This document shows positions 1 to 64,000 of a stretch of 64,000 nt of DNA, piece by piece. Positions within the stretch are counted from its first letter, which is position 1; each line of letters begins with the position of its first letter. The translations under genes were made by a program, and so were the position numbers. The stretch is taken from NCBI RefSeq assembly GCF_022539405.1, contig NZ_CP054394.1, forward strand, positions 2,612,501-2,676,500. The letters run 5' to 3'. The DNA comes from Natranaerofaba carboxydovora. Lineage in GTDB: Bacteria > Bacillota > Natranaerobiia > Natranaerobiales > Natranaerofabaceae. The notes beneath the pieces are model-generated. The model was not told the origin of the DNA, searched no databases, and saw only the letters and a list, made by a program, of their open reading frames with translations.

Positions 1-582
1 AAGAAAATGTCGCCTTTTAGAGACAAACTAGAACAAAAACTCTTTGATGATAGAGTTAGCTTAATTGATATGCCCCATAAGCCATGGACGCCGGGTATGT
101 GTCCTTTTGATGATGAAGGGACCTTGACTAAAGAAACACCTTTCATAAAAGAAGGGACTTTGTTAAACTTTCCCCTTGATCTTTTGACTGCTAACTCTCT
201 TAAAATGGAGCCAACAGGGCATGCCGTACGCTCTGCCTTAAGTCTTCCGTCTCCTGGTCTTCATAATGCCGTCTTAGAACCTGGCGAAACTGAACTAAAA
301 GATATGATAAAAAGCATAGATAAAGGTGTCTATGTCAAAGACCTGATGGGAGCATGGGCCGGAAACCCTTACGGCGGTGAAGTAAACGGAAACATTTCTC
401 TTGGTTATCTGATTGAAAACGGGGAAATTGTCGGACGGATAAAAGACTGCATGTTTAGCTGTAATACCTTTGAAGTATTAAAGGACCAGTTGGTTGACTT
501 TAGCAAGGAGTCAAAATGGATGGGAAGTATATCTTATCCATATGCGCAATTGGAAGGGGTAAGTATAACGGCAAAAGGATAA
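1..582 (+). CDS. TldD/PmbA family metalloprotease-related protein, C-terminal part
   Basis: The reading frame is open from the first base, so the gene begins outside the window and only the last 193 codons are seen. The segment has the look of the C-terminal domain of TldD/PmbA proteins: a Gly-rich stretch near GNPYGGEVNGNISLGYLIENG and a closing strand of hydrophobic and Gly residues. TldD and PmbA form a heterodimer that degrades unfolded peptides and matures some modified peptides. Which of the two this is cannot be decided from the C-terminus. A 78-bp structured repeat and a T-tailed hairpin follow the stop codon, so this gene is probably the end of its transcript. Confidence 0.8.
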   Translation, partial: KKMSPFRDKLEQKLFDDRVSLIDMPHKPWTPGMCPFDDEGTLTKETPFIKEGTLLNFPLDLLTANSLKMEPTGHAVRSALSLPSPGLHNAVLEPGETELKDMIKSIDKGVYVKDLMGAWAGNPYGGEVNGNISLGYLIENGEIVGRIKDCMFSCNTFEVLKDQLVDFSKESKWMGSISYPYAQLEGVSITAKG

Positions 583-590
583 CCACCCTT

Positions 591-668
591 AGTTATTGCA
601 TACCAACGCTCGCTCGGAATTTGCAGGCACAGTCCAAATTAAAGGCTCGCTTATGGTATGCAATAACT
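591..668. repeat. Structured repeat with variable outer stem, copy A
   Basis: Perfect 15-bp inverted arms (AGTTATTGCATACCA at 591-605 and its complement at 654-668) enclose a core that recurs at 38596-38651 and, more diverged, at 63079-63129. The core includes a small inner hairpin (AATTTG pairing with CAAATT). It lies 8 bp after the tldD-like stop and just before a terminator. Arms differ between copies but stay complementary. This suggests a folded RNA or a mobile hairpin element. Confidence 0.8.
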
Positions 669-675
669 AACACTT

Positions 676-706
676 ACTGATTTTCTTTTAATCAGTATTT
701 TTTTTG
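676..706 (+). terminator. Rho-independent terminator of the tldD-like gene
   Basis: A 7-bp stem (ACTGATT / AATCAGT) with a 7-nt T-rich loop is followed by a run of eight or more T residues. It lies after the gene ending at 582 and before the pdaB start. Confidence 0.7.
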
Positions 707-754
707 CTGCAAATGAATAAATTTTTAAAAAGAATTAATTCAGGGGGGATTTTA

Positions 755-973
755 TTGTTTCATTCTTTAAATGTTAGGAATAAGAAGAAAAAAGCACTTG
801 TACTTTCGCTAATTGTGTTTTTGGCAGCAGGAGTCTATTTAACTCTTCCCGGAAGAGATACGGGAGCTGTGATACCTGTATTTCAGGAGGAAGAGAAAAA
901 GACACCGATCTATTATGTGGATACCGAAGAGAACAAAGTTGCAATTTCATTTGATGCAGCCTGGGGAGCGTAA
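755..973 (+). pseudogene. pdaB: pdaB 5' part: N-terminus of sporulation polysaccharide deacetylase, interrupted
   Basis: This is the beginning of a PdaB-type polysaccharide deacetylase. It encodes a basic N-terminus, one membrane anchor (about residues 13-32) and the first strand of the NodB fold, VAISFDAAWGA, then hits TAA at 971. The TTG start at 755 is chosen because AGGGGGG lies 6-7 nt upstream; an ATG at 713 lacks such a site. Residues after AAWGA are missing here but continue in frame from 8254, behind the same bases. In Bacillus subtilis PdaB (about 254 aa) acts on the spore envelope and is needed to keep spores stable late in sporulation. The gene is either inactivated or awaits excision of the intervening element. 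Confidence 0.85.
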
Positions 974-983
974 TTTTTATTAC
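955..983. other. Left attachment-like junction (attL)
   Basis: This junction comprises the core TGCAGCCTGGGGAGC and the flanking arm GCGTAATTTTTATTAC (968-983) on the element side. The element-side arm is an imperfect mirror of GTAATAAAGTTTTTGC at 8240-8255 (12 of 16 bases, with GTAATAAA/TTTATTAC perfect). The two would face each other in the circular form, 5 bp either side of a central TG. Confidence 0.65.
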
Positions 984-1064
984 AGTATTTTTATTGAAGA
1001 AAACTATTCCCTAGAAAATACTTGCCAATTTCAAGGTGGAAATAAGAGTTATAAAATTGTATTA

Positions 1065-1727
1065 TTAAGTTTCATTTCTTAAGACTACATTATAAATTCT
1101 CCTGGGCAAATCACCCTCTTCAAGTTCTTCTACCTGAAGAATTTGAAAACTTTCAGAAAATCTTTCTATAGTTTTTCTATCAAAAAAATGAATAATAAAA
1201 TCGCTTATATTATATATGTTTCCTTCAAGATGAGTTCCGGTACCAAAATGGGGATCTTTTTTGTTCCTTACGGTATAGATGTTTATACCCCCGTTTTTAA
1301 GTATTCTTTTAATCTCCTTGAACAAAAAATCAAGTTCTTCTGTTTTAAAATTCATACAGCATAATAAATGAGAAAAACATCCATCAAATGAATCATCAGC
1401 AAAAGTCAAAGGTTCTTTTACGTTATGTTGAATTGCCGTAACTCTATTAGACAAATTATGATCCACTGCTTTTTGTTTGATATCTTTAATTCCCTTAGCA
1501 GCATAGTCCAAAACATAAACTTGAAATCCTTCCCGGGCAAAATATAGAGTGTCTCTCCCCTGTCCTCCACCTAATTCTAAAATACTTGTCACCTGGTTAT
1601 CTTTGAACACTTTAGCAGCCTTAACTGCAGCTTCGCTTGGTGATTTACCAAAAAAATCTTCAACTGTATTATAACTGTTTTCCCATTTTAATTGATTATC
1701 TATATATTTTTCATTGTTCGATGCCAT
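1065..1727 (-). CDS. Class I SAM-dependent methyltransferase
   Basis: The 220-aa protein has a Rossmann-type methyltransferase fold. Motif I is ILELGGGQGRDTLYFA (about residues 50-65), followed by an acidic strand end (VYVLDYA) and an FDGCFSHLL motif-IV-like region. It resembles small TehB/UbiE-type methyltransferases, but the substrate cannot be told from the sequence. The start is ATG with GGAGG about 7 nt upstream. It is the first gene inside the pdaB-intervening element and is read against pdaB, downstream of the sortase on the same strand. The gap of about 46 bp allows co-transcription. It is cargo rather than an obvious part of the recombination machinery. Confidence 0.8.
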   Translation of the reverse strand: MASNNEKYIDNQLKWENSYNTVEDFFGKSPSEAAVKAAKVFKDNQVTSILELGGGQGRDTLYFAREGFQVYVLDYAAKGIKDIKQKAVDHNLSNRVTAIQHNVKEPLTFADDSFDGCFSHLLCCMNFKTEELDFLFKEIKRILKNGGINIYTVRNKKDPHFGTGTHLEGNIYNISDFIIHFFDRKTIERFSESFQILQVEELEEGDLPRRIYNVVLRNET

Positions 1728-1773
1728 AACTATTCCTCCATAATATTATTTTAGCCGCTACTGTAACCTGAAA

Positions 1774-2442
1774 TTAATCTTCAAGATAAGCACGTACTAT
1801 TAATCTTTTTTCCGATGATCCAGGGGGCTCACAGGTAGTTAAAGTTAAAGCAGGGTCAGAAGTATCTTCAATTACACTCCAATCATATTTATCCGTTGCA
1901 AATACATCATCTACTTTGTAAATGTATACATTATCTTCAAAATATAATTTTATATTGTCCTCTTCTTCAAGTTTATTTAGCTCACCAAAAGGTGCTCCAT
2001 AAGTGGTTCTATGGCCAGCTACCGATACATTACCATGTTCTGGCAGATTACTATGTGGATAAAATCCAGGGCCACTTTCAAGCTCGGGTAATTCTACGCC
2101 ATAGCCAACCTTAAATTGCAAATTAAGAGCAGGTATTTCCAGAACCCCTTCAGTTTCTTCTAATTTGTAAGCATAGTTTCCCTCTCTTTCATCAGTGTCA
2201 TTTTCCTCTTTTGGAGGAGGTTTTTCAGATGTAAAGTATTCTACTTGAGGAGAAGTGGTTTCACTTTCTTCTTTTTCCTGTACATCCTGTCGTTGTAGCT
2301 GCTCAAGTGTTTCTTCTACCTGCCTTGCCTGTATTCTTTGGTAATACAAATTATGAAAATAAGGGAAAGCGGTAATAAGGATCCCTGCCAACAATAGTAT
2401 TATTCCACATAAAGTGCTTATTGCAATCTTGTTCTTTTTCAT
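1774..2442 (-). CDS. Sortase (class D-like)
   Basis: The 222-aa protein has an N-terminal membrane anchor (about residues 7-28) and an acidic, Gln-rich linker. The sortase barrel follows, with catalytic His in VAGHRTTYG (about residue 144) and catalytic Cys in LTLTTCEPPGSSEKR (about residue 204), the latter followed by the essential Arg. Sortases cleave a sorting signal and attach proteins to peptidoglycan or to each other. The ATG is chosen because GAGGTGAG lies just upstream; a GTG 9 nt earlier overlaps that site. No LPxTG-type substrate is visible beside it, so its partner is unknown. It is cargo of the pdaB-intervening element. Confidence 0.88.
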   Translation of the reverse strand: MKKNKIAISTLCGIILLLAGILITAFPYFHNLYYQRIQARQVEETLEQLQRQDVQEKEESETTSPQVEYFTSEKPPPKEENDTDEREGNYAYKLEETEGVLEIPALNLQFKVGYGVELPELESGPGFYPHSNLPEHGNVSVAGHRTTYGAPFGELNKLEEEDNIKLYFEDNVYIYKVDDVFATDKYDWSVIEDTSDPALTLTTCEPPGSSEKRLIVRAYLED

Positions 2443-2503
2443 TACTCTCACCTCTATTTAATTCCCGCTCCAGAGGGGCAGGATGCAATTCCCCTGTTAA
2501 ATT

Positions 2504-2821
2504 TTAAACTTTTTGATTATCATTATTTGGGGGGTAATAGTCAATAGCAATATCTTTCAAGAATAAAAACTTTGATAATTCAATTTTAGCTACACCCACC
2601 ATTTTTTTTGGATAAAATACTTTTACACCATCAATATCTTGTTTTGTATATTGATCTTCTTCAGGTAAGAAATTCGCTATATTAATGCTGATATTGGAAA
2701 TTTTAGTACTCCCGCCACAACAGCCACCACTCGATGTTTCATTAATAACTGCTGCATTTTTCTTAGATTTGCTTAAAATATAATCCCTAGCTTCGCTGCT
2801 AATCTCCAATTCAAGTGACAT
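2504..2821 (-). CDS. CC/Se-motif family protein (Cys form)
   Basis: This is a small protein of about 105 aa with a central SSGGCCGGST motif and a C-terminal segment (VFYPKKMVGVAKIELSKFLFLKDI). The pattern matches the small CC/Se-motif (seleno)protein family, in which the second Cys is selenocysteine in some members. Here both positions are Cys codons and no in-frame TGA is seen. The function of the family is not established; a redox or metal role is only a guess. An ATG at 2821 and a TTG at 2827 are both possible starts behind the GGGGG site. It sits upstream of the sortase within the element. Confidence 0.65.
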   Translation of the reverse strand: MSLELEISSEARDYILSKSKKNAAVINETSSGGCCGGSTKISNISINIANFLPEEDQYTKQDIDGVKVFYPKKMVGVAKIELSKFLFLKDIAIDYYPPNNDNQKV

Positions 2822-2833
2822 AAGCAAGTACAC

Positions 2834-3242
2834 CCCCTTGGTTTTCTATTTTAACCGCTGCTTTTAAAGTGAGTTGATGATTGGCCAACACTAACCCTCC
2901 AAGGGTCTGAGTTCTATTATTATCCCCGCCCTGTTGGGTAGGGTGGTTTTTATTATTTGAATAGTAACACATCTCTATATTTCTGTCAAACTACTATTGC
3001 TCATCTACTATTGCTCATCCTTTATGTAATTTCTAAGGATTTTAATTGATTATTCTAATCGTTCTATCAATATAATTATATTTGACTAAGTATTCCTGAT
3101 GTGATAACTTAGCAACAAGCCCCCCTTGCGGGGGGTGTAGCAAAATTAATATTTCTATTAATAAACATGTTTTTTATATGGTAATTAAAGACAACCTTTT
3201 AAATCTAAAAGTGCAGATACATACCAAGGGAGGAATCATTTT
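2834..3242. other. Divergent intergenic region with hairpins and a 14-bp direct repeat
   Basis: The 0.4-kb gap lies between the divergent CC/Se-motif and NlpC-like genes. It holds a T-tailed hairpin at 2926-2952, a tandem 14-bp repeat CTACTATTGCTCAT (2991-3004 and 3005-3018) and a GC hairpin CCCCCC-TTGC-GGGGGG at 3120-3135. No further ORF with a ribosome site was found. Confidence 0.5.
2926..2952 (+). terminator. Terminator-like hairpin
   Basis: CCGCCCT pairs with AGGGTGG (one G-T pair) around a 7-nt loop and is followed by a T run. On the + strand it has no gene directly upstream, so it may end an antisense or leader transcript. Confidence 0.45.
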
Positions 3243-4094
3243 ATGTTCAATCAAAATAAACTACTGCATTATCTTTATGTACCCTTAATTTTTGTCTTAT
3301 TGATTTTTGTTTTTACAAATGGTTTAGCTGCAAGTTCAAAGTCAATTGAAATGGAGAGAACTACAGAAATAAGTACACGCCAGCAGATTATTGAAACTGC
3401 ATTAGAAAATCAAGGAGTTCCATATGTTTGGGGTGGTGCATCACCTTCAGGCTTTGATTCATCCGGAATTATCTACTATGTGTTTAACAATAACAGTATT
3501 GAGATTCCACGTGTTCATTTTGATATTTATGATAAAGGACAAGCTATCTCTAAAAATGAGCTTTTACCTGGCGATATTATATTTTTTGAAACCACTAGAC
3601 AAGGACCTTCCCATGGTGGAATATACATAGGTAGTGGTGAATTTGTCCATTCTTCTTCACCAGGGAACGTAGTATCTACAAGTCAGCTTGATGATCCATA
3701 TTACAATGAGAGATTCTATGGTGCAGTACGCTATCTTAATGCAGTCAACGTGACAGTTTTTGTTAACGGAAAAAATGTTGAATTTAACGAACGAAATCCT
3801 TTTATTGATGACGTTAATAGAACTATTGTTCCGCTTAGATTTGTTTCTGAGGAACTAGGTGCCAAAGTAGAATGGGTAAGTGAAGAAGAACTTGTGAAGA
3901 TAAAAAACGATGAGGTTTTTATGGAACTATCCATAGGTAGTCAAACTTACAAACTTAATGGAGAAACAAAGGAAATGGACACAATTGCAAATAATTTTAA
4001 TGGGCGAACAATGGTACCATTAAGGGTTATATCAGAAGGATTAGGATCAGAAGTTAATTGGAACAGTAGCGAAGGAGCTGTGTTTATAAATTAA
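3243..4094 (+). CDS. NlpC/P60-like surface protein with stalk domain, catalytic Cys replaced by Ser
   Basis: The 283-aa protein has a signal or anchor segment (about residues 9-30) and an NlpC/P60 fold (about 45-155). A copper-amine-oxidase N-terminal-like stalk domain follows (about 168-283), with two units containing IVPLRFVSEELGA and MVPLRVISEGLGS. The NlpC signature reads YVWGGASPSGFDSSG, so residue 73 is Ser (codon TCA) where active peptidases have the nucleophilic Cys of FDCSG. The His region SHGGIYIG is retained. It is probably inactive as a gamma-D-glutamyl peptidase, or a binding module. The ATG has GGGAGG upstream. It is the only + strand gene within the element. Confidence 0.85.
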   Translation: MFNQNKLLHYLYVPLIFVLLIFVFTNGLAASSKSIEMERTTEISTRQQIIETALENQGVPYVWGGASPSGFDSSGIIYYVFNNNSIEIPRVHFDIYDKGQAISKNELLPGDIIFFETTRQGPSHGGIYIGSGEFVHSSSPGNVVSTSQLDDPYYNERFYGAVRYLNAVNVTVFVNGKNVEFNERNPFIDDVNRTIVPLRFVSEELGAKVEWVSEEELVKIKNDEVFMELSIGSQTYKLNGETKEMDTIANNFNGRTMVPLRVISEGLGSEVNWNSSEGAVFIN

Positions 4095-4170
4095 ATTAGA
4101 TAATAACCTCATTCGATAATGAAATATTTTTATGAGATACAATGTAATATTTTATTTAATGGTTTAACGG

Positions 4171-4203
4171 TCAGAGTCTCTCGATTTTCTCGAGACTTTC
4201 TGA
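4171..4203. terminator. Hairpin between convergent NlpC-like and recombinase genes
   Basis: GTCTC...GAGAC with an outer TCAG...CTGA pairing forms a hairpin, followed by a short T-rich stretch on the + strand. It lies 77 bp after the NlpC-like stop and 57 bp beyond the recombinase stop, and could serve either gene. Confidence 0.4.
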
Positions 4204-4259
4204 CGTTTTCATTGTGTTCTGATAAAGCTTCAGAAAATTAATGCAAGTTAATAGCAGTT

Positions 4260-5858
4260 TCAATAGAAGGGTGAACTGGTGTTGAATTTTATCTCTATTA
4301 AAGTTTCATTTTCCCCTATAATGATTTGATCCACAAGCTTTATCACAAGTTCTCTATCCAGGCTAGTTATCATAAAATAATCTCTATAGATTTTTTCGTA
4401 GTTTTCGCTCTTTTGTTCTAAGTTAATAAGAGACTTACCCTTTTCCTGGGAAATATCTGCTCGTGTTTGTAGTAGTTTCTCATCTAAGTCTTCTTTTTCC
4501 TTCTGATAATCCTGACGGGTACTTCTATAATCTTCAGCTGATATTTCACCTGCTGCATATTCTTCTCTAATTACTTTTAAGGTCTTATTAATATTATTAA
4601 GCCTATCTTCTAATTGTTTTCTTTTAGTAGATTGATGATTTTGTTGATTACAATTTCTTTTTGCAATATTACTTATTAGTCTTTCAATATTTATTGTGAG
4701 TTTATTAAGTATATTTAGCTGCGTCAAAATTACTTCATTAATCTTCTTAGTCTTAATATTATGATTTGTGCAGTATTTTTTGCCATACTTCGCGTAAGTT
4801 CCACACATATAAAGATCCCTATCGCTTCTATAGACCATTTTGGAACTGCAATCATTACAATACAAAAGACCCGAATATATATTAGTACAATTCTTCTCAT
4901 TAATTCCCTTTGGTTTATTACTGTTGTCTACTGTTTTACTCCGAGATTTTATTCTTTTTTGAATTAGTTTCCACGTTTCATCATCTATAATTTTTTCTAC
5001 AGCATTGTCAATTCTAATAACTTTTTCTTCATTGGTTCTTTTTTTATTTTTTAATTTGAAGTTAATTTTTTGGTACTTTTTTTGAACCAGAGTACCGTTA
5101 TATATTGGGTCTGTTAGAATATTCCTTATTGTGGAAGGACTCCATAGATTTTTACTTGCTTTATTATTTTTATAGTTAATCCCCCGGATTTTTTTGTACT
5201 CTGTGGGAGTAAAAGGAGGGTTTTTGTCATTATTAAGGATCTTAGCCACACTAGAAAAGCCGTTTCCCTGCAAATAAAGTTTTGCAATCCTCAAAATAAC
5301 TGGCTTAACTTTTTCGTCTACTAGTAGTTTATGCTTATCTTCAGGAGCTCTTACAAATCCATAAGGTTCACTTGAGCCAATAAACTTACCTTCTGCCATC
5401 AAAGCATAAAAAGAACTCTTTACTTTATTAGATATATCCCTGCAGTAGTTCTCATTCATAACACTTCTTATCTGTCTCTCTAAGATATTTCCATCATCAC
5501 CACTATTTATACCGTCTGTAACACCAATAAACTTTGTCCCGTATTTGGGAAATATTTCTGAAAAGTATACTTCAGTTGCTATATTTCTGCCAAATCTTGA
5601 AATATCTTTTGATAATACAACATCTATCTCCCCGGCCTGTATATCTTCTTTCATCTTCAAAAAACCGGGCCTGTTAAAATTTGCTCCAGAGCAATCTATA
5701 TCGATATAAACTTCATACAGGATCCAATCTTCTCCCTCTTTTATTTTTTGGCTTACAAACTCATCTATAATCTTTTCTTGATTATTTATACTGTCAGGTT
5801 CTGTATCCCCGTGTGCCCTTGAGTACCTAAGGTATTTAACATATTTTATGGTACTCAC
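4260..5858 (-). CDS. Large serine recombinase (site-specific integrase/excisionase)
   Basis: From the GTG start the protein is 532 aa; this start has GGGGGGAGGCAGG about 6 nt upstream, and the longer ATG frame runs through that site. It has an N-terminal resolvase domain with nucleophile Ser in YLRYSRAHGD (residue 13) and the SKDISRFGRN helix. A recombinase domain follows, then a zinc ribbon (CNDC ... CGTYAKYGKKYC) and a long Lys/Glu-rich coiled coil (about 400-480), the order typical of large serine integrases. These enzymes join attP and attB by a 2-bp staggered cut. The two matching junctions in pdaB are its most likely sites, although it lies mid-element rather than at an end. Confidence 0.93.
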   Translation of the reverse strand: MSTIKYVKYLRYSRAHGDTEPDSINNQEKIIDEFVSQKIKEGEDWILYEVYIDIDCSGANFNRPGFLKMKEDIQAGEIDVVLSKDISRFGRNIATEVYFSEIFPKYGTKFIGVTDGINSGDDGNILERQIRSVMNENYCRDISNKVKSSFYALMAEGKFIGSSEPYGFVRAPEDKHKLLVDEKVKPVILRIAKLYLQGNGFSSVAKILNNDKNPPFTPTEYKKIRGINYKNNKASKNLWSPSTIRNILTDPIYNGTLVQKKYQKINFKLKNKKRTNEEKVIRIDNAVEKIIDDETWKLIQKRIKSRSKTVDNSNKPKGINEKNCTNIYSGLLYCNDCSSKMVYRSDRDLYMCGTYAKYGKKYCTNHNIKTKKINEVILTQLNILNKLTINIERLISNIAKRNCNQQNHQSTKRKQLEDRLNNINKTLKVIREEYAAGEISAEDYRSTRQDYQKEKEDLDEKLLQTRADISQEKGKSLINLEQKSENYEKIYRDYFMITSLDRELVIKLVDQIIIGENETLIEIKFNTSSPFY

Positions 5859-5951
5859 TAAATACCTGCCTCCCCCCATTCAGTTTTACAAGGAGCCAAT
5901 ATAACAAATATTCATATAATGCTGTTTTTCAACTGGTTGATACATTTAAAA

Positions 5952-6143
5952 TTAATCATCTGTATACTTCTCCAATAAATAATCATACAAAATTGAGTTT
6001 ATAGGGATAGAACCATTAAAACTTATCTTTATCTCTTCTTCATTTAATTTGATTTTGTTAGGGTCATTTATCTCCTTTAAGTACTCGTTTATCCTTTCAA
6101 CTGTAGGTAAGTTTAAATTAATTTTGTCAGGTCTAATAGCAAT
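5952..6143 (-). CDS. Small acidic protein of unknown function upstream of the recombinase
   Basis: An open frame of about 61-63 codons ends in YDYLLEKYTDD and has coding-like composition, for example KINLNLPTVERINEYLKE. It has no ATG, GTG or TTG start. Two ATT codons (6143 and 6137) follow a strong GGGGG site, so an AUU start is likely if it is translated. It is co-directional with the recombinase, 93 bp upstream of it. Its size and place would suit a directionality factor or regulator of the recombinase, but no motif proves this. It could also be the remnant of a longer gene. Confidence 0.45.
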   Translation of the reverse strand: MAIRPDKINLNLPTVERINEYLKEINDPNKIKLNEEEIKISFNGSIPINSILYDYLLEKYTDD

Positions 6144-6217
6144 ACCCCCTTTTTATCTAATTATTAATGAGGGGAGTTGTCTTATTACATAAAAAAACGC
6201 GCTTTATTACACAAAAA

Positions 6218-6235
6218 AACGCCCTATCAGGGCGC
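6218..6235 (-). terminator. Terminator of the nucleotidyltransferase-like gene
   Basis: Read on the minus strand, GCGCCCTGATAGGGCG forms a stem-loop followed by seven T residues, 13 bp after the stop codon at 6248. Confidence 0.8.
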
Positions 6236-6247
6236 AAAACCATGAAA

Positions 6248-6532
6248 CTAACCATATAACATAATGCCATCTTTAAGTATTTGCTTAACAAAAGAACAAG
6301 AATTTTCTTTTTTTGCTTCCCATTCCAGCGGGGTGAAAAAAATAAAATCTATCTCGGGGAGATCAAAATATTTACTTATATTATTTTTTTCTAAATCTGC
6401 TACAACACATATTTTTATGTTCGCTTCATTAGGTTTTTCATTTTTATCTCTTTTAAACAAAAATATTTTCTCGGGTTTTAACATTTCTTTTAAATCTTTT
6501 ACTAAACTCTCTAAATTAATCTTCACAGTCAT
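6248..6532 (-). CDS. Degenerate nucleotidyltransferase-like small protein
   Basis: The 94-aa protein follows the plan of minimal nucleotidyltransferases: a helix, then KIFLFKRDKNEK, then a strand ANIKICVVAD, then FIFFTPLEWEAKK and a final ILKDGIMLYG. The catalytic GSRARG loop is replaced by KRDKNE and the paired Asp residues (SDxDL) are gone (ANIKI). It is therefore unlikely to transfer nucleotides. Related proteins act in MNT-HEPN toxin-antitoxin pairs, but no HEPN partner lies beside it. The ATG has GGGGG 6 nt upstream and the gene has its own terminator. This assignment rests on fold pattern only. Confidence 0.5.
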   Translation of the reverse strand: MTVKINLESLVKDLKEMLKPEKIFLFKRDKNEKPNEANIKICVVADLEKNNISKYFDLPEIDFIFFTPLEWEAKKENSCSFVKQILKDGIMLYG

Positions 6533-6657
6533 CTAATTCCCCCTGTTGCCTGAAATCACTCTATCCTATAGTATTTTATTTTTAATTTTTTAAAATATGA
6601 CATCTTCTATGTTATTTGTGGTTGGTTTTTTAATTTGGGTTAAGGCAAAATAAAATA

Positions 6658-6687
6658 ACTCCCGGGTCCTAAAATATCTCCGGGAGT
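6658..6687 (-). terminator. Terminator of the CBS-PAS-HD gene
   Basis: ACTCCCGG and CCGGGAGT pair perfectly (8 bp) around a 14-nt loop. On the minus strand a T-rich tract follows, 17 bp after the stop at 6704. Confidence 0.75.
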
Positions 6688-6703
6688 CATTCACTCATTC
6701 AAT

Positions 6704-8134
6704 TTAATCTTTATTTTTTAGGGCCTGGCTCCACCAGCTTCCAGAAAACAGATCTATGGTTTTTGTTAAGTTAAACATTGGATGAGTATTTTGTTCGTGA
6801 ATAGTTACCTTGGTTCCTTGTACATCAAACGATACTACTGCATCTCTCCTAGTAATTCCAGCAGAACAACCATCAATTATCTTAAATAACCGAAATGAAG
6901 GAAGCAAATGCCCGGGGAAAGACGCGGGGAGTTCTTCTTCTTTATGGTGGTGATAATATATTAAACTAACGAGGTCTTCTTCTTGATCATAGAAGTTCTT
7001 AGCAAATTCGGCACTTCTTGCTGCATGATTTTTGCCATCTTCAAATATCTTACAAGGGTTAACCACAGTCCCTTTTTCTAAATTAGGCTGGGTTTTTCCA
7101 ATATCATGAAATATTATTGCTCTAACCAAAACATCTTTATCAATCCCCACAAGATTCATCACACCTTTTTCGTGCAAATCTGCAGCGACTTTTAAGGCAT
7201 TAATCACATGCCTATAACCACCATCAGCAATCTTATCTGTTATAGTTATATTACCTGTCTTTGAGTCAAAAACATCTTTATATTCAGGGGTACTTCTTAG
7301 CTTATTTTCTACTTTATAGTTAGGTAGAGTAAGGGCAAAAGCTTTATCTAGCTCATTATTCGCTTTAGTTAATTCGATCTGAAGCTTTTTAAGCTGGGTA
7401 ACATCAGAAAAAGTCTGCAGCACACCTTGAATTTCGCCATCATCTTCTTTTAATGGCACACAGTTACTCACATAGTTTTTCCCGTTTATCTCAGGGACTT
7501 CAATCATTTTCTTAGTTTCCCCTAATGCTAAAACCTCTTCTACAATCGGTTTTAGTCTTGGTACACTATCTAGCAAATTATTAATATTTCCAAGCTTGTC
7601 ATCATCTTTTAAGTTTAATTCTCTAGCAGCTTTATTTACCATACGTAAATTCTTATCTTTATCGAAAACTATCAAAGCTTCATGAAGGTTATCTATTATA
7701 TCGGCGAATTCTTCTAGCTCTTCTACTCTTAACCTTGCTTTTTTTTCTTTTTTTTGATAATAATCAAGGGTAGGACGTATGTTCAAAAGCCCTACAGGAT
7801 ATTCGTCTTTAACCACAGGGATCTGATTAATTCTATTTTCCGAAAAAAGTTCAACAGCTTCTGTTATATAACTTTCCGGATTTAAGGTTAAGAGTTTTTC
7901 ACGAGGAGTCATAATATCAGCAGCTGTTGTTTCCTGGTCTTTTTCTGTTTCTTCTTTTGCTATTTCTTTTCTTAAGTCATAACCCGAAATAATTCCTGTT
8001 AGTTTATTTTTTTCGTCTATTATTAAAACAGAAGAAAATCCTGTCCTTAGCATCTCTTCTGCAACCTCGTTCATACCTGCCTTATATATAATAGTACCAA
8101 AATTTTCATCGTCCATTATATCCTTAACCTGCAA
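6704..8134 (-). CDS. CBS-PAS-HD domain signalling protein
   Basis: The 476-aa protein starts with a pair of CBS repeats (about residues 1-125, each opening with an xxDIM motif). A coiled linker, a PAS domain (about 140-250, FADIIDNLHEALIVFDKDKN) and a C-terminal HD phosphohydrolase-type domain (about 300-440, with AIIFHDIGKTQPN and YYHHHKEEE) follow. CBS pairs bind adenine nucleotides and HD domains hydrolyse phosphoesters, so nucleotide signalling is likely; the substrate is unknown. The TTG start has AGGGGAG 6 nt upstream. It is the cargo gene nearest the right end, read away from the junction, and ends in a strong terminator. Confidence 0.82.
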   Translation of the reverse strand: MQVKDIMDDENFGTIIYKAGMNEVAEEMLRTGFSSVLIIDEKNKLTGIISGYDLRKEIAKEETEKDQETTAADIMTPREKLLTLNPESYITEAVELFSENRINQIPVVKDEYPVGLLNIRPTLDYYQKKEKKARLRVEELEEFADIIDNLHEALIVFDKDKNLRMVNKAARELNLKDDDKLGNINNLLDSVPRLKPIVEEVLALGETKKMIEVPEINGKNYVSNCVPLKEDDGEIQGVLQTFSDVTQLKKLQIELTKANNELDKAFALTLPNYKVENKLRSTPEYKDVFDSKTGNITITDKIADGGYRHVINALKVAADLHEKGVMNLVGIDKDVLVRAIIFHDIGKTQPNLEKGTVVNPCKIFEDGKNHAARSAEFAKNFYDQEEDLVSLIYYHHHKEEELPASFPGHLLPSFRLFKIIDGCSAGITRRDAVVSFDVQGTKVTIHEQNTHPMFNLTKTIDLFSGSWWSQALKNKD

Positions 8135-8239
8135 TGTTATCTCCCCTTTTTAGTAGTTAATATATATTCATAATCATTCCTATATATTTATAGTTCGGTG
8201 CAAAAATAAAAAAGATTTGAAATTTTGACCAGGCAAGTA

Positions 8240-8267
8240 GTAATAAAGTTTTTGCAGCCTGGGGTGC
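8240..8267. other. Right attachment-like junction (attR)
   Basis: The element-side arm GTAATAAAGTTTTTGC (8240-8255) leads into the shared core TGCAGCCTGGGGTGC (8253-8267), after which pdaB coding sequence resumes. In the inferred chromosomal product the core GCAGCC-TG-GGGTGC is itself a near dyad, as expected of a serine-integrase attB. Confidence 0.65.
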
Positions 8268-8838
8268 CAAAAACACTGATGAGCTTTTAGAAATCCTAGA
8301 CGAATTTGAGATTAAAACCACATTCTTCTTAACAGGGTTTTGGATCGAAAATTATCCTGAAAAAGTTGAAGAAATTGCTGATAAAGGACACGAAGTTGAA
8401 AATCACAGTTATAATCACTCCCACATGAGTAAACTAAATGAAAATCAAATTAAAGATGATGTTGAAAAGGTACACCACCAAATTCATGATTTAACGGATA
8501 GAGAACCAATACTATTTCGCCCACCCTTTGGTGATTACAATAATAGACTGGTAGAAACTTTAGAAGAAATTGATTACTATCCTGTACAGTGGAGCATTGA
8601 CTCCCTTGACTGGCAGGCTCCAGATCATAACTACATCGTCGACAAAGTTACAGACGAAATCCATCCAGGTGCTATAGTCCTTTTTCACAACAACGGTACC
8701 CACACACCTGAAGCCTTAAGAGATATTCTAGCCTGGTTAGAAGAAAATGAATATGAAGTTGTTCCAGTGTCAGAGCTAATCTACAAAGATAATTACTCAG
8801 TAGATCCAAATACAGGTGCCCAGATCAAAGAAAATTAA
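8254..8838 (+). pseudogene. pdaB: pdaB 3' part: NodB-type polysaccharide deacetylase catalytic domain
   Basis: This open frame has no plausible start of its own and begins with the codons for AAWGAKNTDELLEILDEF, which follow on from the N-terminal part at 755-970. NodB motifs are present: the shared SFDAAW strand (usually TFD), HSYNHSHMSKL (metal-binding HSxxH region), LFRPPFGDYN, and the late IVLFHNN strand. In many PdaB-type proteins catalytic residues are atypical, as the DAAW in place of DDG here. Translated with the 5' part through the shared core it gives about 261 residues, close to the 254 of B. subtilis PdaB. The internal ATG at 8425 would give only a truncated domain. Confidence 0.88.
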
Positions 8839-8878
8839 ATGCACCAGTATATTAAGTCAGGGTGATTTATAACATGTA

Positions 8879-9949
8879 CTATAGCATGCTGTCAGTAATA
8901 GTTATAGTATTATATTCTTCTTCACGAAGATCTATATCATATGGCTCTACTTCTTCGCCATTTTCCTCAATAACTCTTATTTTGGGGCGAAGACTAAACT
9001 TTTCAAAATTCTTAATTACAAAAGCAATCCTTCCATCACTTAACTTTACTTTTGTCCCTACAGGATAAGTAGCAACTTTTCTAAAGAAATGACCTACAAC
9101 CTGCCTGTCAAATAATGATCCTGCCCCACCTAGTATGTATTCCATCGCTTCTGAGGGGGAATAGGACTTTCTATACGGCCTATCCGATATTAATGCATCA
9201 AAAACATCTGCTACTGCAGTAATCCTGCTAAACAAATGTATCCCATCATGAGTTTTACCCTCAGGGTAGCCTTCGCCGTTGCACCTTTCATGATGATGAA
9301 GAGCTACAGTTGTAGAAGTAGAAGAAAGTTCATTATTCTCCCTTAATATTTCATACCCTTTTCTGCTGTGCTGCTTAACTTTTTCGTATTCTTCTTCTGT
9401 CAGATCCCCTTCTTTTTCTAAAATAGAATTTGGCACAGCAGTTTTACCTATATCGTGCAAAAGAGCACCTAAACCAAGCTTGTACAACTGCATCTGATCA
9501 AGTTCCATCGATATCCCAACAATAACAGAAATTATTGCTACATTAACACTGTGTTGAAAGGTATAATTGTTGTACATCTTTAGGTCTACCATGTTTACCA
9601 TTAAGTCTTTATTTTTAATTATCTCTTCAATTAAATTGCTTGTAGTAACTTTAATATACTTTGTATCGTTAGGTGATATGGTTGTTTTTTTCTCAACTTC
9701 AGAGAATGTTTCTTTGATATTGTTCACTGATTCTCTTCTAAGTTCTTCATTAACTATATCATTAACTTCTAAGTCCTTTAACGTCTCATCCTGTATATAA
9801 ACATTACTATATCCTAGCTCTTCTATTTTAGGTATGTATTGTTGTTTTAAAGTAGCTCCTTCTTGTAAAAGTATTGTGCCTTTTTCACTGTATACTGGTT
9901 TGGCAAGCATCATTCCTTCTTCAATTTCTTCTATATTTACAAGCCTCAT
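8879..9949 (-). CDS. HD-GYP domain phosphodiesterase-like protein
   Basis: The 356-aa protein has an N-terminal DUF3391-like region (RLVNIEEIEEGMMLAKPVY) and a central HD-GYP domain (about 125-300) carrying LLHDIGKTAVP and HHERCNGEGYP. A small beta-rich tail follows. HD-GYP proteins hydrolyse cyclic di-GMP or related dinucleotides and so govern motility or surface life. All metal-ligand motifs look intact. The ATG at 9949 is chosen because GGAGG sits 6 nt upstream; the frame extends upstream without a ribosome site. It is convergent with pdaB. Confidence 0.9.
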   Translation of the reverse strand: MRLVNIEEIEEGMMLAKPVYSEKGTILLQEGATLKQQYIPKIEELGYSNVYIQDETLKDLEVNDIVNEELRRESVNNIKETFSEVEKKTTISPNDTKYIKVTTSNLIEEIIKNKDLMVNMVDLKMYNNYTFQHSVNVAIISVIVGISMELDQMQLYKLGLGALLHDIGKTAVPNSILEKEGDLTEEEYEKVKQHSRKGYEILRENNELSSTSTTVALHHHERCNGEGYPEGKTHDGIHLFSRITAVADVFDALISDRPYRKSYSPSEAMEYILGGAGSLFDRQVVGHFFRKVATYPVGTKVKLSDGRIAFVIKNFEKFSLRPKIRVIEENGEEVEPYDIDLREEEYNTITITDSML

Positions 9950-10041
9950 AACGGTCCTCCCTCTACGGGTATTAGACAATGTTCAACAATATAATAATTT
10001 CAATATTTTTCTTCAATTTCCTCTAAAATTCGACATAAAAA

Positions 10042-10076
10042 GATTATTAATTTGCTTAATTGGCAAATTAATAATC
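10042..10076 (-). terminator. AT-rich perfect hairpin terminator
   Basis: GATTATTAATTTG and its perfect 13-bp complement enclose a 9-nt loop. On the minus strand TTTTTATG follows, placing it as the terminator of the FtsK-like ATPase gene ending at 10110. Confidence 0.7.
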
Positions 10077-10109
10077 CCATACACCTACACTACCTACTAT
10101 TAAGTTGAT

Positions 10110-10760
10110 TTAAACTTCTACAACAGGATTTTCTACTTCTATATACCTGCTTTTGTCAGTTATTACTAATCTCTCTAGAGTATAAAGTTCTTTTACATCA
10201 TTAGCATCAATCGAGAATCTGGTTAAATCTCCTTTACTAAGTTTAGTTAAAACAAAAGTCGTTGCCTCGTCAAATAACTTATCGGTGATATAAGCAGGAG
10301 TCGGTCTTTGTGCTGTCAAAACAGGTATCATTTTGTAATTACTAAGGTCAGGTAATAGTTCATCTAGTTCCTCTCTAACTTCTTCATTAACCTTCGAGAC
10401 TACCAGGTCATCAATCAATACAACAATCCAAGGAAGATCTTCATATTCCTTTTGTTCTTTAATTGCTTTTCTCTCTTCTTTTTTTTCTTTTAAATAATCA
10501 ATTAAACCTAAATCCTGATAAAATATTTTGTCTAAATGCTCTGCTTTTTCAAGTCTCATAAAATCTAGGTTGTTTTTAAACGCACTCCCAATTATCTGAA
10601 GTTCTTCAGGGGTATTTTCGATCATCAGCTGCGAGATTAATTCAAGCAAGTAAGTAGTCTTTCCGCTGCCGGCAACTCCACAAACCGTTAATATCTTATC
10701 TTTAGTAAGATCTTTTATAATTGGCTTTTCACCTTTGTACCCCAAAACAACGTTTAACAT
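10110..10760 (-). CDS. Stand-alone FtsK/SpoIIIE-like ATPase domain protein
   Basis: The 216-aa protein holds a Walker A (VCGVAGSGKTTYL, about residues 26-38), a Walker B (WIVVLIDDLVV, about 110-121) and a sensor-like strand PVLTAQRPTPAYIT. This is the order of the FtsK/SpoIIIE motor core, where ATQRP follows the Walker B. There is no membrane part and no DNA-binding gamma domain, and the protein is far shorter than FtsK. It may be a cut-down translocase or secretion-type ATPase (as in EssC domains), but its partner is unknown. The ATG has GGGGAGGAG upstream. It appears to be a single-gene unit with its own terminator. Confidence 0.7.
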   Translation of the reverse strand: MLNVVLGYKGEKPIIKDLTKDKILTVCGVAGSGKTTYLLELISQLMIENTPEELQIIGSAFKNNLDFMRLEKAEHLDKIFYQDLGLIDYLKEKKEERKAIKEQKEYEDLPWIVVLIDDLVVSKVNEEVREELDELLPDLSNYKMIPVLTAQRPTPAYITDKLFDEATTFVLTKLSKGDLTRFSIDANDVKELYTLERLVITDKSRYIEVENPVVEV

Positions 10761-10934
10761 ACTCCTCCCCCCTTAAAACTTTAAAATTATATAGATATTA
10801 TTGAAGAATATTAATTAAAAATAAAAGTACTATAATACGTTTATATCTTTTTTAGCTGAATTTGTCAACACTACAGGGTTAAATTTTTTTAATTTTTAGA
10901 ATATTGTGAAATGCCTCTCTTTTTCAGCATTCTT

Positions 10935-12881
10935 TTACTTGGAAAACTTTCGTTTGACATATACTCCAAGGCCTACAATAATTCCAATTATAGCTCCAGC
11001 AACCGCCCAAATTAGTATCATCAGGTTAAAAGAAGAAGCAGTACTAATCCTCTCTGTTGTTGTATCGTACTCACTAATATCACCTCTAGCCCTAGAATAG
11101 TCTAAAAGCCCTTCCCAGACAGTATAAGCTTTATCACCTGACATAACTTTAGCATCTTCAATATTTTGAATCTTTTCACCTCTAGCATTTTTGGGCTCTA
11201 TAGAAAGATGGGATAACCTTTCCCCTAGTTCAGGCAAGAATTGCATCACATAAGTATCAGCCGCCACACTATAAAGTCTTGAATCATCTCGTTTTATTTG
11301 TTCATAAGCATCTTTATTATACCCACCAATTTGGGGTCCACTTCCAGTATACTTCTCAGCAGTCTGAACCGCTCTAAAAGTGGGCACAGGTATATCCAAA
11401 AATGGTATATAAAATAGAACTGCTCTGTCAGGATCATAGCTATATCTAAGCCCAGATGTCTGCATAAACAATGCCTCTCCCATGTATTCATTCAAAAATG
11501 GAGTAAGCTCTAACAGAGTATGAATCTCTTTGCCTGTAAGATGAATTAAAACCATCGGATATCCAGGGTTTCTTTCAGGCGTTTTCCCAAGACCAGCTAA
11601 TCTTGCCATATCATAAATTGAAACCTTATTTTTTGCTTCGCCTGTGTCTCCCGGAATTACATCTCCTCTAATTTGACCATTAGCCTGAAATGCAAAATCC
11701 ACATCTTCACCAGTCATATCCTTAACAGAAAATCTCATAGCATCGGTAATCAAGTTCCCCATAGGAGTTTCTCTATCTCTTGGTCTACTTCTTATTATAT
11801 TTTCGCTTCTTGCAACATGCTCAAGGATATCAGTGAATCTTCCATCGGTAATTTCCTCAATCATCTCATTTAATTTTTCTGTATATCTATTAACTTCATT
11901 TTTAATCTCTTCATCTTCTTCAACTTCATGATTAACCCGTGTCAGATGACTAACCTCGTATTCTTCATTTCTAATCGTTACTTCATCATTTTCTTTGTTA
12001 TATCCAAGCATTAACTTCCCTAAAAATTCTCCATGACTGCCTGGTTCAAAAATATAGGTATCATTAACTTTGTCTGGTTGGTGCATAGGTATATGAGTAT
12101 GACCACCAATGATAATATCTATCCCATCGACTTCTTCGGCAAGCCTATTGTTATATTCACGGCCTGAATGATTAACAGCTACAATAACATCTGCCCCTTC
12201 TTTCTTAAGCTTATCTATGTTATCTCTTGCAGCATCATTTACGGGGGTAAATTCTACTGGTTCTGAATCCAAAATAAAGTACTGACCGTCATCACCTAAT
12301 AAACCTATAAAACCAACTTTGAGCCCATTTGGGAGTTCTTTTAGATAATTCTTTTTTATACCTCTCTCAGACAACGAATGATCTGATGGAATATATGAAT
12401 TTGTAGCAAGCAATTTGGTCTCATCTTTTTTTTCAGGGTAGCCAGCATTTTTCAGATATTCTGAGATAAACTCCGCTCCAAAATCATATTCATGGTTTCC
12501 AAGGGTCACAATATCATAGCCCATCTTCTGCATTAAGTCTAATTCAGGGGCCATATCGCTAAAAGCAAGCCAGCTATATAGGTTTCCGCTGTGAAAATCT
12601 CCCGACGAAACCAATAGGACAGGTTCATCTTCGTTTTCTCTTTCTTCTCTAAATTCAGAAATAAGTGTTTTCAGCCTCGCAAAACCTCCTCTGGTGAAAT
12701 CGTCAATGTCCGGATCATAATTCACAGCAGGAGAGTGTGGTATTAAGGCCGAGTGCTCATCACCAGTATAAAGTATTGAAAAAGTATAATCTTCTTTAGC
12801 ATAAGATGGCTGCTCTAAAGATAATCCGAATAATAAAGATACTATAAGTGCCAATACTACAGCGGTACTTTTCATAGTCAA
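10935..12881 (-). CDS. Membrane-anchored 5'-nucleotidase / 2',3'-cyclic phosphodiesterase family protein
   Basis: The 648-aa exported protein has a signal peptide (about 1-29) and a metallophosphatase domain with LYTGDEHSA, SSGDFHSG, TLGNHEYDFG, AVNHSG and IIGGHTHIP. A 5'-nucleotidase C-terminal domain (about 370-580) and a C-terminal membrane span with a basic tail (YVKRKFSK) follow. Family members remove phosphate from extracellular nucleotides and similar esters, supplying phosphate and nucleosides. The first motif reads GDEH where many members have ND.H; the metal-binding Asp and His are kept. The TTG start is preferred by spacing to GGAGGG; an ATG two codons later is possible. Asp/Glu-rich stretches suggest salt adaptation. 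Confidence 0.88.
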   Translation of the reverse strand: MTMKSTAVVLALIVSLLFGLSLEQPSYAKEDYTFSILYTGDEHSALIPHSPAVNYDPDIDDFTRGGFARLKTLISEFREERENEDEPVLLVSSGDFHSGNLYSWLAFSDMAPELDLMQKMGYDIVTLGNHEYDFGAEFISEYLKNAGYPEKKDETKLLATNSYIPSDHSLSERGIKKNYLKELPNGLKVGFIGLLGDDGQYFILDSEPVEFTPVNDAARDNIDKLKKEGADVIVAVNHSGREYNNRLAEEVDGIDIIIGGHTHIPMHQPDKVNDTYIFEPGSHGEFLGKLMLGYNKENDEVTIRNEEYEVSHLTRVNHEVEEDEEIKNEVNRYTEKLNEMIEEITDGRFTDILEHVARSENIIRSRPRDRETPMGNLITDAMRFSVKDMTGEDVDFAFQANGQIRGDVIPGDTGEAKNKVSIYDMARLAGLGKTPERNPGYPMVLIHLTGKEIHTLLELTPFLNEYMGEALFMQTSGLRYSYDPDRAVLFYIPFLDIPVPTFRAVQTAEKYTGSGPQIGGYNKDAYEQIKRDDSRLYSVAADTYVMQFLPELGERLSHLSIEPKNARGEKIQNIEDAKVMSGDKAYTVWEGLLDYSRARGDISEYDTTTERISTASSFNLMILIWAVAGAIIGIIVGLGVYVKRKFSK

Positions 12882-13038
12882 ATTTTATCCCTCCAATTTA
12901 ATTACTGTGCATAATGATCAAAGGATTATTATCATCAAAAAATACAATATAAGCTGATAATACGCTATTATTAGACAGGCTGTAGTCGATATTATACAAT
13001 ATATTATGCAATAGATTAAAGGAGGAACCTAAAAACAA

Positions 13039-14199
13039 ATGAAAATAATCAATGCCGGCTTTTATATTGATTTATACAAAGAAAAACTTATAGAAAATGC
13101 TGAAATACTCATCGATAAATCAAGTTACAAAGTATTAACTAACAATACACAAAATAATACAAATACAAACTGTTATGAAGCTATTAATCTTTCAAAACTT
13201 TACGTTCTCCCGGCCCTAATAGATAGTCATGTTCATTTTGCTTTAAATGGATTACATTTTGAAAATTCCATCTCTCTATGGGACCATCCTGACGAATTAG
13301 AAAAAGCTTTGTCAAACCGTTTATATAACACTTTTTCTAGTGGAATAGGTGCAGTAAGAGACGGCGGAGATCTTAAAAATATAGGGCTAAAAGCAAAAAA
13401 GTTATCCTCATCATTTAATAGTTCTCCTTATGTTATTGCCTGTGGTGAAGGGTTAAGGCGCAGCGGTTGTTATGGCTCTTTTTTGGGTAGTGGTTTATCA
13501 GAAGAATTAGATGACGAAAAATTTCATCTAGACAAAAAATTAAAAGCAATGAAAAAAAGTGGTATAGATCAATTAAAAATTATTCTAAGTGGAGTCGTTA
13601 GCTTCAAAGAATATGGCAAAGTTGGAAAAAAACAATTTAATAAAACAGAGCTAACTAAGATAATAAATTCAGCAAATACGTTTGATCTGCCTGTCATGGC
13701 TCATGTTAACTCAAAAGAACATATAAATACTGCATTATCAGTTGGAGTCCATACTATAGAACATGGATACTTCATCTGTGAAAAACTCTTAGATAAAATG
13801 GCTGAAAACAAAGTTTATTGGGTACCTACTGTTGTCCCTGTCGCAAACCAGCTAATCAAAAGAAAAGATAATTATACAAAGGAGCAAAGAGATATAATAA
13901 CTAAAACCTATAAGAACCAATTAAAAATGTTAAAAAAAGCAGTAGAGCTTGGGGTAAAGGTTGGAGTTGGCACTGATGCAGGAGCTGTTGGCGTTGAACA
14001 CGGCAAAGATTATTTCGGGGAAATTATGCTGTACAAAGAAGCTGGACTTGATAATATGACAATTTTGAAGGCCGCCTGCAAGTGGAACCGTGAAATACTT
14101 AATATAAACTATGACAAAAATATTGGGTTCATTGGAGTAAAAGAAAATCCGTTAGAGAACCTGGAAGTATTGAGAAATCCTGAAATTATTATAAAGTAA
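13039..14199 (+). CDS. Amidohydrolase (imidazolonepropionase-like)
   Basis: The 386-aa protein has the amidohydrolase metal site: DSHVHFA (about 63-69), a Lys in QLKIILSG that may be carbamylated, MAHVNS, TIEHGYF and GTDAGAVG (Asp ligand). This matches the imidazolonepropionase/prolidase-like branch, whose members cleave cyclic amides or dipeptides. The actual substrate is not evident, and there are no histidine-degradation genes nearby. GGAGG precedes the ATG by about 14 nt. It is a single + strand gene between the minus-strand nucleotidase and DUF2284. Confidence 0.85.
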   Translation: MKIINAGFYIDLYKEKLIENAEILIDKSSYKVLTNNTQNNTNTNCYEAINLSKLYVLPALIDSHVHFALNGLHFENSISLWDHPDELEKALSNRLYNTFSSGIGAVRDGGDLKNIGLKAKKLSSSFNSSPYVIACGEGLRRSGCYGSFLGSGLSEELDDEKFHLDKKLKAMKKSGIDQLKIILSGVVSFKEYGKVGKKQFNKTELTKIINSANTFDLPVMAHVNSKEHINTALSVGVHTIEHGYFICEKLLDKMAENKVYWVPTVVPVANQLIKRKDNYTKEQRDIITKTYKNQLKMLKKAVELGVKVGVGTDAGAVGVEHGKDYFGEIMLYKEAGLDNMTILKAACKWNREILNINYDKNIGFIGVKENPLENLEVLRNPEIIIK

Positions 14200-14215
14200 T
14201 TATTTTCTATCCACC

Positions 14216-14239
14216 TTTCATATGAATATTCATATGAAA
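14216..14239. repeat. 24-bp perfect palindrome
   Basis: TTTCATATGAAT followed directly by its own reverse complement, 16 bp after the amidohydrolase stop. It has no loop and no T tail. It may be a protein-binding palindrome or a cruciform-forming end. Confidence 0.6.
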
Positions 14240-14249
14240 ATGTTTTGTT

Positions 14250-14302
14250 GTTGACTGCAAGACACTATGTTTTATGTGAATAGACTTTTTGCAGTAGAAT
14301 CA
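14250..14302. repeat. MITE-like repeat, short degenerate copy
   Basis: The right end GACTTTTTGCAGTAGAATCA matches the family's terminal inverted repeat. The left end (TTGACTGCAAGAC) is eroded. It lies upstream of the DUF2284 gene. Confidence 0.6.
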
Positions 14303-14357
14303 ATTCTGTTTTAACCATATAGTCATGTTTTTATAAAAAAGAAGGGAGTAGGTAGTA

Positions 14358-14918
14358 ATGGATTTTTGGGAGCAAATCAAAAAAAGTGGAGAGATTATGA
14401 GTATATTCGAAGAGGGGGGAGTATACAGGCAAAAATTAATTAAAACTAGAAAAATCACTGTGGATGAAAGAGTAAGATTTCAATGTTCTCATCTTGGGTG
14501 TGGCTCCTATGGCAAACCAATGTGTCCTCCAAACCTACCCTCAATCGATGAGTTTAAGCGGTTTTTGGCAGGCTATAGTTTTGGCATAATTGTACAGTTA
14601 GCCAAAGATATCCCTGATACAACACCAGCTGATGAAGCTAAAGAGATTTATAATGATTTAGCAGTTGACCTACACAGGCTTATCCTAAAAGGGGAAAGAA
14701 AAGCCTTTTCTGAAGGGTTCCCTTTTGCAGGTGGCTTCATCGGGGGAGCTTGCAAACTCTGCAAAGCATGCAAAACCCCCTGTATTAACAAAGATGATGC
14801 CAGGCCATCTATGGAAGGAATGGGTATAGATGTACTTGAAACATGTCGTCAGTTTGGCCTTGATGTGACTTTTGACAAAAGCCGAATTATTTGGACAGGG
14901 CTACTACTTTTAGATTAA
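14358..14918 (+). CDS. DUF2284 putative metal-binding protein
   Basis: The 186-aa cytosolic protein has two Cys clusters typical of DUF2284. The first is CSHLGCGSYGKPMCPP (about residues 41-56) and the second is GACKLCKACKTPC (about 133-145), a ferredoxin-like set. An iron-sulfur cluster is likely, although the function is not known. The ATG is preceded by AAGGGAGTAGGTAG. It is convergent with the YetF-like gene with only 14 bp between stops and has no evident operon partner. Confidence 0.8.
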   Translation: MDFWEQIKKSGEIMSIFEEGGVYRQKLIKTRKITVDERVRFQCSHLGCGSYGKPMCPPNLPSIDEFKRFLAGYSFGIIVQLAKDIPDTTPADEAKEIYNDLAVDLHRLILKGERKAFSEGFPFAGGFIGGACKLCKACKTPCINKDDARPSMEGMGIDVLETCRQFGLDVTFDKSRIIWTGLLLLD

Positions 14919-14932
14919 AGTTTTTTGTAAAT

Positions 14933-15634
14933 CTAACTATGTTGGTAATCATAAAGATAAGATTCTTTTGGACTAATGTACAAACTCCCATCAGAATCTA
15001 AACTAGCATAAAAAATCTCTCTTGGAGAGCTGTAGCCCTTTTTTTGCAACTCACTTTGGAGCCATTTTTCTGTTAGGTTAAACTTATCAAGATGTTCATA
15101 TTCTATTTTGCCATCCATTATGATGGGCACCGGCAGTGCATCCCGAGGAGGCGTTATATTCATATCTTCTTTGGTGACTGTTCTTTTATCTGCTTTTTTT
15201 ATCACACTTAACTGACCTGAGGGTTCTAATACTGCATACTCTACTTCACTAATGTTTTGAACATTTTTCTGTCTTAACTGGGATGTTAAGTCATTCAAAT
15301 TAATTCTCACTGACTTTAATTCATATTCTTTTATTCTCCCTCTATCAATAAGTATAGTTGGCTTTCCCTCAACGATAGCTCTTATTTTTCTGTTTTTAAT
15401 CGTTATTCTAGAGACCAAGATTTCAAGGGCAAAGAGTGTTACAAGAGGGATAGCTCCTACGTATATAGGCATTGTGTCATCTTCAATAGTCAATACAGAA
15501 ACTTCTGCCATCATAATGGCTACAACAAGATCAAAAGATGATAACTGGGCAACTTCTCTTTTCCCCATAATCCTTAAGAGGGTAAATATAATAATATATA
15601 CTATAACAGTCCTATAAAGCATGGTTAAAGCCAT
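14933..15634 (-). CDS. YetF/DUF421 family membrane protein
   Basis: The 233-aa protein has three N-terminal membrane segments (about 5-80) and the conserved motif LRIMGKREVAQLSSFDLVVAIMMAE. A cytoplasmic or surface YetF C-terminal domain follows, with GKPTILIDRGRIKEYELK and a late RDALPVPIIMDG segment. Members of the family occur in spore-forming Firmicutes and some affect spore germination; the role here is not known. The ribosome site GGAGGG lies inside the 3' arm of the hairpin that ends the upstream FAH gene, with six T residues up to the ATG. Confidence 0.87.
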   Translation of the reverse strand: MALTMLYRTVIVYIIIFTLLRIMGKREVAQLSSFDLVVAIMMAEVSVLTIEDDTMPIYVGAIPLVTLFALEILVSRITIKNRKIRAIVEGKPTILIDRGRIKEYELKSVRINLNDLTSQLRQKNVQNISEVEYAVLEPSGQLSVIKKADKRTVTKEDMNITPPRDALPVPIIMDGKIEYEHLDKFNLTEKWLQSELQKKGYSSPREIFYASLDSDGSLYISPKESYLYDYQHS

Positions 15635-15638
15635 AAAA

Positions 15639-15691
15639 AAACTCCCTCCAAATACTTTTCACTAAAAGTATTCCTTGTTTGGAGAGAGTTA
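15639..15691 (-). terminator. Hairpin ending the FAH gene and containing the yetF ribosome site
   Basis: On the minus strand AACTCTCTCCAAA pairs with TTTGGAGGGAGTT (one mismatch), with an inner ATACTTTT/AAAAGTAT stem, and a T run follows. GGAGGG, the ribosome site of the yetF-like gene, is in the 3' arm, so folding would hide it. Confidence 0.65.
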
Positions 15692-15697
15692 TACAGA

Positions 15698-16462
15698 TCA
15701 TAATACATCGTTCTTTAAGACACCTATGTTCTGAATTTTTACCTCAACTTGGTCCCCCCTGCTAAGGGGACCAACCCCAGGTGGAGTACCAGTTATTATT
15801 ACATCACCTGGCTCAAGGGTCATAATGCTTGAAATAAAACTCACAAGCTCATAAACATTAAAAACCATTTCCGAAGTATTAGAGTTTTGTTTCTCTTCAC
15901 CATTAACGTAGGTTTGTACCTGCAAATTAGCCGGGTCAACTTCTGTCTCAATACATGGTCCAACGGGTAAAAATGTATCAAAACTTTTTGCCCTAGACCA
16001 TTGACCATCTTTTTTTTGTAAATCTCTAGCAGTTATATCATTAGCACATGTATAACCAAAAATATATTTCGACGCCTCATCTACATCACAGCCTTTTACC
16101 TGGCTTCCAATTATTATTGCAAGCTCTCCCTCAAAATCCACTCTCTTAGAGCCCTCCGGGTATATAATAGAGGATCCCGGATCAATAACAGTAGTAGAAG
16201 GCTTCAAAAATAACATTGGTTCATCAGGCAGGCTAAGCCCAAATTCCTTGGCATGGTCTCTATAGTTAAGACCTACTCCTACAATCTTACCCGGGTGAAC
16301 AGGAGACAGAAGGTTAACTTCTTCTAAAGCTAGTGTATTACCTGTCCTGGCAAAACTATCAAAGTAGCTTCCTTCTAATTCGTGTATCATCCCCGATTTA
16401 TCATCTAACGTACCGTAATTTATATTATCCTTTATATTATTACAATATCTTATTAATTTCAT
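15698..16462 (-). CDS. Fumarylacetoacetate hydrolase family protein
   Basis: The 254-aa protein has the FAH fold with KIVGVGLNYRDHAKE, metal ligands in DFEGELAIIIG, and a closing VIITGTPPGVGPLSRGD loop. Bacterial members of this size cleave or decarboxylate acylpyruvates such as oxaloacetate. The exact substrate cannot be assigned. It lies 29 bp after serA on the same strand and is probably co-transcribed with it. It ends at the hairpin shared with yetF. Confidence 0.87.
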   Translation of the reverse strand: MKLIRYCNNIKDNINYGTLDDKSGMIHELEGSYFDSFARTGNTLALEEVNLLSPVHPGKIVGVGLNYRDHAKEFGLSLPDEPMLFLKPSTTVIDPGSSIIYPEGSKRVDFEGELAIIIGSQVKGCDVDEASKYIFGYTCANDITARDLQKKDGQWSRAKSFDTFLPVGPCIETEVDPANLQVQTYVNGEEKQNSNTSEMVFNVYELVSFISSIMTLEPGDVIITGTPPGVGPLSRGDQVEVKIQNIGVLKNDVL

Positions 16463-16491
16463 TGTACTGGCCCCTTAAACATTTTTATCTC

Positions 16492-18078
16492 TTAATCCTT
16501 TAAAAAGCATGCTTTAGCATCTATTATCTGGGGTATATCTTTTATCTCATCTAAAGTTTCTTTGTCAATCCGTGAGTCAACCTGCATTACCATTAGAGCA
16601 TCTCCGCCTACGGACTGTCTTCCTACCTGCATTCCTGCTATATTAATACTATTTGCACCAAGTATTTTACTAACAGCTGCTATCATACCAGGTGTATCAA
16701 TGTAGTCAATAAGTAGAAGATGCTTAGAAGGCAGAACATCTACCTTGTATTCACCAATCCTTACAAACCTTGGGTCGTGCTTTCCAAATAATGTGCCTGA
16801 TATTACCCTTTCACCTTCATCAGTTTTTACTCTAGCCTGAATTAAGTTTTGGAAATCTTTTTTCTTACTAGATTTTTTCTCAACAACATTAACACCACGT
16901 TCTTCAGCTATAATAGGCGCATTTACATAGTTAATCTGATCCTTGACTATTTCACTAAAAATTCCTTTTAAGAAAGTATTAGTTAAAGGCCTTAAAGGAT
17001 AAGTGGTGATATCACCATAATATTCCATTTGTATTTCCTGAATCTTACCACCAAAATATTGAGCAAAGAAACTTCCCATGTTTCTAGCCAGTGGAATATA
17101 CGGTTTGACATCTGTAGCTACATTTTCTGGCACTGAAGGAACGTTAACAGCAGTATTAACAGGTTCTCCTTTTAGGGCTTGAATCACCTGTTCTACGATG
17201 TCTTCTGCAACCATAGCCTGAGCTTCCCTTGTTGAAGCTCCAAGATGTGGCGTGGCCACTACATTGTCTAACTCTACAAGTCTGTAATCAGTTATCGGTT
17301 CTTCATCAAACACATCTAGAGCTGCTCCTGCAAGTTTTCCTTCCTTCAGAGCATTATATAATGCATCTTCATCAATAAGTCCACCACGAGCACAGTTAAT
17401 AATGAAAGCTCCATCTTTCATTGTCTCAATAGAATCTTTGTTGATTAAATTTGCAGTTTCTTCAGTCTTAGGCAAATGTAAACTTATAAAATCCGCTTGT
17501 TCTAAGACTTCTTCTAACTCACGAATGTCAATTTGTAACTTTGATGTCTTCATTTCTGTAATATACGGGTCGTATGCTATAACATCCATTTCAAGCCCTT
17601 TAGCTCTTTTGGCAACTTCACTTCCTATTCTACCAAGACCTAAGATTCCAAGCTTCTTTTGATAAAGCTCAACGCCCATGAAGGGCTTCTTCTCCCACTT
17701 ACCATCTTTAAGACGCATATTTGCCTGTGGAATCTTTCTTGCTGTAGCAAACATCATGGCAATAGCATGTTCTGCGGCAGCTATAGTATTACCACCGGGC
17801 GCATTAAGAACAAGAATCCCTTCTTTAGTAGCAGCATCAACAGCAATATTATCGGTACCTACTCCAGCTCTTCCTACTACTTTCAGATTTTTTCCTGCTT
17901 TTAGAACTTCCTCCGTCACTTGAGTACCACTTCTTACAAGTAAAGCCTCATACTCCCCAATAACCTCCACTAATTCTTCTTGAGACAAATTCGTCTTGTA
18001 ATCCACCTGATACTCATCGGTGAATTTTTTAAGACCTTCTTCATTAAGTGAATCGCTTACAAGAATTTTGTACGTCAT
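16492..18078 (-). CDS. serA: D-3-phosphoglycerate dehydrogenase (long ACT form)
   Basis: The 528-aa protein makes 3-phosphohydroxypyruvate, the first step of serine synthesis. Order of parts: substrate domain, NAD-binding core with LGILGLGRIGSEVAKRA (about 142-158), catalytic INCARGGLIDEDAL, EEP, and TPHLGASTREAQ with the catalytic His. The allosteric substrate-binding domain (about 320-450) and a C-terminal ACT domain (about 455-528, DTPGMIAAVSKILG) follow. The start is the ATG 7 nt after GGAGGTGA; the frame extends 9 codons further upstream. A strong terminator-like hairpin sits in the leader, hinting at attenuation. Confidence 0.96.
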   Translation of the reverse strand: MTYKILVSDSLNEEGLKKFTDEYQVDYKTNLSQEELVEVIGEYEALLVRSGTQVTEEVLKAGKNLKVVGRAGVGTDNIAVDAATKEGILVLNAPGGNTIAAAEHAIAMMFATARKIPQANMRLKDGKWEKKPFMGVELYQKKLGILGLGRIGSEVAKRAKGLEMDVIAYDPYITEMKTSKLQIDIRELEEVLEQADFISLHLPKTEETANLINKDSIETMKDGAFIINCARGGLIDEDALYNALKEGKLAGAALDVFDEEPITDYRLVELDNVVATPHLGASTREAQAMVAEDIVEQVIQALKGEPVNTAVNVPSVPENVATDVKPYIPLARNMGSFFAQYFGGKIQEIQMEYYGDITTYPLRPLTNTFLKGIFSEIVKDQINYVNAPIIAEERGVNVVEKKSSKKKDFQNLIQARVKTDEGERVISGTLFGKHDPRFVRIGEYKVDVLPSKHLLLIDYIDTPGMIAAVSKILGANSINIAGMQVGRQSVGGDALMVMQVDSRIDKETLDEIKDIPQIIDAKACFLKD

Positions 18079-18107
18079 CTTGTCACCTCCAGGATTTGCT
18101 AGCAAAA

Positions 18108-18152
18108 GACTCGTCCCTCAGCCATTTTTTAAAAATTTAAAAGGGACGAGTC
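18108..18152 (-). promoter_or_regulatory. Leader hairpin of serA, possible attenuator
   Basis: GACTCGTCCCT and its perfect 11-bp complement AGGGACGAGTC flank a 23-nt AT-rich loop. On the minus strand TTTTGC follows, about 30 nt before the serA start. No T-box specifier stem or conserved T-box sequence was recognised. Confidence 0.5.
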
Positions 18153-18401
18153 CATATTAATCACATTTACTAATTCTTGCATAATTATCGAAAATGCCAG
18201 TCAAAAACGCTTTAAAAAAATAATAACACAATTATAATAAGGTGGTCAACTCTTCTTAGATACCCTCACATAGCGCCTTTTTCTCTCTGTATCCCAAATA
18301 TTAAAAAATTCCAAGCAAGATAATATATATCCACTCATAGTACTACCTAAGACAGGTTTAGATATGCTAAAATAGAGATAAATAAAGGAGATGTTTTATC
18401 T

Positions 18402-19049
18402 GTGTGGTTAATATTCCTGCTGATTTTATCGCCTATACTTTTCTTTTTACTATTAAGTTTAATACTTCTGCCTTTTCATTTTACCTTTTATTCACTTATA
18501 AATATCATCACAACCCCCTTTCAGTTAGCCAAAATCGCCTTAAACAAGAGGCTTAGAAATAATCATGCTCTTGAACATGCCACCATTAATATTTTAGAAA
18601 AAAGATACGGTTACAATAGGCTTTCTGGTTTTGCCAGGGAAAATGGTTTTGTAATCCAGGGCAGAATTAACCCTGAACACTTACAGGAAGCTGCAATGTT
18701 AGGGCTTTACCAGCTTCAAGGTGGTAACAAAGAGCTAGCTATTCATCAAAATTGCGGCACAAGTATTTTAGCAGCTAACTTTTCTAGTGCTGTAATTTTT
18801 CTTTTATTGCTATGGTTTACAGGCACTTTTAACATTTTGAATGTACTACTTGCTATCATTTTATCACAATTTGTTGGCCCCAGAGCGGGTAAAATCTTTC
18901 AAAAATATATCACCACTTCTACAGATGTCAAAGATATTGCTATTACCGGTGTACTTTACAATCAGCCGCGCGGGGCGGGGGTTATGAATTTTCCTTTTTT
19001 GGGGGGTAACGAGCCTGGTCAGTATTTTGTCAAAACTCAAAGATATTAA
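18402..19049 (+). CDS. DUF6391 family membrane protein
   Basis: The 215-aa protein has an N-terminal hydrophobic region (about 1-45) and the family motif NHALEHATINILEKR. A Gly-rich domain and a second hydrophobic pair (about 122-160) follow. The family's function is unknown; the HALEHAT His residues suggest metal binding. The start is GTG at 18402, with AAAGGAG about 11 nt upstream; an ATG nearer the ribosome site is out of frame. A half copy of the MITE-like repeat follows the stop. Confidence 0.75.
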   Translation: MWLIFLLILSPILFFLLLSLILLPFHFTFYSLINIITTPFQLAKIALNKRLRNNHALEHATINILEKRYGYNRLSGFARENGFVIQGRINPEHLQEAAMLGLYQLQGGNKELAIHQNCGTSILAANFSSAVIFLLLLWFTGTFNILNVLLAIILSQFVGPRAGKIFQKYITTSTDVKDIAITGVLYNQPRGAGVMNFPFLGGNEPGQYFVKTQRY

Positions 19050-19061
19050 AGTTATTGATGA

Positions 19062-19145
19062 ACCCTTATTTCTCCTGCTTTCTCATCAAGATGTATTGCA
19101 ATTAAAAACAAAACTTTGTTCATATAACTTTTTGCACCAGAATCA
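19062..19145. repeat. MITE-like repeat, right half only
   Basis: About 84 bp match the right half of the long copies at 30495 and 38654, from CCTTATTTCTCCTGC to the terminal GACTTTTTGCACCAGAATCA-like end. The left half is missing. It is a deletion derivative between DUF6391 and pcm. Confidence 0.75.
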
Positions 19146-19217
19146 ATTATAGATTTATAATTACTGTCTGGTTATTTAAAACTAATAATGATTCTAGTAC
19201 AAAAAGAGGTGATAATA

Positions 19218-19859
19218 ATGTCAGTCTTTGAAAAAGAAAGAAAATCAATGGTTAAAAAACAAATCTATAAAAGAGGCATTAGAGAAGAGAAAGTATTAAA
19301 AGCCTTTGAAAGTGTTCCAAGGGAAAAGTTTGTGCCAGAAGATCAAAAGCATATGGCTTACGGAGATCATCCTCTGCCAATAGGCGATAATCAAACAATA
19401 TCACAACCTTATATCGTGGCACTAATGACCGATGCTTTAGAACTTCAAAAGGAAGACAAAGTGCTTGAACTTGGAACCGGCTCTGGATATCAAGCTGCAA
19501 TTTTGGGGGAAATAGCAAGTGAAATATTTAGTATAGAAAGGATCGAAAACCTGGCTAGTAACGCGAAAAAAATTTTACGGGAACTTGGATACAATAATAT
19601 ACATATTAAAGTTGATGATGGGACCCTTGGATGGGAAGACAAATCTCCTTTTGATGCAATTATGGTCACTGCTGCAAGTCCAAATATACCCGACAGCTTA
19701 ACAGAGCAGTTAAAAACCGGAGGTAGGATGGTTATACCCGTAGGTGATCTACATTCACAGGATCTATTAAAAGTCACAAAAACCAAATCCGGGATAGAAA
19801 AAGTAAATCTTGGTGGTTGTAGATTTGTTCCTCTAAAAGGAGAAAAAGGATGGAGTTAA
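19218..19859 (+). CDS. pcm: Protein-L-isoaspartate O-methyltransferase
   Basis: The 213-aa enzyme transfers a methyl group from SAM to L-isoaspartyl residues in aged proteins, starting their repair. It has RKSMVKKQIYKRGI at the N-terminus, the substrate loop VPREKFVPE, GDNQTISQPYIVALM, the SAM motif LELGTGSGYQAAIL, and the C-terminal RFVPLKGEKGW. The ATG at 19218 follows AGAGGTGAT; the longer frame from 19188 has no ribosome site. It is flanked on both sides by copies of the MITE-like repeat. Confidence 0.95.
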   Translation: MSVFEKERKSMVKKQIYKRGIREEKVLKAFESVPREKFVPEDQKHMAYGDHPLPIGDNQTISQPYIVALMTDALELQKEDKVLELGTGSGYQAAILGEIASEIFSIERIENLASNAKKILRELGYNNIHIKVDDGTLGWEDKSPFDAIMVTAASPNIPDSLTEQLKTGGRMVIPVGDLHSQDLLKVTKTKSGIEKVNLGGCRFVPLKGEKGWS

Positions 19860-19861
19860 GT

Positions 19862-19921
19862 TGGTGCAAAAAGTCTATTCACATAAGGATAGTGTTCATA
19901 TGACTTTTTGCACCAGAATCA
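19862..19921. repeat. MITE-like repeat, short copy
   Basis: A copy of about 60 bp with facing ends GGTGCAAAAAGTC and GACTTTTTGCACC. It starts 2 bp after the pcm stop and could serve as its transcript end by folding. Confidence 0.8.
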
Positions 19922-19950
19922 AACTTGGATTTTGGTTCTGGCAGACTACT

Positions 19951-21000
19951 CTATAGGCTGAAGTCTTTTTCGTGACAGGTTTTTAGAAATTCGCTTAATA
20001 GTTTTACAGCAGAATTAACATCATCTTTATCTACCATTTCATTAACCGTATGGACATATCTCGTAGGAATAGATATCCCTGCCGTTGGTATGCCGGCTCT
20101 TGACTGCTGCATTGCTCCTGCATCTGTCCCACCTTTTGCCATAAGTTCCATCTGATACGATAATTCTTTGTCTTCGGCAATTTCTTTTAATGTATCTATT
20201 ACTTTGTAATTTGATATAGACGCGGCATCCATAATTTTGATAGCAGCACCTTCGCCTAGAGATGCTACCATTTCATCTTCTTTACTTCCCGGTATGTCAT
20301 TAGCAATTGTAACATCAAGGGCAATCCCCACATCAGGGTCAATCCCGAATGCAGAAGTTTTGCCACCCCTTAAGCCAACTTCTTCCTGAACAGTAGCTAC
20401 CAAATAAATATCCGCTTCATGGTAATCTAACTCTTTGGCAGCCTCAAGCATTACATACACACCTATCCTATCGTCCATTGCCTTTGCGCTGTAAGAATTA
20501 CCTAACTCCACAAAATCCTGCTTCAGTGTTACAGGGTCACCAATGTTAACTAGTTCTTTAACTTTGTCACCATCAAGCCCTAGATCAACAAAAAAATCTT
20601 TTACCTCTAACTTTTTCTTGGCTTCCTCAGCTGACAGCATGTGAGGTGGTTTCGTGGATGGTGCTAGATTACCTAAAAGCTCTTCTTTACCATGAACTAT
20701 GACTCTTTGTGATACAAGGGCTCTAGCATCAAATCCCCCTAGAGGCTCTAGCCTCAAAAATCCTTTTTTATCAATATGCTTAACCAAAAAGCCTATCTCA
20801 TCCATATGTGCAGCAACCATAACTTTCTTTGCTTCATTCTTAGAGGAACTTTTTCCCTTTTTGATCCCTATTACATTTCCCATACCATCTACTTTTACTT
20901 CATCTGCTATTTTGTTTAATTCATCTTTTATTAATTCACGAATTTTTTCTTCTCTCCCGGGGATACCGGGGGTAGTAACTAGTTTTTCAAGCAGCTGCAT
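19951..21000 (-). CDS. M42 family aminopeptidase
   Basis: The 349-aa protein is a di-metal aminopeptidase of the M42 (glutamyl aminopeptidase/cellulase M) family. It contains VMVAAHMDEIGFLVK (metal His-x-Asp), AMDDRIGVYV (bridging Asp), TVQEEVGLRGG (catalytic Glu pair), GIALDVTIAND and YVHTVNEMVD (metal His). These enzymes form dodecameric shells that trim peptides in the cytoplasm. GGAGG is found just before the ATG. It lies downstream of the UPF0182 gene, with a 50-bp repeat hairpin between them. Confidence 0.93.
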   Translation of the reverse strand: MQLLEKLVTTPGIPGREEKIRELIKDELNKIADEVKVDGMGNVIGIKKGKSSSKNEAKKVMVAAHMDEIGFLVKHIDKKGFLRLEPLGGFDARALVSQRVIVHGKEELLGNLAPSTKPPHMLSAEEAKKKLEVKDFFVDLGLDGDKVKELVNIGDPVTLKQDFVELGNSYSAKAMDDRIGVYVMLEAAKELDYHEADIYLVATVQEEVGLRGGKTSAFGIDPDVGIALDVTIANDIPGSKEDEMVASLGEGAAIKIMDAASISNYKVIDTLKEIAEDKELSYQMELMAKGGTDAGAMQQSRAGIPTAGISIPTRYVHTVNEMVDKDDVNSAVKLLSEFLKTCHEKDFSL

Positions 21001-21050
21001 ATTATACCTCCTTCATAATGTGAATATACTTTTTACAGCCTAAATTAAAC

Positions 21051-21100
21051 TTGATACTGGTGCTAAAAGTCATATAAGAAAGTTTTTGCACCAGTATCAA
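21051..21100. repeat. MITE-like repeat, minimal 50-bp copy
   Basis: Perfect 13-bp arms TTGATACTGGTGC / GCACCAGTATCAA with AAAGT-like interior. It is the shortest complete copy and lies 3 bp beyond the UPF0182 stop. An eroded end (GTGAATATACTTTTTACAGCC, about 21020-21040) lies beside it. Confidence 0.75.
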
Positions 21101-21103
21101 TGT

Positions 21104-24088
21104 TTAGTTTTCTTCTAGATCAGTTTCTGCTACATCCTCTGATTTTTCATTTAACTTCTCAAGCACCTCTTTTAGTTCTTCTTGAATACTTCCATATTCA
21201 TTCCAATCACCATCTCTAAGGGCATCCTCAGCATCAATATAGAGTTCGAGAGCTCTTCTAGATAGCTCGTAGACATCTTCTAATTCATCCTCTGGTATCA
21301 TCTCATCAGGTATCTCTAGCTCTTCTTCTAAGTCGGGATCTTCTGGATCTTCTATATCTGGATCTTCAATATCAATCTGATCAATGTCTTTTCCAAAGTG
21401 CTCTAAAGCTTCTTCTAAGCTTGGAGCCATAATCAAATCATCTTCCCAGGCAACTATAACCCTGCGCATTTCAGGAAAACTAGCGCCTTCTGCTTCAAGA
21501 TAAACAGGCTCCACATATAGTATTCCATTCTCAAGAGGTATTACCAGCAAATTTCCTCTAATAACACTTGAACCACCTCTATCCCACAGCGAAAATAGTC
21601 TCGAAATCTCCGGGTCCTGGTCAATTCTTGAGTCAATCTGTCTTGGACCATAGGCCAACGTTCCCCTGGGAAAACGATAAAGGACTAATTCGCCATAATT
21701 TTCTCCATCATTCCTAGCTCCTAGCCAGGATATCATATTATTTCTCTGTACTGGAGTAAAAGGAAGCATCAAAACAAATTCAGAGTCATCCTCTCCTGGT
21801 AAGTTAAGAGTTGCATAATATGGTTCCATCCTTATAGTATCGCCATAATATTTTTCAGTAGCTATATCCCAGGCATCTTCACGGTTATAAAAAACTACCG
21901 GTGTTGTCATGTGATAATTCCTTAACATATCAGCTTGAATGTCAAAGAGATCAACAGGATAACGAATCTGGTCTTGTAGTTCTTCTGGCATTTCATCTAA
22001 ATCCCTAAATAGATCTGGAAAAGCATTTGACAGGGCAGTAGTTACAGGCTCATCTTCTACCAGGTAATAAGAAACCTCCCCACTATAGGCATCAACTATA
22101 ACTTTTACAGGATTTCTAATATAATTCTTTCCTCTATAGTCATAAGGATTACTGTAAGGGTAATTATCACTATCTACATAAGCATCAATTATCCAAAATA
22201 ATCTTCCGTCAGCGACAGCCATGTAAGGATCATCATCATAAGTTAAAAAAGGAGCAATTGTATTAATCCTTTCCTGGATATTTCTGTTTATCAAAATTTC
22301 ACTGTCATCAGTAAATTGTCTTGATAAAAATATAAAAGAATTTCTCTCTCTTAATGCATATAATGCTCTGTTGATTATATTATCAATTGGTATACCTGTT
22401 TCTCCTTGGTAGTCTATATCGACTTCTTCTCCTCCACCAGGATAGTTAAACTCTTTTTCCTCAGTATTTACTATTACAAAATCATTTTTTAGCTCTCCAA
22501 AGTAAATTTCCGGCCGTTCTAACCCAATCCCTATATTATCTACAACAGGCATATCCTGTAGGAAAAAGCGAGGATGTCCTCTAGCAGTAAACTCACCTAC
22601 AGGACTCATGGCAAGACCATATCCATGAGTATATTTCAAGTGCCTATTAATATTAGTCTGCGCTTCATCAGGCAGTCTATTAACATCCAACTCCCTCGCT
22701 GATAACATAACCTGATGGTATTGGTCATCTATAGTATAACGAGCAATATCAACATCATCAAATTGATAATACTGCCTGAATTCTTGTGATTCACGATAAA
22801 CTTCTCGAAGCGGCCTATAATCAAGTAGCCTTACATTTCTCAGTAACTCGTCATCAATTTCCGGTACTTCGCTTACTTCTCCTACTTCTCCCACTATATC
22901 CTCTTCTTCTAACATCTCTTCATCAATGCCTTCATCTATATCATTTATATTAATATCCTCATCAATATCCTCATCAATATCCTCATTAAAATCTTCTGGG
23001 TTTTCCTCCACATTTTCTACATTTTCATCAATTTCTTGTTCTAGTTCATCTTCATCCACATCCGGCAAAGCGTCTGTTCCTTCCCACATCTTTTCATCTA
23101 TATCATGTAAGTTATAAGCTTTCCTGGTCATTTCAAGATGATTCTCTAGATAAGGTCGCTCCATTGAAAGTTCATTAGGCGAAACTATAAAGTTTTGTAA
23201 AATAGAAGCGTAAATATTTCCAGCTATAAAGATAAATACAAATATACCAGCAACCAAAGCCGTATATTTAAATTTTCCAATTTTGAAATTAATCATAGTA
23301 ATTATAAATCCAATAATCCCAATAATGGTTAATATCAAATAAAGAGGAGCACTTGCATTTAGATCCGTATAACCAGCACCAAACATTGCTCCACGGTCTG
23401 AAAATAAAAGATTAAACCTGGCCAAATAAGACTGAAGGGCAAAGATTAACAACAACATACCAACGAACAAATTAATATGTTTTAAAGCACTATAACCCTT
23501 AGTTAGACCACCTTTTTTAATTAACCCCCAGGTGACAATGCCTCTGAAAACATACACCACCATAACAAACAAAAAAGTAAAGATAACTAGTGATAAAACA
23601 TTGCCAAGTATAGTTCTATATAAAGGTAACTCAAAAAAGTAAAAAGATATATCCCTGCCAAAAACAGGATCAACATCTCCAATAGGTTCGTTATAGATAA
23701 AATAAATTAGATTAAGCCAAAAATCTCTAAAAAACCCTGCCCAAAGCACCCCTATGACAGCGCTAATAGCAATTTTAGCAACTTTTCCTATCTGCTTTAG
23801 TTTATTTATGTAAGGTGCCAAAGGACTTTCGACAAAATAAACCTGAGCCTGAGGTGTCAATAATATACCAGTTAGATAATTTAGGTTTAAATAAAAAAAC
23901 ACAGTACCAAACAAAAATGCAATAATATATGTTAGCCACTGAAACAAGAAAGGCCTTACAAAAAGGGCCTGATAATCTACAGCTCTAAACCACTGCCAAT
24001 TTGTTATTGTGTTAGCAATAGTGTCAAGAGATAAAACCAAAAAAATTAAAATACCTAAAGCGATTATTTGTTTATGCTTTCTATGCAT
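21104..24088 (-). CDS. UPF0182 family large membrane protein
   Basis: The 994-aa protein has about seven membrane segments in its first 300 residues, then a large outside domain with conserved patches (YTHGYGLAMSPVGEF, GHPRFFLQDMP, LPFTPVQRNNMISWLGARND). This is the UPF0182 layout; the function is unknown. Two unusual Asp/Glu-rich inserts stand out. One lies at about residues 345-415, with DEDIDEDI repeats encoded by a 12-nt tandem unit near 22945-22985, and one is near the C-terminus. The start is ATG, preceded by two near-identical ribosome sites in a duplicated GGAGGCACT unit. Confidence 0.92.
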   Translation of the reverse strand: MHRKHKQIIALGILIFLVLSLDTIANTITNWQWFRAVDYQALFVRPFLFQWLTYIIAFLFGTVFFYLNLNYLTGILLTPQAQVYFVESPLAPYINKLKQIGKVAKIAISAVIGVLWAGFFRDFWLNLIYFIYNEPIGDVDPVFGRDISFYFFELPLYRTILGNVLSLVIFTFLFVMVVYVFRGIVTWGLIKKGGLTKGYSALKHINLFVGMLLLIFALQSYLARFNLLFSDRGAMFGAGYTDLNASAPLYLILTIIGIIGFIITMINFKIGKFKYTALVAGIFVFIFIAGNIYASILQNFIVSPNELSMERPYLENHLEMTRKAYNLHDIDEKMWEGTDALPDVDEDELEQEIDENVENVEENPEDFNEDIDEDIDEDININDIDEGIDEEMLEEEDIVGEVGEVSEVPEIDDELLRNVRLLDYRPLREVYRESQEFRQYYQFDDVDIARYTIDDQYHQVMLSARELDVNRLPDEAQTNINRHLKYTHGYGLAMSPVGEFTARGHPRFFLQDMPVVDNIGIGLERPEIYFGELKNDFVIVNTEEKEFNYPGGGEEVDIDYQGETGIPIDNIINRALYALRERNSFIFLSRQFTDDSEILINRNIQERINTIAPFLTYDDDPYMAVADGRLFWIIDAYVDSDNYPYSNPYDYRGKNYIRNPVKVIVDAYSGEVSYYLVEDEPVTTALSNAFPDLFRDLDEMPEELQDQIRYPVDLFDIQADMLRNYHMTTPVVFYNREDAWDIATEKYYGDTIRMEPYYATLNLPGEDDSEFVLMLPFTPVQRNNMISWLGARNDGENYGELVLYRFPRGTLAYGPRQIDSRIDQDPEISRLFSLWDRGGSSVIRGNLLVIPLENGILYVEPVYLEAEGASFPEMRRVIVAWEDDLIMAPSLEEALEHFGKDIDQIDIEDPDIEDPEDPDLEEELEIPDEMIPEDELEDVYELSRRALELYIDAEDALRDGDWNEYGSIQEELKEVLEKLNEKSEDVAETDLEEN

Positions 24089-24149
24089 TTACGAGTGCCT
24101 CCTTCAAGTGCCTCCTTAGAGGTCACTATCATCTTCTAAAATTATATCT

Positions 24150-24974
24150 TTAACCGGTATTTGCAAGAACCAGCATGGTTCTAAATGCCTTATAAAACTC
24201 TATTACATCATGGGCTTCATAAGTCACAATAGGTGAAGATAAATTAGGCCGAAAAGTTCGGGGGAGCATTAAAGCCTGGTCTGCATAACTTATGTCAGCA
24301 AATCTAACCTCTAGCTTAATAGGCGACGATACTTTAAACGGCTTAAATCTATCTATATGTTCTATTACCTCTTTAGATTTGCTTCTTAATTGATCATAAA
24401 CATTATTTAACGGGTGATGCCAGGCTGAGTATTTTGTTAGGGCTTTTTTTGTTTCGACAAACTTTACTTCTTCACCGAGAATCTCTCTAGTTTCATTATG
24501 AAGGATATCGTCTCCACTTACAAGTCCTACCGGGACATCGTAATAACCAGCTATCATGGCATTAATCCCCGTCTCACCAAGAGAGACTTCATTTATCTTA
24601 ACATCTAGGACAAGTGAGCTACTATAAGTATGAGATATTACACCTCTTTTGGACCTCATCGAATGATACCCCAAAAAAAAGCAAACATCGAAACCAGACC
24701 ATATCCCTTCCATCATACTAAATTTTTTGGGGTTTCCTGATATAAGCTCAATATTATCTTGTAGGTTTTCAATTAATATATTATCCATTTTGTCATGGGC
24801 ATCATTAACCACAACAACAGATGCACCAGCTTCAAAGGCACCTCCTGCTGCAGCATTAACTTCTTTGGTCATTATCTTTCTTGCTCTTTCATAACCTTCC
24901 CCGCCAGCCTGAAGTTGACTTTCTTTAACTACTCCCGTTATTCCTTCTAGGTCACAAGATATGTATACCCTCAT
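24150..24974 (-). CDS. M55 family D-aminopeptidase (DppA-like)
   Basis: The 274-aa zinc peptidase has the DppA signatures YISCDLEGITGV (metal Asp/Glu), VNDAHDKMDN, FFLGYHSM and SHTYSSS. Family members form decameric rings and cleave D-Ala-containing dipeptides, linked in Bacillus to sporulation and murein recycling. GGAGGAGAGAAGG precedes the ATG. It is upstream of the UPF0182 gene on the same strand, 61 bp away, and may share its transcript. Confidence 0.9.
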   Translation of the reverse strand: MRVYISCDLEGITGVVKESQLQAGGEGYERARKIMTKEVNAAAGGAFEAGASVVVVNDAHDKMDNILIENLQDNIELISGNPKKFSMMEGIWSGFDVCFFLGYHSMRSKRGVISHTYSSSLVLDVKINEVSLGETGINAMIAGYYDVPVGLVSGDDILHNETREILGEEVKFVETKKALTKYSAWHHPLNNVYDQLRSKSKEVIEHIDRFKPFKVSSPIKLEVRFADISYADQALMLPRTFRPNLSSPIVTYEAHDVIEFYKAFRTMLVLANTG

Positions 24975-25018
24975 GGGCCTTCTCTCCTCCCATAACTCTT
25001 TTGCCTATAAAAAATTAA

Positions 25019-25043
25019 AAACGTAGCTTCAAGCACTACGTTT
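25019..25043 (-). terminator. Terminator of the mazEF operon
   Basis: AACGTAG and CTACGTT pair around a 9-nt loop, followed on the minus strand by a T run, just after the mazF stop at 25047. Confidence 0.75.
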
Positions 25044-25046
25044 AGT

Positions 25047-25406
25047 TCAAAATTCTATTAATCCAAAACTTATCCTTAACGCCTCATCCACTTTTTCCAT
25101 CATGGAAGTTGAAAAAGAGGTAACTTTTTCTTTAAGGCGTTGTTTATCTATAGTTCTTATCTGTTCTAATAATACGACAGAGTCTCTATTTAGGTTATAT
25201 TCTTTAGCATTCACCTCTACATGAGTAGGCAGTTTTCCTTTTTGAATTTGGGAAGTTATAGCTGCAACTATAACAGTAGGACTGTATCTATTACCAATAT
25301 CATTTTGGACTATCAGAACGGGGCGTACTCCTCCCTGTTCGGAGCCTACTACAGGACTAAGGTCTGCGTAATATACATCTCCGCGCTTTATCTGCACTTT
25401 TTTCAC
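25047..25406 (-). CDS. MazF/EndoA family endoribonuclease toxin
   Basis: The 119-aa protein has the PemK/MazF fold with [45 protein letters not shown], and [12 protein letters not shown]-like residues ([13 protein letters not shown]). In Bacillus the homologue EndoA (NdoA) cuts mRNA at a U-rich pentamer and is held by its EndoAI partner. Here the start overlaps the antitoxin stop by 4 bp (ATGA), so the two are translationally coupled. The alr-mazEF order is the same as in Bacillus. Confidence 0.95.
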
Positions 25407-25675
25407 GCTCCACTAACCATTTCTTCTGCTAACCTGCTTGCTTCATTTTCTGCTTCTATGGCTTCATTTGCAAGGTCTAAATTAATCTTTCCCATTTCCT
25501 TGTATCCTTTTTGCATCATTTGTCTTATTTCGTCCTTTTTTCTTTCTCTAATATACAAGCGCATAGCTTCTCTTATAAGTTCACTTCTATTTCTTTTTTC
25601 AGATGAAACTATCCCATCAACTTCCTGTAAAAGGTTATTTGGTACACTAATCATTACTCTCTTTGTTTTTGGCAT
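25403..25675 (-). CDS. MazE/EndoAI-type ribbon-helix-helix antitoxin
   Basis: The 90-aa protein has an N-terminal RHH (CopG) DNA-binding part, [19 protein letters not shown] with [16 protein letters not shown], and a charged C-terminal tail that should bind the toxin. It represses its own operon in related systems. The ATG is preceded by a GGGGG-type site. It follows alr after a gap of 331 bp that probably holds the promoter. Confidence 0.9.
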
Positions 25676-26006
25676 TTTATTAGCACCCCCATATAGCTTA
25701 TTGACTTATGTATATAATACTTATAGTGTTTCAAAAAACTAAGTACTTATGTAAATGCCTCTTACAATATGGATGCTAATACGTCACATTATACATGTTT
25801 CATTATCATTATGCAACAAAATCATTATAATTATACTAATGTTAAAGCCATAAATATATACAATATTAATGATAAAACTTATAAGCTTATTACACCTAAT
25901 CTTATATGTCTAAATATGTCTAAAAATAAATATTTATTTAGCATTTAAAGTTCCACAATAAGCTAATAAAATCCTTCTATTAAATCAATTTCTACAATTT
26001 TCTAAT
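25676..26006. other. AT-rich gap between alr and mazE
   Basis: 331 bp with no convincing ORF. It is very AT-rich and contains a palindrome AAATAAATATTTATTT near 25925. It should contain the mazEF promoter (a TTGAAA / TATA-like pair on the minus strand near 25700-25735, weak) and the end of alr. No clear terminator stem was found. Confidence 0.4.
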
Positions 26007-27182
26007 TTAAACTTGATTCAATAACGTATTTGTTTTTTTCAGTTGTCCATTTCTATAATATAACCTGGGTACTCTTTTATCAACCATACAATATACTTCA
26101 TAGCTTATAGTACCAATTTTTTCAGCTATTTCATCCGCTGTAATCATTTCATCCCCTTCATTACCCATCAATGTAACTTCGTCACCTATTTTGACATCAG
26201 GTACATCATCTGCCAAAAACATGCTCTGGTCCATGCACACAGAGCCAACTACAGGTAACTTTTTCCCATGAGCTAGCACTTCACCTTTATTTGAAAGAAG
26301 TCTACTGTAACCATCTGCATATCCGACAGGAATCGTAGCAATTATTGAATCTTTTTCGGTTATAAACTTTCTGCCATAGCTAATAGAAGTACCCGGAGGT
26401 ACTTTTTTTACATATGATACTTTGGTTTTTAGCGACATCAAAGGCTTAATCTTAACACTTCTATCAACATAGGAAGATGTATAAGACCCGTACATACTTA
26501 TGCCGATTCTAACAAGATCCAAATGCATCTCTTTGATATCGATTGCAGCGGCACTGTTACAGGCATGTTTATATGGGATTTTGATGCCCTCATTCTCTAT
26601 TTCGCGGATAATATTTTTGTATGTTTTATATTGCTGCCATGTATATGATTTGTCCTTTTCGTCAGCTACCGAAAAGTGAGTATAAATTCCCTCTATCTCC
26701 AAGTTTGGCATATTATTAACATATTTTGCAAAATTCGCACTATCTTCTGGCCTAACACCAACTCTACCCATTCCAGTGTCTAGTTTTATATGAACATTTA
26801 CCTTTTTACCTTTTATCTCTGCAGCTTTTTGACAGGCCTCTGCAGTTTCTTTTGTAAAAATCGTAGGGGTCAAGTCATAAGATAAACAGGTCTCAATATG
26901 CCCTGGGGGAATATAGCCAAGGATTAATATTGGAGCTTTTAACCCCTGATAACGAAGCAAAATTCCTTCTTCCAAGAGAGCAACACCAAGCCAGCTAGCA
27001 CCGCTTTCTAATGCAGTTTCTGCTATTTCAAAAGCCCCATGACCATATCCATCTGCCTTTACTACTGCCATTAGTTCGGTGTTATCCTTAGTATGCCGCC
27101 TGAACTCTTTAATATTATGGGTTAGATTGTCCAAGTTGATTTCTGCCCAGGTATTTCTTACAGGAAAACTTGGATACGTCAT
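26007..27182 (-). CDS. alr: Alanine racemase
   Basis: The 391-aa PLP enzyme converts L- to D-alanine for peptidoglycan. It has the PLP-lysine motif LMAVVKADGYGHGA (about 37-50), the TGMGRVG loop, the second catalytic base in RIGISMYGSY, and VGSVCMDQSM. Length and motifs are normal. It lies 9 bp after lysC on the same strand, so it is translated from the amino-acid transcript. The usual neighbours acpS and the YdcC-like gene are set apart here by inserted thr/lysC genes. Confidence 0.96.
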   Translation of the reverse strand: MTYPSFPVRNTWAEINLDNLTHNIKEFRRHTKDNTELMAVVKADGYGHGAFEIAETALESGASWLGVALLEEGILLRYQGLKAPILILGYIPPGHIETCLSYDLTPTIFTKETAEACQKAAEIKGKKVNVHIKLDTGMGRVGVRPEDSANFAKYVNNMPNLEIEGIYTHFSVADEKDKSYTWQQYKTYKNIIREIENEGIKIPYKHACNSAAAIDIKEMHLDLVRIGISMYGSYTSSYVDRSVKIKPLMSLKTKVSYVKKVPPGTSISYGRKFITEKDSIIATIPVGYADGYSRLLSNKGEVLAHGKKLPVVGSVCMDQSMFLADDVPDVKIGDEVTLMGNEGDEMITADEIAEKIGTISYEVYCMVDKRVPRLYYRNGQLKKTNTLLNQV

Positions 27183-27191
27183 TTATCAAAA

Positions 27192-28451
27192 TCATCCTCC
27201 CAGAGAAACAGAAGTATCTTCACCTCTATCTTCGTTTCCTAGTTCAAATTTGTCATGTATCGCTTCTATAGCTTTTTCTAATCTTTTTTCATCAATAAGA
27301 CACGAGATTCTTGTTTCGCTTGTACTTATTATCTCTATATTTATATCTTCTTTGCCAAGAGCACCAAACATAGCAGGATAAACTTCAGGATTTTGGGAAA
27401 TCCCTGCACCAACTATAGATACCTTGGCAACATCTTCTTTTATCATAATATCTTCAACTTCAAATTCGTCAATACTTTCAAGAACTTCTTTTGCTTTTGT
27501 AACATCTTCTAACTTTACAGTAAATAAAATATCGTTAATCCCTTTTTCTTTTTGGATACTTTGTACTATCATGTCCACGTGGATATTAACCCTGGCTAAC
27601 TCTGAAAAGATTTTATAAGATACCCCTGGTTTATCGGGTACACCTTTTACTGCAACTTTAGCAATATCTTTGTCAGAGCAAACCCCACGTATCAAAGGAT
27701 TTTTGATCTCCATATTTTCTCGCCCCTCCTGCACGTAGGTCCCTTCTTTATCATTAAAGCTTGACCTTACATGTATAGTAATATTATGAAGCCTTGCACA
27801 CTCCACACTTCTTGCCTGAAGTACCTTAGAACCAAGACTAGACAGCTCTAACATTTCATCATAAGTTATACTAGTTAATTTCCTGGCATCTTTTACTATC
27901 CTTGGATCTGCCGTGTACACACCATCAACATCAGTATATATTTCACAAAGATCCGCTTCCAAAGCTTTTGCAAGGGCAACAGCGCTTGTATCAGAACCAC
28001 CCCTGCCAAGGGTAGTTATGTCAAATCCGCCATTAACACCTTGAAACCCGGTTACTATAACAACATTCCCTTCCTTAAGCTCTTTATTCAATCTCTTGTC
28101 ATCAATGGACAAAATTCTTGCTTTTTTGTGAACATCGTCTGTTTTGATGCCTACCTGAGCTGCGTTAAGGGAAATGGCAGGTACACCATAAGTGTTAATC
28201 GCCATTGTCAAAAGGGCACTAGAAACCTGTTCGCCCGTGGAAAGGAGCATATCCCACTCTCTATCAGGTGGGTTTGGGTTAATATCTTGTGCAAGTTCTA
28301 TCAGTTCATCTGTAGAATCTCCCATTGCAGAAACAACAACAACTACATCATCACCGGATTTTTTCCTCTTGACGATTTTCTCTGCAACATTCATGATTCT
28401 ATCTTTATCTTTTACACTAGAACCTCCAAATTTCATCACTACCACTGACAT
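27192..28451 (-). CDS. lysC: Aspartate kinase
   Basis: The 419-aa enzyme phosphorylates aspartate at the start of lysine, threonine and methionine synthesis. It has the kinase motif VVMKFGGSSVKD, GFQGVNGGFDITTLGRGGSDTS, a nucleotide-binding EIYTDVDGVYTADPRI, and two C-terminal ACT domains (about 275-400) for feedback control. Its start overlaps the thrB stop by 13 bp. The setting beside thrB, thrC and hom points to the threonine route, but one enzyme may serve all branches. Confidence 0.95.
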   Translation of the reverse strand: MSVVVMKFGGSSVKDKDRIMNVAEKIVKRKKSGDDVVVVVSAMGDSTDELIELAQDINPNPPDREWDMLLSTGEQVSSALLTMAINTYGVPAISLNAAQVGIKTDDVHKKARILSIDDKRLNKELKEGNVVIVTGFQGVNGGFDITTLGRGGSDTSAVALAKALEADLCEIYTDVDGVYTADPRIVKDARKLTSITYDEMLELSSLGSKVLQARSVECARLHNITIHVRSSFNDKEGTYVQEGRENMEIKNPLIRGVCSDKDIAKVAVKGVPDKPGVSYKIFSELARVNIHVDMIVQSIQKEKGINDILFTVKLEDVTKAKEVLESIDEFEVEDIMIKEDVAKVSIVGAGISQNPEVYPAMFGALGKEDINIEIISTSETRISCLIDEKRLEKAIEAIHDKFELGNEDRGEDTSVSLGG

Positions 28452-29362
28452 AACTCCACTCCCTCCTCATTTGTCAGGAGAGCACCTCTTTTTGAAAGCT
28501 GAAGCTCCAAAACTCGAGATTTGATCTCCTTTTCATCATAGCTTTCTTTTAGGACTTTTTTGATCCTTGGCATGGGCTTGTCTGTCAGGGCAAGGATACT
28601 AGGGCCGGCACCGCTCAAGAAAACCCCAAGGGCACCGTTATCTTTTGCTTTTTTGACACATTCTACAAACCCTGGCAGTTGTTCTTGCCTGTATATTTGA
28701 TGTATCTTGTCCTCGGTTGCCCATTCCAAAAGTTCGTACTTTTCTGCCATAATAGCAGCTACCAGTAGTGAAGAGCGCCCGATATTAAAAGTCGCATCTT
28801 TAAAATCAACATTTTCCGGCAAAAGCCCTCTTGAACGCCCTGTTGCAAAACGGTACTCAGGTACAACCAGATAAAAATACAAATCTTTCTTTGGGAGATG
28901 ACGCACGTATTTGATCCCTTTTTCTGTGGTACTTGTTACAATAAAGCCGCCTAAAAGGGCAGGAACTACATTGTCAGGATGTCCTTCCATCTCTTTGGCT
29001 AACTCAAGAATCATATCCGTTGATAGAAGCTCCCCGGAAAAAAAGTTTCCTACCAAAAGACCTCCCACTGTCGAGGCAGCACTTGAACCAAGTCCACTAC
29101 ACAAAGGGACTTTGTTGATTAGCTTTATCCTTAAACCCGGCACAGACTTTCCTACCTGGTCATATACCCTCTTTATGGCTCTGTACACAAGATTTTGTTC
29201 GTCTAGTTCTATATCTTCTTTTCCCTCGCCATATACTTCTATCTCAAGGCCTTCGTCAATTATCTCCGCTGTTATCTCGTTATATAAGGTCAGGGCAATG
29301 CCAAGGCAGTCAAATCCAGGACCAAGATTGGCCGAAGTAGCCGGAACACTTACCTTAATCAA
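28439..29362 (-). CDS. thrB: Homoserine kinase
   Basis: The GHMP kinase (about 307 aa) makes O-phosphohomoserine. It begins MIKVSVPATSANLGPGFDCLG and has the ATP loop VPLCSGLGSSAASTVGG and the C-terminal GVFLSGAGPSILAL. The TTG at 29362 is taken as start because it gives the usual MIKV N-terminus and lies 8 nt after GGGGG. The start overlaps the thrC stop (TTGATTAA). The longer frame upstream is part of thrC read in another frame. Confidence 0.94.
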   Translation of the reverse strand: MIKVSVPATSANLGPGFDCLGIALTLYNEITAEIIDEGLEIEVYGEGKEDIELDEQNLVYRAIKRVYDQVGKSVPGLRIKLINKVPLCSGLGSSAASTVGGLLVGNFFSGELLSTDMILELAKEMEGHPDNVVPALLGGFIVTSTTEKGIKYVRHLPKKDLYFYLVVPEYRFATGRSRGLLPENVDFKDATFNIGRSSLLVAAIMAEKYELLEWATEDKIHQIYRQEQLPGFVECVKKAKDNGALGVFLSGAGPSILALTDKPMPRIKKVLKESYDEKEIKSRVLELQLSKRGALLTNEEGVELCQW

Positions 29363-30431
29363 ATAAGTCACCCCCAAGCACTGCCTTTTCAATCTCATTT
29401 ATATCAGGAGATATCCGTATAGGAGCATCTGCATAGTTTATAGCTGTTTCAGGGTCTTTTAGGCCATGTCCTGTCAATATACAGACGAGTTTTTTGCCTT
29501 TGCCATCTTCTATTTTATTATTTTCAATGGCTTTTAATAGACCTGCAACGGAAGCTGCAGAAGCAGGTTCAAGGAAAATACCTTCTAACTTTCCAACTTT
29601 TTTGTATGCTTTTATTATTTCATCATCAGTAACTATTTCAAAATGTCCCCCTGAACTAGATACAGCTTCAAGGGCTTTATCTTTGCTAGCCGGATTACCG
29701 ATCCTAATTGCAGTAGCAATAGTTTCAGGGTTTTCGACAGTCTTTCCTGTCGCCAAAGGAGCAGCACCTTCTGCCTGACAGCCAATCATCACAGGAAGAT
29801 CATGGGTGACTCCATCATCCTTGTAATCGTTAAAACCCATCCAATATGCTGATATATTACCTGCGTTGCCTACAGGAATAAAAAAGTAATCTGGAGAGGT
29901 CTCAAGGCTGTCACATATTTCAAAAGCACCTGTCTTTTGCCCTTCTAGTCTATATGGGTTAACTGAGTTAACAAGGGAGATGGGATGTTTTTCAGTCATC
30001 TCCCTTACCAATTCTAAACATCTATCAAAATTCCCCTCTACACTCAAAACTTTGGCACCGTAGAAAAGAGCCTGGGACAGTTTGCCCTGGGCTATCTTAC
30101 CCTCAGGGACAAGGACAACACTTTTTAGCCCAGCCCTTGCTGCATAAGCACTGGCACTTGCAGAAGTATTGCCAGTAGAAGCACAGATTACAGCTTTGCT
30201 ACCCTCTTCCACCGCCTTGGTAAGAGCCATAGTCATTCCTCTATCTTTAAAAGAACCCGTTGGGTTATCTCCCTCAACCTTTAAATAAATTTCCATATCA
30301 ATACCCAGGTCAGCCTGTAATCTTTTTGCCGGCAAAAGAGCCGTATTTCCCTCATACAAAGTAACCGCCATCTCTGCATCATCTACGGGCAAGTATTTGT
30401 TGTATCTATCAATAATCCCCTTATAATACAT
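29355..30431 (-). CDS. thrC: Threonine synthase
   Basis: The 358-aa PLP enzyme turns O-phosphohomoserine into threonine. The PLP lysine lies in NPTGSFKDRGMT; the phosphate-binding loop and serine-rich ASTGNTSASASAYAARAG follow, with GNAGNISAYWMGF further on. The ATG at 30431 is chosen since AAAGGAG is 7-8 nt upstream. It is coupled to thrB downstream. A complete MITE-like repeat separates it from hom upstream. Confidence 0.95.
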   Translation of the reverse strand: MYYKGIIDRYNKYLPVDDAEMAVTLYEGNTALLPAKRLQADLGIDMEIYLKVEGDNPTGSFKDRGMTMALTKAVEEGSKAVICASTGNTSASASAYAARAGLKSVVLVPEGKIAQGKLSQALFYGAKVLSVEGNFDRCLELVREMTEKHPISLVNSVNPYRLEGQKTGAFEICDSLETSPDYFFIPVGNAGNISAYWMGFNDYKDDGVTHDLPVMIGCQAEGAAPLATGKTVENPETIATAIRIGNPASKDKALEAVSSSGGHFEIVTDDEIIKAYKKVGKLEGIFLEPASAASVAGLLKAIENNKIEDGKGKKLVCILTGHGLKDPETAINYADAPIRISPDINEIEKAVLGGDLFD

Positions 30432-30494
30432 TTTGCCTGCTCCTTTCAAGTTTATCTACGCATCCAAAAACTCACCTTTGGTTAGTATAAAATC

Positions 30495-30716
30495 GATTCA
30501 ATTGCAAAAAGTCTATTCACAAAGCTATAGTGTTTTTAATTGATACATCTAATATTCGTCAGCAGTCGAAATAAGGTTTCCAAATCAATGAACTCATCCT
30601 GAGTTCGATTAGCTAATGACATCCTGTCATTAGACCTTATTCCTCCTGCTTTCTCATCAAGATGTATTGCAATTAAACACAAAACTTTGTTCATATAACT
30701 TTTTGCAAAAGATTCA
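30495..30716. repeat. MITE-like repeat, long copy 1
   Basis: About 222 bp with eroded facing ends (TTGCAAAAAGTC ... TTTTTGCAA). The inside contains two hairpin arms, GAACTCATCCTGAGTTC and CTAATGACATCCTGTCATTAG, within longer pairings (AATAAGGT/ACCTTATT, ATACATCT/AGATGTAT). It sits in the hom-thrC gap of a same-strand biosynthetic cluster and fills most of it. Confidence 0.88.
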
Positions 30717-30737
30717 GCATTTAATTTTAAGCTTAAC

Positions 30738-32027
30738 TTAGCTTTTTTCTACCTGGATAACATTGGATAGTTCATAGACATTTTCTCGTTTTTCTAAGTC
30801 GGCTATTGCATCATCTAGGTTTTTGATCTTTGTTTTGTGTGTTAACAATACAATCTCAGCGTATTCGTCTTCTTTTTTCTCCTGGATAATAGATTCTAAG
30901 CTTACACCGTAACTGCCGAAAACTCCGGCTATCTCTGAGAATACACCGGGTTTATCCTTTACTACAAGTCTTAAATAAAATGAAGCTTCAAATTCTTCTC
31001 TTGGAGCAATTTTATATTTATTGTTTTCAGATCCTGCAGAAAGTTCTTTGACAGGTTCTTTGAACATTTCTTTTCCGGCTTTAATTATATCTGAGAGCAC
31101 AGCACTTCCTGTGGGTAGTGACCCCGCTCCCGGACCATAAAACATTACTTCATCTACAAGATTTCCTTTAACAAAAAGTGCATTATTTTCACCTTTTACC
31201 GAAGCTATTGGATGTTCTTTTGAGATCATACAGGGAACTACTGCCAAAAATATCCCATCCCCTTCTTTTTCTCCAACAGCAAGTAGCTTTATTTCCATGC
31301 CTAATTTTTTGGCGTACTGAATATCTCTCTGACTTACATTCTCAATCCCACTGCAATAAACCTCTTTCATATCTGGCAAAGTTTCAAAACCAAGATAGGA
31401 TAATATTGCAAGCTTATATGCAGCGTCCAAACCAGAGATATCATTGGTTGGGTCTGCTTCGCAAAAGCCATAGGTCTGTGCTTCTTCTAGGGCCCTATCA
31501 AAGCTATATCCAACATCAGACATCTTTGTCAGTATATAGTTGGTAGTTCCATTCAAAATCCCTATAACCTTTTCTATTTTATCTGCTGCAAGGGACTCTT
31601 GTAAAGGCTTAATTAATGGAATCCCTCCAGCAACAGAGCCTTCAAAGTATATATTCCTTTTATTTTCTTTAGCTTTTTCAAATATTTCCTTACCATGAGT
31701 TGCAATTAAGTCTTTATTTGCAGTTACAACGTCTTTACCAGAATCAAGAGCTTTTAGGACAGAGTCCTTTGCCAAATCGCACCCACCAATAAGTTCTACC
31801 ACCAGGTTTATATCAGGATCATTTATTATCTCTTCTGGCTCTGTCACAAGCTTTTTCTCATCTATCTCTACCATACGTTTTTTTTGTTTATCTTTTACCA
31901 TAACCTTCGAAACGTCAAACTCAATACCTGATCTCTCACTGATTTCTTTTTGATTTTTCTTAAGTCCTTCAATTACACCACTTCCTACAGTTCCAAGTCC
32001 CATTAGTCCTATTTTAATTGTTTCCAT
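30738..32027 (-). CDS. hom: Homoserine dehydrogenase
   Basis: The 429-aa enzyme reduces aspartate semialdehyde to homoserine. It has an N-terminal NAD(P) site IGLMGLGTVGSGVIEG, the catalytic region GILNGTTNYILTKM and FCEADPTNDISGLDAAYKL, and a C-terminal ACT domain (about 350-429, VKDKPGVFSEIAGVFG) for feedback. Its start overlaps the upstream ACT-protein gene by 14 bp, so the two are coupled. Confidence 0.96.
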   Translation of the reverse strand: METIKIGLMGLGTVGSGVIEGLKKNQKEISERSGIEFDVSKVMVKDKQKKRMVEIDEKKLVTEPEEIINDPDINLVVELIGGCDLAKDSVLKALDSGKDVVTANKDLIATHGKEIFEKAKENKRNIYFEGSVAGGIPLIKPLQESLAADKIEKVIGILNGTTNYILTKMSDVGYSFDRALEEAQTYGFCEADPTNDISGLDAAYKLAILSYLGFETLPDMKEVYCSGIENVSQRDIQYAKKLGMEIKLLAVGEKEGDGIFLAVVPCMISKEHPIASVKGENNALFVKGNLVDEVMFYGPGAGSLPTGSAVLSDIIKAGKEMFKEPVKELSAGSENNKYKIAPREEFEASFYLRLVVKDKPGVFSEIAGVFGSYGVSLESIIQEKKEDEYAEIVLLTHKTKIKNLDDAIADLEKRENVYELSNVIQVEKS

Positions 32028-32514
32028 TTATATCCTTCCCCCTTTGAAGATTATCTGTTTCTCCTAAAATCTCTACTTTTTGTACTCCTTCAGTTTCTCT
32101 CAAATTGTCTAATAAATTCTCTACTCCGTCAACCATATCTCCCGTTTCAAAAGTAACTGATGCATTCGCTATGCCCTGAAGCGGCAAACCCTGGTTGATG
32201 GTGAGGACATTCCCTTTTGCCCTTGCAAGTTTATTTAGGACCTCTGACAAAACCCCTGCCCGGTGGACCAAAGATAGAGAAATTGTAAGTATTTTTTCAC
32301 TTTCAGCCTTGTAAAATGGAAAAATATGATCCTTGTACTTGTAGTATGCACTCCTGCTCATACCTACCTTTTCTACCGCATCATTAATTGTATCGCTGTC
32401 ACCACGCTTTAGTATTTCTTTTACCTTTACAGTTTTCTTTAAAACCTCAGGAAGAACCTTATTTCTTACTAAAAAAAATTCTTCGTTCTTCTGGATGTTA
32501 TTTTCTTTTTCCAT
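32014..32514 (-). CDS. ACT domain regulatory protein (UPF0735/PheB-like)
   Basis: The 166-aa protein has an N-terminal helix-turn-helix-like part (INDAVEKVGMSRSAYYKYKDHIFPF, about 45-70) and a C-terminal ACT domain (SLVHRAGVLSEVLNKLARAKG). This is the PheB/UPF0735 family, often placed ahead of hom or pheA and thought to sense an amino acid. The ATG at 32514 has AAGGGG 8 nt upstream. It leads the threonine operon, behind a strong promoter. Confidence 0.88.
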   Translation of the reverse strand: MEKENNIQKNEEFFLVRNKVLPEVLKKTVKVKEILKRGDSDTINDAVEKVGMSRSAYYKYKDHIFPFYKAESEKILTISLSLVHRAGVLSEVLNKLARAKGNVLTINQGLPLQGIANASVTFETGDMVDGVENLLDNLRETEGVQKVEILGETDNLQRGKDINGNN

Positions 32515-32569
32515 AAACCAGGCCCCTTTTTGTTTTCTGCACACGAACATAATTCTACATACGGTGAAC

Positions 32570-32597
32570 ATTATAGCATAGTTATAACCCTTGACAA
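32570..32597 (-). promoter_or_regulatory. Sigma-A-type promoter of the ACT-hom operon
   Basis: On the minus strand TTGTCA (32592-32597) and TATAAT (32570-32575) are separated by 16 bp, about 55 bp ahead of the start at 32514. It lies just after the terminator of the upstream lipoprotein gene. Confidence 0.75.
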
Positions 32598-32609
32598 AGC
32601 AAAAATCGA

Positions 32610-32629
32610 GCTTTTAAGCCCGATTAATA
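32610..32629 (-). terminator. Terminator after the YdcC-like lipoprotein gene
   Basis: ATCGGGCTT pairs with AAGCTCGAT (one G-T) and is followed by TTTTT on the minus strand, about 33 bp after the stop at 32662. Confidence 0.7.
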
Positions 32630-32661
32630 CAAAATAACTTTTATTTTTTCCATTTTATTTT

Positions 32662-33717
32662 CTATATCTCTAAATCGCTAGTTTTTTCAGCTAGCTTAAC
32701 CAGTTCTTTCTCGCTGTAATCTCCAACAAGGGTGTATTTAACCCCATCACTCTCCCAGATAAGTATATTCTCGTAATCAGAGTTTATATATATAGGATCA
32801 TCAGTTATATTTTCATTTGCCAGATCATTTTCATTAATGTCTTCTTGACTTTCTTGACTTTTTTGGCTTTTTTGGGTAAAAGACAAATTCCCATTTGGAC
32901 TTGTGTACTTAATACTTATCTGACCTCTTTTTTCACACATTCCAAGGTGAAATATATCATACGAAGGGTCTTCTATAGAAACTGGATCAAAGGAAAGTTC
33001 TTCAATCTTACTTTCTTCAATATTACAGGAAATCTCATCACCCACTTCTTCTATTTCATCTGCTTCTTCGACCTCAAAAGCTTCTTCATCTACTTCAGGG
33101 TTCCAGGTAATGTTATCAACGTGATATGTCATATAAGGTTCTGAGGTATTATTATCCCTATACATATTAATCTTTTCTATGGATATTTCACTCCCGAGAA
33201 TCCCATCTCTGTCTTTATAGACAATCATTTCATGAGTTAAAGGCTTTTTGTAAGTAGTTATTATATATTTATCTCCTTCTTTTTCAAACTCAAATTCACC
33301 TGCGGCCATGAGATTTAATTTATCATACAATATAAAGGAAAACTTATTACCCATATCCCTGTCAAAAGACATGGGATACGAAACCCTTTCTTCAATAAGT
33401 GGATTATAAATCTGCAGTCTATCATCTTTTGATACAAAAACCTGCCCCAGATCCTGTTCTTTATCTGTAAATACTTCAAGCTTGATGTTATCAGGTGCAA
33501 GATACCATTCCTCAATGTTATAGCTTCTAGATGGCTCATCCTTTAGGTCATTAATAACTATACTTCCCTGGACTTTGTAAGAATCTAGCTTATCTAACTT
33601 TTTTTCCATTCTGGCTTTTATCTCATCAGAATCCAGGCTGCCACAGCTATTAAATACTAATACCAGTAACAACAAAAAGATTAATAAGCCAAGTCTCAAA
33701 ACCCTCTTTGAAATCAA
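32662..33717 (-). CDS. LolA-like outer-sheet lipoprotein (YdcC-like)
   Basis: The 351-aa lipoprotein has a signal peptide with lipobox VLVFNSC (Cys about residue 25). The following domain (DSYKVQGSIVI, WYLAPDNIKLEV, VDEEAFEV) resembles LolA/LppX-like sorting proteins, with an acidic, Ser/Gln-rich linker before a DUF4367-like end. In Bacillus the gene between acpS and alr, ydcC, encodes such a lipoprotein and is linked to sporulation. The TTG start has GGGGG upstream. The same neighbourhood supports the YdcC reading, though sequence identity cannot be measured here. Confidence 0.75.
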   Translation of the reverse strand: MISKRVLRLGLLIFLLLLVLVFNSCGSLDSDEIKARMEKKLDKLDSYKVQGSIVINDLKDEPSRSYNIEEWYLAPDNIKLEVFTDKEQDLGQVFVSKDDRLQIYNPLIEERVSYPMSFDRDMGNKFSFILYDKLNLMAAGEFEFEKEGDKYIITTYKKPLTHEMIVYKDRDGILGSEISIEKINMYRDNNTSEPYMTYHVDNITWNPEVDEEAFEVEEADEIEEVGDEISCNIEESKIEELSFDPVSIEDPSYDIFHLGMCEKRGQISIKYTSPNGNLSFTQKSQKSQESQEDINENDLANENITDDPIYINSDYENILIWESDGVKYTLVGDYSEKELVKLAEKTSDLEI

Positions 33718-33753
33718 AAAGGAAAAGCCCCCATTCTAAAAGCTTCCACATTT

Positions 33754-34209
33754 TTAGTAATCGTTCGCCATACCTTTTAGGATATCTGATCTACTAACTA
33801 TACCTATAAGTTCATTTTTGCTATTTAATACCGGAAGCCTTTTAATGTTATTTTCACTCATAATGGTAGCAATCTCATCTATTGTGGTTTCTTCTCCTAT
33901 GGTCTTAACATCTTTAGACATTAGATCCACAACTTCAGTAGAAACATACTTTTGTATTTCAGACAAAAATCTTTTTGTACTTTCTAATAAAATTATACCG
34001 CCTAAGATCTCAAAATATGCCGGAGGATTTATTTTTTTGTGCTTTCCTAGAAGATCTCCTTCGGTTACAATTCCAACCAAATTTCCCTTATCATCAACTA
34101 CAGGAAGACCACTTATATTGTTTTTCGTCATAAGTTCTGCAGCTTTTTCTACTTTTTCCTCCACATTTATGGTAATTGGACTTACTGTCATAATATCTTT
34201 GGCCTGCAA
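33754..34209 (-). CDS. CBS domain pair protein
   Basis: The 151-aa cytosolic protein consists of two CBS repeats: AKDIMTVSPITINVEEKV with LPVVDDKGNLVGIVTEGDL, and VDLMSKDVKTIGEETTIDE with LPVLNSKNELIGIVSRSDIL. Such pairs bind AMP, ATP or other adenosyl ligands and act as sensors. The TTG start (AAAGGAGAG upstream) lies inside the end of nnr, a 22-bp overlap, so it is coupled to nnr. Confidence 0.9.
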   Translation of the reverse strand: MQAKDIMTVSPITINVEEKVEKAAELMTKNNISGLPVVDDKGNLVGIVTEGDLLGKHKKINPPAYFEILGGIILLESTKRFLSEIQKYVSTEVVDLMSKDVKTIGEETTIDEIATIMSENNIKRLPVLNSKNELIGIVSRSDILKGMANDY

Positions 34210-35852
34210 CTTTTTTCTCTCCTTTCATTTGCTTTAATATTTTTTAAATCTTTTATACCTATTGGCAAATACTTACACAAATCTCCTGCTATTAACCCTT
34301 CCATCCCCATATCCTTCGCTGCAAGATCACCTGCTAACCCGTGTAGATAAACACTTAATAACACCCCTTCTAGCGTATTATTTTTTTGGGCTATCAGGGA
34401 GGCAATAATCCCCGTGAGTACATCTCCGCTTCCACCACTAGCCATACCCGGGTTTCCTGTAATATTAATATAAACTTCATTATCAGGTGTTGCTATATAT
34501 GTTGGTGATCCTTTTAATACTATATACACCTTCCATTTTACCGCATAATCACTTAAGATAGCTACAGGATTTGCCAAAATTTCTTCTTTTGACTTACCAG
34601 TTAATCTTTCGAATTCACCAACATGGGGAGTTAATACCGCCGGGACTTTTCGCTGAGGGAGGATGACCTCAAGAATCTCTCTGTCCCTAGCCAGTACATT
34701 CAGCCCATCTGCGTCTATAACAACAGAACCTCCAAAGTTGCCAACCACTCTTTTTACAAGCTGATATGTATATGATGTGTCTCTTATGCCAGGACCAAGG
34801 GCCACACTATCAAAGTCAGATAAGAGCTCACTAGCCCTTTTGACAGCTTTTTCTCCGAAAACTCCTTCTTCAGAAGGCAAGGGAATAGTCATGGCTTCAG
34901 TTAATTTTGTTTGCAAAGATCTTTGTTCACTCTCCGGGACCGCTGCGCTGACAAGGCCTCCTCCACTTCTAAGGGCTCCTTCAGTTGTTAGATAACTTGC
35001 TCCAAGCATGCCTCTAGAGCCTGCTATTATAAGTATACGACCATAGTGCCCTTTGTGAGCATCACCCTTTCTTTTGGGGACAAAAGAAGAAACATCTTCT
35101 TTTTCGATATACTTTACCCTTGGCTTATTGCCATAAGAAAAATATCTTTCGATTATATCATCTGAGATACCGATATGGGCAAGATTTAATTCACCTGTAT
35201 ACTCCCTGCCCGGATAGATAAAATGCCCATACTTTGGCATTGCAAAAGTTACTGTCTTATCAGCTCTAACAGCTTCACCGGCAATTTTCCCGTTTTCACC
35301 AATTATGCCTGATGGAATATCTACCCCTATCACAGGTTTATTTTTTTTATCTTTTTCGCTGTTTATCTCCTTTATCACAGATAAAATAGGTTCTCTTACC
35401 TCACCTTTGATTCCGGTTCCAAGCAGTGCATCAACTATTATTGAAGATTTTTGTAGATCCTCCTCTATGGCTGTAAGGTTTTCTTCTAACATAGGACTTT
35501 CTTTTGCATCTATTATTTTTATTTTTATATCATTTCTCTCTTTTATAATTTGCCAGTTTGTAAGGGCATCTCCTTTTAGTTTTTCTTCTTTTCCTATTAA
35601 ATAAACCAAAGATTTGACACCCTGCATAGCAAGCTGTTTTGCCACACAAAAACCATCCCCACCGTTATTTCCTATTCCAGCCAAAATAAGTACCAGGGGT
35701 GAGTCATCTTTTAACTCTTCAAGAATTTCAAAAACAACCTGGCTAACACCGAAAGCTGCATTCTCCATTAAAATAATCCCAGGTACTTTGCCTTTATTTA
35801 TCGCAAGGCTGTCTAGCTCTGCCATTTCCTCTGGAGTTACAATATGCTTCAT
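34188..35852 (-). CDS. nnr: Bifunctional NAD(P)HX epimerase / ADP-dependent NAD(P)HX dehydratase
   Basis: The 554-aa fusion repairs hydrated NADH and NADPH. The N-terminal half (about 1-220) is the YjeF epimerase domain with ILAGIGNNGGDGFCVAKQL and VDALLGTGIKGEVREP. The C-terminal half (about 240-530) is the dehydratase with GSRGMLGASYLTTEGALRSG, ALGPGIRD and NPGMASGGSGDVLTGIIA. GGAAGGAG precedes the ATG. It often follows acpS in Firmicutes; here the isc genes and two repeat copies lie in between. Confidence 0.96.
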   Translation of the reverse strand: MKHIVTPEEMAELDSLAINKGKVPGIILMENAAFGVSQVVFEILEELKDDSPLVLILAGIGNNGGDGFCVAKQLAMQGVKSLVYLIGKEEKLKGDALTNWQIIKERNDIKIKIIDAKESPMLEENLTAIEEDLQKSSIIVDALLGTGIKGEVREPILSVIKEINSEKDKKNKPVIGVDIPSGIIGENGKIAGEAVRADKTVTFAMPKYGHFIYPGREYTGELNLAHIGISDDIIERYFSYGNKPRVKYIEKEDVSSFVPKRKGDAHKGHYGRILIIAGSRGMLGASYLTTEGALRSGGGLVSAAVPESEQRSLQTKLTEAMTIPLPSEEGVFGEKAVKRASELLSDFDSVALGPGIRDTSYTYQLVKRVVGNFGGSVVIDADGLNVLARDREILEVILPQRKVPAVLTPHVGEFERLTGKSKEEILANPVAILSDYAVKWKVYIVLKGSPTYIATPDNEVYINITGNPGMASGGSGDVLTGIIASLIAQKNNTLEGVLLSVYLHGLAGDLAAKDMGMEGLIAGDLCKYLPIGIKDLKNIKANERREKSCRPKIL

Positions 35853-36038
35853 ATCTTCACTCCTTCCATAAAGCTATCTATCTTTACACTCAAAGGTATT
35901 TCATACAAATAAAAAATTATGCTCATATACTTTGAGCGTAAAGTAACAGTAAATTTTCTTACTAACTTTTGCAGCTGCCTGTGACACTTTTAGTTTTTAT
36001 TATGATTTCGAAGCAAAAAGTAATATGAAATATAGCTT

Positions 36039-36260
36039 TGATTCAACTGCAAAAAGTCTATGAACAAAGTTTTGTTTTTAATTGCAATACACCTTGATGA
36101 GAAAGCAGGAGAAATAAGGTCTAATGACAGGAGGTCATTAGCTAATTGGACTCAGGATGAGTTCTTGAATTAGGAAACCTTATTTCGACTGCTGCCGAAT
36201 CCTAGATGTATCAATTAAAAACACTATACTTATGTGAATAGACTTTTCGCAGTAGAATCA
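36039..36260. repeat. MITE-like repeat, long copy 2 (opposite orientation)
   Basis: The 222-bp copy is inverted relative to those at 30495 and 38654. The ends TGATTCAACTGCAAAAAGTC and, read inward from the other end, TGATTCTACTGCGAAAAGTC differ at 2 of 20 bases. Its arms read CTAATGACAGGAGGTCATTAG and GACTCAGGATGAGTTC, so the loops show AGGAGG and AGGAT on this strand. Confidence 0.9.
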
Positions 36261-36311
36261 TGTTTATTTTCTTACTAGTATTATACAGTATTTTGGCTAT
36301 GTAACAAAACT

Positions 36312-36347
36312 AAAAAGCCCCTATCATTACAATATTGATAAGGGCTT
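36312..36347 (-). terminator. Terminator of iscRSU
   Basis: AAGCCCTTATCA pairs with TGATAGGGGCTT (one G-T) around a 9-nt loop. A T run follows on the minus strand, 14 bp after the iscU stop. Confidence 0.8.
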
Positions 36348-36361
36348 ATGGCTTCTAGCTT

Positions 36362-36781
36362 CTAGTGTTCGTGGTCGTGTTCATGTTCGTGATCATTCTC
36401 ATCTGGTTTTCCATCATCTAGACCTCTATAATTATTTATCGCCTTGTGTATTGCATCTGCTGCAAGGTTTGAACAGTGAAGCTTTTCTTTTGGAAGGCCT
36501 CCAAGTTCATCTGCCACGTCCTTATTTGATACTTGAAGAGCTTCATCAATGGTTTTACCTTTAACAAGCTCAGTAACCATGCTAGTAGTAGCTATTGCAG
36601 CAGCACAACCAAAGGTCTTAAATTTTATATCTTCAATTACTTCGTTCTCATCAATCTTAAGAGTAATTCTCATAATGTCACCACAAGACATATTTCCAAC
36701 TTCTCCTATCCCATCTGGCTCTTCTATTTCTCCTACATTTCTAGGGTTTTGAAAATGCTCCATCACTTTTTCGTTATACAT
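36362..36781 (-). CDS. iscU: Iron-sulfur cluster scaffold protein IscU/NifU-like
   Basis: The 139-aa scaffold carries the three cluster cysteines C33 (MSCGD), C59 (FGCAAAIA) and C103 (LHCSNLAADAI). It accepts sulfur from the desulfurase next door. The C-terminus ends in a His/Glu-rich tail of about ten residues (DHEHEHDHEH), which may bind metal. GGAGGGGATAC precedes the ATG. It is the last gene of the iscR-iscS-iscU operon. Confidence 0.95.
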   Translation of the reverse strand: MYNEKVMEHFQNPRNVGEIEEPDGIGEVGNMSCGDIMRITLKIDENEVIEDIKFKTFGCAAAIATTSMVTELVKGKTIDEALQVSNKDVADELGGLPKEKLHCSNLAADAIHKAINNYRGLDDGKPDENDHEHEHDHEH

Positions 36782-36808
36782 ACCTAGTATCCCCTCCGTT
36801 CAAAAATA

Positions 36809-37990
36809 TTAATTTTTCTTTTCTGCAGCCTCTTTACCCTTCCAAACAGAAGACATTTCTCTTAACCTTGATACAATCTCAGGTAATACTTCTAAGACAT
36901 AATCTATATCTTCTTCATTATTTCCTCTACCAATTGTAAATCTTAATGAACCATGTGCCGATTGATGATCAAGTCCCATAGCTTTTAGAACATGTGATGG
37001 TTCAAGCGACCCTGAAGTACAGGCAGAACCGCTAGAACCAGCTATACCTTTCATATCCAGGTTAAGTAGTAAAGACTCTCCCTCTACATAATCTATACTG
37101 ACATTAACATTACCAGGAAGCCTTTTGGTAGGATGTCCATTTAATTTTACATCTTCTATTTTGAGAATACCATCAATGAGTTTGTCTCTTAAACAAGCAT
37201 ATTTTTCTACTTTTTCATTTACTTCTTTAACAGCTAGTTCTATAGCAACTCCAAGACCTATTATTGCAGGCACATTTTCTGTACCGGGGCGAAGTTTTTT
37301 CTCCTGTGAACCACCATGAGTTATTCTCTTAACCTTGGTTCCTTTCTTTACATATAAAGCACCTATCCCTTTAGGGCCATTTAACTTGTGCCCTGACAGG
37401 CTTAATAGATCTACACCCAAATCATTCACATCTAATGGATAGTTTCCAACGGTTTGTACAGCATCAGTATGAAAGGTGATATCTTTTTCTTTTGCTATTT
37501 CACTTAACTCTTTAATCGGTTGAATTGTGCCTACTTCGTTATTAGCATGCATTATAGTAACAAGTATTGTCTGATCAGTTATAGCATCTTTTAGGTCAGA
37601 TGGACTTACCATACCGTTTTCGTCTACTGGCAGATAAGTGACTTCAAAACCTTCATCTTCAAGGGCCTTACAGGCATCAAGAGCTGCGTGGTGCTCTATT
37701 TGGGAAGTAATTATATGATTTCCTTTGTTTTTTAGCCTACGGGCGACACCCTGTATTGCAATATTATCTGATTCAGTTCCTCCAGAGGTAAATACAATTT
37801 CCTCAGGCTTTGCTCCAAGGGCTACTGCCACTTTTTCCCTTGCGTCATCAACATGTTTTTTCATCTCCCTGCCAAATGAATGCAAACTAGATGGATTGCC
37901 AAAATTGTCTTTCAAAAAAGGCTTCATAGCCTCAAAAACTTCATCTCTCATTGGGGTTGTCGCACCGTGATCTAAATATACCTTTCTCAT
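36809..37990 (-). CDS. iscS: Cysteine desulfurase
   Basis: The 393-aa PLP enzyme takes sulfur from cysteine for cluster assembly. It has VYLDHGATTPMRDEV, HHAALDACKALE, the PLP lysine in LSGHKLNGPKG, and the mobile Cys loop SSGSACTSGSLEPSHVL. The ATG at 37990 follows GGAGGTTATAAA; the frame extends six codons further without a site. It sits between the regulator and the scaffold. Confidence 0.96.
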   Translation of the reverse strand: MRKVYLDHGATTPMRDEVFEAMKPFLKDNFGNPSSLHSFGREMKKHVDDAREKVAVALGAKPEEIVFTSGGTESDNIAIQGVARRLKNKGNHIITSQIEHHAALDACKALEDEGFEVTYLPVDENGMVSPSDLKDAITDQTILVTIMHANNEVGTIQPIKELSEIAKEKDITFHTDAVQTVGNYPLDVNDLGVDLLSLSGHKLNGPKGIGALYVKKGTKVKRITHGGSQEKKLRPGTENVPAIIGLGVAIELAVKEVNEKVEKYACLRDKLIDGILKIEDVKLNGHPTKRLPGNVNVSIDYVEGESLLLNLDMKGIAGSSGSACTSGSLEPSHVLKAMGLDHQSAHGSLRFTIGRGNNEEDIDYVLEVLPEIVSRLREMSSVWKGKEAAEKKN

Positions 37991-38020
37991 TTTATAACCT
38001 CCAATCATATTGGAAATATC

Positions 38021-38434
38021 TCACTCGTAAGTTTCAGTCAGATCTTTCAGAGTAAATTCGTCCAAGACTTCTGTCATCCTATCCCTTAGTTTTTTCCAAA
38101 CATTTCGAGATACACATATAGATGATCTCTCACAACTTTTACTGTCTTCTTCTTTGACACAATCGACAGGTCCGATAGGACCTTCTAATGATCTAATAAT
38201 ATCTCCTACAGTTATCTCCTTTGGGTCTTTCGCTAAACTATATCCCCCCCTGGCTCCTCTAACGCTTCTTACCAGTTCATCTTTTTTTAAATCCAAAAAT
38301 ATCTGTTCTAGATATTGATACGATATATTTTCATTCTTGCTAATTTCTCTTAGCGGCATAGGGCCTTTATCATAGTTTGCAGCAAGCTGAACGAGTGCTC
38401 TTACTCCGTATTGTCCTCTGGTGGAAAGTCGCAA
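38021..38434 (-). CDS. iscR: Rrf2 family iron-sulfur regulator (IscR-like)
   Basis: The 137-aa winged-helix protein begins MRLSTRGQYGVRALVQLA. It has the DNA-binding stretch NISYQYLEQIFLDLKK and three cysteines in the sensor loop (VDCVKEEDSKSCERSSIC) that would hold a [2Fe-2S] cluster. It probably represses its own isc operon when clusters are plentiful. TTG at 38434 is taken as start, giving the family's usual N-terminus, with AGGAG about 9 nt upstream. Confidence 0.92.
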   Translation of the reverse strand: MRLSTRGQYGVRALVQLAANYDKGPMPLREISKNENISYQYLEQIFLDLKKDELVRSVRGARGGYSLAKDPKEITVGDIIRSLEGPIGPVDCVKEEDSKSCERSSICVSRNVWKKLRDRMTEVLDEFTLKDLTETYE

Positions 38435-38595
38435 AATTACCAACTCCTAGACATAAATACATGAGCAAATTAGTAGGGTTTTTCTTCAAAAATAAATCGG
38501 GATAAATTAAATCCCTACCATTTGACTAATGTTTTCTTTTATTATTGTATTTTTCATAATTAAATATGTCAAGAAAAATATAATATTTGTATCTC

Positions 38596-38651
38596 ATACC
38601 AACGCCTCGCCGGGAATTTGCAGGGACAGTCCAAATTAAAGGCTTGCTTTT
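38596..38651. repeat. Structured repeat with variable outer stem, copy B (right arm lost)
   Basis: The core ATACCAACG...GAATTTGCAGG.ACAGTCCAAATTAAAGGC matches copy A almost base for base. The right arm that should pair with the left flank is missing, and a long MITE-like copy starts about 3 bp later. This suggests a nested or adjoining insertion ahead of iscR. Confidence 0.75.
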
Positions 38652-38653
38652 GA

Positions 38654-38874
38654 TAATTCTGGTGCAAAAAGTCTATTCACATAAGTAAAGTGTTTTTAAT
38701 TGATACATCTAAAACTCGTCAGCGGTCGAAATAAGGTTTCCAAATCAATGAACTCATCCTGAGTTCGATTAGCTAATGACATCCTGTCATTAGACCTTAT
38801 TTCTCCGTTCCTCGTCAAGATGTATTATAATTAAAAACAAAACTTTGCTCATATGACTTTTTGCACCAGAATCA
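38654..38874. repeat. MITE-like repeat, long copy 3
   Basis: The 221-bp copy has the best-preserved ends: ATTCTGGTGCAAAAAGTC at the left, GACTTTTTGCACCAGAATCA at the right. The interior is nearly identical to that at 30495. It lies between acpS and iscR; together with copy B it fills most of the 482-bp gap. Confidence 0.9.
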
Positions 38875-38916
38875 AAGTTTTGTTTATAAATTTCCTTAAA
38901 AGCTTAACTGGGTTGT

Positions 38917-39288
38917 TTAGGTTATTATAACGTAGGCTATAGCAAGTTCTTTTGTATGAGACAGAGAAATGTGGACACTATTTCCACCTAGCTCCTGCAA
39001 AATTTCATTTGCTTTGCCTGTTATTATTGCTTCAGGTTTGCCCTTCGAATCGTTAACAACCTGAAACTCTGGCAGTGACATCTTGCCAATCCCTGTACCA
39101 AGGGCTTTTGAAAAAGCTTCTTTGGCACAAAACCTTGCTGCCATATGAGGATAGGGATTTTTTTTAGATAAAATATACTCTTTTTCTAATTCACCAAATA
39201 TTTTTTCCAATGTTCTCCCGGGCCTTTTTTCATACATTTTTTTGATCCTAGTAATCTCTAGCATGTCTACACCCGTTCCTATAATCAA
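38917..39288 (-). CDS. acpS: Holo-[acyl-carrier-protein] synthase
   Basis: The 123-aa enzyme moves 4'-phosphopantetheine from CoA to acyl carrier protein. It has GTGVDMLEITRI (metal Asp), ARFCAKEAFSKALGTGIG (metal Glu), and VHISLSHTKELAIAYVI. The start is GTG or ATG near 39288. It is the last gene downstream of the HcnABC-like oxidoreductase set on the same strand, 42 bp away. Confidence 0.95.
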   Translation of the reverse strand: MIIGTGVDMLEITRIKKMYEKRPGRTLEKIFGELEKEYILSKKNPYPHMAARFCAKEAFSKALGTGIGKMSLPEFQVVNDSKGKPEAIITGKANEILQELGGNSVHISLSHTKELAIAYVIIT

Positions 39289-39330
39289 TTAAATCCACCT
39301 CACCAACCAATATAAAGCCATAATAGAAAG

Positions 39331-40593
39331 CTAGTCTATAGAAAAATCATCAAGGCTAAATTCTGGCTTTTCTCCACTTATTAGTTCAGACATAATTTTG
39401 CCTGTAATAGGAGCCATAGAGATACCATCACCTTCATGACCTGCAGCAATATAAAAACCGCTGATACTAGTAGGGCCAAGATAGGGCGTTCCCTTTTCAC
39501 TATAGGGTCTTAGTCCACTAAACATCCTTATAATATTTACATCCTTCAAAAAAGGAAAAATATTACAGGCATTTTGCAAAATATTTTTGGCACCTTTTCT
39601 TGACACTGAGGTGTCAAGGTCGCCAAACTCTCTAGTTGCGCCAATCAAGATGTTACCCTTTGCTGTTTGGCTTAAAGATAGTCCTACACCTAAATCATCA
39701 CTAGCTTCTACATTGCCATTCTTATTGTCACTTTTATTATCATTGTCATTCTCATTACCATCTAAATCCGTTATCTTTTGTCTATGTTTTGAAGCAATAT
39801 ACTTAGTTGACAGCATTCCACCCTGAACCAAAGGCGGCAGTTCTTCGGTAACTATTATCTGTCCTTTTCTAGGCTTTATCGAAATATTTTTAGAGAAACT
39901 AGTATCTAACATCTTTGAAATCTCAGGGGCATCGACACCAGATGCATTAACCAAATTTGGAGCATAAAATTCCCCGCATGGTGTGATAACACCTTTTATC
40001 CGGCCATTTTCTTGTATTATATCCATAACCGGTGTATATAAATATACACCTCCGCCATTATTTTTTATCTCATCAGTTAAACCTTTAAGAAGTTTAAAGG
40101 AGTTCACATGAGCATCGTCAGAGCAGTAAGCCGCACCTATTACATGAGAAGAAACGGAAGGAAGTTTAGAAAATGTTTTTAGAATTTCTTCTCTGCCAAT
40201 AATCTTCACATCAAGGCCTGATTCTTGTTGCCTTTCTACTCTTTCTTTCATATATTTAAGCTCTGCTTCGTTTTCAATTAAGATCATACCACCGTTACTT
40301 TCAAGTTCAATATCTTGATTTAGCTCATCAGAAAGCTCTTCATATAACTGTCTGCTTTTTTTGGCCATTTGAAGGTAAAGACCTTCTATCTTTGACTGAA
40401 GGAAAATATTTTGATCGCATGCTCCTGATGCACCAAATCCTAAGTCATATTTTTCTAAAAGGATCACTTTTTTGTTTTTTTTAGAAAGATAATAACCAAT
40501 TGAGGCCCCAATCACCCCTGCCCCAATTATTATCACATCAGCTTCATCCAAAGGTTTGTGAAATGATTTTTGTAACGTACTAATTTTAGTCAT
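39331..40593 (-). CDS. FAD-dependent amine/glycine oxidase family protein (HcnC-like)
   Basis: The 420-aa flavoprotein has a dinucleotide motif DVIIIGAGVIGASIGYYLSK (about 19-38), GASGACDQN and a C-terminal GFYIAAGHEGDGISMAPITG. This is the DAO fold of glycine oxidase, proline dehydrogenase and HcnC subunits. An Asn/Asp-rich insert (GNENDNDNKSDNKNGN, about 275-292) is low-complexity and unusual. With the two genes upstream it should form a three-part amino-acid or amine dehydrogenase. The substrate is unknown. Confidence 0.85.
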   Translation of the reverse strand: MTKISTLQKSFHKPLDEADVIIIGAGVIGASIGYYLSKKNKKVILLEKYDLGFGASGACDQNIFLQSKIEGLYLQMAKKSRQLYEELSDELNQDIELESNGGMILIENEAELKYMKERVERQQESGLDVKIIGREEILKTFSKLPSVSSHVIGAAYCSDDAHVNSFKLLKGLTDEIKNNGGGVYLYTPVMDIIQENGRIKGVITPCGEFYAPNLVNASGVDAPEISKMLDTSFSKNISIKPRKGQIIVTEELPPLVQGGMLSTKYIASKHRQKITDLDGNENDNDNKSDNKNGNVEASDDLGVGLSLSQTAKGNILIGATREFGDLDTSVSRKGAKNILQNACNIFPFLKDVNIIRMFSGLRPYSEKGTPYLGPTSISGFYIAAGHEGDGISMAPITGKIMSELISGEKPEFSLDDFSID

Positions 40594-40604
40594 ATTACCT
40601 AATC

Positions 40605-40664
40605 ACCTACTTATATCCATATATCCATGATATCCATATATCTATATATTCATATCTATTTATG
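40605..40664. repeat. Degenerate ATATCCAT tandem tract with a MITE end
   Basis: About 60 bp of imperfect repeats of ATATCCAT/ATATCTAT lie in the gap between two otherwise close genes. A solitary MITE-like end (TGCAAAAAGTCTATTC at about 40671-40686) follows directly. Confidence 0.55.
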
Positions 40665-40703
40665 ATCCTATGCAAAAAGTCTATTCCTCATCCACTGCTA
40701 TCA

Positions 40704-42563
40704 TCATTCATTTAGGAAGTTATTTATTTTCACAGGTCTAATGGGCATTCTTTTTTTGTCTGGCAAGATTTCTTTTGAATCTTTTAAGTCTAAATATTTA
40801 TTTAGTTTTTTGGTAATCAGATTACTGCATGTCCTTCCCTGGCATAAACCCATCCCGGCACTTGTCCTGTTCTTTATTCCTTTGATCGACCTTGCACCAT
40901 CTAAGATTGCATCTTCTACTTCTTTCTCTGTAATCTCTTCACAGCGACATAAAAACACATCGTCTTCTAAAACAACTTCTTTACTGCATGAATTTTCACT
41001 TTCACTACATGACTTATCCATATATGAATCGTTTTCCCAGCCATCATATTTGCTAGCAATATTTCTTACCTCATATACATATTTTTTTGGAATTATCACG
41101 GTTATCACAGCAGTCTTATTGTACTCGGGTTTTAATTGGACTTTTTTGACCTGGCCATCAGTAATACAATTGCCTTCTCTATCAAGACATGCTACCTGCT
41201 GTCCTTTTCTTGGGAGGGGCAGATATTCATACGGCATAGTCACAAGAGCCCCGTCATCACTGTAGTTCTCATCAACCACAAATATTGCAAGCCCAGGACA
41301 GGCGTGAACACAGCTTGCACATCCTGTACATTTTTCTACTTTTAGCTCTGGTAGATCTATTATAGAAGGTTCTATGCTTATAGCTCCAAAAGGACATGCA
41401 CTAACACAGGGGTTACAAGGTATCTTCTCATAGCATTCGATGCAGGCCCTTGGCCCTTCTCGCTTAAATTTATCTTGGAAGTGGTTAGTATGTTGCTCAT
41501 CAATAATTATCATATTATCAGTTTTACTATCAGAAGGCACTTTTCTCAATTCATCAAGACTCATTTGAATATTCTTTTTGCTTTTTTGGTAATCCTCATT
41601 TGAAATCATCTTTAAGCTTTTTAGTATATTAATCCCTGCAAGCCTTCCCTCTTCCATGGCAGTGCTTGCCTCTTCTACACCAGAACCGTCCCCGGCTACG
41701 AATATCCCCTGCTTTGTTGTTTCCAAATTTTCATTACCAAATTCACACCCCACAAGGCGACATAAATCCACTTGAGGAGATAATCCAACAGCAAGACACA
41801 GAGTATCAGCTTTAATTCTTTTAGTCTTATTAGAATTAGCTACTGGTTCTATACATACTTCTTCTACTCTGTCTCTGCCCGTTGCTTTTACAACAGTATG
41901 AGAGGTATAGATAGGCACACCCGCTCTTTTTAACTTATCAAGGTGCACCCTGTATCCACCTATGTCACTTGATGCTTCTACAACGGCTTCTATATTCGCA
42001 CCAGCCTGCATTAGTTGGTATGAAACAATCAAACCTACATTTCCAGAACCCACCATTACTATTCTTTTTCCTGGCAAAACACGATCAATATTTGCCATTG
42101 TCTGAGCCGCTCCAGCACTCATAACTCCAGGCAGAGTACTTCCCGGGAAATAAAGACTATTTTCTGATGCTCCAGTAGCGATAAGGATTTTCTTAGCTTC
42201 TAATATTTTCTCGCTGCCTTCTTTGTTATCTATATATCCTATTTGATACCCCACACCCTCATCTTCTGGGTTTAGCGAAGCTAAAGAATCAAAAATCCCA
42301 TATACAGGGCAGTCAAGCTTTATTTCGCCGCCATATCTATTAACCTCATCCAAAAGCCTTTCACCTATCTCAAAACCTCTTACACCTGCCTGATGTTTGG
42401 TACTACCAAAAAATTTGTGAATCTGTTTGAACAGTTGACCTCCGGGTCTAGGGTTTTCGTCAAGTATTACTACATCCAGGCCTCTTTTCAAAATTTCAGC
42501 CGCACAGGAAAGCCCTGCAGGGCCAGCACCTATAACTGCCACCGAAGTCTTTTTAATTTTCAT
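40704..42563 (-). CDS. FAD/NAD(P) oxidoreductase with ferredoxin and BFD-like domains (HcnB-like)
   Basis: The 619-aa protein opens with a pyridine-nucleotide-disulfide oxidoreductase domain (VAVIGAGPAGLSCAAEIL; GKRIVMVGSGNVGLIVSYQL). It then has a double [4Fe-4S] ferredoxin segment (CIECYEKIPCNPCVSACP and CTGCASCVHACP, about 380-440), and ends with a BFD-like [2Fe-2S] domain (CRCEEITEKEVEDAI ... MGLCQGRTC, about 545-600). HcnB and opine oxidase A share the first and last parts; the ferredoxin insert suggests electron flow to a low-potential carrier. The start overlaps the 2Fe-2S subunit stop by 4 bp. Confidence 0.87.
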   Translation of the reverse strand: MKIKKTSVAVIGAGPAGLSCAAEILKRGLDVVILDENPRPGGQLFKQIHKFFGSTKHQAGVRGFEIGERLLDEVNRYGGEIKLDCPVYGIFDSLASLNPEDEGVGYQIGYIDNKEGSEKILEAKKILIATGASENSLYFPGSTLPGVMSAGAAQTMANIDRVLPGKRIVMVGSGNVGLIVSYQLMQAGANIEAVVEASSDIGGYRVHLDKLKRAGVPIYTSHTVVKATGRDRVEEVCIEPVANSNKTKRIKADTLCLAVGLSPQVDLCRLVGCEFGNENLETTKQGIFVAGDGSGVEEASTAMEEGRLAGINILKSLKMISNEDYQKSKKNIQMSLDELRKVPSDSKTDNMIIIDEQHTNHFQDKFKREGPRACIECYEKIPCNPCVSACPFGAISIEPSIIDLPELKVEKCTGCASCVHACPGLAIFVVDENYSDDGALVTMPYEYLPLPRKGQQVACLDREGNCITDGQVKKVQLKPEYNKTAVITVIIPKKYVYEVRNIASKYDGWENDSYMDKSCSESENSCSKEVVLEDDVFLCRCEEITEKEVEDAILDGARSIKGIKNRTSAGMGLCQGRTCSNLITKKLNKYLDLKDSKEILPDKKRMPIRPVKINNFLNE

Positions 42564-42907
42564 CTCTCTTCATCTCCCCATCTGCCAGAGCCCACCTGGG
42601 TAAAAATCTTCATACCTTCCTTTACAGCTGTCACACATGTCCTAACACCCGGAATTCCATCAACTATCATCACACAGTCCGTGCACCTACCTATACCACA
42701 AAAAATACCTCTTGGCTTTTTGAACCTAGAAGTAGTCCTAAACTTATATATTCCATTAGCACTTAATGAAGCGGCTATAGTTTCGCCTTTTTTGGCCTTT
42801 AGCTTTATACCATCAAAAAAAATATTCACCCAAGTTTCTCTATCATCTTTACCGAGAATAGGGTGATCATCAATTCTTAGATTTTGAGGTTGATTTTTTA
42901 GCGACAT
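42560..42907 (-). CDS. [2Fe-2S]-binding subunit (HcnA-like)
   Basis: The 115-aa ferredoxin-fold protein has VNIFFDGIKLKAKKGETIAASL and the cluster ligands CGIGRCTDC with a distal Cys in VRTCVTAVKEG. It matches the small subunit of HcnABC/opine-oxidase-type dehydrogenases. It is coupled to the HcnB-like subunit by an ATGA overlap and follows the DsrE-like gene by 32 bp. Confidence 0.9.
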   Translation of the reverse strand: MSLKNQPQNLRIDDHPILGKDDRETWVNIFFDGIKLKAKKGETIAASLSANGIYKFRTTSRFKKPRGIFCGIGRCTDCVMIVDGIPGVRTCVTAVKEGMKIFTQVGSGRWGDEER

Positions 42908-42939
42908 AAAAGATATTCACCTTCTTTAAATTAATTAGT

Positions 42940-43278
42940 TTAGATAGTTATGACTTTATTTGCCTCTGCTAGAAGATCTCTTGTCTTGTACATATTTCCT
43001 ACTTCTCCTACAGCAACTTTATCTTTTAGCTCATAATAGTCCAAGCATGTACCACAGGCTGATATTTTCACTCCTCTTTCTTCAAGCTGGCGCAAATTAT
43101 CTAAAACGTCGGAGCCACCTATGACAAGCTTTACCCCGGCATTTATAAAAATAATATTAGAAGGGAGGCTATCACCTTCTGTGAGAGTATAAAAATAACT
43201 TTCCATAAGTTTTCTTCCTAGATTTTCATCTCCTCTACCAAAAGAATCAGAAGTAATTAATAGTATATAGCTATCCAT
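42940..43278 (-). CDS. DsrE/YedF-like sulfur-transfer family protein
   Basis: The protein of about 112 aa has a DsrE fold: YILLITSDSFGRGDENLG, IFINAGVKLVIGGSDVLDNL, and a Cys pair in SACGTCLDYYELKD. This resembles the C-terminal domain of YedF-type selenium/sulfur proteins without the TusA part. It may carry persulfide or act in redox. The second ATG (43278) is preferred for spacing to the GGG-rich site. It heads the oxidoreductase gene set. Confidence 0.78.
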   Translation of the reverse strand: MDSYILLITSDSFGRGDENLGRKLMESYFYTLTEGDSLPSNIIFINAGVKLVIGGSDVLDNLRQLEERGVKISACGTCLDYYELKDKVAVGEVGNMYKTRDLLAEANKVITI

Positions 43279-43333
43279 AGGCAGTCTCATCCCTTTCTAG
43301 CAGCATAAAATATAAATACGTGTTTTATTAGTT

Positions 43334-44749
43334 TTAATTCACATTTGGATTCAAAGCAAAGGGTTGAGTGTAAGTTCTTCCCCATCTATTTACCACAACT
43401 CCTCTTACAAATACGGTGTCTAGATCAGATACATTGATACTTTTTCCTTCACCGAATTTACTTGTTCCCTCACCTATCCATTTTATTTTATCATAATCTT
43501 CTGCTTTTATTTTTATCTCTTTCTCATCAACTTTTACTTTATTAATCTGAGGCACTTTCTCATTCCCACTACCATGTTTCTCATAACTAAAGAAAAAGGC
43601 CCCATTCTTCATACTTTCTCGTAAATTTTCTTCAGTTAATTCAGGCATCAGCATGTATTGGTAATTGTTAGAAAGCTGATACTCTTTGTGCATATCATCA
43701 TTGCTGTAACCAAAGACTGTCCTTTTTGGCATCATTACGCTGTTAATATTATCCCAGATTTCTCTTTCTTCAGGATGTCTATCAAGCATATTATAAACTT
43801 CAATTCCTACTAAAGGCTCCATATAAAAATCATTAAATAGCTCTACATACCACTTGGCTTTTTTGTCATATCTACCCGGATGAAACATAATTGCTAACCC
43901 ATCTTTATTATTAATTTCCTTCAAAGCATTTTTCTCGCTAGTTTCTGTAGCATCGCCATAGCTGTTGAAAAAACTTCCAATATGATTGGGCTTACTTATT
44001 TCGTTACCTTCTACTGCTAACATCCCTAACTCATCAGGGTCTTTGCCGTAATCCGTCCAGGGCCAGGTTGTCTCTTCTGTCTGCAGGGTATCATGACTTG
44101 TTATAGATAGGATATCATATCCTGCCTTGTGATATCTAGAAATAGTCTCAACAAAGGATAGCTTTCCATGGCATTCTTCAGTATGGGTATGAAAATTAGC
44201 CTTATACTGATTGATGGTTTCCCAATTAATATTCTTGTATGGGTTATTAATAATAAATTTGTCTTCAGGGTACTGTGAATGTGAATTAGAGGTGAGTGGA
44301 TTTTCATTTTGAGGCTCTGCTAAAATTTTTGTTTTTATAACTTTTTCTTCGCCGTTAATTTTGCCAAATTCCTCTTCATCATTCCAAAAAACTTCACTGC
44401 CAAGAGATTCTCCGATAAATCTAAAGGGCACAAAAACCCTCCCTTCATGTATAGCTGGCGTAACATCAAGTTCAGATTTGTTGCCGTTAATGTAGGCTTT
44501 GTTTGAATCCACCTCAAGCTTTACAGTTACATCGCTATTTTTACCCTTTACAGTTCTTTTGCTATCATTCCAGGAAACTTCCGTGTCTAGCTTTTCAAAT
44601 ATTTTTCTCATAGGAACTAAGAATCTGCCGTTGGTTAGTTTTCCTTCAACAATTGTTTCAGCTTTCACAATGGTGCCGGAGAAGCCAAATAACAAATAAA
44701 AGATTAAAACAATACTAAAAAACCATACAAATCTTTTAGTGTTAGTCAT
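43334..44749 (-). CDS. Secreted stalk-domain protein with PHP phosphoesterase domain
   Basis: The 471-aa exported protein has a signal peptide (about 1-30). A copper-amine-oxidase N-terminal-like stalk domain follows (about 31-130; FLVPMRKIFEKLDTEVSWN and VFVPFRFIGESLGSEVFWN). A PHP domain (about 180-450) has FHTHTEECHG, the DILSITSHDT loop, VEGNEIS and IMFHPGRYD, all likely metal ligands. PHP domains hydrolyse phosphoesters. Presence outside the cell is unusual for the family, but similar stalk fusions occur in Clostridia. The start is ATG; the ribosome site is weak. Confidence 0.82.
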   Translation of the reverse strand: MTNTKRFVWFFSIVLIFYLLFGFSGTIVKAETIVEGKLTNGRFLVPMRKIFEKLDTEVSWNDSKRTVKGKNSDVTVKLEVDSNKAYINGNKSELDVTPAIHEGRVFVPFRFIGESLGSEVFWNDEEEFGKINGEEKVIKTKILAEPQNENPLTSNSHSQYPEDKFIINNPYKNINWETINQYKANFHTHTEECHGKLSFVETISRYHKAGYDILSITSHDTLQTEETTWPWTDYGKDPDELGMLAVEGNEISKPNHIGSFFNSYGDATETSEKNALKEINNKDGLAIMFHPGRYDKKAKWYVELFNDFYMEPLVGIEVYNMLDRHPEEREIWDNINSVMMPKRTVFGYSNDDMHKEYQLSNNYQYMLMPELTEENLRESMKNGAFFFSYEKHGSGNEKVPQINKVKVDEKEIKIKAEDYDKIKWIGEGTSKFGEGKSINVSDLDTVFVRGVVVNRWGRTYTQPFALNPNVN

Positions 44750-45051
44750 TTATTAATCACCTTTTTCTAGAAACCAAAAAACTTTGTTTTGCTAAGCTTG
44801 AACATAATTTATCAAAGATAACTTCTACAAATTACTCTTATACCCTCCAAACTCATGAATTTTAATTATTTAAAATTATGTTTGAGAACCAACTAAAAAT
44901 ACTATAACTTATGTGAATAGCTGTTTGCCCCAATTTATTTTAACAAAAATCATGTTATGTTAATAAAGGGCAGATTCAAGTGGTGGGAGATTAAATAAAA
45001 ATATGTTAAAATCTAAGTTAAGCTAGTAAAAAAGAGCGGGGTGTTCTCCTT
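44750..45051. other. Divergent promoter region with MITE fragment
   Basis: 302 bp between the PHP and CAP genes. It contains a MITE-like left-end fragment (44895-44934, with CTTATGTGAATAG) and AT-rich sequence with a TTAAAAT-like -10 near 45010. No ORF was seen. Confidence 0.45.
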
Positions 45052-46662
45052 ATGGCAAAAAGTACCAAAATATATTTGCTATTTTTACCTTTTTTGATAT
45101 TTATGTTAACCGCTAGTATTAGCGCTTCACATGCAAGTAGTCCATCAGCGGATATTGATAATGATCAAATTCTATCAAATGTATCGAGTAGGCTTCAAGA
45201 TAAAAAAACCCTACAAGACAACCCCCATCTTGCTGATGCAAGAAAACAAGAACCTTTAGAAGATAGAATTTTTGTAAGAGGTCAGAGCTTAACTTACGAT
45301 GTTCCACCTTTTATAGAAAATGGCAGAACTTTGATACCTGTTAGAACTATTTCTGAAGAATTAGGAGCCGAGATATATTTTAGTGAAGAAGACAGTAAAG
45401 TAACAATTGAAAGAAATGACAAGGAGATAGAGCTAGAATTAGATAGTCAGGTAGCAAGTGTAAACGACGAAAGTGTAGTTCTAGATAGCTCACCAAGAGT
45501 TGAAGATGGCAGAATTTTTGTTCCTTTGAGGTTTATCGGCAAAACTTTGGGTGACAGTGTAACTTATTTAGAAGAAACAGGTGAAATAGATATAGGGTTA
45601 AACGAATATAAAGATAAAGCAGAAAATAATATTTCAAACGATCAAAACAAAGACATAACCAGCGTTCGTGAAGATATCGGCAGAAAGTTAACTTCTGAAG
45701 TTCTGACTGATGAAGATATAAGTGAATTTTATCGTCAAGCAGTTGATATAGGAGATGATATAAGTAAGGCAAGGCAAACAAGAGATGAATTAGGTGAATT
45801 AATTGATAAGAGAAGAGCACAGCTAGGACTTGGAGATTTAGATGATGTAGATGACATAGACGACTTAGATGAACTAGATGATGAAGGTTTAGATGACGAA
45901 CTAAATGACGAAGATGACATAGATGACACAGATGAAGATACTGATGACAGTGATGTCGAAGAAGAAGAGGAAACTGAAGATGATGCACCATTTTATGAGG
46001 TAGAATCCTGGGAAGAAGAAGATTATGAAGATCACAATATAGATAATTTTAAAGAAAATGATTTGTTCCAAGAAAGAATTGATTTAGAAAATATTGATTA
46101 TCCAAGACTTAATGCAGCTATCTTTTATCATACTAATTTTGCAAGAGACAACGAAGGCTTAGAATCTTTGGATTATAACAAAAATCTTGAAGTGGCCTCT
46201 TTTAATCATTCAGTCAAAATGGAGGAAAATAACTTTGTAGATCATACAAATATGTACGATGGCACGCGCCGAAATCCTAATGACAGGGCAGAGTTAGCAG
46301 GGATCCAAAACCCAATGATAGCAGAAAATATCGCTAAAACCCCGGTACAAAAAATACTAGATGATGATGAAATCGAAAGCGGCGGAGGCACAATGGAAAT
46401 TGAAGTCGAGATAACTGAATTAGAAGAAGCAGATAAACATACCTATAATTCTTTTGCAAAAGAAGTGGTAAGGGGCTGGATGCACTCAGAAGGACATAGG
46501 GCAAACATTTTGCATGAAGAGGCCCTAGAACTTGGCGCAGGAACATATCTTTCTGACGGGGATATACCTAGCATACTATCTACTCAGAAGTTTCAGCTAC
46601 ACGATGAAGTAACAGAAGATGATGAAGGTTATGAAGATGAGCTTGATCCGTACGAAAAGTAA
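45052..46662 (+). CDS. Secreted stalk-domain protein with acidic linker and CAP/SCP domain
   Basis: The 536-aa exported protein has a signal peptide (about 1-29) and a stalk domain (about 75-185; TLIPVRTISEELGA and IFVPLRFIGKTLGD). A linker with a long Asp/Glu run (about 262-325) leads to a CAP domain (about 345-520) with INHxNxAR-like FYHTNFARDNEGLESL, FVDHTNMYDG and RGWMHSEGHRANIL. CAP proteins in spore-formers (YkwD/SafA-associated types) are surface proteins of unclear activity. The acidic linker is encoded by irregular GAY/GAR repeats. The start is ATG, with GCGGGGTG about 7 nt upstream. Confidence 0.85.
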   Translation: MAKSTKIYLLFLPFLIFMLTASISASHASSPSADIDNDQILSNVSSRLQDKKTLQDNPHLADARKQEPLEDRIFVRGQSLTYDVPPFIENGRTLIPVRTISEELGAEIYFSEEDSKVTIERNDKEIELELDSQVASVNDESVVLDSSPRVEDGRIFVPLRFIGKTLGDSVTYLEETGEIDIGLNEYKDKAENNISNDQNKDITSVREDIGRKLTSEVLTDEDISEFYRQAVDIGDDISKARQTRDELGELIDKRRAQLGLGDLDDVDDIDDLDELDDEGLDDELNDEDDIDDTDEDTDDSDVEEEEETEDDAPFYEVESWEEEDYEDHNIDNFKENDLFQERIDLENIDYPRLNAAIFYHTNFARDNEGLESLDYNKNLEVASFNHSVKMEENNFVDHTNMYDGTRRNPNDRAELAGIQNPMIAENIAKTPVQKILDDDEIESGGGTMEIEVEITELEEADKHTYNSFAKEVVRGWMHSEGHRANILHEEALELGAGTYLSDGDIPSILSTQKFQLHDEVTEDDEGYEDELDPYEK

Positions 46663-46708
46663 ACTGTCTAATTAAATGTTAAGCTGATCACCAAGGAGAA
46701 TCAATATC

Positions 46709-47542
46709 ATGTTTAGCTTTATATACAGAAAACTTGAAGGAGTGTACGTTGTCTACTTTTCAGTTTGTATATTGGTCTTGTCATTTTTGATGGTATATTT
46801 TTTTGACCTTCAAAATGCATTTGGGGTCAGGGATTTTTTTGTAGAACAATACGATACCTGGCCTTTCTTTTGGTATCACTGGTTCAAAAACGGCGGACCG
46901 ATTGAAATTATTCAGTATTTGTTTCTTGGGTTAGCATCGCTTGTATCTATAAGAAATGCTAGTATTGATGCTAGCATTAACAATAATAACACCCGGCACC
47001 TGAAAAACTTTTGGTATTTGATGGGGTTTGCCCTTTTACTGATGCTAATAGAAGACGCTGGTGACCCTAGACATACAATAAGAATTTATGTTCAAGCTAT
47101 TGTAGGAGAAGAGGAACAGGGCTTCTTTGGTACTATGACAGAATTAATATACTTTTGTGCCCTTGCTTTCTTTCCGATATATGCCTTTTTAAGATACGGG
47201 GGTAGAACTCTTTATCAATCAACAAAGACAAAAATTTATTTTCTTATAGGTTTTCTTTTTTATGCTATGGCCACCGGAGCTTCTTTTGCGGGAAGTGCTT
47301 TTCACAGCCTTATCGACAAAAACTTTTATATGATAACCGGAAGGTATTTGTTAGATATTTTGGTAACTCTCGGGGACCAAAAAACAGCCGAACTCTATTC
47401 AGTTAATAAAGACTGGATTAGTTTTTATCTTATGGATTCACCTGTAGAAGAAAGCCTAGAACTTTTGGGCGCTTCATTACTCCTTGCAGCATGTATTTCA
47501 TACGGAAAAGGCTTTATACTTTACAATTATAAGAAAGAGTAG
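46709..47542 (+). CDS. Unrecognised membrane protein with about six membrane segments
   Basis: The 277-aa protein has hydrophobic segments near residues 13-35, 68-85, 105-120, 145-165, 180-205 and 250-270. Between them are FFWYHWFKNGG, MLIEDAGDPRHTIR and a late SPVEESLELLG motif, which may be functional sites (His, Asp, Glu). I do not recognise the family. The ATG has AAGGAG about 9 nt upstream. It follows the CAP gene by 46 bp on the same strand and ends 2 bp before the opposing zinc-finger gene. Confidence 0.7.
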   Translation: MFSFIYRKLEGVYVVYFSVCILVLSFLMVYFFDLQNAFGVRDFFVEQYDTWPFFWYHWFKNGGPIEIIQYLFLGLASLVSIRNASIDASINNNNTRHLKNFWYLMGFALLLMLIEDAGDPRHTIRIYVQAIVGEEEQGFFGTMTELIYFCALAFFPIYAFLRYGGRTLYQSTKTKIYFLIGFLFYAMATGASFAGSAFHSLIDKNFYMITGRYLLDILVTLGDQKTAELYSVNKDWISFYLMDSPVEESLELLGASLLLAACISYGKGFILYNYKKE

Positions 47543-47544
47543 AC

Positions 47545-49659
47545 TTAAAATTTTTCTTTTAAGTCTCTCTCATTAAATACAACAATCCTATCACCATCAG
47601 TTAATTCGATAATGTCATATTTTACGGGTAATATATCAATAACCTCCATTACTACACCAGGTTCATCCGTTTTATTTTTTTCGACAAAACTGTTCAACTC
47701 CAAAAAACTGCAATTAAGGTCATTTAGTCCCTCCGAAAAGACCACCCTAATAAGATCTGTGCTTCCTCGGTACTTTCCATCAATATGCCGAGGAGATATT
47801 CCTGCCATTTCATCAAAAATTTCAGAATTATCATCTAAAAAGATAAAATCAAATTGCCCTGATGTCTTTTCACTTAGCAGATATTCAAAATTTGCACAGT
47901 TTGTCTCATACATTTTGCCAGTACCTTCACAGTATGAACAGCTAACCCTGCCAAAACCTCCGCAGGTTTTGCAATTTTCCTTTTTAGTACCTTTACAGAT
48001 AACACATCTAGTAACTCCTGATCCAGAACAAATTTCACACTGTTTGTTTTCTATTCCTGCACCATTACAGTTATCACATCTAATCTCACCGTTTTGACAT
48101 CGACATGTCCCAATCTTACCTGTTTCATCACATTTATTGCAAGACATTTCTGTAGTTTTTTCTCCAGGCCTTTGACCTCTATTATGACATTCGTTGCATA
48201 TTGCACCATCCCCGCTGCATAGCGGGCATATATAACCTTTCTGCCTACCCTCACCTTCGCATTCAGGACATTTTGTCATCCATTCTGTTTTGCAGGGGCA
48301 TTTTTCCATTATTTCAACCACTATACTGCCTCTGCCTTCACAGTTATCACACCCCAAAAATCCTTTGCCATCACATAGGCCACACTTTTTGTAGCCCCCA
48401 CTGCAGTAAAGACAGCTACGCTGGATCCTACCTATACCATTACATTCAAAACATTTCATATACCCATCTTCACATTCTAAGTTACTACAATCGACTTTGC
48501 CCACATCACAACCAGAGGGACAGTTTTTTAACCCTCTACCATCACACTTGTTACACAATAACTCTTCTATTTCAAAAGGAAAGGTATAACTGCCATTTTT
48601 GACCGGGAAAAAACTATTTTGAAGGGTATCTTCAAGCTCGTCCTTAACTCTCAAAAGTCCTACCGGCATTGAGACAAGTTCTTCTTTTTCTCTAGATATT
48701 TTTTTCTCTTTAGTTATATTTCTTATATACTGATGTTTTGATACTACAAATAGATAACCAGCTTTTTTTGAAGATATTTTGATATTTTGATTAAAAAGCT
48801 TATGCAGCTTGTCTAGCCAAAAGTCTAAATCTTTTTGTAGTAATAACATATAATCTTCAAAAGGATCCAATGGGGAGACTATATTATTAAAATTCTCTAG
48901 TCCTGAAACTTTTTCAAAACTTTCTCTTTCTTTTTTTAGTTCATCATAAAAAACAACTTTTAACATGGGGGCAGAAGATTCTTTTCTTTTACTATCACGG
49001 GACAATTCAAAGTCTCCACTGATAATTTTCTCTAAAAGATCTCTGTCTTTTTTGATAATAGCTTTTTTTACCAAGTTTTCGTTATCAAACTCTTCTAGAG
49101 GATCTGCTCCCATTTTCAAGAAAATCTCTATTAATTCATTATCTTCTTTTTGTACTGCTTGACCTAAAAAATTATTAATATCAACAAACCCTGATGCAAT
49201 AACTCTCGTTATTAACTCTATATCTCTTTTTTTCACCATATTATTTATATCAAATATTTCTTTCGAATCAACCTGTCTATTAAAAAGCTCAAATCGGGAC
49301 AAACTGGTAGATAGTGGTGTTTTGTCTTTGGGTATATACCACAAAAGAAAAAGCCTGAATATAACAAGCAATGAGATAAATAAAATTAATATATTTTCAT
49401 ACTGAAAAAAGCTAAGTATTATAATCCCGGCAAATAAACCCTTGCCTATAATAGAAGCGCACAATATAGCCCAAGTTATTCCAAGCAGCACAAATATTAA
49501 CAGCAAAACATAATGAAGCATCAAAGGCTTTGAAAGACCAGTTAAGTATAGGCTGTAAAAACCAAATAACAAACCAAAAAAAACAAAGCTAAGGCTTTCT
49601 GTTAATATATATTTTCTGTTGTAAAAATCCTTTAGCTTAACAAAAATCGAAAACAACAA
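47545..49659 (-). CDS. Membrane protein with ankyrin-like repeats and a very large DnaJ-type zinc-finger array
   Basis: The 704-aa protein has about four N-terminal membrane segments (about 20-110) and an ankyrin-like part (about 135-225; NFLGQAVQKEDNELIEIFL, KMGADPLEEFDNE). A middle helical region follows, then a Cys-rich block at about 369-580 with about 18 CxxC-type units. Ten read CxxCxGxG, such as CNKCDGRG, CFECNGIG, CDNCEGRG, CEICSGSG and CSYCEGTG. DnaJ has only four. The C-terminal part (about 580-704) is unrecognised. A redox/zinc or protein-folding role is possible; no known family matches the whole. Confidence 0.75.
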   Translation of the reverse strand: MLFSIFVKLKDFYNRKYILTESLSFVFFGLLFGFYSLYLTGLSKPLMLHYVLLLIFVLLGITWAILCASIIGKGLFAGIIILSFFQYENILILFISLLVIFRLFLLWYIPKDKTPLSTSLSRFELFNRQVDSKEIFDINNMVKKRDIELITRVIASGFVDINNFLGQAVQKEDNELIEIFLKMGADPLEEFDNENLVKKAIIKKDRDLLEKIISGDFELSRDSKRKESSAPMLKVVFYDELKKERESFEKVSGLENFNNIVSPLDPFEDYMLLLQKDLDFWLDKLHKLFNQNIKISSKKAGYLFVVSKHQYIRNITKEKKISREKEELVSMPVGLLRVKDELEDTLQNSFFPVKNGSYTFPFEIEELLCNKCDGRGLKNCPSGCDVGKVDCSNLECEDGYMKCFECNGIGRIQRSCLYCSGGYKKCGLCDGKGFLGCDNCEGRGSIVVEIMEKCPCKTEWMTKCPECEGEGRQKGYICPLCSGDGAICNECHNRGQRPGEKTTEMSCNKCDETGKIGTCRCQNGEIRCDNCNGAGIENKQCEICSGSGVTRCVICKGTKKENCKTCGGFGRVSCSYCEGTGKMYETNCANFEYLLSEKTSGQFDFIFLDDNSEIFDEMAGISPRHIDGKYRGSTDLIRVVFSEGLNDLNCSFLELNSFVEKNKTDEPGVVMEVIDILPVKYDIIELTDGDRIVVFNERDLKEKF

Positions 49660-49840
49660 AGATAGCCCCCAATCCTCTTAATCACTATTATAACAAAAAT
49701 AGTATTTTGCACCATTAACATAGAGTAAGTTAACTCTTAAATTTCTAAAAATTTTTCAACCATCTTAAATTTTTTTGCAAATTTCTAGCCTCCTTGCAAA
49801 ATACTAAGTAATAGAAGCATTGCGCAAGGAGGTAATTTTT

Positions 49841-50752
49841 ATGTCAAAAAACAGCAATAATCAAAAGCAAAAAGACGAAAAACTTAAAGCTAAAATAGAG
49901 AAAGCCATAAATAACGAGAAAGATTTCTCCGGCTATGATATTAATGTCAGGGTAGTTGATGGACGTGTAACTATTTATGGTGTAGTTGATGTCTTAGCAG
50001 AAAAAAATCATGCCAAAAACGTAGTAGAATCTATCGATGGTGTTAAGGAAGTGGAAAATAACCTTACAATCTCTACAGATGGCCAGATTTATGATGGACA
50101 TATAAATATGGAGGTCCGTCAGGAAATAGACGGTGATCCCAGGATAGATGATGCCTCAATAAAAATTTCCTTAAGAAAAGGCAAGGCCATCCTAGAAGGA
50201 GAAGCAAAAACCTTGGCAGAGAAGCAAGCCGCTGAAAAAGCTGCAAGTAAAGCAAAAGGAGTAACAAGTGTTATTAATAAAATATCTGTAAACAATGAAG
50301 AAGACTTGGATGATGCTTCTATAGTTAATGAAATCAGGCGATATTTCTCCAAAGAAGGTATTGGAGATAGATTAGAAGTTACCTGTCATGATGGAAAGGT
50401 AAAAATTACAGGCATAGCAGACAAAGAGGAAAAAAAGAAGTCTAAGGAACTTGCTTCACAAGTCCCTGGAGTAAAAAATGTTAGTGTAAGTAAAATTAAC
50501 ACCAGACTTGGTGAGCTAGATCACGGCGCAGCAGCTGCAGAAAAAGTAAAAAATGCTTTTTTGGAGGATGAAACTTTAGAAAAACTTCCTATACAAATAT
50601 ATGAAGAAGAAGGTCATCTTATTTTAGACGGTATTGTTGATGATACCTCACAAAAAAGAAAAATCGACCAAACTCTTCATTCTTTAATGGAAGAATATGG
50701 CCAAGACCTGATCGCAGTTGAAAATAAAATCCGCCTCAGACAAGACAACTAG
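49841..50752 (+). CDS. BON domain repeat protein
   Basis: The 303-aa protein contains about four BON-like units, each with a helix then a Gly-rich beta pair: GYDINVRVVDGRVTIYGVV, DASIKISLRKGKAILEGEA, RLEVTCHDGKVKITGIADK and PIQIYEEEGHLILDGIVD. BON domains bind membranes or lipids and often occur in stress proteins. There is no signal peptide, so a cytosolic place is likely. The ATG at 49841 follows AAGGAGG; the longer frame starts inside that site. It is a single gene with its own strong terminator. Confidence 0.82.
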   Translation: MSKNSNNQKQKDEKLKAKIEKAINNEKDFSGYDINVRVVDGRVTIYGVVDVLAEKNHAKNVVESIDGVKEVENNLTISTDGQIYDGHINMEVRQEIDGDPRIDDASIKISLRKGKAILEGEAKTLAEKQAAEKAASKAKGVTSVINKISVNNEEDLDDASIVNEIRRYFSKEGIGDRLEVTCHDGKVKITGIADKEEKKKSKELASQVPGVKNVSVSKINTRLGELDHGAAAAEKVKNAFLEDETLEKLPIQIYEEEGHLILDGIVDDTSQKRKIDQTLHSLMEEYGQDLIAVENKIRLRQDN

Positions 50753-50764
50753 CTAAAAAAGTTT

Positions 50765-50803
50765 TCGGGGAGCTTTTTGCCATCCACGGCAGAAAGCTCC
50801 CCG
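50765..50803. terminator. Bidirectional terminator between BON and SurA-like genes
   Basis: A 15-16 bp stem (CGGGGAGCTTTTTGCC and GGCAGAAAGCTCCCCG, one mismatch) with a 5-nt loop lies between the convergent genes, with T-rich and A-rich flanks. It can end both transcripts. Confidence 0.8.
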
Positions 50804-50823
50804 TTATTTGTTTAAATATTGTT

Positions 50824-51573
50824 TTAAATATGCTTTTCTATTTCAGCATCCTCTTTTAGCTCTTCTATAATAGGACCAATATTTTCCTGAATAATCTGGT
50901 CCCCTGCCATGTCTTCTAAATCACCTTTCATATCTTCATAGTCATCTAATTCTTTCTCTGACGGCATTCCTTTTTCTTCTGCCATTTCCATCTGCGCCTC
51001 TTGTTGTTCGTACATTTCTTTTAGTTCTTCTTCGGAAAATTCAAATTCTTCTTCTCCAATTTCTTCTCTTACAAGTTCTTCTATTAAAAGATACCTTTCA
51101 ATATCTTCTTCTACTTCACCCATAGTTGCACCCTGCTTCTCTAACTGCTGTTCTAGCATTTCTTCATCCATACCTTCCGCAGCCATTATCTGTTCAAGTT
51201 CCTCTTCAATATCTCCTTCATCTACGGTAAGTCCTTTTTCTTCAGCCTTTTGTAAAAGTAAAGTATCTTCAATGAGCTGATCTAAAGCGTCAGGTTCTAT
51301 CTCCTCTCTCATTTCTTCTTTTTCTGCTTCGTCTATTTCTTTGTCCGGCATTTGTCCTCCCATCATCTCGATGTTTTGCTCAACAACTTCATCTAGTTCT
51401 GCTCTTGTAACTTCTTCATCATTTACAACTGCTACTACATCATTTTGGGCTTCTTCTTCACCATTTTCTTCTCCTTTTTGGCCTTCCATCTCTTCGCCAC
51501 AACCGGCAAAGAATATTATAGAAATTACAAGCATTGTTGTAATAGCCAAAAATGTTGACTTTTTGAAAAACAA
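50824..51573 (-). CDS. SurA N-terminal-like lipoprotein chaperone
   Basis: The protein of about 249 aa has a lipobox (ISIIFFAGC) and a SurA/PrsA-type N-terminal chaperone segment (VVAVVNDEEVTRAELDEVV ... LDQLIEDTLLLQKAEEKG). A long Glu-rich helical region follows. No parvulin isomerase domain is present, so it should be a holding chaperone outside the membrane rather than an isomerase. It is exceptionally acidic and Met-rich. TTG at 51573 is taken as start, with GGAGG 7 nt upstream. Confidence 0.82.
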   Translation of the reverse strand: MFFKKSTFLAITTMLVISIIFFAGCGEEMEGQKGEENGEEEAQNDVVAVVNDEEVTRAELDEVVEQNIEMMGGQMPDKEIDEAEKEEMREEIEPDALDQLIEDTLLLQKAEEKGLTVDEGDIEEELEQIMAAEGMDEEMLEQQLEKQGATMGEVEEDIERYLLIEELVREEIGEEEFEFSEEELKEMYEQQEAQMEMAEEKGMPSEKELDDYEDMKGDLEDMAGDQIIQENIGPIIEELKEDAEIEKHI

Positions 51574-51884
51574 TACAATACCTCCTAACAAGTTTTTATT
51601 CTGTGCCTGTCTGGCTAATTTAGTATATAATATAAATCTACATATAAATTAAAATTAAACATTTTGTAAACTAGATAATATGTTAAGCTTTTACAAATAC
51701 ATTGTCCATAATGTGCCAAAATATACTACATATGAACATCTAATTTCACAAACTCAGCCTTTAAACGCTAATTTTCAAGCTTCAACCCAATTAAGAAGGA
51801 AAATTATATAGCTTACTAGAAATATTATTTAAGTAATACTTTTAGCAAACAAAATTATTACATTTGCAGGGGAGTATACCCAAC

Positions 51885-53882
51885 ATGGAACATATTATTA
51901 ACGAAAATAGTAAAAACTTCAGTCAGGCCGTTTTGGATTCTATACCTGCTAATATTGCCGTGCTTGATTGTGATGCAAATATAATTGCAGTTAATAAAGC
52001 CTGGCATAAATTTTCTGCGAATGCTGACTCTAAAAATCAAAATAGGTCTGTAGGAGTAAATTATATAGAAGTTTGTCAAAAAGCAAAAGAAGCTGGCGAA
52101 GATGTATCAGAAGTCATCTCAGGCATTAAAGGCATATTGAATGGGAAGAAAAGCCTTTTTGTCCATGAATATCCATGCCCGGCTCCAGGCGGCAAAGAAT
52201 ATTGGTTTTTGCTTAGAGCTGCACCACTTGTTTATGAAAATAGCCTAAATGGAGCTGTTGTTTTTCACTTTGACATCACAGACAAAAAGAAATCAGAAAG
52301 GTCTCTCAAAAAAAGCGAAGAAAAATTTAGAAGTTTCGTTGAAAATGCACATGACATCATATTTACAGTTACAAGCAATGGAATTTTCACATATATGTCC
52401 CCTAACTGTAAGAACATTCTAGGATATAAAGCCGAAGAAGTGATTGGCAAGAGTTTTATGCGTTTTGTACACCATGACGATATTATCAAATTAACCAGAA
52501 AATTAAATGAAAAAGCTAAAGAACATTCAGGAGCAAAAACAAAATTATTAGGTACAGAAAGTATTGAGTACAGAGCCTGGGACAAGTTTGGCAATTATAG
52601 GTGGTTATCTGTAAAGACTTCTCTATTAAGCTATGATAATAACAAATTTGAAATCATGGGGATAGCAAGAGACATCACAGACCAAAAACAAATGGAAGAA
52701 GAGCTCGATAAACACTATGAAGAACTTGAACACCTATATGAAGAACTAGACAAAGAAATAAATAAAGCAAAAGAAATACACGAAAAAACCCTGCCATCAA
52801 AATTTCCTGAACTAACCAAAGCTTCTATATCTGCATTTTATCAACCAGCAGAATTCATTGGCGGGGATTTTTATAATGTAATCAAAAATAACAACCAGTT
52901 AATCATTTACCTCTCGGATGTCACAGGTCACGGGTTAGATAGCGCCATGATGAGTGCCTTCATTAAGAATACTATTAATACTTATATTTCACTTACTGAG
53001 GAAAATATCTATCCAGAAAAATTAATGGAATTCTTGGCTAAGCAGTTCATTAAAGAAGGATATCCAGAAGATTTATTTATATGTATCAGCATAGCAGTGC
53101 TTGACCTTGACAAAAACACTCTTCAATTCAGTAATGCCGGCATCCATGAACTACCGCTTATTAGTTATCCAAAGAGGGATAACACCGAAATAAAAATCTG
53201 TGGACTTCCAATAAGTTCTGCCATTGCGTGGAAACACTATAATTTTGAAAATAAAGAAATTAATCTAGAACCGGGTACTACGATTTTATTTGCCACCGAC
53301 GGACTAGCCGAACAGATTTCTAGCAACAAACCTTACAAAGAAAAACTAGCCAAAACTTTCTATGAACACAGCCACTTACCTCCAGAAGTCATAGCGGAAG
53401 TAATAAAGAACGATTTTGCCAATTTTAACAATGGGTTTTTGCAGGGTGATGACGATATCACTTTTCTCATCCTGCAGCTAGATAAAGAAGATAAAATAAC
53501 ATATAGATTTGAAATTGATAGTGATTTTGATGACGTTGACTGGGTTATCCAAAAAATAACCCCAAAACTACCTAATATAGAAAAAAGCCAGCAGATGTTA
53601 ATTGCTATTCATGAATTAGCAGCTAATGCTATTGAACATGGCAACAATTATGACCGTAACAAACAAGTTACCATAGAATTTAATCTTGTTGAAAATGAAT
53701 ACATGATGGTATCAATCGAGGATGAAGGCGAAGGCTTTCACTGGGAGCAAAAACTTAAAACCTCTCTGGAGCTAGAAGGAGAAGAAGAGAGAGGAAGAGG
53801 AATCTCAATCTCAAGGGTAGTAAGCGATGAAATATGCTACAACCATAAAGGAAACAAAGTCTACCTAATTATTAATCTCTAA
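51885..53882 (+). CDS. PAS-PAS-PP2C (RsbU/SpoIIE-type) phosphatase fused to RsbW-like kinase domain
   Basis: The 665-aa sensor has PAS 1 (about 10-135), PAS 2 (about 150-275; HDIIFTVTSNGIFTYMSPN) and a coiled coil. A PP2C phosphatase follows (about 305-510; FIGGDFYNVI, YLSDVTGHGLDSAMMSAF, LFATDGLAE, GDDDITFLIL), then a C-terminal HATPase of the RsbW type (about 535-660; IHELAANAIEHG, VSIEDEGEGF). It joins the phosphatase and kinase halves of a partner-switching circuit in one chain. The ATG at 51885 has AGGGGAG upstream. No anti-anti-sigma partner lies in the window. Confidence 0.9.
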   Translation: MEHIINENSKNFSQAVLDSIPANIAVLDCDANIIAVNKAWHKFSANADSKNQNRSVGVNYIEVCQKAKEAGEDVSEVISGIKGILNGKKSLFVHEYPCPAPGGKEYWFLLRAAPLVYENSLNGAVVFHFDITDKKKSERSLKKSEEKFRSFVENAHDIIFTVTSNGIFTYMSPNCKNILGYKAEEVIGKSFMRFVHHDDIIKLTRKLNEKAKEHSGAKTKLLGTESIEYRAWDKFGNYRWLSVKTSLLSYDNNKFEIMGIARDITDQKQMEEELDKHYEELEHLYEELDKEINKAKEIHEKTLPSKFPELTKASISAFYQPAEFIGGDFYNVIKNNNQLIIYLSDVTGHGLDSAMMSAFIKNTINTYISLTEENIYPEKLMEFLAKQFIKEGYPEDLFICISIAVLDLDKNTLQFSNAGIHELPLISYPKRDNTEIKICGLPISSAIAWKHYNFENKEINLEPGTTILFATDGLAEQISSNKPYKEKLAKTFYEHSHLPPEVIAEVIKNDFANFNNGFLQGDDDITFLILQLDKEDKITYRFEIDSDFDDVDWVIQKITPKLPNIEKSQQMLIAIHELAANAIEHGNNYDRNKQVTIEFNLVENEYMMVSIEDEGEGFHWEQKLKTSLELEGEEERGRGISISRVVSDEICYNHKGNKVYLIINL

Positions 53883-53884
53883 AA

Positions 53885-53941
53885 TGATTCTGGTGCAAAA
53901 AGTCAGCTATATTATGTAAATAGACTTTTGCACCAGAATCA
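53885..53941. repeat. MITE-like repeat, short copy with near-perfect ends
   Basis: The 57-bp copy has TGATTCTGGTGCAAAAAGTC facing GACTTTTGCACCAGAATCA (one base shorter). It starts 3 bp after the stop of the phosphatase-kinase fusion and separates it from cheX. Confidence 0.88.
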
Positions 53942-53982
53942 AAATTATATATAATGGAGCTTAGTTCTTACTTTTTTTATAT

Positions 53983-54444
53983 TTACTTTTCTTTTATGGA
54001 AATATTTATATCAAAATCTCCTATACTAGTTTTAAGGGGGAGTACAAGAGCTTTTTCTGCAGCCATTGATATTGACTTATTCTCTCCTATAATTATCTGA
54101 GGAGGTACAATATCACAGTTATAATTTTCCTGGTTTAGATAGGTAATAGCGTTACCGCTAATAATATTTGCAACTTCTCCAAGGGCCGAGGTAACAAAAC
54201 TATCTAGCTTGTCCATCTCCATTCCTGACATTATTTTTACAATCTCTAATGTCATATCTTCCGGAAAGCTATACATAATAGTTCCAGATAGACTTCCTGT
54301 CACCCCTATCATTACATTTGCCATCCCGCCGGAGACTATATCTTCAACAACCCCTAAATCTCCCCTCTCAGTTTCTATGTCTAACATGTTCCCAAAAACA
54401 TCATTGGTCGCTTTATAAAACGGGTTTACAAATTCAGCTTTCAT
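53983..54444 (-). CDS. CheX-like chemotaxis phosphatase
   Basis: The 153-aa protein has the CheX fold with SALGEVANIISGNAITYL, in which Glu and Asn are the usual CheY-phosphatase residues, and two GI-type beta strands. It would remove phosphate from CheY-type response regulators. It lies 1 bp into the hemerythrin gene end (TAATG overlap) and follows it on the same strand. No other chemotaxis genes are in the window. Confidence 0.88.
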   Translation of the reverse strand: MKAEFVNPFYKATNDVFGNMLDIETERGDLGVVEDIVSGGMANVMIGVTGSLSGTIMYSFPEDMTLEIVKIMSGMEMDKLDSFVTSALGEVANIISGNAITYLNQENYNCDIVPPQIIIGENKSISMAAEKALVLPLKTSIGDFDINISIKEK

Positions 54445-54866
54445 TATTCTTCACCCCCCTGGCTTTCTACAAACTCTCCAAGTTTTTGATCATCTCCGGC
54501 TACATGGTATATCAACCAGGTCATAAGCTTGCCGCTAAACTCCTGCAGTAACTCCTCATCATAACCCTCTTTTTCAAACTTATCAGCGAATTTTCCAATT
54601 TCACCTTTAAACCTTTCATGAACCTGTTTGTGTTCTTCTTGATAAGGGTAATTAATCTTCTTTTGGAATTCTTCTTCTGAGTCAAAATGTGTAACTACAT
54701 AATCTTTCATGAAATCCAAAGTTTCTTTAACCTTTTCAAGCTTGTCCTCCCATTCCCCTTCGCTTCTCACTGTCTTGATAAAATCTGACACTCTGTTAAA
54801 GAGCTCTTGATGCTGATTGTCAATCTCCTCAACACCAATTCTATACTTTTCTTTCCACATGGTCAT
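54444..54866 (-). CDS. Bacteriohemerythrin
   Basis: The 140-aa oxygen-binding protein has the full di-iron ligand set: H19, H60, E64, H79, H83, H121 and D126 (IDNQHQEL, THFDSEEEF, EEHKQVH, HVAGDD). In anaerobes such proteins bind or sense oxygen and are often tied to taxis. The link to the CheX-like gene by a stop/start overlap suggests oxygen-related behaviour control. GGAGG precedes the ATG. Confidence 0.95.
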   Translation of the reverse strand: MTMWKEKYRIGVEEIDNQHQELFNRVSDFIKTVRSEGEWEDKLEKVKETLDFMKDYVVTHFDSEEEFQKKINYPYQEEHKQVHERFKGEIGKFADKFEKEGYDEELLQEFSGKLMTWLIYHVAGDDQKLGEFVESQGGEE

Positions 54867-54957
54867 TTTGCTCCCCTCCTATACATTAATAACCTTTCTT
54901 AAATGCCATTAACTAATAAAAGTTTTTATTATTCTTTTCATTTAGTCTTTTAATTCT

Positions 54958-55407
54958 TTAAATCTTCTTTTTTTCCTTCTCTAACAGCAATATTTTATCT
55001 TTTTTGTCTCTTTCCTCGTTAGTTCCATGAAAAGTAAATACGCGAACTTTAAATTTGTTTACTGCCCCATCAATAACCGCTTCAAAGTTTAATTCCTCTT
55101 CTAAGTCATTGTTAAAAATTAAATCTTTAAGCTTAGAAACAATAGCCTCCGATTTTTCTTCATCATCTATATCCTGCTCCATGAAAATTTCGCCAAAGAG
55201 GATCGTTACGTCCTCACCATAAAAATCAGATTTAGTAAGTCCAGTATATTTTTCAAAAAACTCTTTCCATGCCTCATTGACAAAGTACACCTTCCCTTTA
55301 CTATCTATCGTTGCAAGAGGCATTGGCAGGGAATCAATAATATCTTTATAGAAAAAGGTATCATGAACAAAAAACATTATATTTTTTTCAAATTGCTCAT
55401 CCATCAA
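54958..55407 (-). CDS. PAS domain protein
   Basis: The 149-aa cytosolic protein has one PAS fold (about 22-135; IIDSLPMPLATIDSKGKVYFVNEAW, with an ILFGEIF stretch) and a Lys-rich end. No output domain is attached, so it must work through a partner. Its start overlaps the ABC permease stop by 4 bp (ATGA), which ties it to the exporter operon. Confidence 0.78.
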   Translation of the reverse strand: MMDEQFEKNIMFFVHDTFFYKDIIDSLPMPLATIDSKGKVYFVNEAWKEFFEKYTGLTKSDFYGEDVTILFGEIFMEQDIDDEEKSEAIVSKLKDLIFNNDLEEELNFEAVIDGAVNKFKVRVFTFHGTNEERDKKDKILLLEKEKKKI

Positions 55408-56990
55408 AAAGCCCTCCTCTCCTTATCAATCTCTAAGTCATCCCACTTTGTTTCACTAAAATGCATTGATAGTACAAATACAACCATACTAGTTATATTC
55501 AACGCCCACACTGACACTTCATATCCATATTGACTCAGAAAAAAACCTAGAGTAATTACAATAATATAATATGAATAATAAACCATGGATGAAAACTTGT
55601 TGCTATACTCCATTATATTTAAGAGAAAAAGCAAAGATTCTATAGATGCAAATAATAAAGTCATAAAAACAAATAAATTAACAAATATCATAGGCCCTAG
55701 ATCTAGGTTAACCCACAGTAAAAATACTACAATTCCTCCTATTAAAAATTGTAATATAAATCTTGAAATCCACAAGTTCCAAATTATAAACGAGTTTTTC
55801 AGGGGCGATAATATAAAATATCCAAAGTAATTAACAGCAGGTTTAAAAAAAGCCCTTACCCCAAGGTTAACTAATAGCACTAAGAAAATCACACTAAATA
55901 TCAGATAACTCTTTTCTCTTATCTCCAAAACTAACAAAACAAGTAAAAAAAGCAGAACAAGACTAAAGTAAACCATTGAATGTAAAATATTAATTTGGTT
56001 TCTCATAACAAGCTTGTATTGAGTAATCATTAGGAGCAAAAACCTTCTAAATGGCGATATTTTTCTTTTAAAGAGCCTAAGCCAGCTTATTTTAACAGTT
56101 GGCAGGGCTTTCTTTTTGGCTGATAATCTGACCTTTTCATAGCTAACCTGGTAAGCAGATTTTACTATCAAAGATCCTGTAAGAAGGGTTACAAGAAGCA
56201 TAGGGAAAAACAAAACTGTAAGCCTGAAGGTATCTATAGGATCTTGAAGCACCAAATCTCTTATAATATCACCAGTTATAGCCAAAAAGAAAATCAAATC
56301 TATATAACCCTCGTAATTAGCAATCCAATGCACAAGCTCGGAAAGAATAACTTCCTGTCCCATTGACATGAAAAAAAGCCATAATACTATCAATAGAAAA
56401 TTAAGTAACATAGCAGCATGAAAAATCCATTTTATTGATACTATTCTTACAATCAGCATTACAGTAACTATACCAATAGCCACTGGAACAATCATATAAA
56501 GATAGCTAACTATTATAATAGCTAAATAATTATACCAGGGTGTAGAGTACAAAATACCAAGCCCAATTAAAGGACCTATACCAAAAAAAAGCAAAAGAAA
56601 ATTGTTAGCCATCGATAAGTACGACGATTTCAACAGCCTAAGCAAAAATAAAAACCAGGGTCTAATTGGGGTGGATAACAAAAAATTAAACTCTTCATTA
56701 AAAAACTTATCCTTGCTATCTTGAACGCTAGAAAAAAAGATAATTATCGTTACCCAAATTAATAATATCCTGGTCACTAAATGAGCCGATTCATTTTCAT
56801 CCACCGGGGAAATCTCTGTCAAGTATATATTAAACAAACTATAAAAAGTAAGTATAAGGCCAGCCATTCCAAGAGCCATCAAGAGAAACAACCCTAAAGC
56901 ATATTTGTAATTGCTGGTCAGCGAAGGAAATTTCCCCTTAAACATTTTTATTTCTTTTCTGAAGAGGTTCTTATAAAAATTATAATTCAT
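55404..56990 (-). CDS. ABC exporter permease
   Basis: The 528-aa protein has about twelve to fourteen hydrophobic segments in two sets. The ABC-2-like start (LTSNYKYALGLFLLMALG) and FLLSTPIRPWFLFLLRLLKSSY, a typical coupling region, are seen. With the ATPase gene 2 bp upstream it forms an exporter of unknown substrate. A 4-bp overlap leads on to the PAS gene. Confidence 0.88.
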   Translation of the reverse strand: MNYNFYKNLFRKEIKMFKGKFPSLTSNYKYALGLFLLMALGMAGLILTFYSLFNIYLTEISPVDENESAHLVTRILLIWVTIIIFFSSVQDSKDKFFNEEFNFLLSTPIRPWFLFLLRLLKSSYLSMANNFLLLFFGIGPLIGLGILYSTPWYNYLAIIIVSYLYMIVPVAIGIVTVMLIVRIVSIKWIFHAAMLLNFLLIVLWLFFMSMGQEVILSELVHWIANYEGYIDLIFFLAITGDIIRDLVLQDPIDTFRLTVLFFPMLLVTLLTGSLIVKSAYQVSYEKVRLSAKKKALPTVKISWLRLFKRKISPFRRFLLLMITQYKLVMRNQINILHSMVYFSLVLLFLLVLLVLEIREKSYLIFSVIFLVLLVNLGVRAFFKPAVNYFGYFILSPLKNSFIIWNLWISRFILQFLIGGIVVFLLWVNLDLGPMIFVNLFVFMTLLFASIESLLFLLNIMEYSNKFSSMVYYSYYIIVITLGFFLSQYGYEVSVWALNITSMVVFVLSMHFSETKWDDLEIDKERRAF

Positions 56991-56992
56991 TT

Positions 56993-57793
56993 TCAGTCAA
57001 CCTCTTTATTTGAAAGTTTTTCAAGTAATTTTTTAATCCTGTTGGTCTTTTCTGTGCCTGACTCTTTGCCTGTAAGCTCTATAAATAAATCTTCTAGGTT
57101 TCTAGCTTTTCTTGATAACCTAAGCAAATTATCCGGACTTCCAAAAGCTAATAGTTTCCCGTTATGAATGATAGCTATCCTATCACAAAAACTCTGGGCA
57201 CTTTCTACCATGTGAGTTGACATAAACACTGCCTTGCCTCTTTTTTTATAACCCTCAAATATTTCCTTAACAACTTTTGTACTGTGAGGATCTAAGTTTG
57301 AGGTCGGCTCATCACAAAGAAGCAAATTAGGATTATGTATAAAAGCAGATATAAGCGCAGTCTTTTGTTTCATTCCTTTTGAATACCCTTTAATAAACTC
57401 GTCCATTATATGTTCCATATCAAACAAATAAAAAAATTCTTCTATCCTGCTTTCAATATTTTCGGGAAGTTTAGTATATAAGCCGGCTATAAAGCGGACA
57501 AATTCTCTTCCTGTCAGATTATCATATAAAAAGGGATCGTCTGGTACATACCCAAGCTGTGACTTAGCATCAGAAGGACGACTTATCAAATCATAACCAT
57601 CAATGTAGACTCTCCCTGATGTAGGCTTTAAAACTCCTGCAGATATCTTCAAAGTAGTTGTCTTACCCGCTCCATTAAGCCCCAAAAAACCTACTACTTC
57701 TCCCCTACCCACATCCAGGCTAAGATTTTTCACCGCTTCATTTTTGCCATATCTTTTAGTCAAACCTTTGATGGACAAAATACTATCAGTCAC
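56993..57793 (-). CDS. ABC transporter ATP-binding protein
   Basis: The ATPase (about 266 aa) has Walker A GFLGLNGAGKTTTLK, Q-loop LGYVPDDPFLYDNLTG, signature YSKGMKQKTAL, Walker B LLLCDEPTSNLDPHS and the switch His in MSTHMVESA. It is the partner of the downstream permease. The start is uncertain: GTG at 57805 overlaps the GGAG site, GTG at 57793 is better spaced, and a TTG a little later is also possible. Confidence 0.92.
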   Translation of the reverse strand: MTDSILSIKGLTKRYGKNEAVKNLSLDVGRGEVVGFLGLNGAGKTTTLKISAGVLKPTSGRVYIDGYDLISRPSDAKSQLGYVPDDPFLYDNLTGREFVRFIAGLYTKLPENIESRIEEFFYLFDMEHIMDEFIKGYSKGMKQKTALISAFIHNPNLLLCDEPTSNLDPHSTKVVKEIFEGYKKRGKAVFMSTHMVESAQSFCDRIAIIHNGKLLAFGSPDNLLRLSRKARNLEDLFIELTGKESGTEKTNRIKKLLEKLSNKEVD

Positions 57794-57921
57794 CTTTGTG
57801 TACACTCCATTCTATAACATCAAATATTCCTTTTTACCGGGCTTTATTTAATATTATTCTTTTCTCACTAATAATTTTCCTTTTTGTAAATCAGCAAAAA
57901 CTTTGCAAATTAAAAACTAAT

Positions 57922-57952
57922 AAAAAAGCCATCGGAAACCGACAGCTTTTTT
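57922..57952. terminator. Bidirectional terminator
   Basis: AAAAAAGC.ATCGG and CCGA.AGCTTTTTT pair around an AAA loop, giving T runs on both strands. It overlaps the end of the small membrane protein gene region and serves that gene. Confidence 0.8.
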
Positions 57953-57953
57953 A

Positions 57954-58178
57954 TTAGAAAATAAAGTTAGTCACAATATTAATTAGTACATAAAAGAAAC
58001 CGAAAAGCAGAGCGGTCTTAACGCTATCTGCTAACACACGATATTTAACCCTTGATCTCTCAAAGATACTTGCCCTTTTCTTAGCGGGAAAATAGTTAAA
58101 CAAAAACCACAAAACAGCAAACACTGCCATCCCAGCAGCTAACCCTATCACATCACCAACCTCAACCGATATATCCAA
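57954..58178 (-). CDS. Small membrane protein, unknown
   Basis: The 74-aa protein has two membrane segments (about 10-28 and 52-72) around a basic loop (PAKKRASIFERSRVKYR). I do not recognise the family. The TTG start has AAGGAG about 9-10 nt upstream. It lies 19 bp after the dipeptidase stop on the same strand and is closed by a strong terminator, so it is probably expressed with the dipeptidase. Confidence 0.6.
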   Translation of the reverse strand: MDISVEVGDVIGLAAGMAVFAVLWFLFNYFPAKKRASIFERSRVKYRVLADSVKTALLFGFFYVLINIVTNFIF

Positions 58179-58197
58179 AAATAATCTACTCCTTTAA

Positions 58198-59583
58198 TCA
58201 GCGTGTAATATAAAAGATCCCTGTTTTTCTTAATTCTTTCCCTCCTGTAGTTTTTCCTGCAAAAGTTATTATATGAAAACCTCCCGTTTGAATTTGAGGA
58301 GTAAGATAGACTACCTTTGATGTCTTTTTTGAAACCGGATGTGACCAGGAATCAATATTATCTGGCTCATATACACAGCCATCTAATATAGCTTTTATAC
58401 TGCTTTCATTTATCTTTTGATCATATTGGTTTATAGTCACCCCAAGAAGTGGGGTTTTATCTTCAAATACTGTACCCATTTCAAAATGAGGCACCATTTC
58501 TATACCCACATGCTCACTGTTGTTACTATCATTGTTACTATCTTTATTCACATTTGATTTTTCTTCAACCTCTCTAATTATTCTTAAAGTATTTTTGCCA
58601 AGGATTTTTTCTATTTCATCTTCTTTAAAACCTCTATTTATCATTTCCTGTGTTATTTTAGGATATTTCGATGCATCATCTATATCAAGAGGCATACAAG
58701 CACCATCAAAATCAGAACCAAGTCCCACATGTTCTGCTCCGATAAGTTTAACAGCATATTCTATATGATCAACAACCTTACAAGCAGTGGCATTAGATTT
58801 GTTTTCACAGAGAAAATCCCGGGCAAAATTAATCTGAATAACCCCACCATTATCAGCAAGACCGTACAGTTCATCATCAGAAAAATTTCGCCTGTGTTTG
58901 TAAACTCCACAGGCACCTGAATGACTTGCAAGCACAGGGGCATTACTAACCTTCAATACATCCCAGTAAGAGTTTTTGTGTAAATGGCTGACATCAATCA
59001 CAATCCCTAGCTTATTCATCTCCTGAATGATTTTTTTACCCAAAGAGGTAAGGCCAGGCTCTACTTCTCTACCATCCAAAAGCACAGAGTTCAACCCTTC
59101 TGCAACTTGATTTGAATCATTCCAAGTAAGGCTCATCACCTTTATCGAAAGATCATTAAACTGTCTTAGAAGTTCTATCCCCTTAGTTTCATCAAGCATA
59201 TCAAGGCCTTCAAAAGTAGGAACAATAGCAATCTTATCTTCTTTCGGTTTAATCTCTTCTAGCTCCTTTGCTCCATCCACTACAAGTTTTAATTTGTCAG
59301 GATTGGTTGTTACATTAAAATATATTGCATTTATCAAAGCAAGAACCCTATCTAGAACTCTACCCTGTTGATACCTTTCAGGAGCACATATTGAAAAAAA
59401 AGCAACATTAATGCCGCCTTTTGTGATTTTATCTATATCAACATGGCCATATTTTGTTTTGTTCCCCAAACCTTCACCCAGGTTAAGGTTACAAAGCCAT
59501 GTATCTTGGTCTACCAGGTGAGTTATTGCATCATTATGAGTATCAACTACCAACACATTATGATGAAACTCCAAATAATCCAT
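58198..59583 (-). CDS. M19 membrane-dipeptidase family protein with extra C-terminal domain
   Basis: The 461-aa protein has the renal-dipeptidase metal site: VDTHNDA (H, D), TFEGLDML (bridging Glu), DVSHLHKN, LASHSG and HVGLGSDFDG. The catalytic part ends near residue 335. A low-complexity Asn/Ser/Asp linker (about 338-352) leads to an added beta-rich module of about 105 residues that is not part of standard M19 enzymes. The enzyme should cleave dipeptides, including D-residues. No signal peptide is seen. GGAGGAG precedes the ATG. Confidence 0.9.
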   Translation of the reverse strand: MDYLEFHHNVLVVDTHNDAITHLVDQDTWLCNLNLGEGLGNKTKYGHVDIDKITKGGINVAFFSICAPERYQQGRVLDRVLALINAIYFNVTTNPDKLKLVVDGAKELEEIKPKEDKIAIVPTFEGLDMLDETKGIELLRQFNDLSIKVMSLTWNDSNQVAEGLNSVLLDGREVEPGLTSLGKKIIQEMNKLGIVIDVSHLHKNSYWDVLKVSNAPVLASHSGACGVYKHRRNFSDDELYGLADNGGVIQINFARDFLCENKSNATACKVVDHIEYAVKLIGAEHVGLGSDFDGACMPLDIDDASKYPKITQEMINRGFKEDEIEKILGKNTLRIIREVEEKSNVNKDSNNDSNNSEHVGIEMVPHFEMGTVFEDKTPLLGVTINQYDQKINESSIKAILDGCVYEPDNIDSWSHPVSKKTSKVVYLTPQIQTGGFHIITFAGKTTGGKELRKTGIFYITR

Positions 59584-59614
59584 CCAAAAAACTCCTCCAA
59601 AAATCTTTACATAA

Positions 59615-60007
59615 TTACCTCAATTTTATTAAAACAGCTCTTTTGCCACCTTTTACATAATACACAAAGTCAAAACATTTTTTCGCTATTAAAACTCCTT
59701 TACCTCTATCATTCAAATTTTCTATATTAAGATCTCTTTCTAAAATACTTTCCCAGTCAAAACCTTCACCTTCATCTTCAACGGTAAACTTAACAAACTT
59801 TTTGGTGATGGCAGTCGTTATAATAACATTTTTGTTCGGGTCAAATTTGTTCCCGTGTTCTCCGGCATTTACCATAACTTCATAAAGCCCAATCAATATT
59901 AACTGTATGAATTCCTCTTCTTCATATAGATGGGTTATAAGAAAACTCTCAATCTCGTCTCTTACTTCGCTTAATTCTTCTCTTATACTCTTAATCTCAA
60001 ACTTCAA
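59615..60007 (-). CDS. RsbW-like anti-sigma factor / serine-protein kinase
   Basis: The 130-aa HATPase-fold protein has GLYEVMVNAGEHG (N box), TVEDEGEGFDWE (G1 box) and NDRGKGVLIAKKCFD (G2). It matches RsbW/SpoIIAB-type kinases that hold a sigma factor or switch partner. TTG at 60007 is taken as start, 8 nt after GAGGGGG; an ATG 21 nt earlier overlaps that site. No sigma factor or antagonist gene is next to it. Confidence 0.85.
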   Translation of the reverse strand: MKFEIKSIREELSEVRDEIESFLITHLYEEEEFIQLILIGLYEVMVNAGEHGNKFDPNKNVIITTAITKKFVKFTVEDEGEGFDWESILERDLNIENLNDRGKGVLIAKKCFDFVYYVKGGKRAVLIKLR

Positions 60008-60196
60008 CTTAGGCGCCCCCTCAAACATTTAACAAAATAAAACATAATCCGAGTATATCTCATCCAAAAAACAAACTATTAAGATCAATATACCAGAATT
60101 ACCAAAGATTATCAATTAAAAAGTCGAAAAATTAAAAAGAAGACAATCTCCAATTAAGAATTCAAGTTGGAAACTGCCTTCTAATTTTACTTCTTT

Positions 60197-60238
60197 AAAC
60201 ACTATACTTATGTTAATAGACTTTTTGCAGTCTGAGTT
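60197..60238. repeat. MITE-like repeat, solitary end
   Basis: AAACACTATACTTATG and GACTTTTTGCAGTCTGA match one end of the long copies; the other end is not found nearby. Confidence 0.6.
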
Positions 60239-60245
60239 AATATTA

Positions 60246-61478
60246 CTATGAAGTTATCTTAACCTTTCCTTCCATTACATCAACCAAGAATTCTTTAAGT
60301 TTTGGCATCCCTTCTCTAATCTCACTAAGAAGAGGTTCAGAAAAACACAGCCGCAAGTTATTCTTGCCCTCTCCCCCCAAAAAGAATGTTGAACCTGCTA
60401 CGTATGCCACTTTAGCCTGATCAACGCAAAGGGGTAGAGCCTTCTCACTGTCAAATTCCTCTGGTAGTATCAACCAGGTAAAAAAGCCCCCTTCAGGTTT
60501 TGTCCAAGTCGCTATATCTTTGAAGTTTTCTTCTAATAGCTCCATCGTGAGACTTGACTTGTCTTTAAGTATATCAACTGTTCTTTCAATTTGTCTTTCT
60601 ATGAGGCCTCTCTTACCAAACTCCAGGATCAGATACTGACCAGGTGAGTTAGAGCACTGATCAAGAGACTGCTTAATCAAAATGATTTTATCTACTACCT
60701 TCTCATCTGCCTGAATAAACCCAATCCTAGCCCCCGGAGACAAAATCTTAGAAAAAGACCCTAGAAATATTACCCTACCTTCCTGGTCTAGCTCTTTCAG
60801 GGTTGGAAGGGTCTCACCTTTGAAACGAAGTTCCCCGTATGCATAATCTTCAAAAATAATAAAGTTATATTTAGATGCAAGATTTAAAAGAGTTTTTCGC
60901 CTCTCGAGACTTAATGTTCTGCCTGATGGGTTTTGAAAAGTTGGGATAGTATATAAAGCTTTTGGTAGATTATTTTCTTTTTCCCACTGCTTTAGTTTTT
61001 CTTCAAGCTCATCTGTGTTAAGTCCTTCTTCATCCATAGATATTGGTTCTATCTTTGCTTCATGATTTGAAAGTGTTGATATAGTCCCAAGAAATGTTGG
61101 AGCTTCTACCATAACTCTTTCGCCTCTATCAATAAACGCCTGACATACTAGATCCACTCCCTGGGACGAACCACTTGTAACAACGATATTATTCATACTA
61201 GCTTTCATATTTAGCCCTGTCTGTCGCCCTGCTATATATTCTCTAAGCTCTGAAAAACCTGGAGTAGGACTATACCCCAGGGCATCTGTCTGTTTTCTTG
61301 CCATAATATCTTCCATTATTTCTCTAGCCTCGTCAACTAAGTACATATCTTCTGCTGGAAAACCACCTGCAAAAGAAATTATATCCGGTCTTTCTGTAAG
61401 TTTAAATATCTCTGCCAGAGCCCCGCTGCTCTTTCTACCTGCAAGACTAGAATAAAAATCTTCCCAATTAACACTCAC
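60246..61478 (-). CDS. PLP-dependent aminotransferase (2-aminoadipate/MocR-like fold I)
   Basis: The 410-aa protein has the PLP lysine in LGSFSKILSPGARIG, the TIPTFQNPSGRTLS motif and EDYAYGELRF. It resembles 2-aminoadipate/aromatic aminotransferases, without the DNA-binding domain of MocR regulators. The substrate is not certain. The GTG start lies 7 nt after GAGGGGG. It is divergent from glnA. Confidence 0.92.
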   Translation of the reverse strand: MSVNWEDFYSSLAGRKSSGALAEIFKLTERPDIISFAGGFPAEDMYLVDEAREIMEDIMARKQTDALGYSPTPGFSELREYIAGRQTGLNMKASMNNIVVTSGSSQGVDLVCQAFIDRGERVMVEAPTFLGTISTLSNHEAKIEPISMDEEGLNTDELEEKLKQWEKENNLPKALYTIPTFQNPSGRTLSLERRKTLLNLASKYNFIIFEDYAYGELRFKGETLPTLKELDQEGRVIFLGSFSKILSPGARIGFIQADEKVVDKIILIKQSLDQCSNSPGQYLILEFGKRGLIERQIERTVDILKDKSSLTMELLEENFKDIATWTKPEGGFFTWLILPEEFDSEKALPLCVDQAKVAYVAGSTFFLGGEGKNNLRLCFSEPLLSEIREGMPKLKEFLVDVMEGKVKITS

Positions 61479-61650
61479 TTTAGGTCCCCCTCAATTTAAT
61501 CATTTATCATGTCACTAACAACTGTATCATCAAAAGTATCATCTTTTTAAACAGAATTAATTTTTGTTATAATTTGAGCATATCGTCATTTGTAATTATT
61601 TTATACTATAATACAATAGCATTATTTTATTTTCTTGACAATAGGTATCC

Positions 61651-61679
61651 TTGACACCTGTTAATTTAAGTGCTATATT
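61651..61679 (+). promoter_or_regulatory. Sigma-A-type promoter of glnA
   Basis: TTGACA (61651-61656) and TATATT (61674-61679) with a 17-bp spacer. A second TTGACA lies at 61635-61640, giving a direct repeat upstream. No clear GlnR/TnrA palindrome was seen. Confidence 0.75.
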
Positions 61680-61712
61680 TTTTTAAGCTTGGTAATGTGA
61701 GGAGTGGTATTT

Positions 61713-63035
61713 TTGGATGCAGAAGAAATTAAAAAATTAGTAAAAGAAAAAGGGGTAGAGTTCATAAGGCTGCAGTTCACAGACATTACAGGAGTACTTA
61801 AAAACGTAGCAATAACCGCCAACCAGTTAGACAAAGCATTAGAGGGAGAGTTAATGTTTGATGGTTCTTCTATAGAAGGATTTGCCAGGATAGAAGAATC
61901 AGATATGTACCTTCGACCTGACACCAGTACTTTTATAACTTTCCCGTGGAGATCAAACGGTGTTGCTGTAGCTAGAATGATCTGTGACATTTATGGCCCT
62001 GACGAAAAACCTTTCATTGGATGTCCTAGGCACGCACTCCAAAGGGTAATAAATGAAGCAAAAGAAATGGGATATACGATGAATGTGGGACCTGAAGCAG
62101 AATTTTTCTTATTTCACACTACAGAAGACGGTGAACCTACACTGCAGACTCATGACAAGGCAGGTTATTTTGACCTGGCCCCTGTGGACCACGGCGAGGA
62201 TGCAAGAAGAGACATGATTTTGAACCTGCAGCAAATGGGTTTTGAAATCGAAGCAAGTCACCATGAAGTAGCCCCGGGACAGCATGAGATCGACTTCAAA
62301 TACGACACGGCTCTTTATACAGCAGATAAGATTGCAACATTCAGGTACGCTGTTAGGACTATTGCCAAAAAACACGGTCTTCATGCTACTTTTATGCCAA
62401 AACCTATATACGGAATCAATGGTTCAGGCATGCACGCAAATATGAGCCTGTTCAAAAATGGAGAAAATGCTTTTTATGATCCAAATGGTGAAGATGAGCT
62501 TAGCAATGAATGTTATTACTTCATTGGTGGACTTATCAAGCACGCCAGGGGAATGGCTGCTATCACAAACCCAACGATCAATTCTTACAAAAGGCTTGTC
62601 CCTGGCTATGAGGCTCCTGTTTATATTGCCTGGAGCGGCAAAAACAGAAGTCCGCTTATTAGAATCCCTGCCAAACGAGAAACATCAACCAGGGTAGAGC
62701 TAAGAAATCCTGATCCTGCTTGCAACCCATATCTAGCTACGGCAGTTATGTTAAAGGCAGGGCTTGATGGTATCAAAAATAAAATTGAACCTCCACCACC
62801 AACAAATTCAAATATATACGATATGACACTTGAAGAAAGAGAGAAAAATCAAATTGAAAAACTACCGGGAGATTTAAACGAAGCGCTTTTCTGTCTATCT
62901 CAGGATGAAGTTATTAAAGAAGCTCTTGGACCTCATATTTATGAGAGGTTCATACACGCGAAATCAATGGAATGGTATGACTATTCTACTAAAGTCCACC
63001 CCTGGGAAACAGATAATTACCTGACAAAGTTTTAA
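61713..63035 (+). CDS. glnA: Glutamine synthetase type I
   Basis: The 440-aa enzyme makes glutamine from glutamate, ammonia and ATP. It has [87 protein letters not shown] and [16 protein letters not shown], the normal set. It is the short GSI-alpha size and lacks the adenylylation insert. TTG at 61713 is taken as start, 8 nt after AGGAG; the frame runs back to a GTG at 61704 that overlaps that site. Confidence 0.96.
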
Positions 63036-63058
63036 AAACAGTTCATTGTTGTCCTTCT

Positions 63059-63150
63059 TAAAACACCTGTCTGCTACCAACGTGTCGGGGGAACTTATTT
63101 GCTAAAAATCACGCAAATTAAAAGCTTATGGTAGTAGACAGGTGTTTTTA
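63059..63150 (+). terminator. glnA terminator made of the structured repeat, copy C
   Basis: A long stem (about 20 bp, ACACCTGTCTGCTACCA with its complement, one G-T) ends in a T run. The interior has the same landmarks as copies A and B: TACCAACG, a GGGGGAA stretch, an inner ATTTGC/GCAAAT hairpin, AAATTAAA.GCTT and TGGTA. The outer stem sequence is wholly different from copy A. Confidence 0.8.
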
Positions 63151-63172
63151 ATTGCTTGGTTATGTATTTATA

Positions 63173-63715
63173 TCATGCATTTAATTTTTCACTAAAAAGG
63201 GTTATACTTTCCTTTTCTTCATCATCAAGAAGCTCACACCATTCTTCTATCGTCTTATCTTTAACAATCAAATCTTTATCTATATCCATTAATGGGTAAA
63301 GGACAAAAGCCCTTTCGTGCATATGCTTGTGGGGTATTGTCAAAGTTTCATCTTCATTTGTGAGGTCCCCGTATAATAATATATCCACATCCATCGTCCT
63401 TGGTCCCCATTTAAAATCTCTTTTGCGATCTAGCTCTTTTTCTACCTGCTGACATTTATTTAGTAGCTCATACGGAGGAAGTTCTGTCTGCATACATATG
63501 CACAAATTATAAAAATCATCCTGCTCAGTATATCCCCATGGCTTTGTTTCATAAACACCTGATACTTTTATTATTTCACAGCTCTCAAACTCAGATATTA
63601 ATGACACAGCCTGTCTCAAGTTATCCAGCCTATCTCCAACATTAGTTCCAAGGGAGAGATAAACTTCTACTAATTCTATAATATTCTTAGTATTCTTATC
63701 CTTTTTGGTCATCAC
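63173..63715 (-). CDS. folK: 2-amino-4-hydroxy-6-hydroxymethyldihydropteridine pyrophosphokinase
   Basis: The 180-aa enzyme activates the pterin for folate synthesis. It has VYLSLGTNVGDRLDNLRQAV, VYETKPWGYTEQDDFYNLC and the signature KWGPRTMDVDILLYGD, followed by TIPHKHMHERAFVLYPL. The start (GTG, with ATG next) overlaps the end of folB by 20 bp, with GGAGG inside folB, so the two are coupled. Confidence 0.95.
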   Translation of the reverse strand: MMTKKDKNTKNIIELVEVYLSLGTNVGDRLDNLRQAVSLISEFESCEIIKVSGVYETKPWGYTEQDDFYNLCICMQTELPPYELLNKCQQVEKELDRKRDFKWGPRTMDVDILLYGDLTNEDETLTIPHKHMHERAFVLYPLMDIDKDLIVKDKTIEEWCELLDDEEKESITLFSEKLNA

Positions 63716-64000
63716 CCCTAAACCTCCTTATCCTCACCCCAACGTTTGCAAACTGTGCTGGTAGAGGAGCTTCTGGCTTTTTGACATATACCATAACCCC
63801 TTTTATTTTATCGTATTTATCCAAGATATCCCCCGCTATCTTTTCAGCAAGAGCTTCTATCAAATCGTATTTTTCTTTTTCCACTATATCTCTCACGAGA
63901 AAATACACATCAGCATAGTCAATAGATTCTGTTAGTTCGTCTTCTTTTCCAGCCTTTTGTAATGAACAATAAAGCTCAAGATCTATGTAGAATTTTTGTC
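63696..64000 (-). CDS. folB: Dihydroneopterin aldolase, C-terminal part
   Basis: The frame is open to the window end, so the N-terminus (about 20 residues with the substrate Tyr) lies outside. About 101 codons are visible: QKFYIDLELYC, TESIDYADVYFLVRDI, KYDLIEALAEKIAGDIL with the catalytic region, and VYVKKPEAPLPAQFANVGVRI. The Lys in VKKPEAP is the family's catalytic base. It precedes folK by overlap, the usual folate gene order. Confidence 0.93.
   Translation of the reverse strand, partial: QKFYIDLELYCSLQKAGKEDELTESIDYADVYFLVRDIVEKEKYDLIEALAEKIAGDILDKYDKIKGVMVYVKKPEAPLPAQFANVGVRIRRFRGDDQKG

Follow-up and report, generated by a model that had tools for sequence, protein, structure and literature searches.

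In the 64 kb window (the whole stretch of DNA analysed here), the sporulation gene pdaB is split by a 7.3 kb element that encodes a large serine recombinase (LSR) and is bounded by the predicted recombination sites of such an enzyme. Joining the DNA on either side of the element restores the pdaB reading frame exactly, and the same codons of pdaB are split in two other genomes, G002 and UBA7523, by different elements that share with this one a homologous LSR and a small gene. We propose that this non-phage integrative element was inserted by its LSR at an attB site inside pdaB, among the codons of the catalytic motif FDA-A-W-G, with exchange probably taking place at the TG dinucleotide of positions 962-963 and 8260-8261, with which the Trp codon begins. 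Insertion would have split pdaB and left attL and attR behind, and the reverse reaction, probably aided by the DUF6870-like product of the small gene, would rebuild an unaltered pdaB frame. The element may behave as a skin-type intervening element, excised in the sporulating mother cell and retained in the germ line. We consider this account likely as a whole, its conditional steps being read as such; programmed excision tied to sporulation, taken alone, is in our judgement moderately likely.

The 5' part of pdaB (positions 755 to 963, forward strand) starts with a TTG codon preceded by GGGGGG, encodes a signal or transmembrane segment and the first motif, FDAA, has orthologues in related genomes and ends at the predicted crossover dinucleotide. 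The 3' part (8260 to 8838, same strand) encodes the catalytic deacetylase domain (Polysacc_deac_1, E=1.3e-29; 99% match to the spliced query). Once the outer flanks are joined, one open frame runs from an N-terminal segment, the last residues of which are VAISFDAAWG, into the deacetylase domain. The spliced protein matches TIGR02764 at E=5e-67 and 225 bits, slightly under the cut-off of 237 bits, and scores far better on this model than on those of PdaA or YlxY; no other intact pdaB orthologue was found across the window genome (3.26 Mb, one contig). In Bacillus subtilis, pdaB is spoVIE, a member of the sigma-E regulon whose mutant sporulates at about 5% (PMC4703394), and SpoIIID binds upstream of the gene, also named ybaN (PMC517825). 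A sporulation gene is split and exact excision in silico restores its frame; by anatomy, the element would be a sporulation-gene intervening element.

Both ends of the element carry a 12-bp core, TGCAGCCTGGGG, as direct repeats at positions 955-966 and 8253-8264, for a core-to-core length of 7298 bp. With at most one mismatch allowed, GCAGCCTGGGG matches the 64 kb window at these two core positions only (mean expected number, 0.37). The predicted attL (938 to 987, forward strand) is made up of the left half of attB, the TG of the first core and the right half of attP, and attR (8236 to 8285, forward strand) of the left half of attP, the TG of the second core and the right half of attB. Rebuilt from the inner flanks, attP reads GTAATAAAGTTTTTGC-AGCC-TG-GGGA-GCGTAATTTTTATTAC, a long imperfect dyad whose midpoint falls between the T and the G of the core's single TG. 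The original prediction had interpreted the two junctions as serine-integrase-like attB and attP sites centred on this TG, with 12 of 16 arm bases of the attP dyad matching, eight of them consecutively; our recount gave the same figures, the consecutive eight being the outer ones, and the recurrence of a TG-centred attP dyad in all three elements bears out the interpretation. Over longer arms, the window attP matches at 14 of 24 pairs about TG (p=0.001 upon shuffling of the left arm), and sliding the centre from -12 to +12 yields a unique maximum at TG (11 of 18 pairs; runner-up, 7 of 18). The attP sites of G002 and UBA7523 each match at 18 of 24 pairs about the same TG, a value reached in 0 of 200,000 shuffles for either site, so that all three have the form by which an LSR attP is recognised, a pseudo-palindrome of approximately 50 bp about a central dinucleotide. 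The symmetry of the window attP spans some 22 to 24 bp on each side of TG, compatible with a long attP, and all six attP half-sites agree at positions G1, G2, G5, T13, T15, A16, A19 and C20. The outer arm of attP occurs once more at position 6202, but a reading of this copy as autoregulatory was rejected, such motifs (with one mismatch) being no rarer than expected.

The near-dyad predicted for attB stood in part: its inner 6 bp are near-symmetric about TG, but symmetry is confined to them and the site as a whole is weak (10 of 24 pairs, p=0.07). The attB sites of the three elements have the same TG, with dyads of 10, 13 and 9 of 24 pairs that fall short of significance in two of the three. 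In the attB of a Listeria integrase, the zinc-domain motif lies 5 bp further inward than in attP (PMC3783163). A post hoc test for such a shift found AC displaced by 5 bp in all three right halves and left halves that did not fit; in a pooled scan the best shift was 7, not 5, and the codon of a conserved Thr coincides in part with the motif. Rightward of the core repeats, the first mismatch is A967 versus T8265, of which the original prediction had assigned one base to attP and the other to attB. Since both the uninterrupted pdaB of G001, a genome of the same order (GATGCTGCCTGGGGTGCAGAA), and the attR of G002 have T, T8265 represents the chromosomal (attB) state and A967 that of attP. The att-site reading of both junctions is, as judged from these sequences, almost certainly correct.

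In two other genomes, pdaB proved to be split at the same codons. An order-level comparison covered three genomes of the order, including G001, whose pdaB is uninterrupted, and G002, whose pdaB is split; in the latter, the same 12-bp core stands on both sides of a 46.6 kb insert, and an LSR 55% identical to that of the window adjoins the 5' part of pdaB. A peptide-pattern scan of 84,980 species genomes yielded one further relative, the LSR of the MAG UBA7523, also 55% identical, directly beyond which lies a pdaB 5' part ending in FDASW; the 3' part, starting SSWGAEHTEKIL, is on another contig. The attL of UBA7523 reads GATGCTTCT-TG-GGATGATGG and its attR TTCATCC-TG-GGGAGCC, and because the two share TGGG only, the exchange is confined to these four bases. 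LSR relatives at least 50% identical were found, among the genomes scanned, in the window genome, G002 and UBA7523 only; none exceeded approximately 32% identity in viral contigs, phages and plasmids, and a phylum sample of 398 genomes held no additional member of the LSR lineage above E=1e-90. G035, where an LSR lies about 7 kb from pdaB, was rejected as a further case, its pdaB being uninterrupted. A pdaB family scan of 398 genomes covered the top-scoring full-length matches and is no measure of the frequency of split pdaB.

The LSR of the window element (4260 to 5879, reverse strand; 539 aa) is intact and has Resolvase, Recombinase and zinc-ribbon domains (PF00239, PF07508, PF13408) that all score above the Pfam cut-off in one protein. 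Residues S20, C341, C344, C359 and C370, the cysteines being those of the zinc ribbon, are conserved in an alignment of all three elements, and the nearest solved structure is the N-terminal domain of TnpX (2mhc). The cargo comprises, on the reverse strand, a class I methyltransferase with MduS-like profile matches (1065 to 1727), a sortase closest to class E/D models (1774 to 2451), a CC/Se-motif family protein above the NF041239 cut-off (2504 to 2833), a 94-aa protein that found no match in family searches (6248 to 6532) and a CBS-PAS-HD domain protein (6704 to 8134), and, on the forward strand, an NlpC/P60 peptidase with a copper-amine-oxidase N-terminal domain (3243 to 4094). No phage or conjugation genes were recognised within the window element, and an Rfam search of window positions 1-10000 returned zero matches.

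Just 5' of the LSR gene lies the DUF6870-like ORF (5952 to 6137, reverse strand; 61 aa); the other two elements have homologues, 39% and 41% identical to it, in the same place. Those of G002 and UBA7523 are above the cut-off of PF21757 (DUF6870) and the window copy is below it. The DUF6870-like gene and the LSR gene, their order kept, are the genes found common to the three elements, the comparison being limited for UBA7523 to the part of the element on L059. Among 299 genomes of a phylum sample, DUF6870 scored above cut-off at nine places, all nine with an LSR directly downstream on the same strand. Its small size, its conservation, its position 5' of the LSR and the LSR that follows it at every one of these places would suit a recombination directionality factor, a small element-encoded protein on which recombination between attL and attR depends, and we put forward the DUF6870-like protein as a putative factor of this kind. 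Translation apparently starts at ATT approximately 7 nt past a strong ribosome-binding site in the window (GGGGG) and in G002, and at ATG in UBA7523. The position of the window copy under the Pfam cut-off and its want of a standard start codon count against our account, as does the fact that the nearest characterised relatives of the LSR by sequence are of the TnpX/TndX type. Some TnpX/TndX-type recombinases excise without a separate factor.

The three hosts have kept sporulation regulators: Spo0A, SigE and SpoIVA are above cut-off in the window genome, G002 and UBA7523, and SigG was confirmed in the first of these. All three also have a split sigK. In the window genome, an insert of 2.74 kb that carries an LSR gene and a GNAT-like gene parts CIENEIL from the remainder of the protein, and joining restores SigK; in G002, about 33.7 kb of DNA, an LSR gene included, separates the two parts of sigK; in UBA7523, the parts are on two contigs, the first followed on the opposite strand by an apparent LSR, read by eye. 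In G001, both sigK and pdaB are intact. Such joint splitting of sigK and pdaB would be expected if both were excised as part of development, in a set of four genomes that is too small for statistics. Inserts in sigK are excised in the mother cell (PMC5025042).

An ordinary integrative element might instead find its attB in the conserved motif of pdaB and simply inactivate the gene, with rare excision serving transfer and unlinked to sporulation. The UBA7523 element carries conjugation-type genes (a T4SS coupling protein and a TraG P-loop ATPase) that would suit a plain conjugative element, and a search for sigma-E-like promoters in front of the LSR gene, the small gene and pdaB returned nothing above shuffled sequence, a result that also speaks against our favoured explanation. 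The same is true of G002, which we take to be Natranaerobius thermophilus. This species is described as non-sporulating (PMC3533761), and the split of pdaB in G002, as probably a non-sporulating species, could therefore be a simple loss. On the other side, frame restoration is exact in three of three elements, the pdaB parts lie in open frames, and the retained regulators and split sigK genes of all three hosts sit poorly with an element indifferent to sporulation. As synonymous sites were saturated in the dN/dS analysis of pdaB, the relative-rate comparison alone is informative: protein distances to the pdaB of the window genome are 0.315 for the split gene of G002 versus 0.301 for the intact one of G001, and the G002 gene is not clearly diverging faster, which argues mildly against decay and is compatible with a recent insertion. 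On balance, we find an ordinary element doubtful and favour a skin-type intervening element, given that the interrupted gene belongs to the mother-cell programme of sporulation and that sigK, too, contains LSR inserts in these hosts.

Were the element an immobile remnant and pdaB a pseudogene, the window element might be expected to be without transfer genes, as it is, and the unusual ATT start of its DUF6870-like ORF would fit as well. Since the ORF of G002 likewise seems to start at ATT, with a good ribosome-binding site before it, this start alone is no sign of decay; with an intact LSR whose key catalytic and zinc-ribbon residues are conserved, symmetric half-sites retained in attL and attR, and both pdaB parts open, we hold such a remnant to be very improbable. 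The original prediction had itself raised the possibility that the core repeat is conserved PdaB coding sequence duplicated by chance; the dyad would then be a coincidence. The core does encode a conserved motif, but different elements with homologous LSRs have taken the same site in three genomes, and the part of the attP dyad that lies beyond the core does not code for protein and yet has the same centre in all three elements. This recurrence and the symmetry of the non-coding half-sites exclude the chance duplication for practical purposes.

More tentatively, and as a possibility that we would not call probable, the LSR lineage may be specialised on pdaB and act as a sporulation-timed switch of spore-wall synthesis shared by otherwise unlike elements (a 7.3 kb cargo island, a 46.6 kb island and a conjugative-type element). 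On this reading, DUF6870 would be a new and widespread directionality-factor family, and a single mother cell would excise the inserts of both sigK and pdaB. Intervening elements are on record in sigK, spsM, spoVFB, spoVR, gerE and yabG (PMC10747680, PMC4191935, PMC5595907), and pdaB would, if our account is true, be a further sporulation gene into which removable DNA has been inserted. We found no report of a pdaB intervening element in the open-access literature searched, an absence that is no proof of novelty. DUF6870, so far a family without an assigned function, would become a testable directionality factor for the LSRs of many Firmicutes, and genomes in which sigK and pdaB are both split would lend themselves to studying whether a terminal cell coordinates several excisions. 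One recombinase type acting on one conserved codon block in three elements also makes a compact natural data set on LSR site recognition.

Among known systems, the pdaB element resembles the skin elements of sigK (B. subtilis SpoIVCA; C. difficile CD1231/CD1234; PMC5025042) in being an LSR element within a mother-cell sporulation gene, with exact frame restoration and a small accessory gene inside the element. It differs from them in its host gene and LSR lineage, and in that its excision is predicted from sequence. CD1234, the small skin protein of C. difficile, is a demonstrated directionality factor (PMC5025042), a role that we propose for DUF6870 without claiming a sequence relation between the two. 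The gin element in gerE of B. cereus ATCC10987 (PMC5595907) is likewise non-phage, with an LSR, a small factor, a short direct repeat (9 bp, versus 12 bp here) and an inverted repeat about the central dinucleotide of the element site; unlike the pdaB element, it is 28.6 kb long, has three recombinases and is proven by assay (PMC5595907). SPbeta in spsM, vfbin in spoVFB and vrin in spoVR (PMC4191935), as well as yin in yabG (PMC10747680), are also intervening elements of sporulation genes and are excised from the chromosome, but they have phage or prophage-like content and occupy other genes. The closest LSRs with a solved domain (TnpX, 2mhc) or an annotation (TndX, approximately 31% identity) are those of Tn4451/Tn5397-type conjugative transposons, whereas the LSR lineage of the pdaB elements was found only in pdaB. 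Finally, the attP sites resemble that of the Listeria A118/LI integrase in their half-sites of approximately 25 bp, their pseudo-palindrome about a central dinucleotide and their conserved C20, which, together with T21, is contacted by the zinc domain in the solved Listeria integrase complex (PMC3783163).

Sporulation gene sigK is also interrupted in the genome of the window (G000:C1:1639055-1642523, corresponding to L114:13056-16524), by a 2.74 kb insert containing a large serine recombinase (LSR) gene and a GNAT-like gene, and joining the two parts across TGAAATACTTAT restores SigK. The attP rebuilt from this insert pairs at 14/20 positions about GA, a dinucleotide other than that of the pdaB element. 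LSR elements likewise split sigK in the two further genomes whose pdaB is interrupted, namely G002, from the same order (G002:C2:1802945-1837315), and the metagenome-assembled UBA7523 (G398 contigs C51 and C25; L098, L123), the insertion position being different in UBA7523.

Two cargo genes of the window's pdaB element, encoding an MduS-like methyltransferase (1065-1727) and a CC/Se motif protein (2504-2833), represent families known from selenoproteins. A strong hairpin (588-671; fold z-score -7.8) with a perfect 15-bp inverted repeat, AGTTATTGCATACCA, lies between the tldD/pmbA-like gene and pdaB; an Rfam search returned no match for it.

In the window, a near-identical tract pair, CTTATTACATAAAAAAACGC and CTTTATTACACAAAAAAACGC (6181-6225), lies a short distance upstream of the genes for the DUF6870-like protein and the LSR. 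Both tracts resemble the outer arm of attP, a likeness not significant alone, and they may form a recombinase binding site. The DUF6870 ORFs of the window (5952-6137) and of G002 (C2, about 409590-409790) have an apparent ATT start preceded by a strong ribosome-binding site. At L104-L110, L112 and L113, each DUF6870 (PF21757) gene above cut-off is followed by an LSR gene on the same strand; DUF6870 is a recurrent companion family of LSRs.
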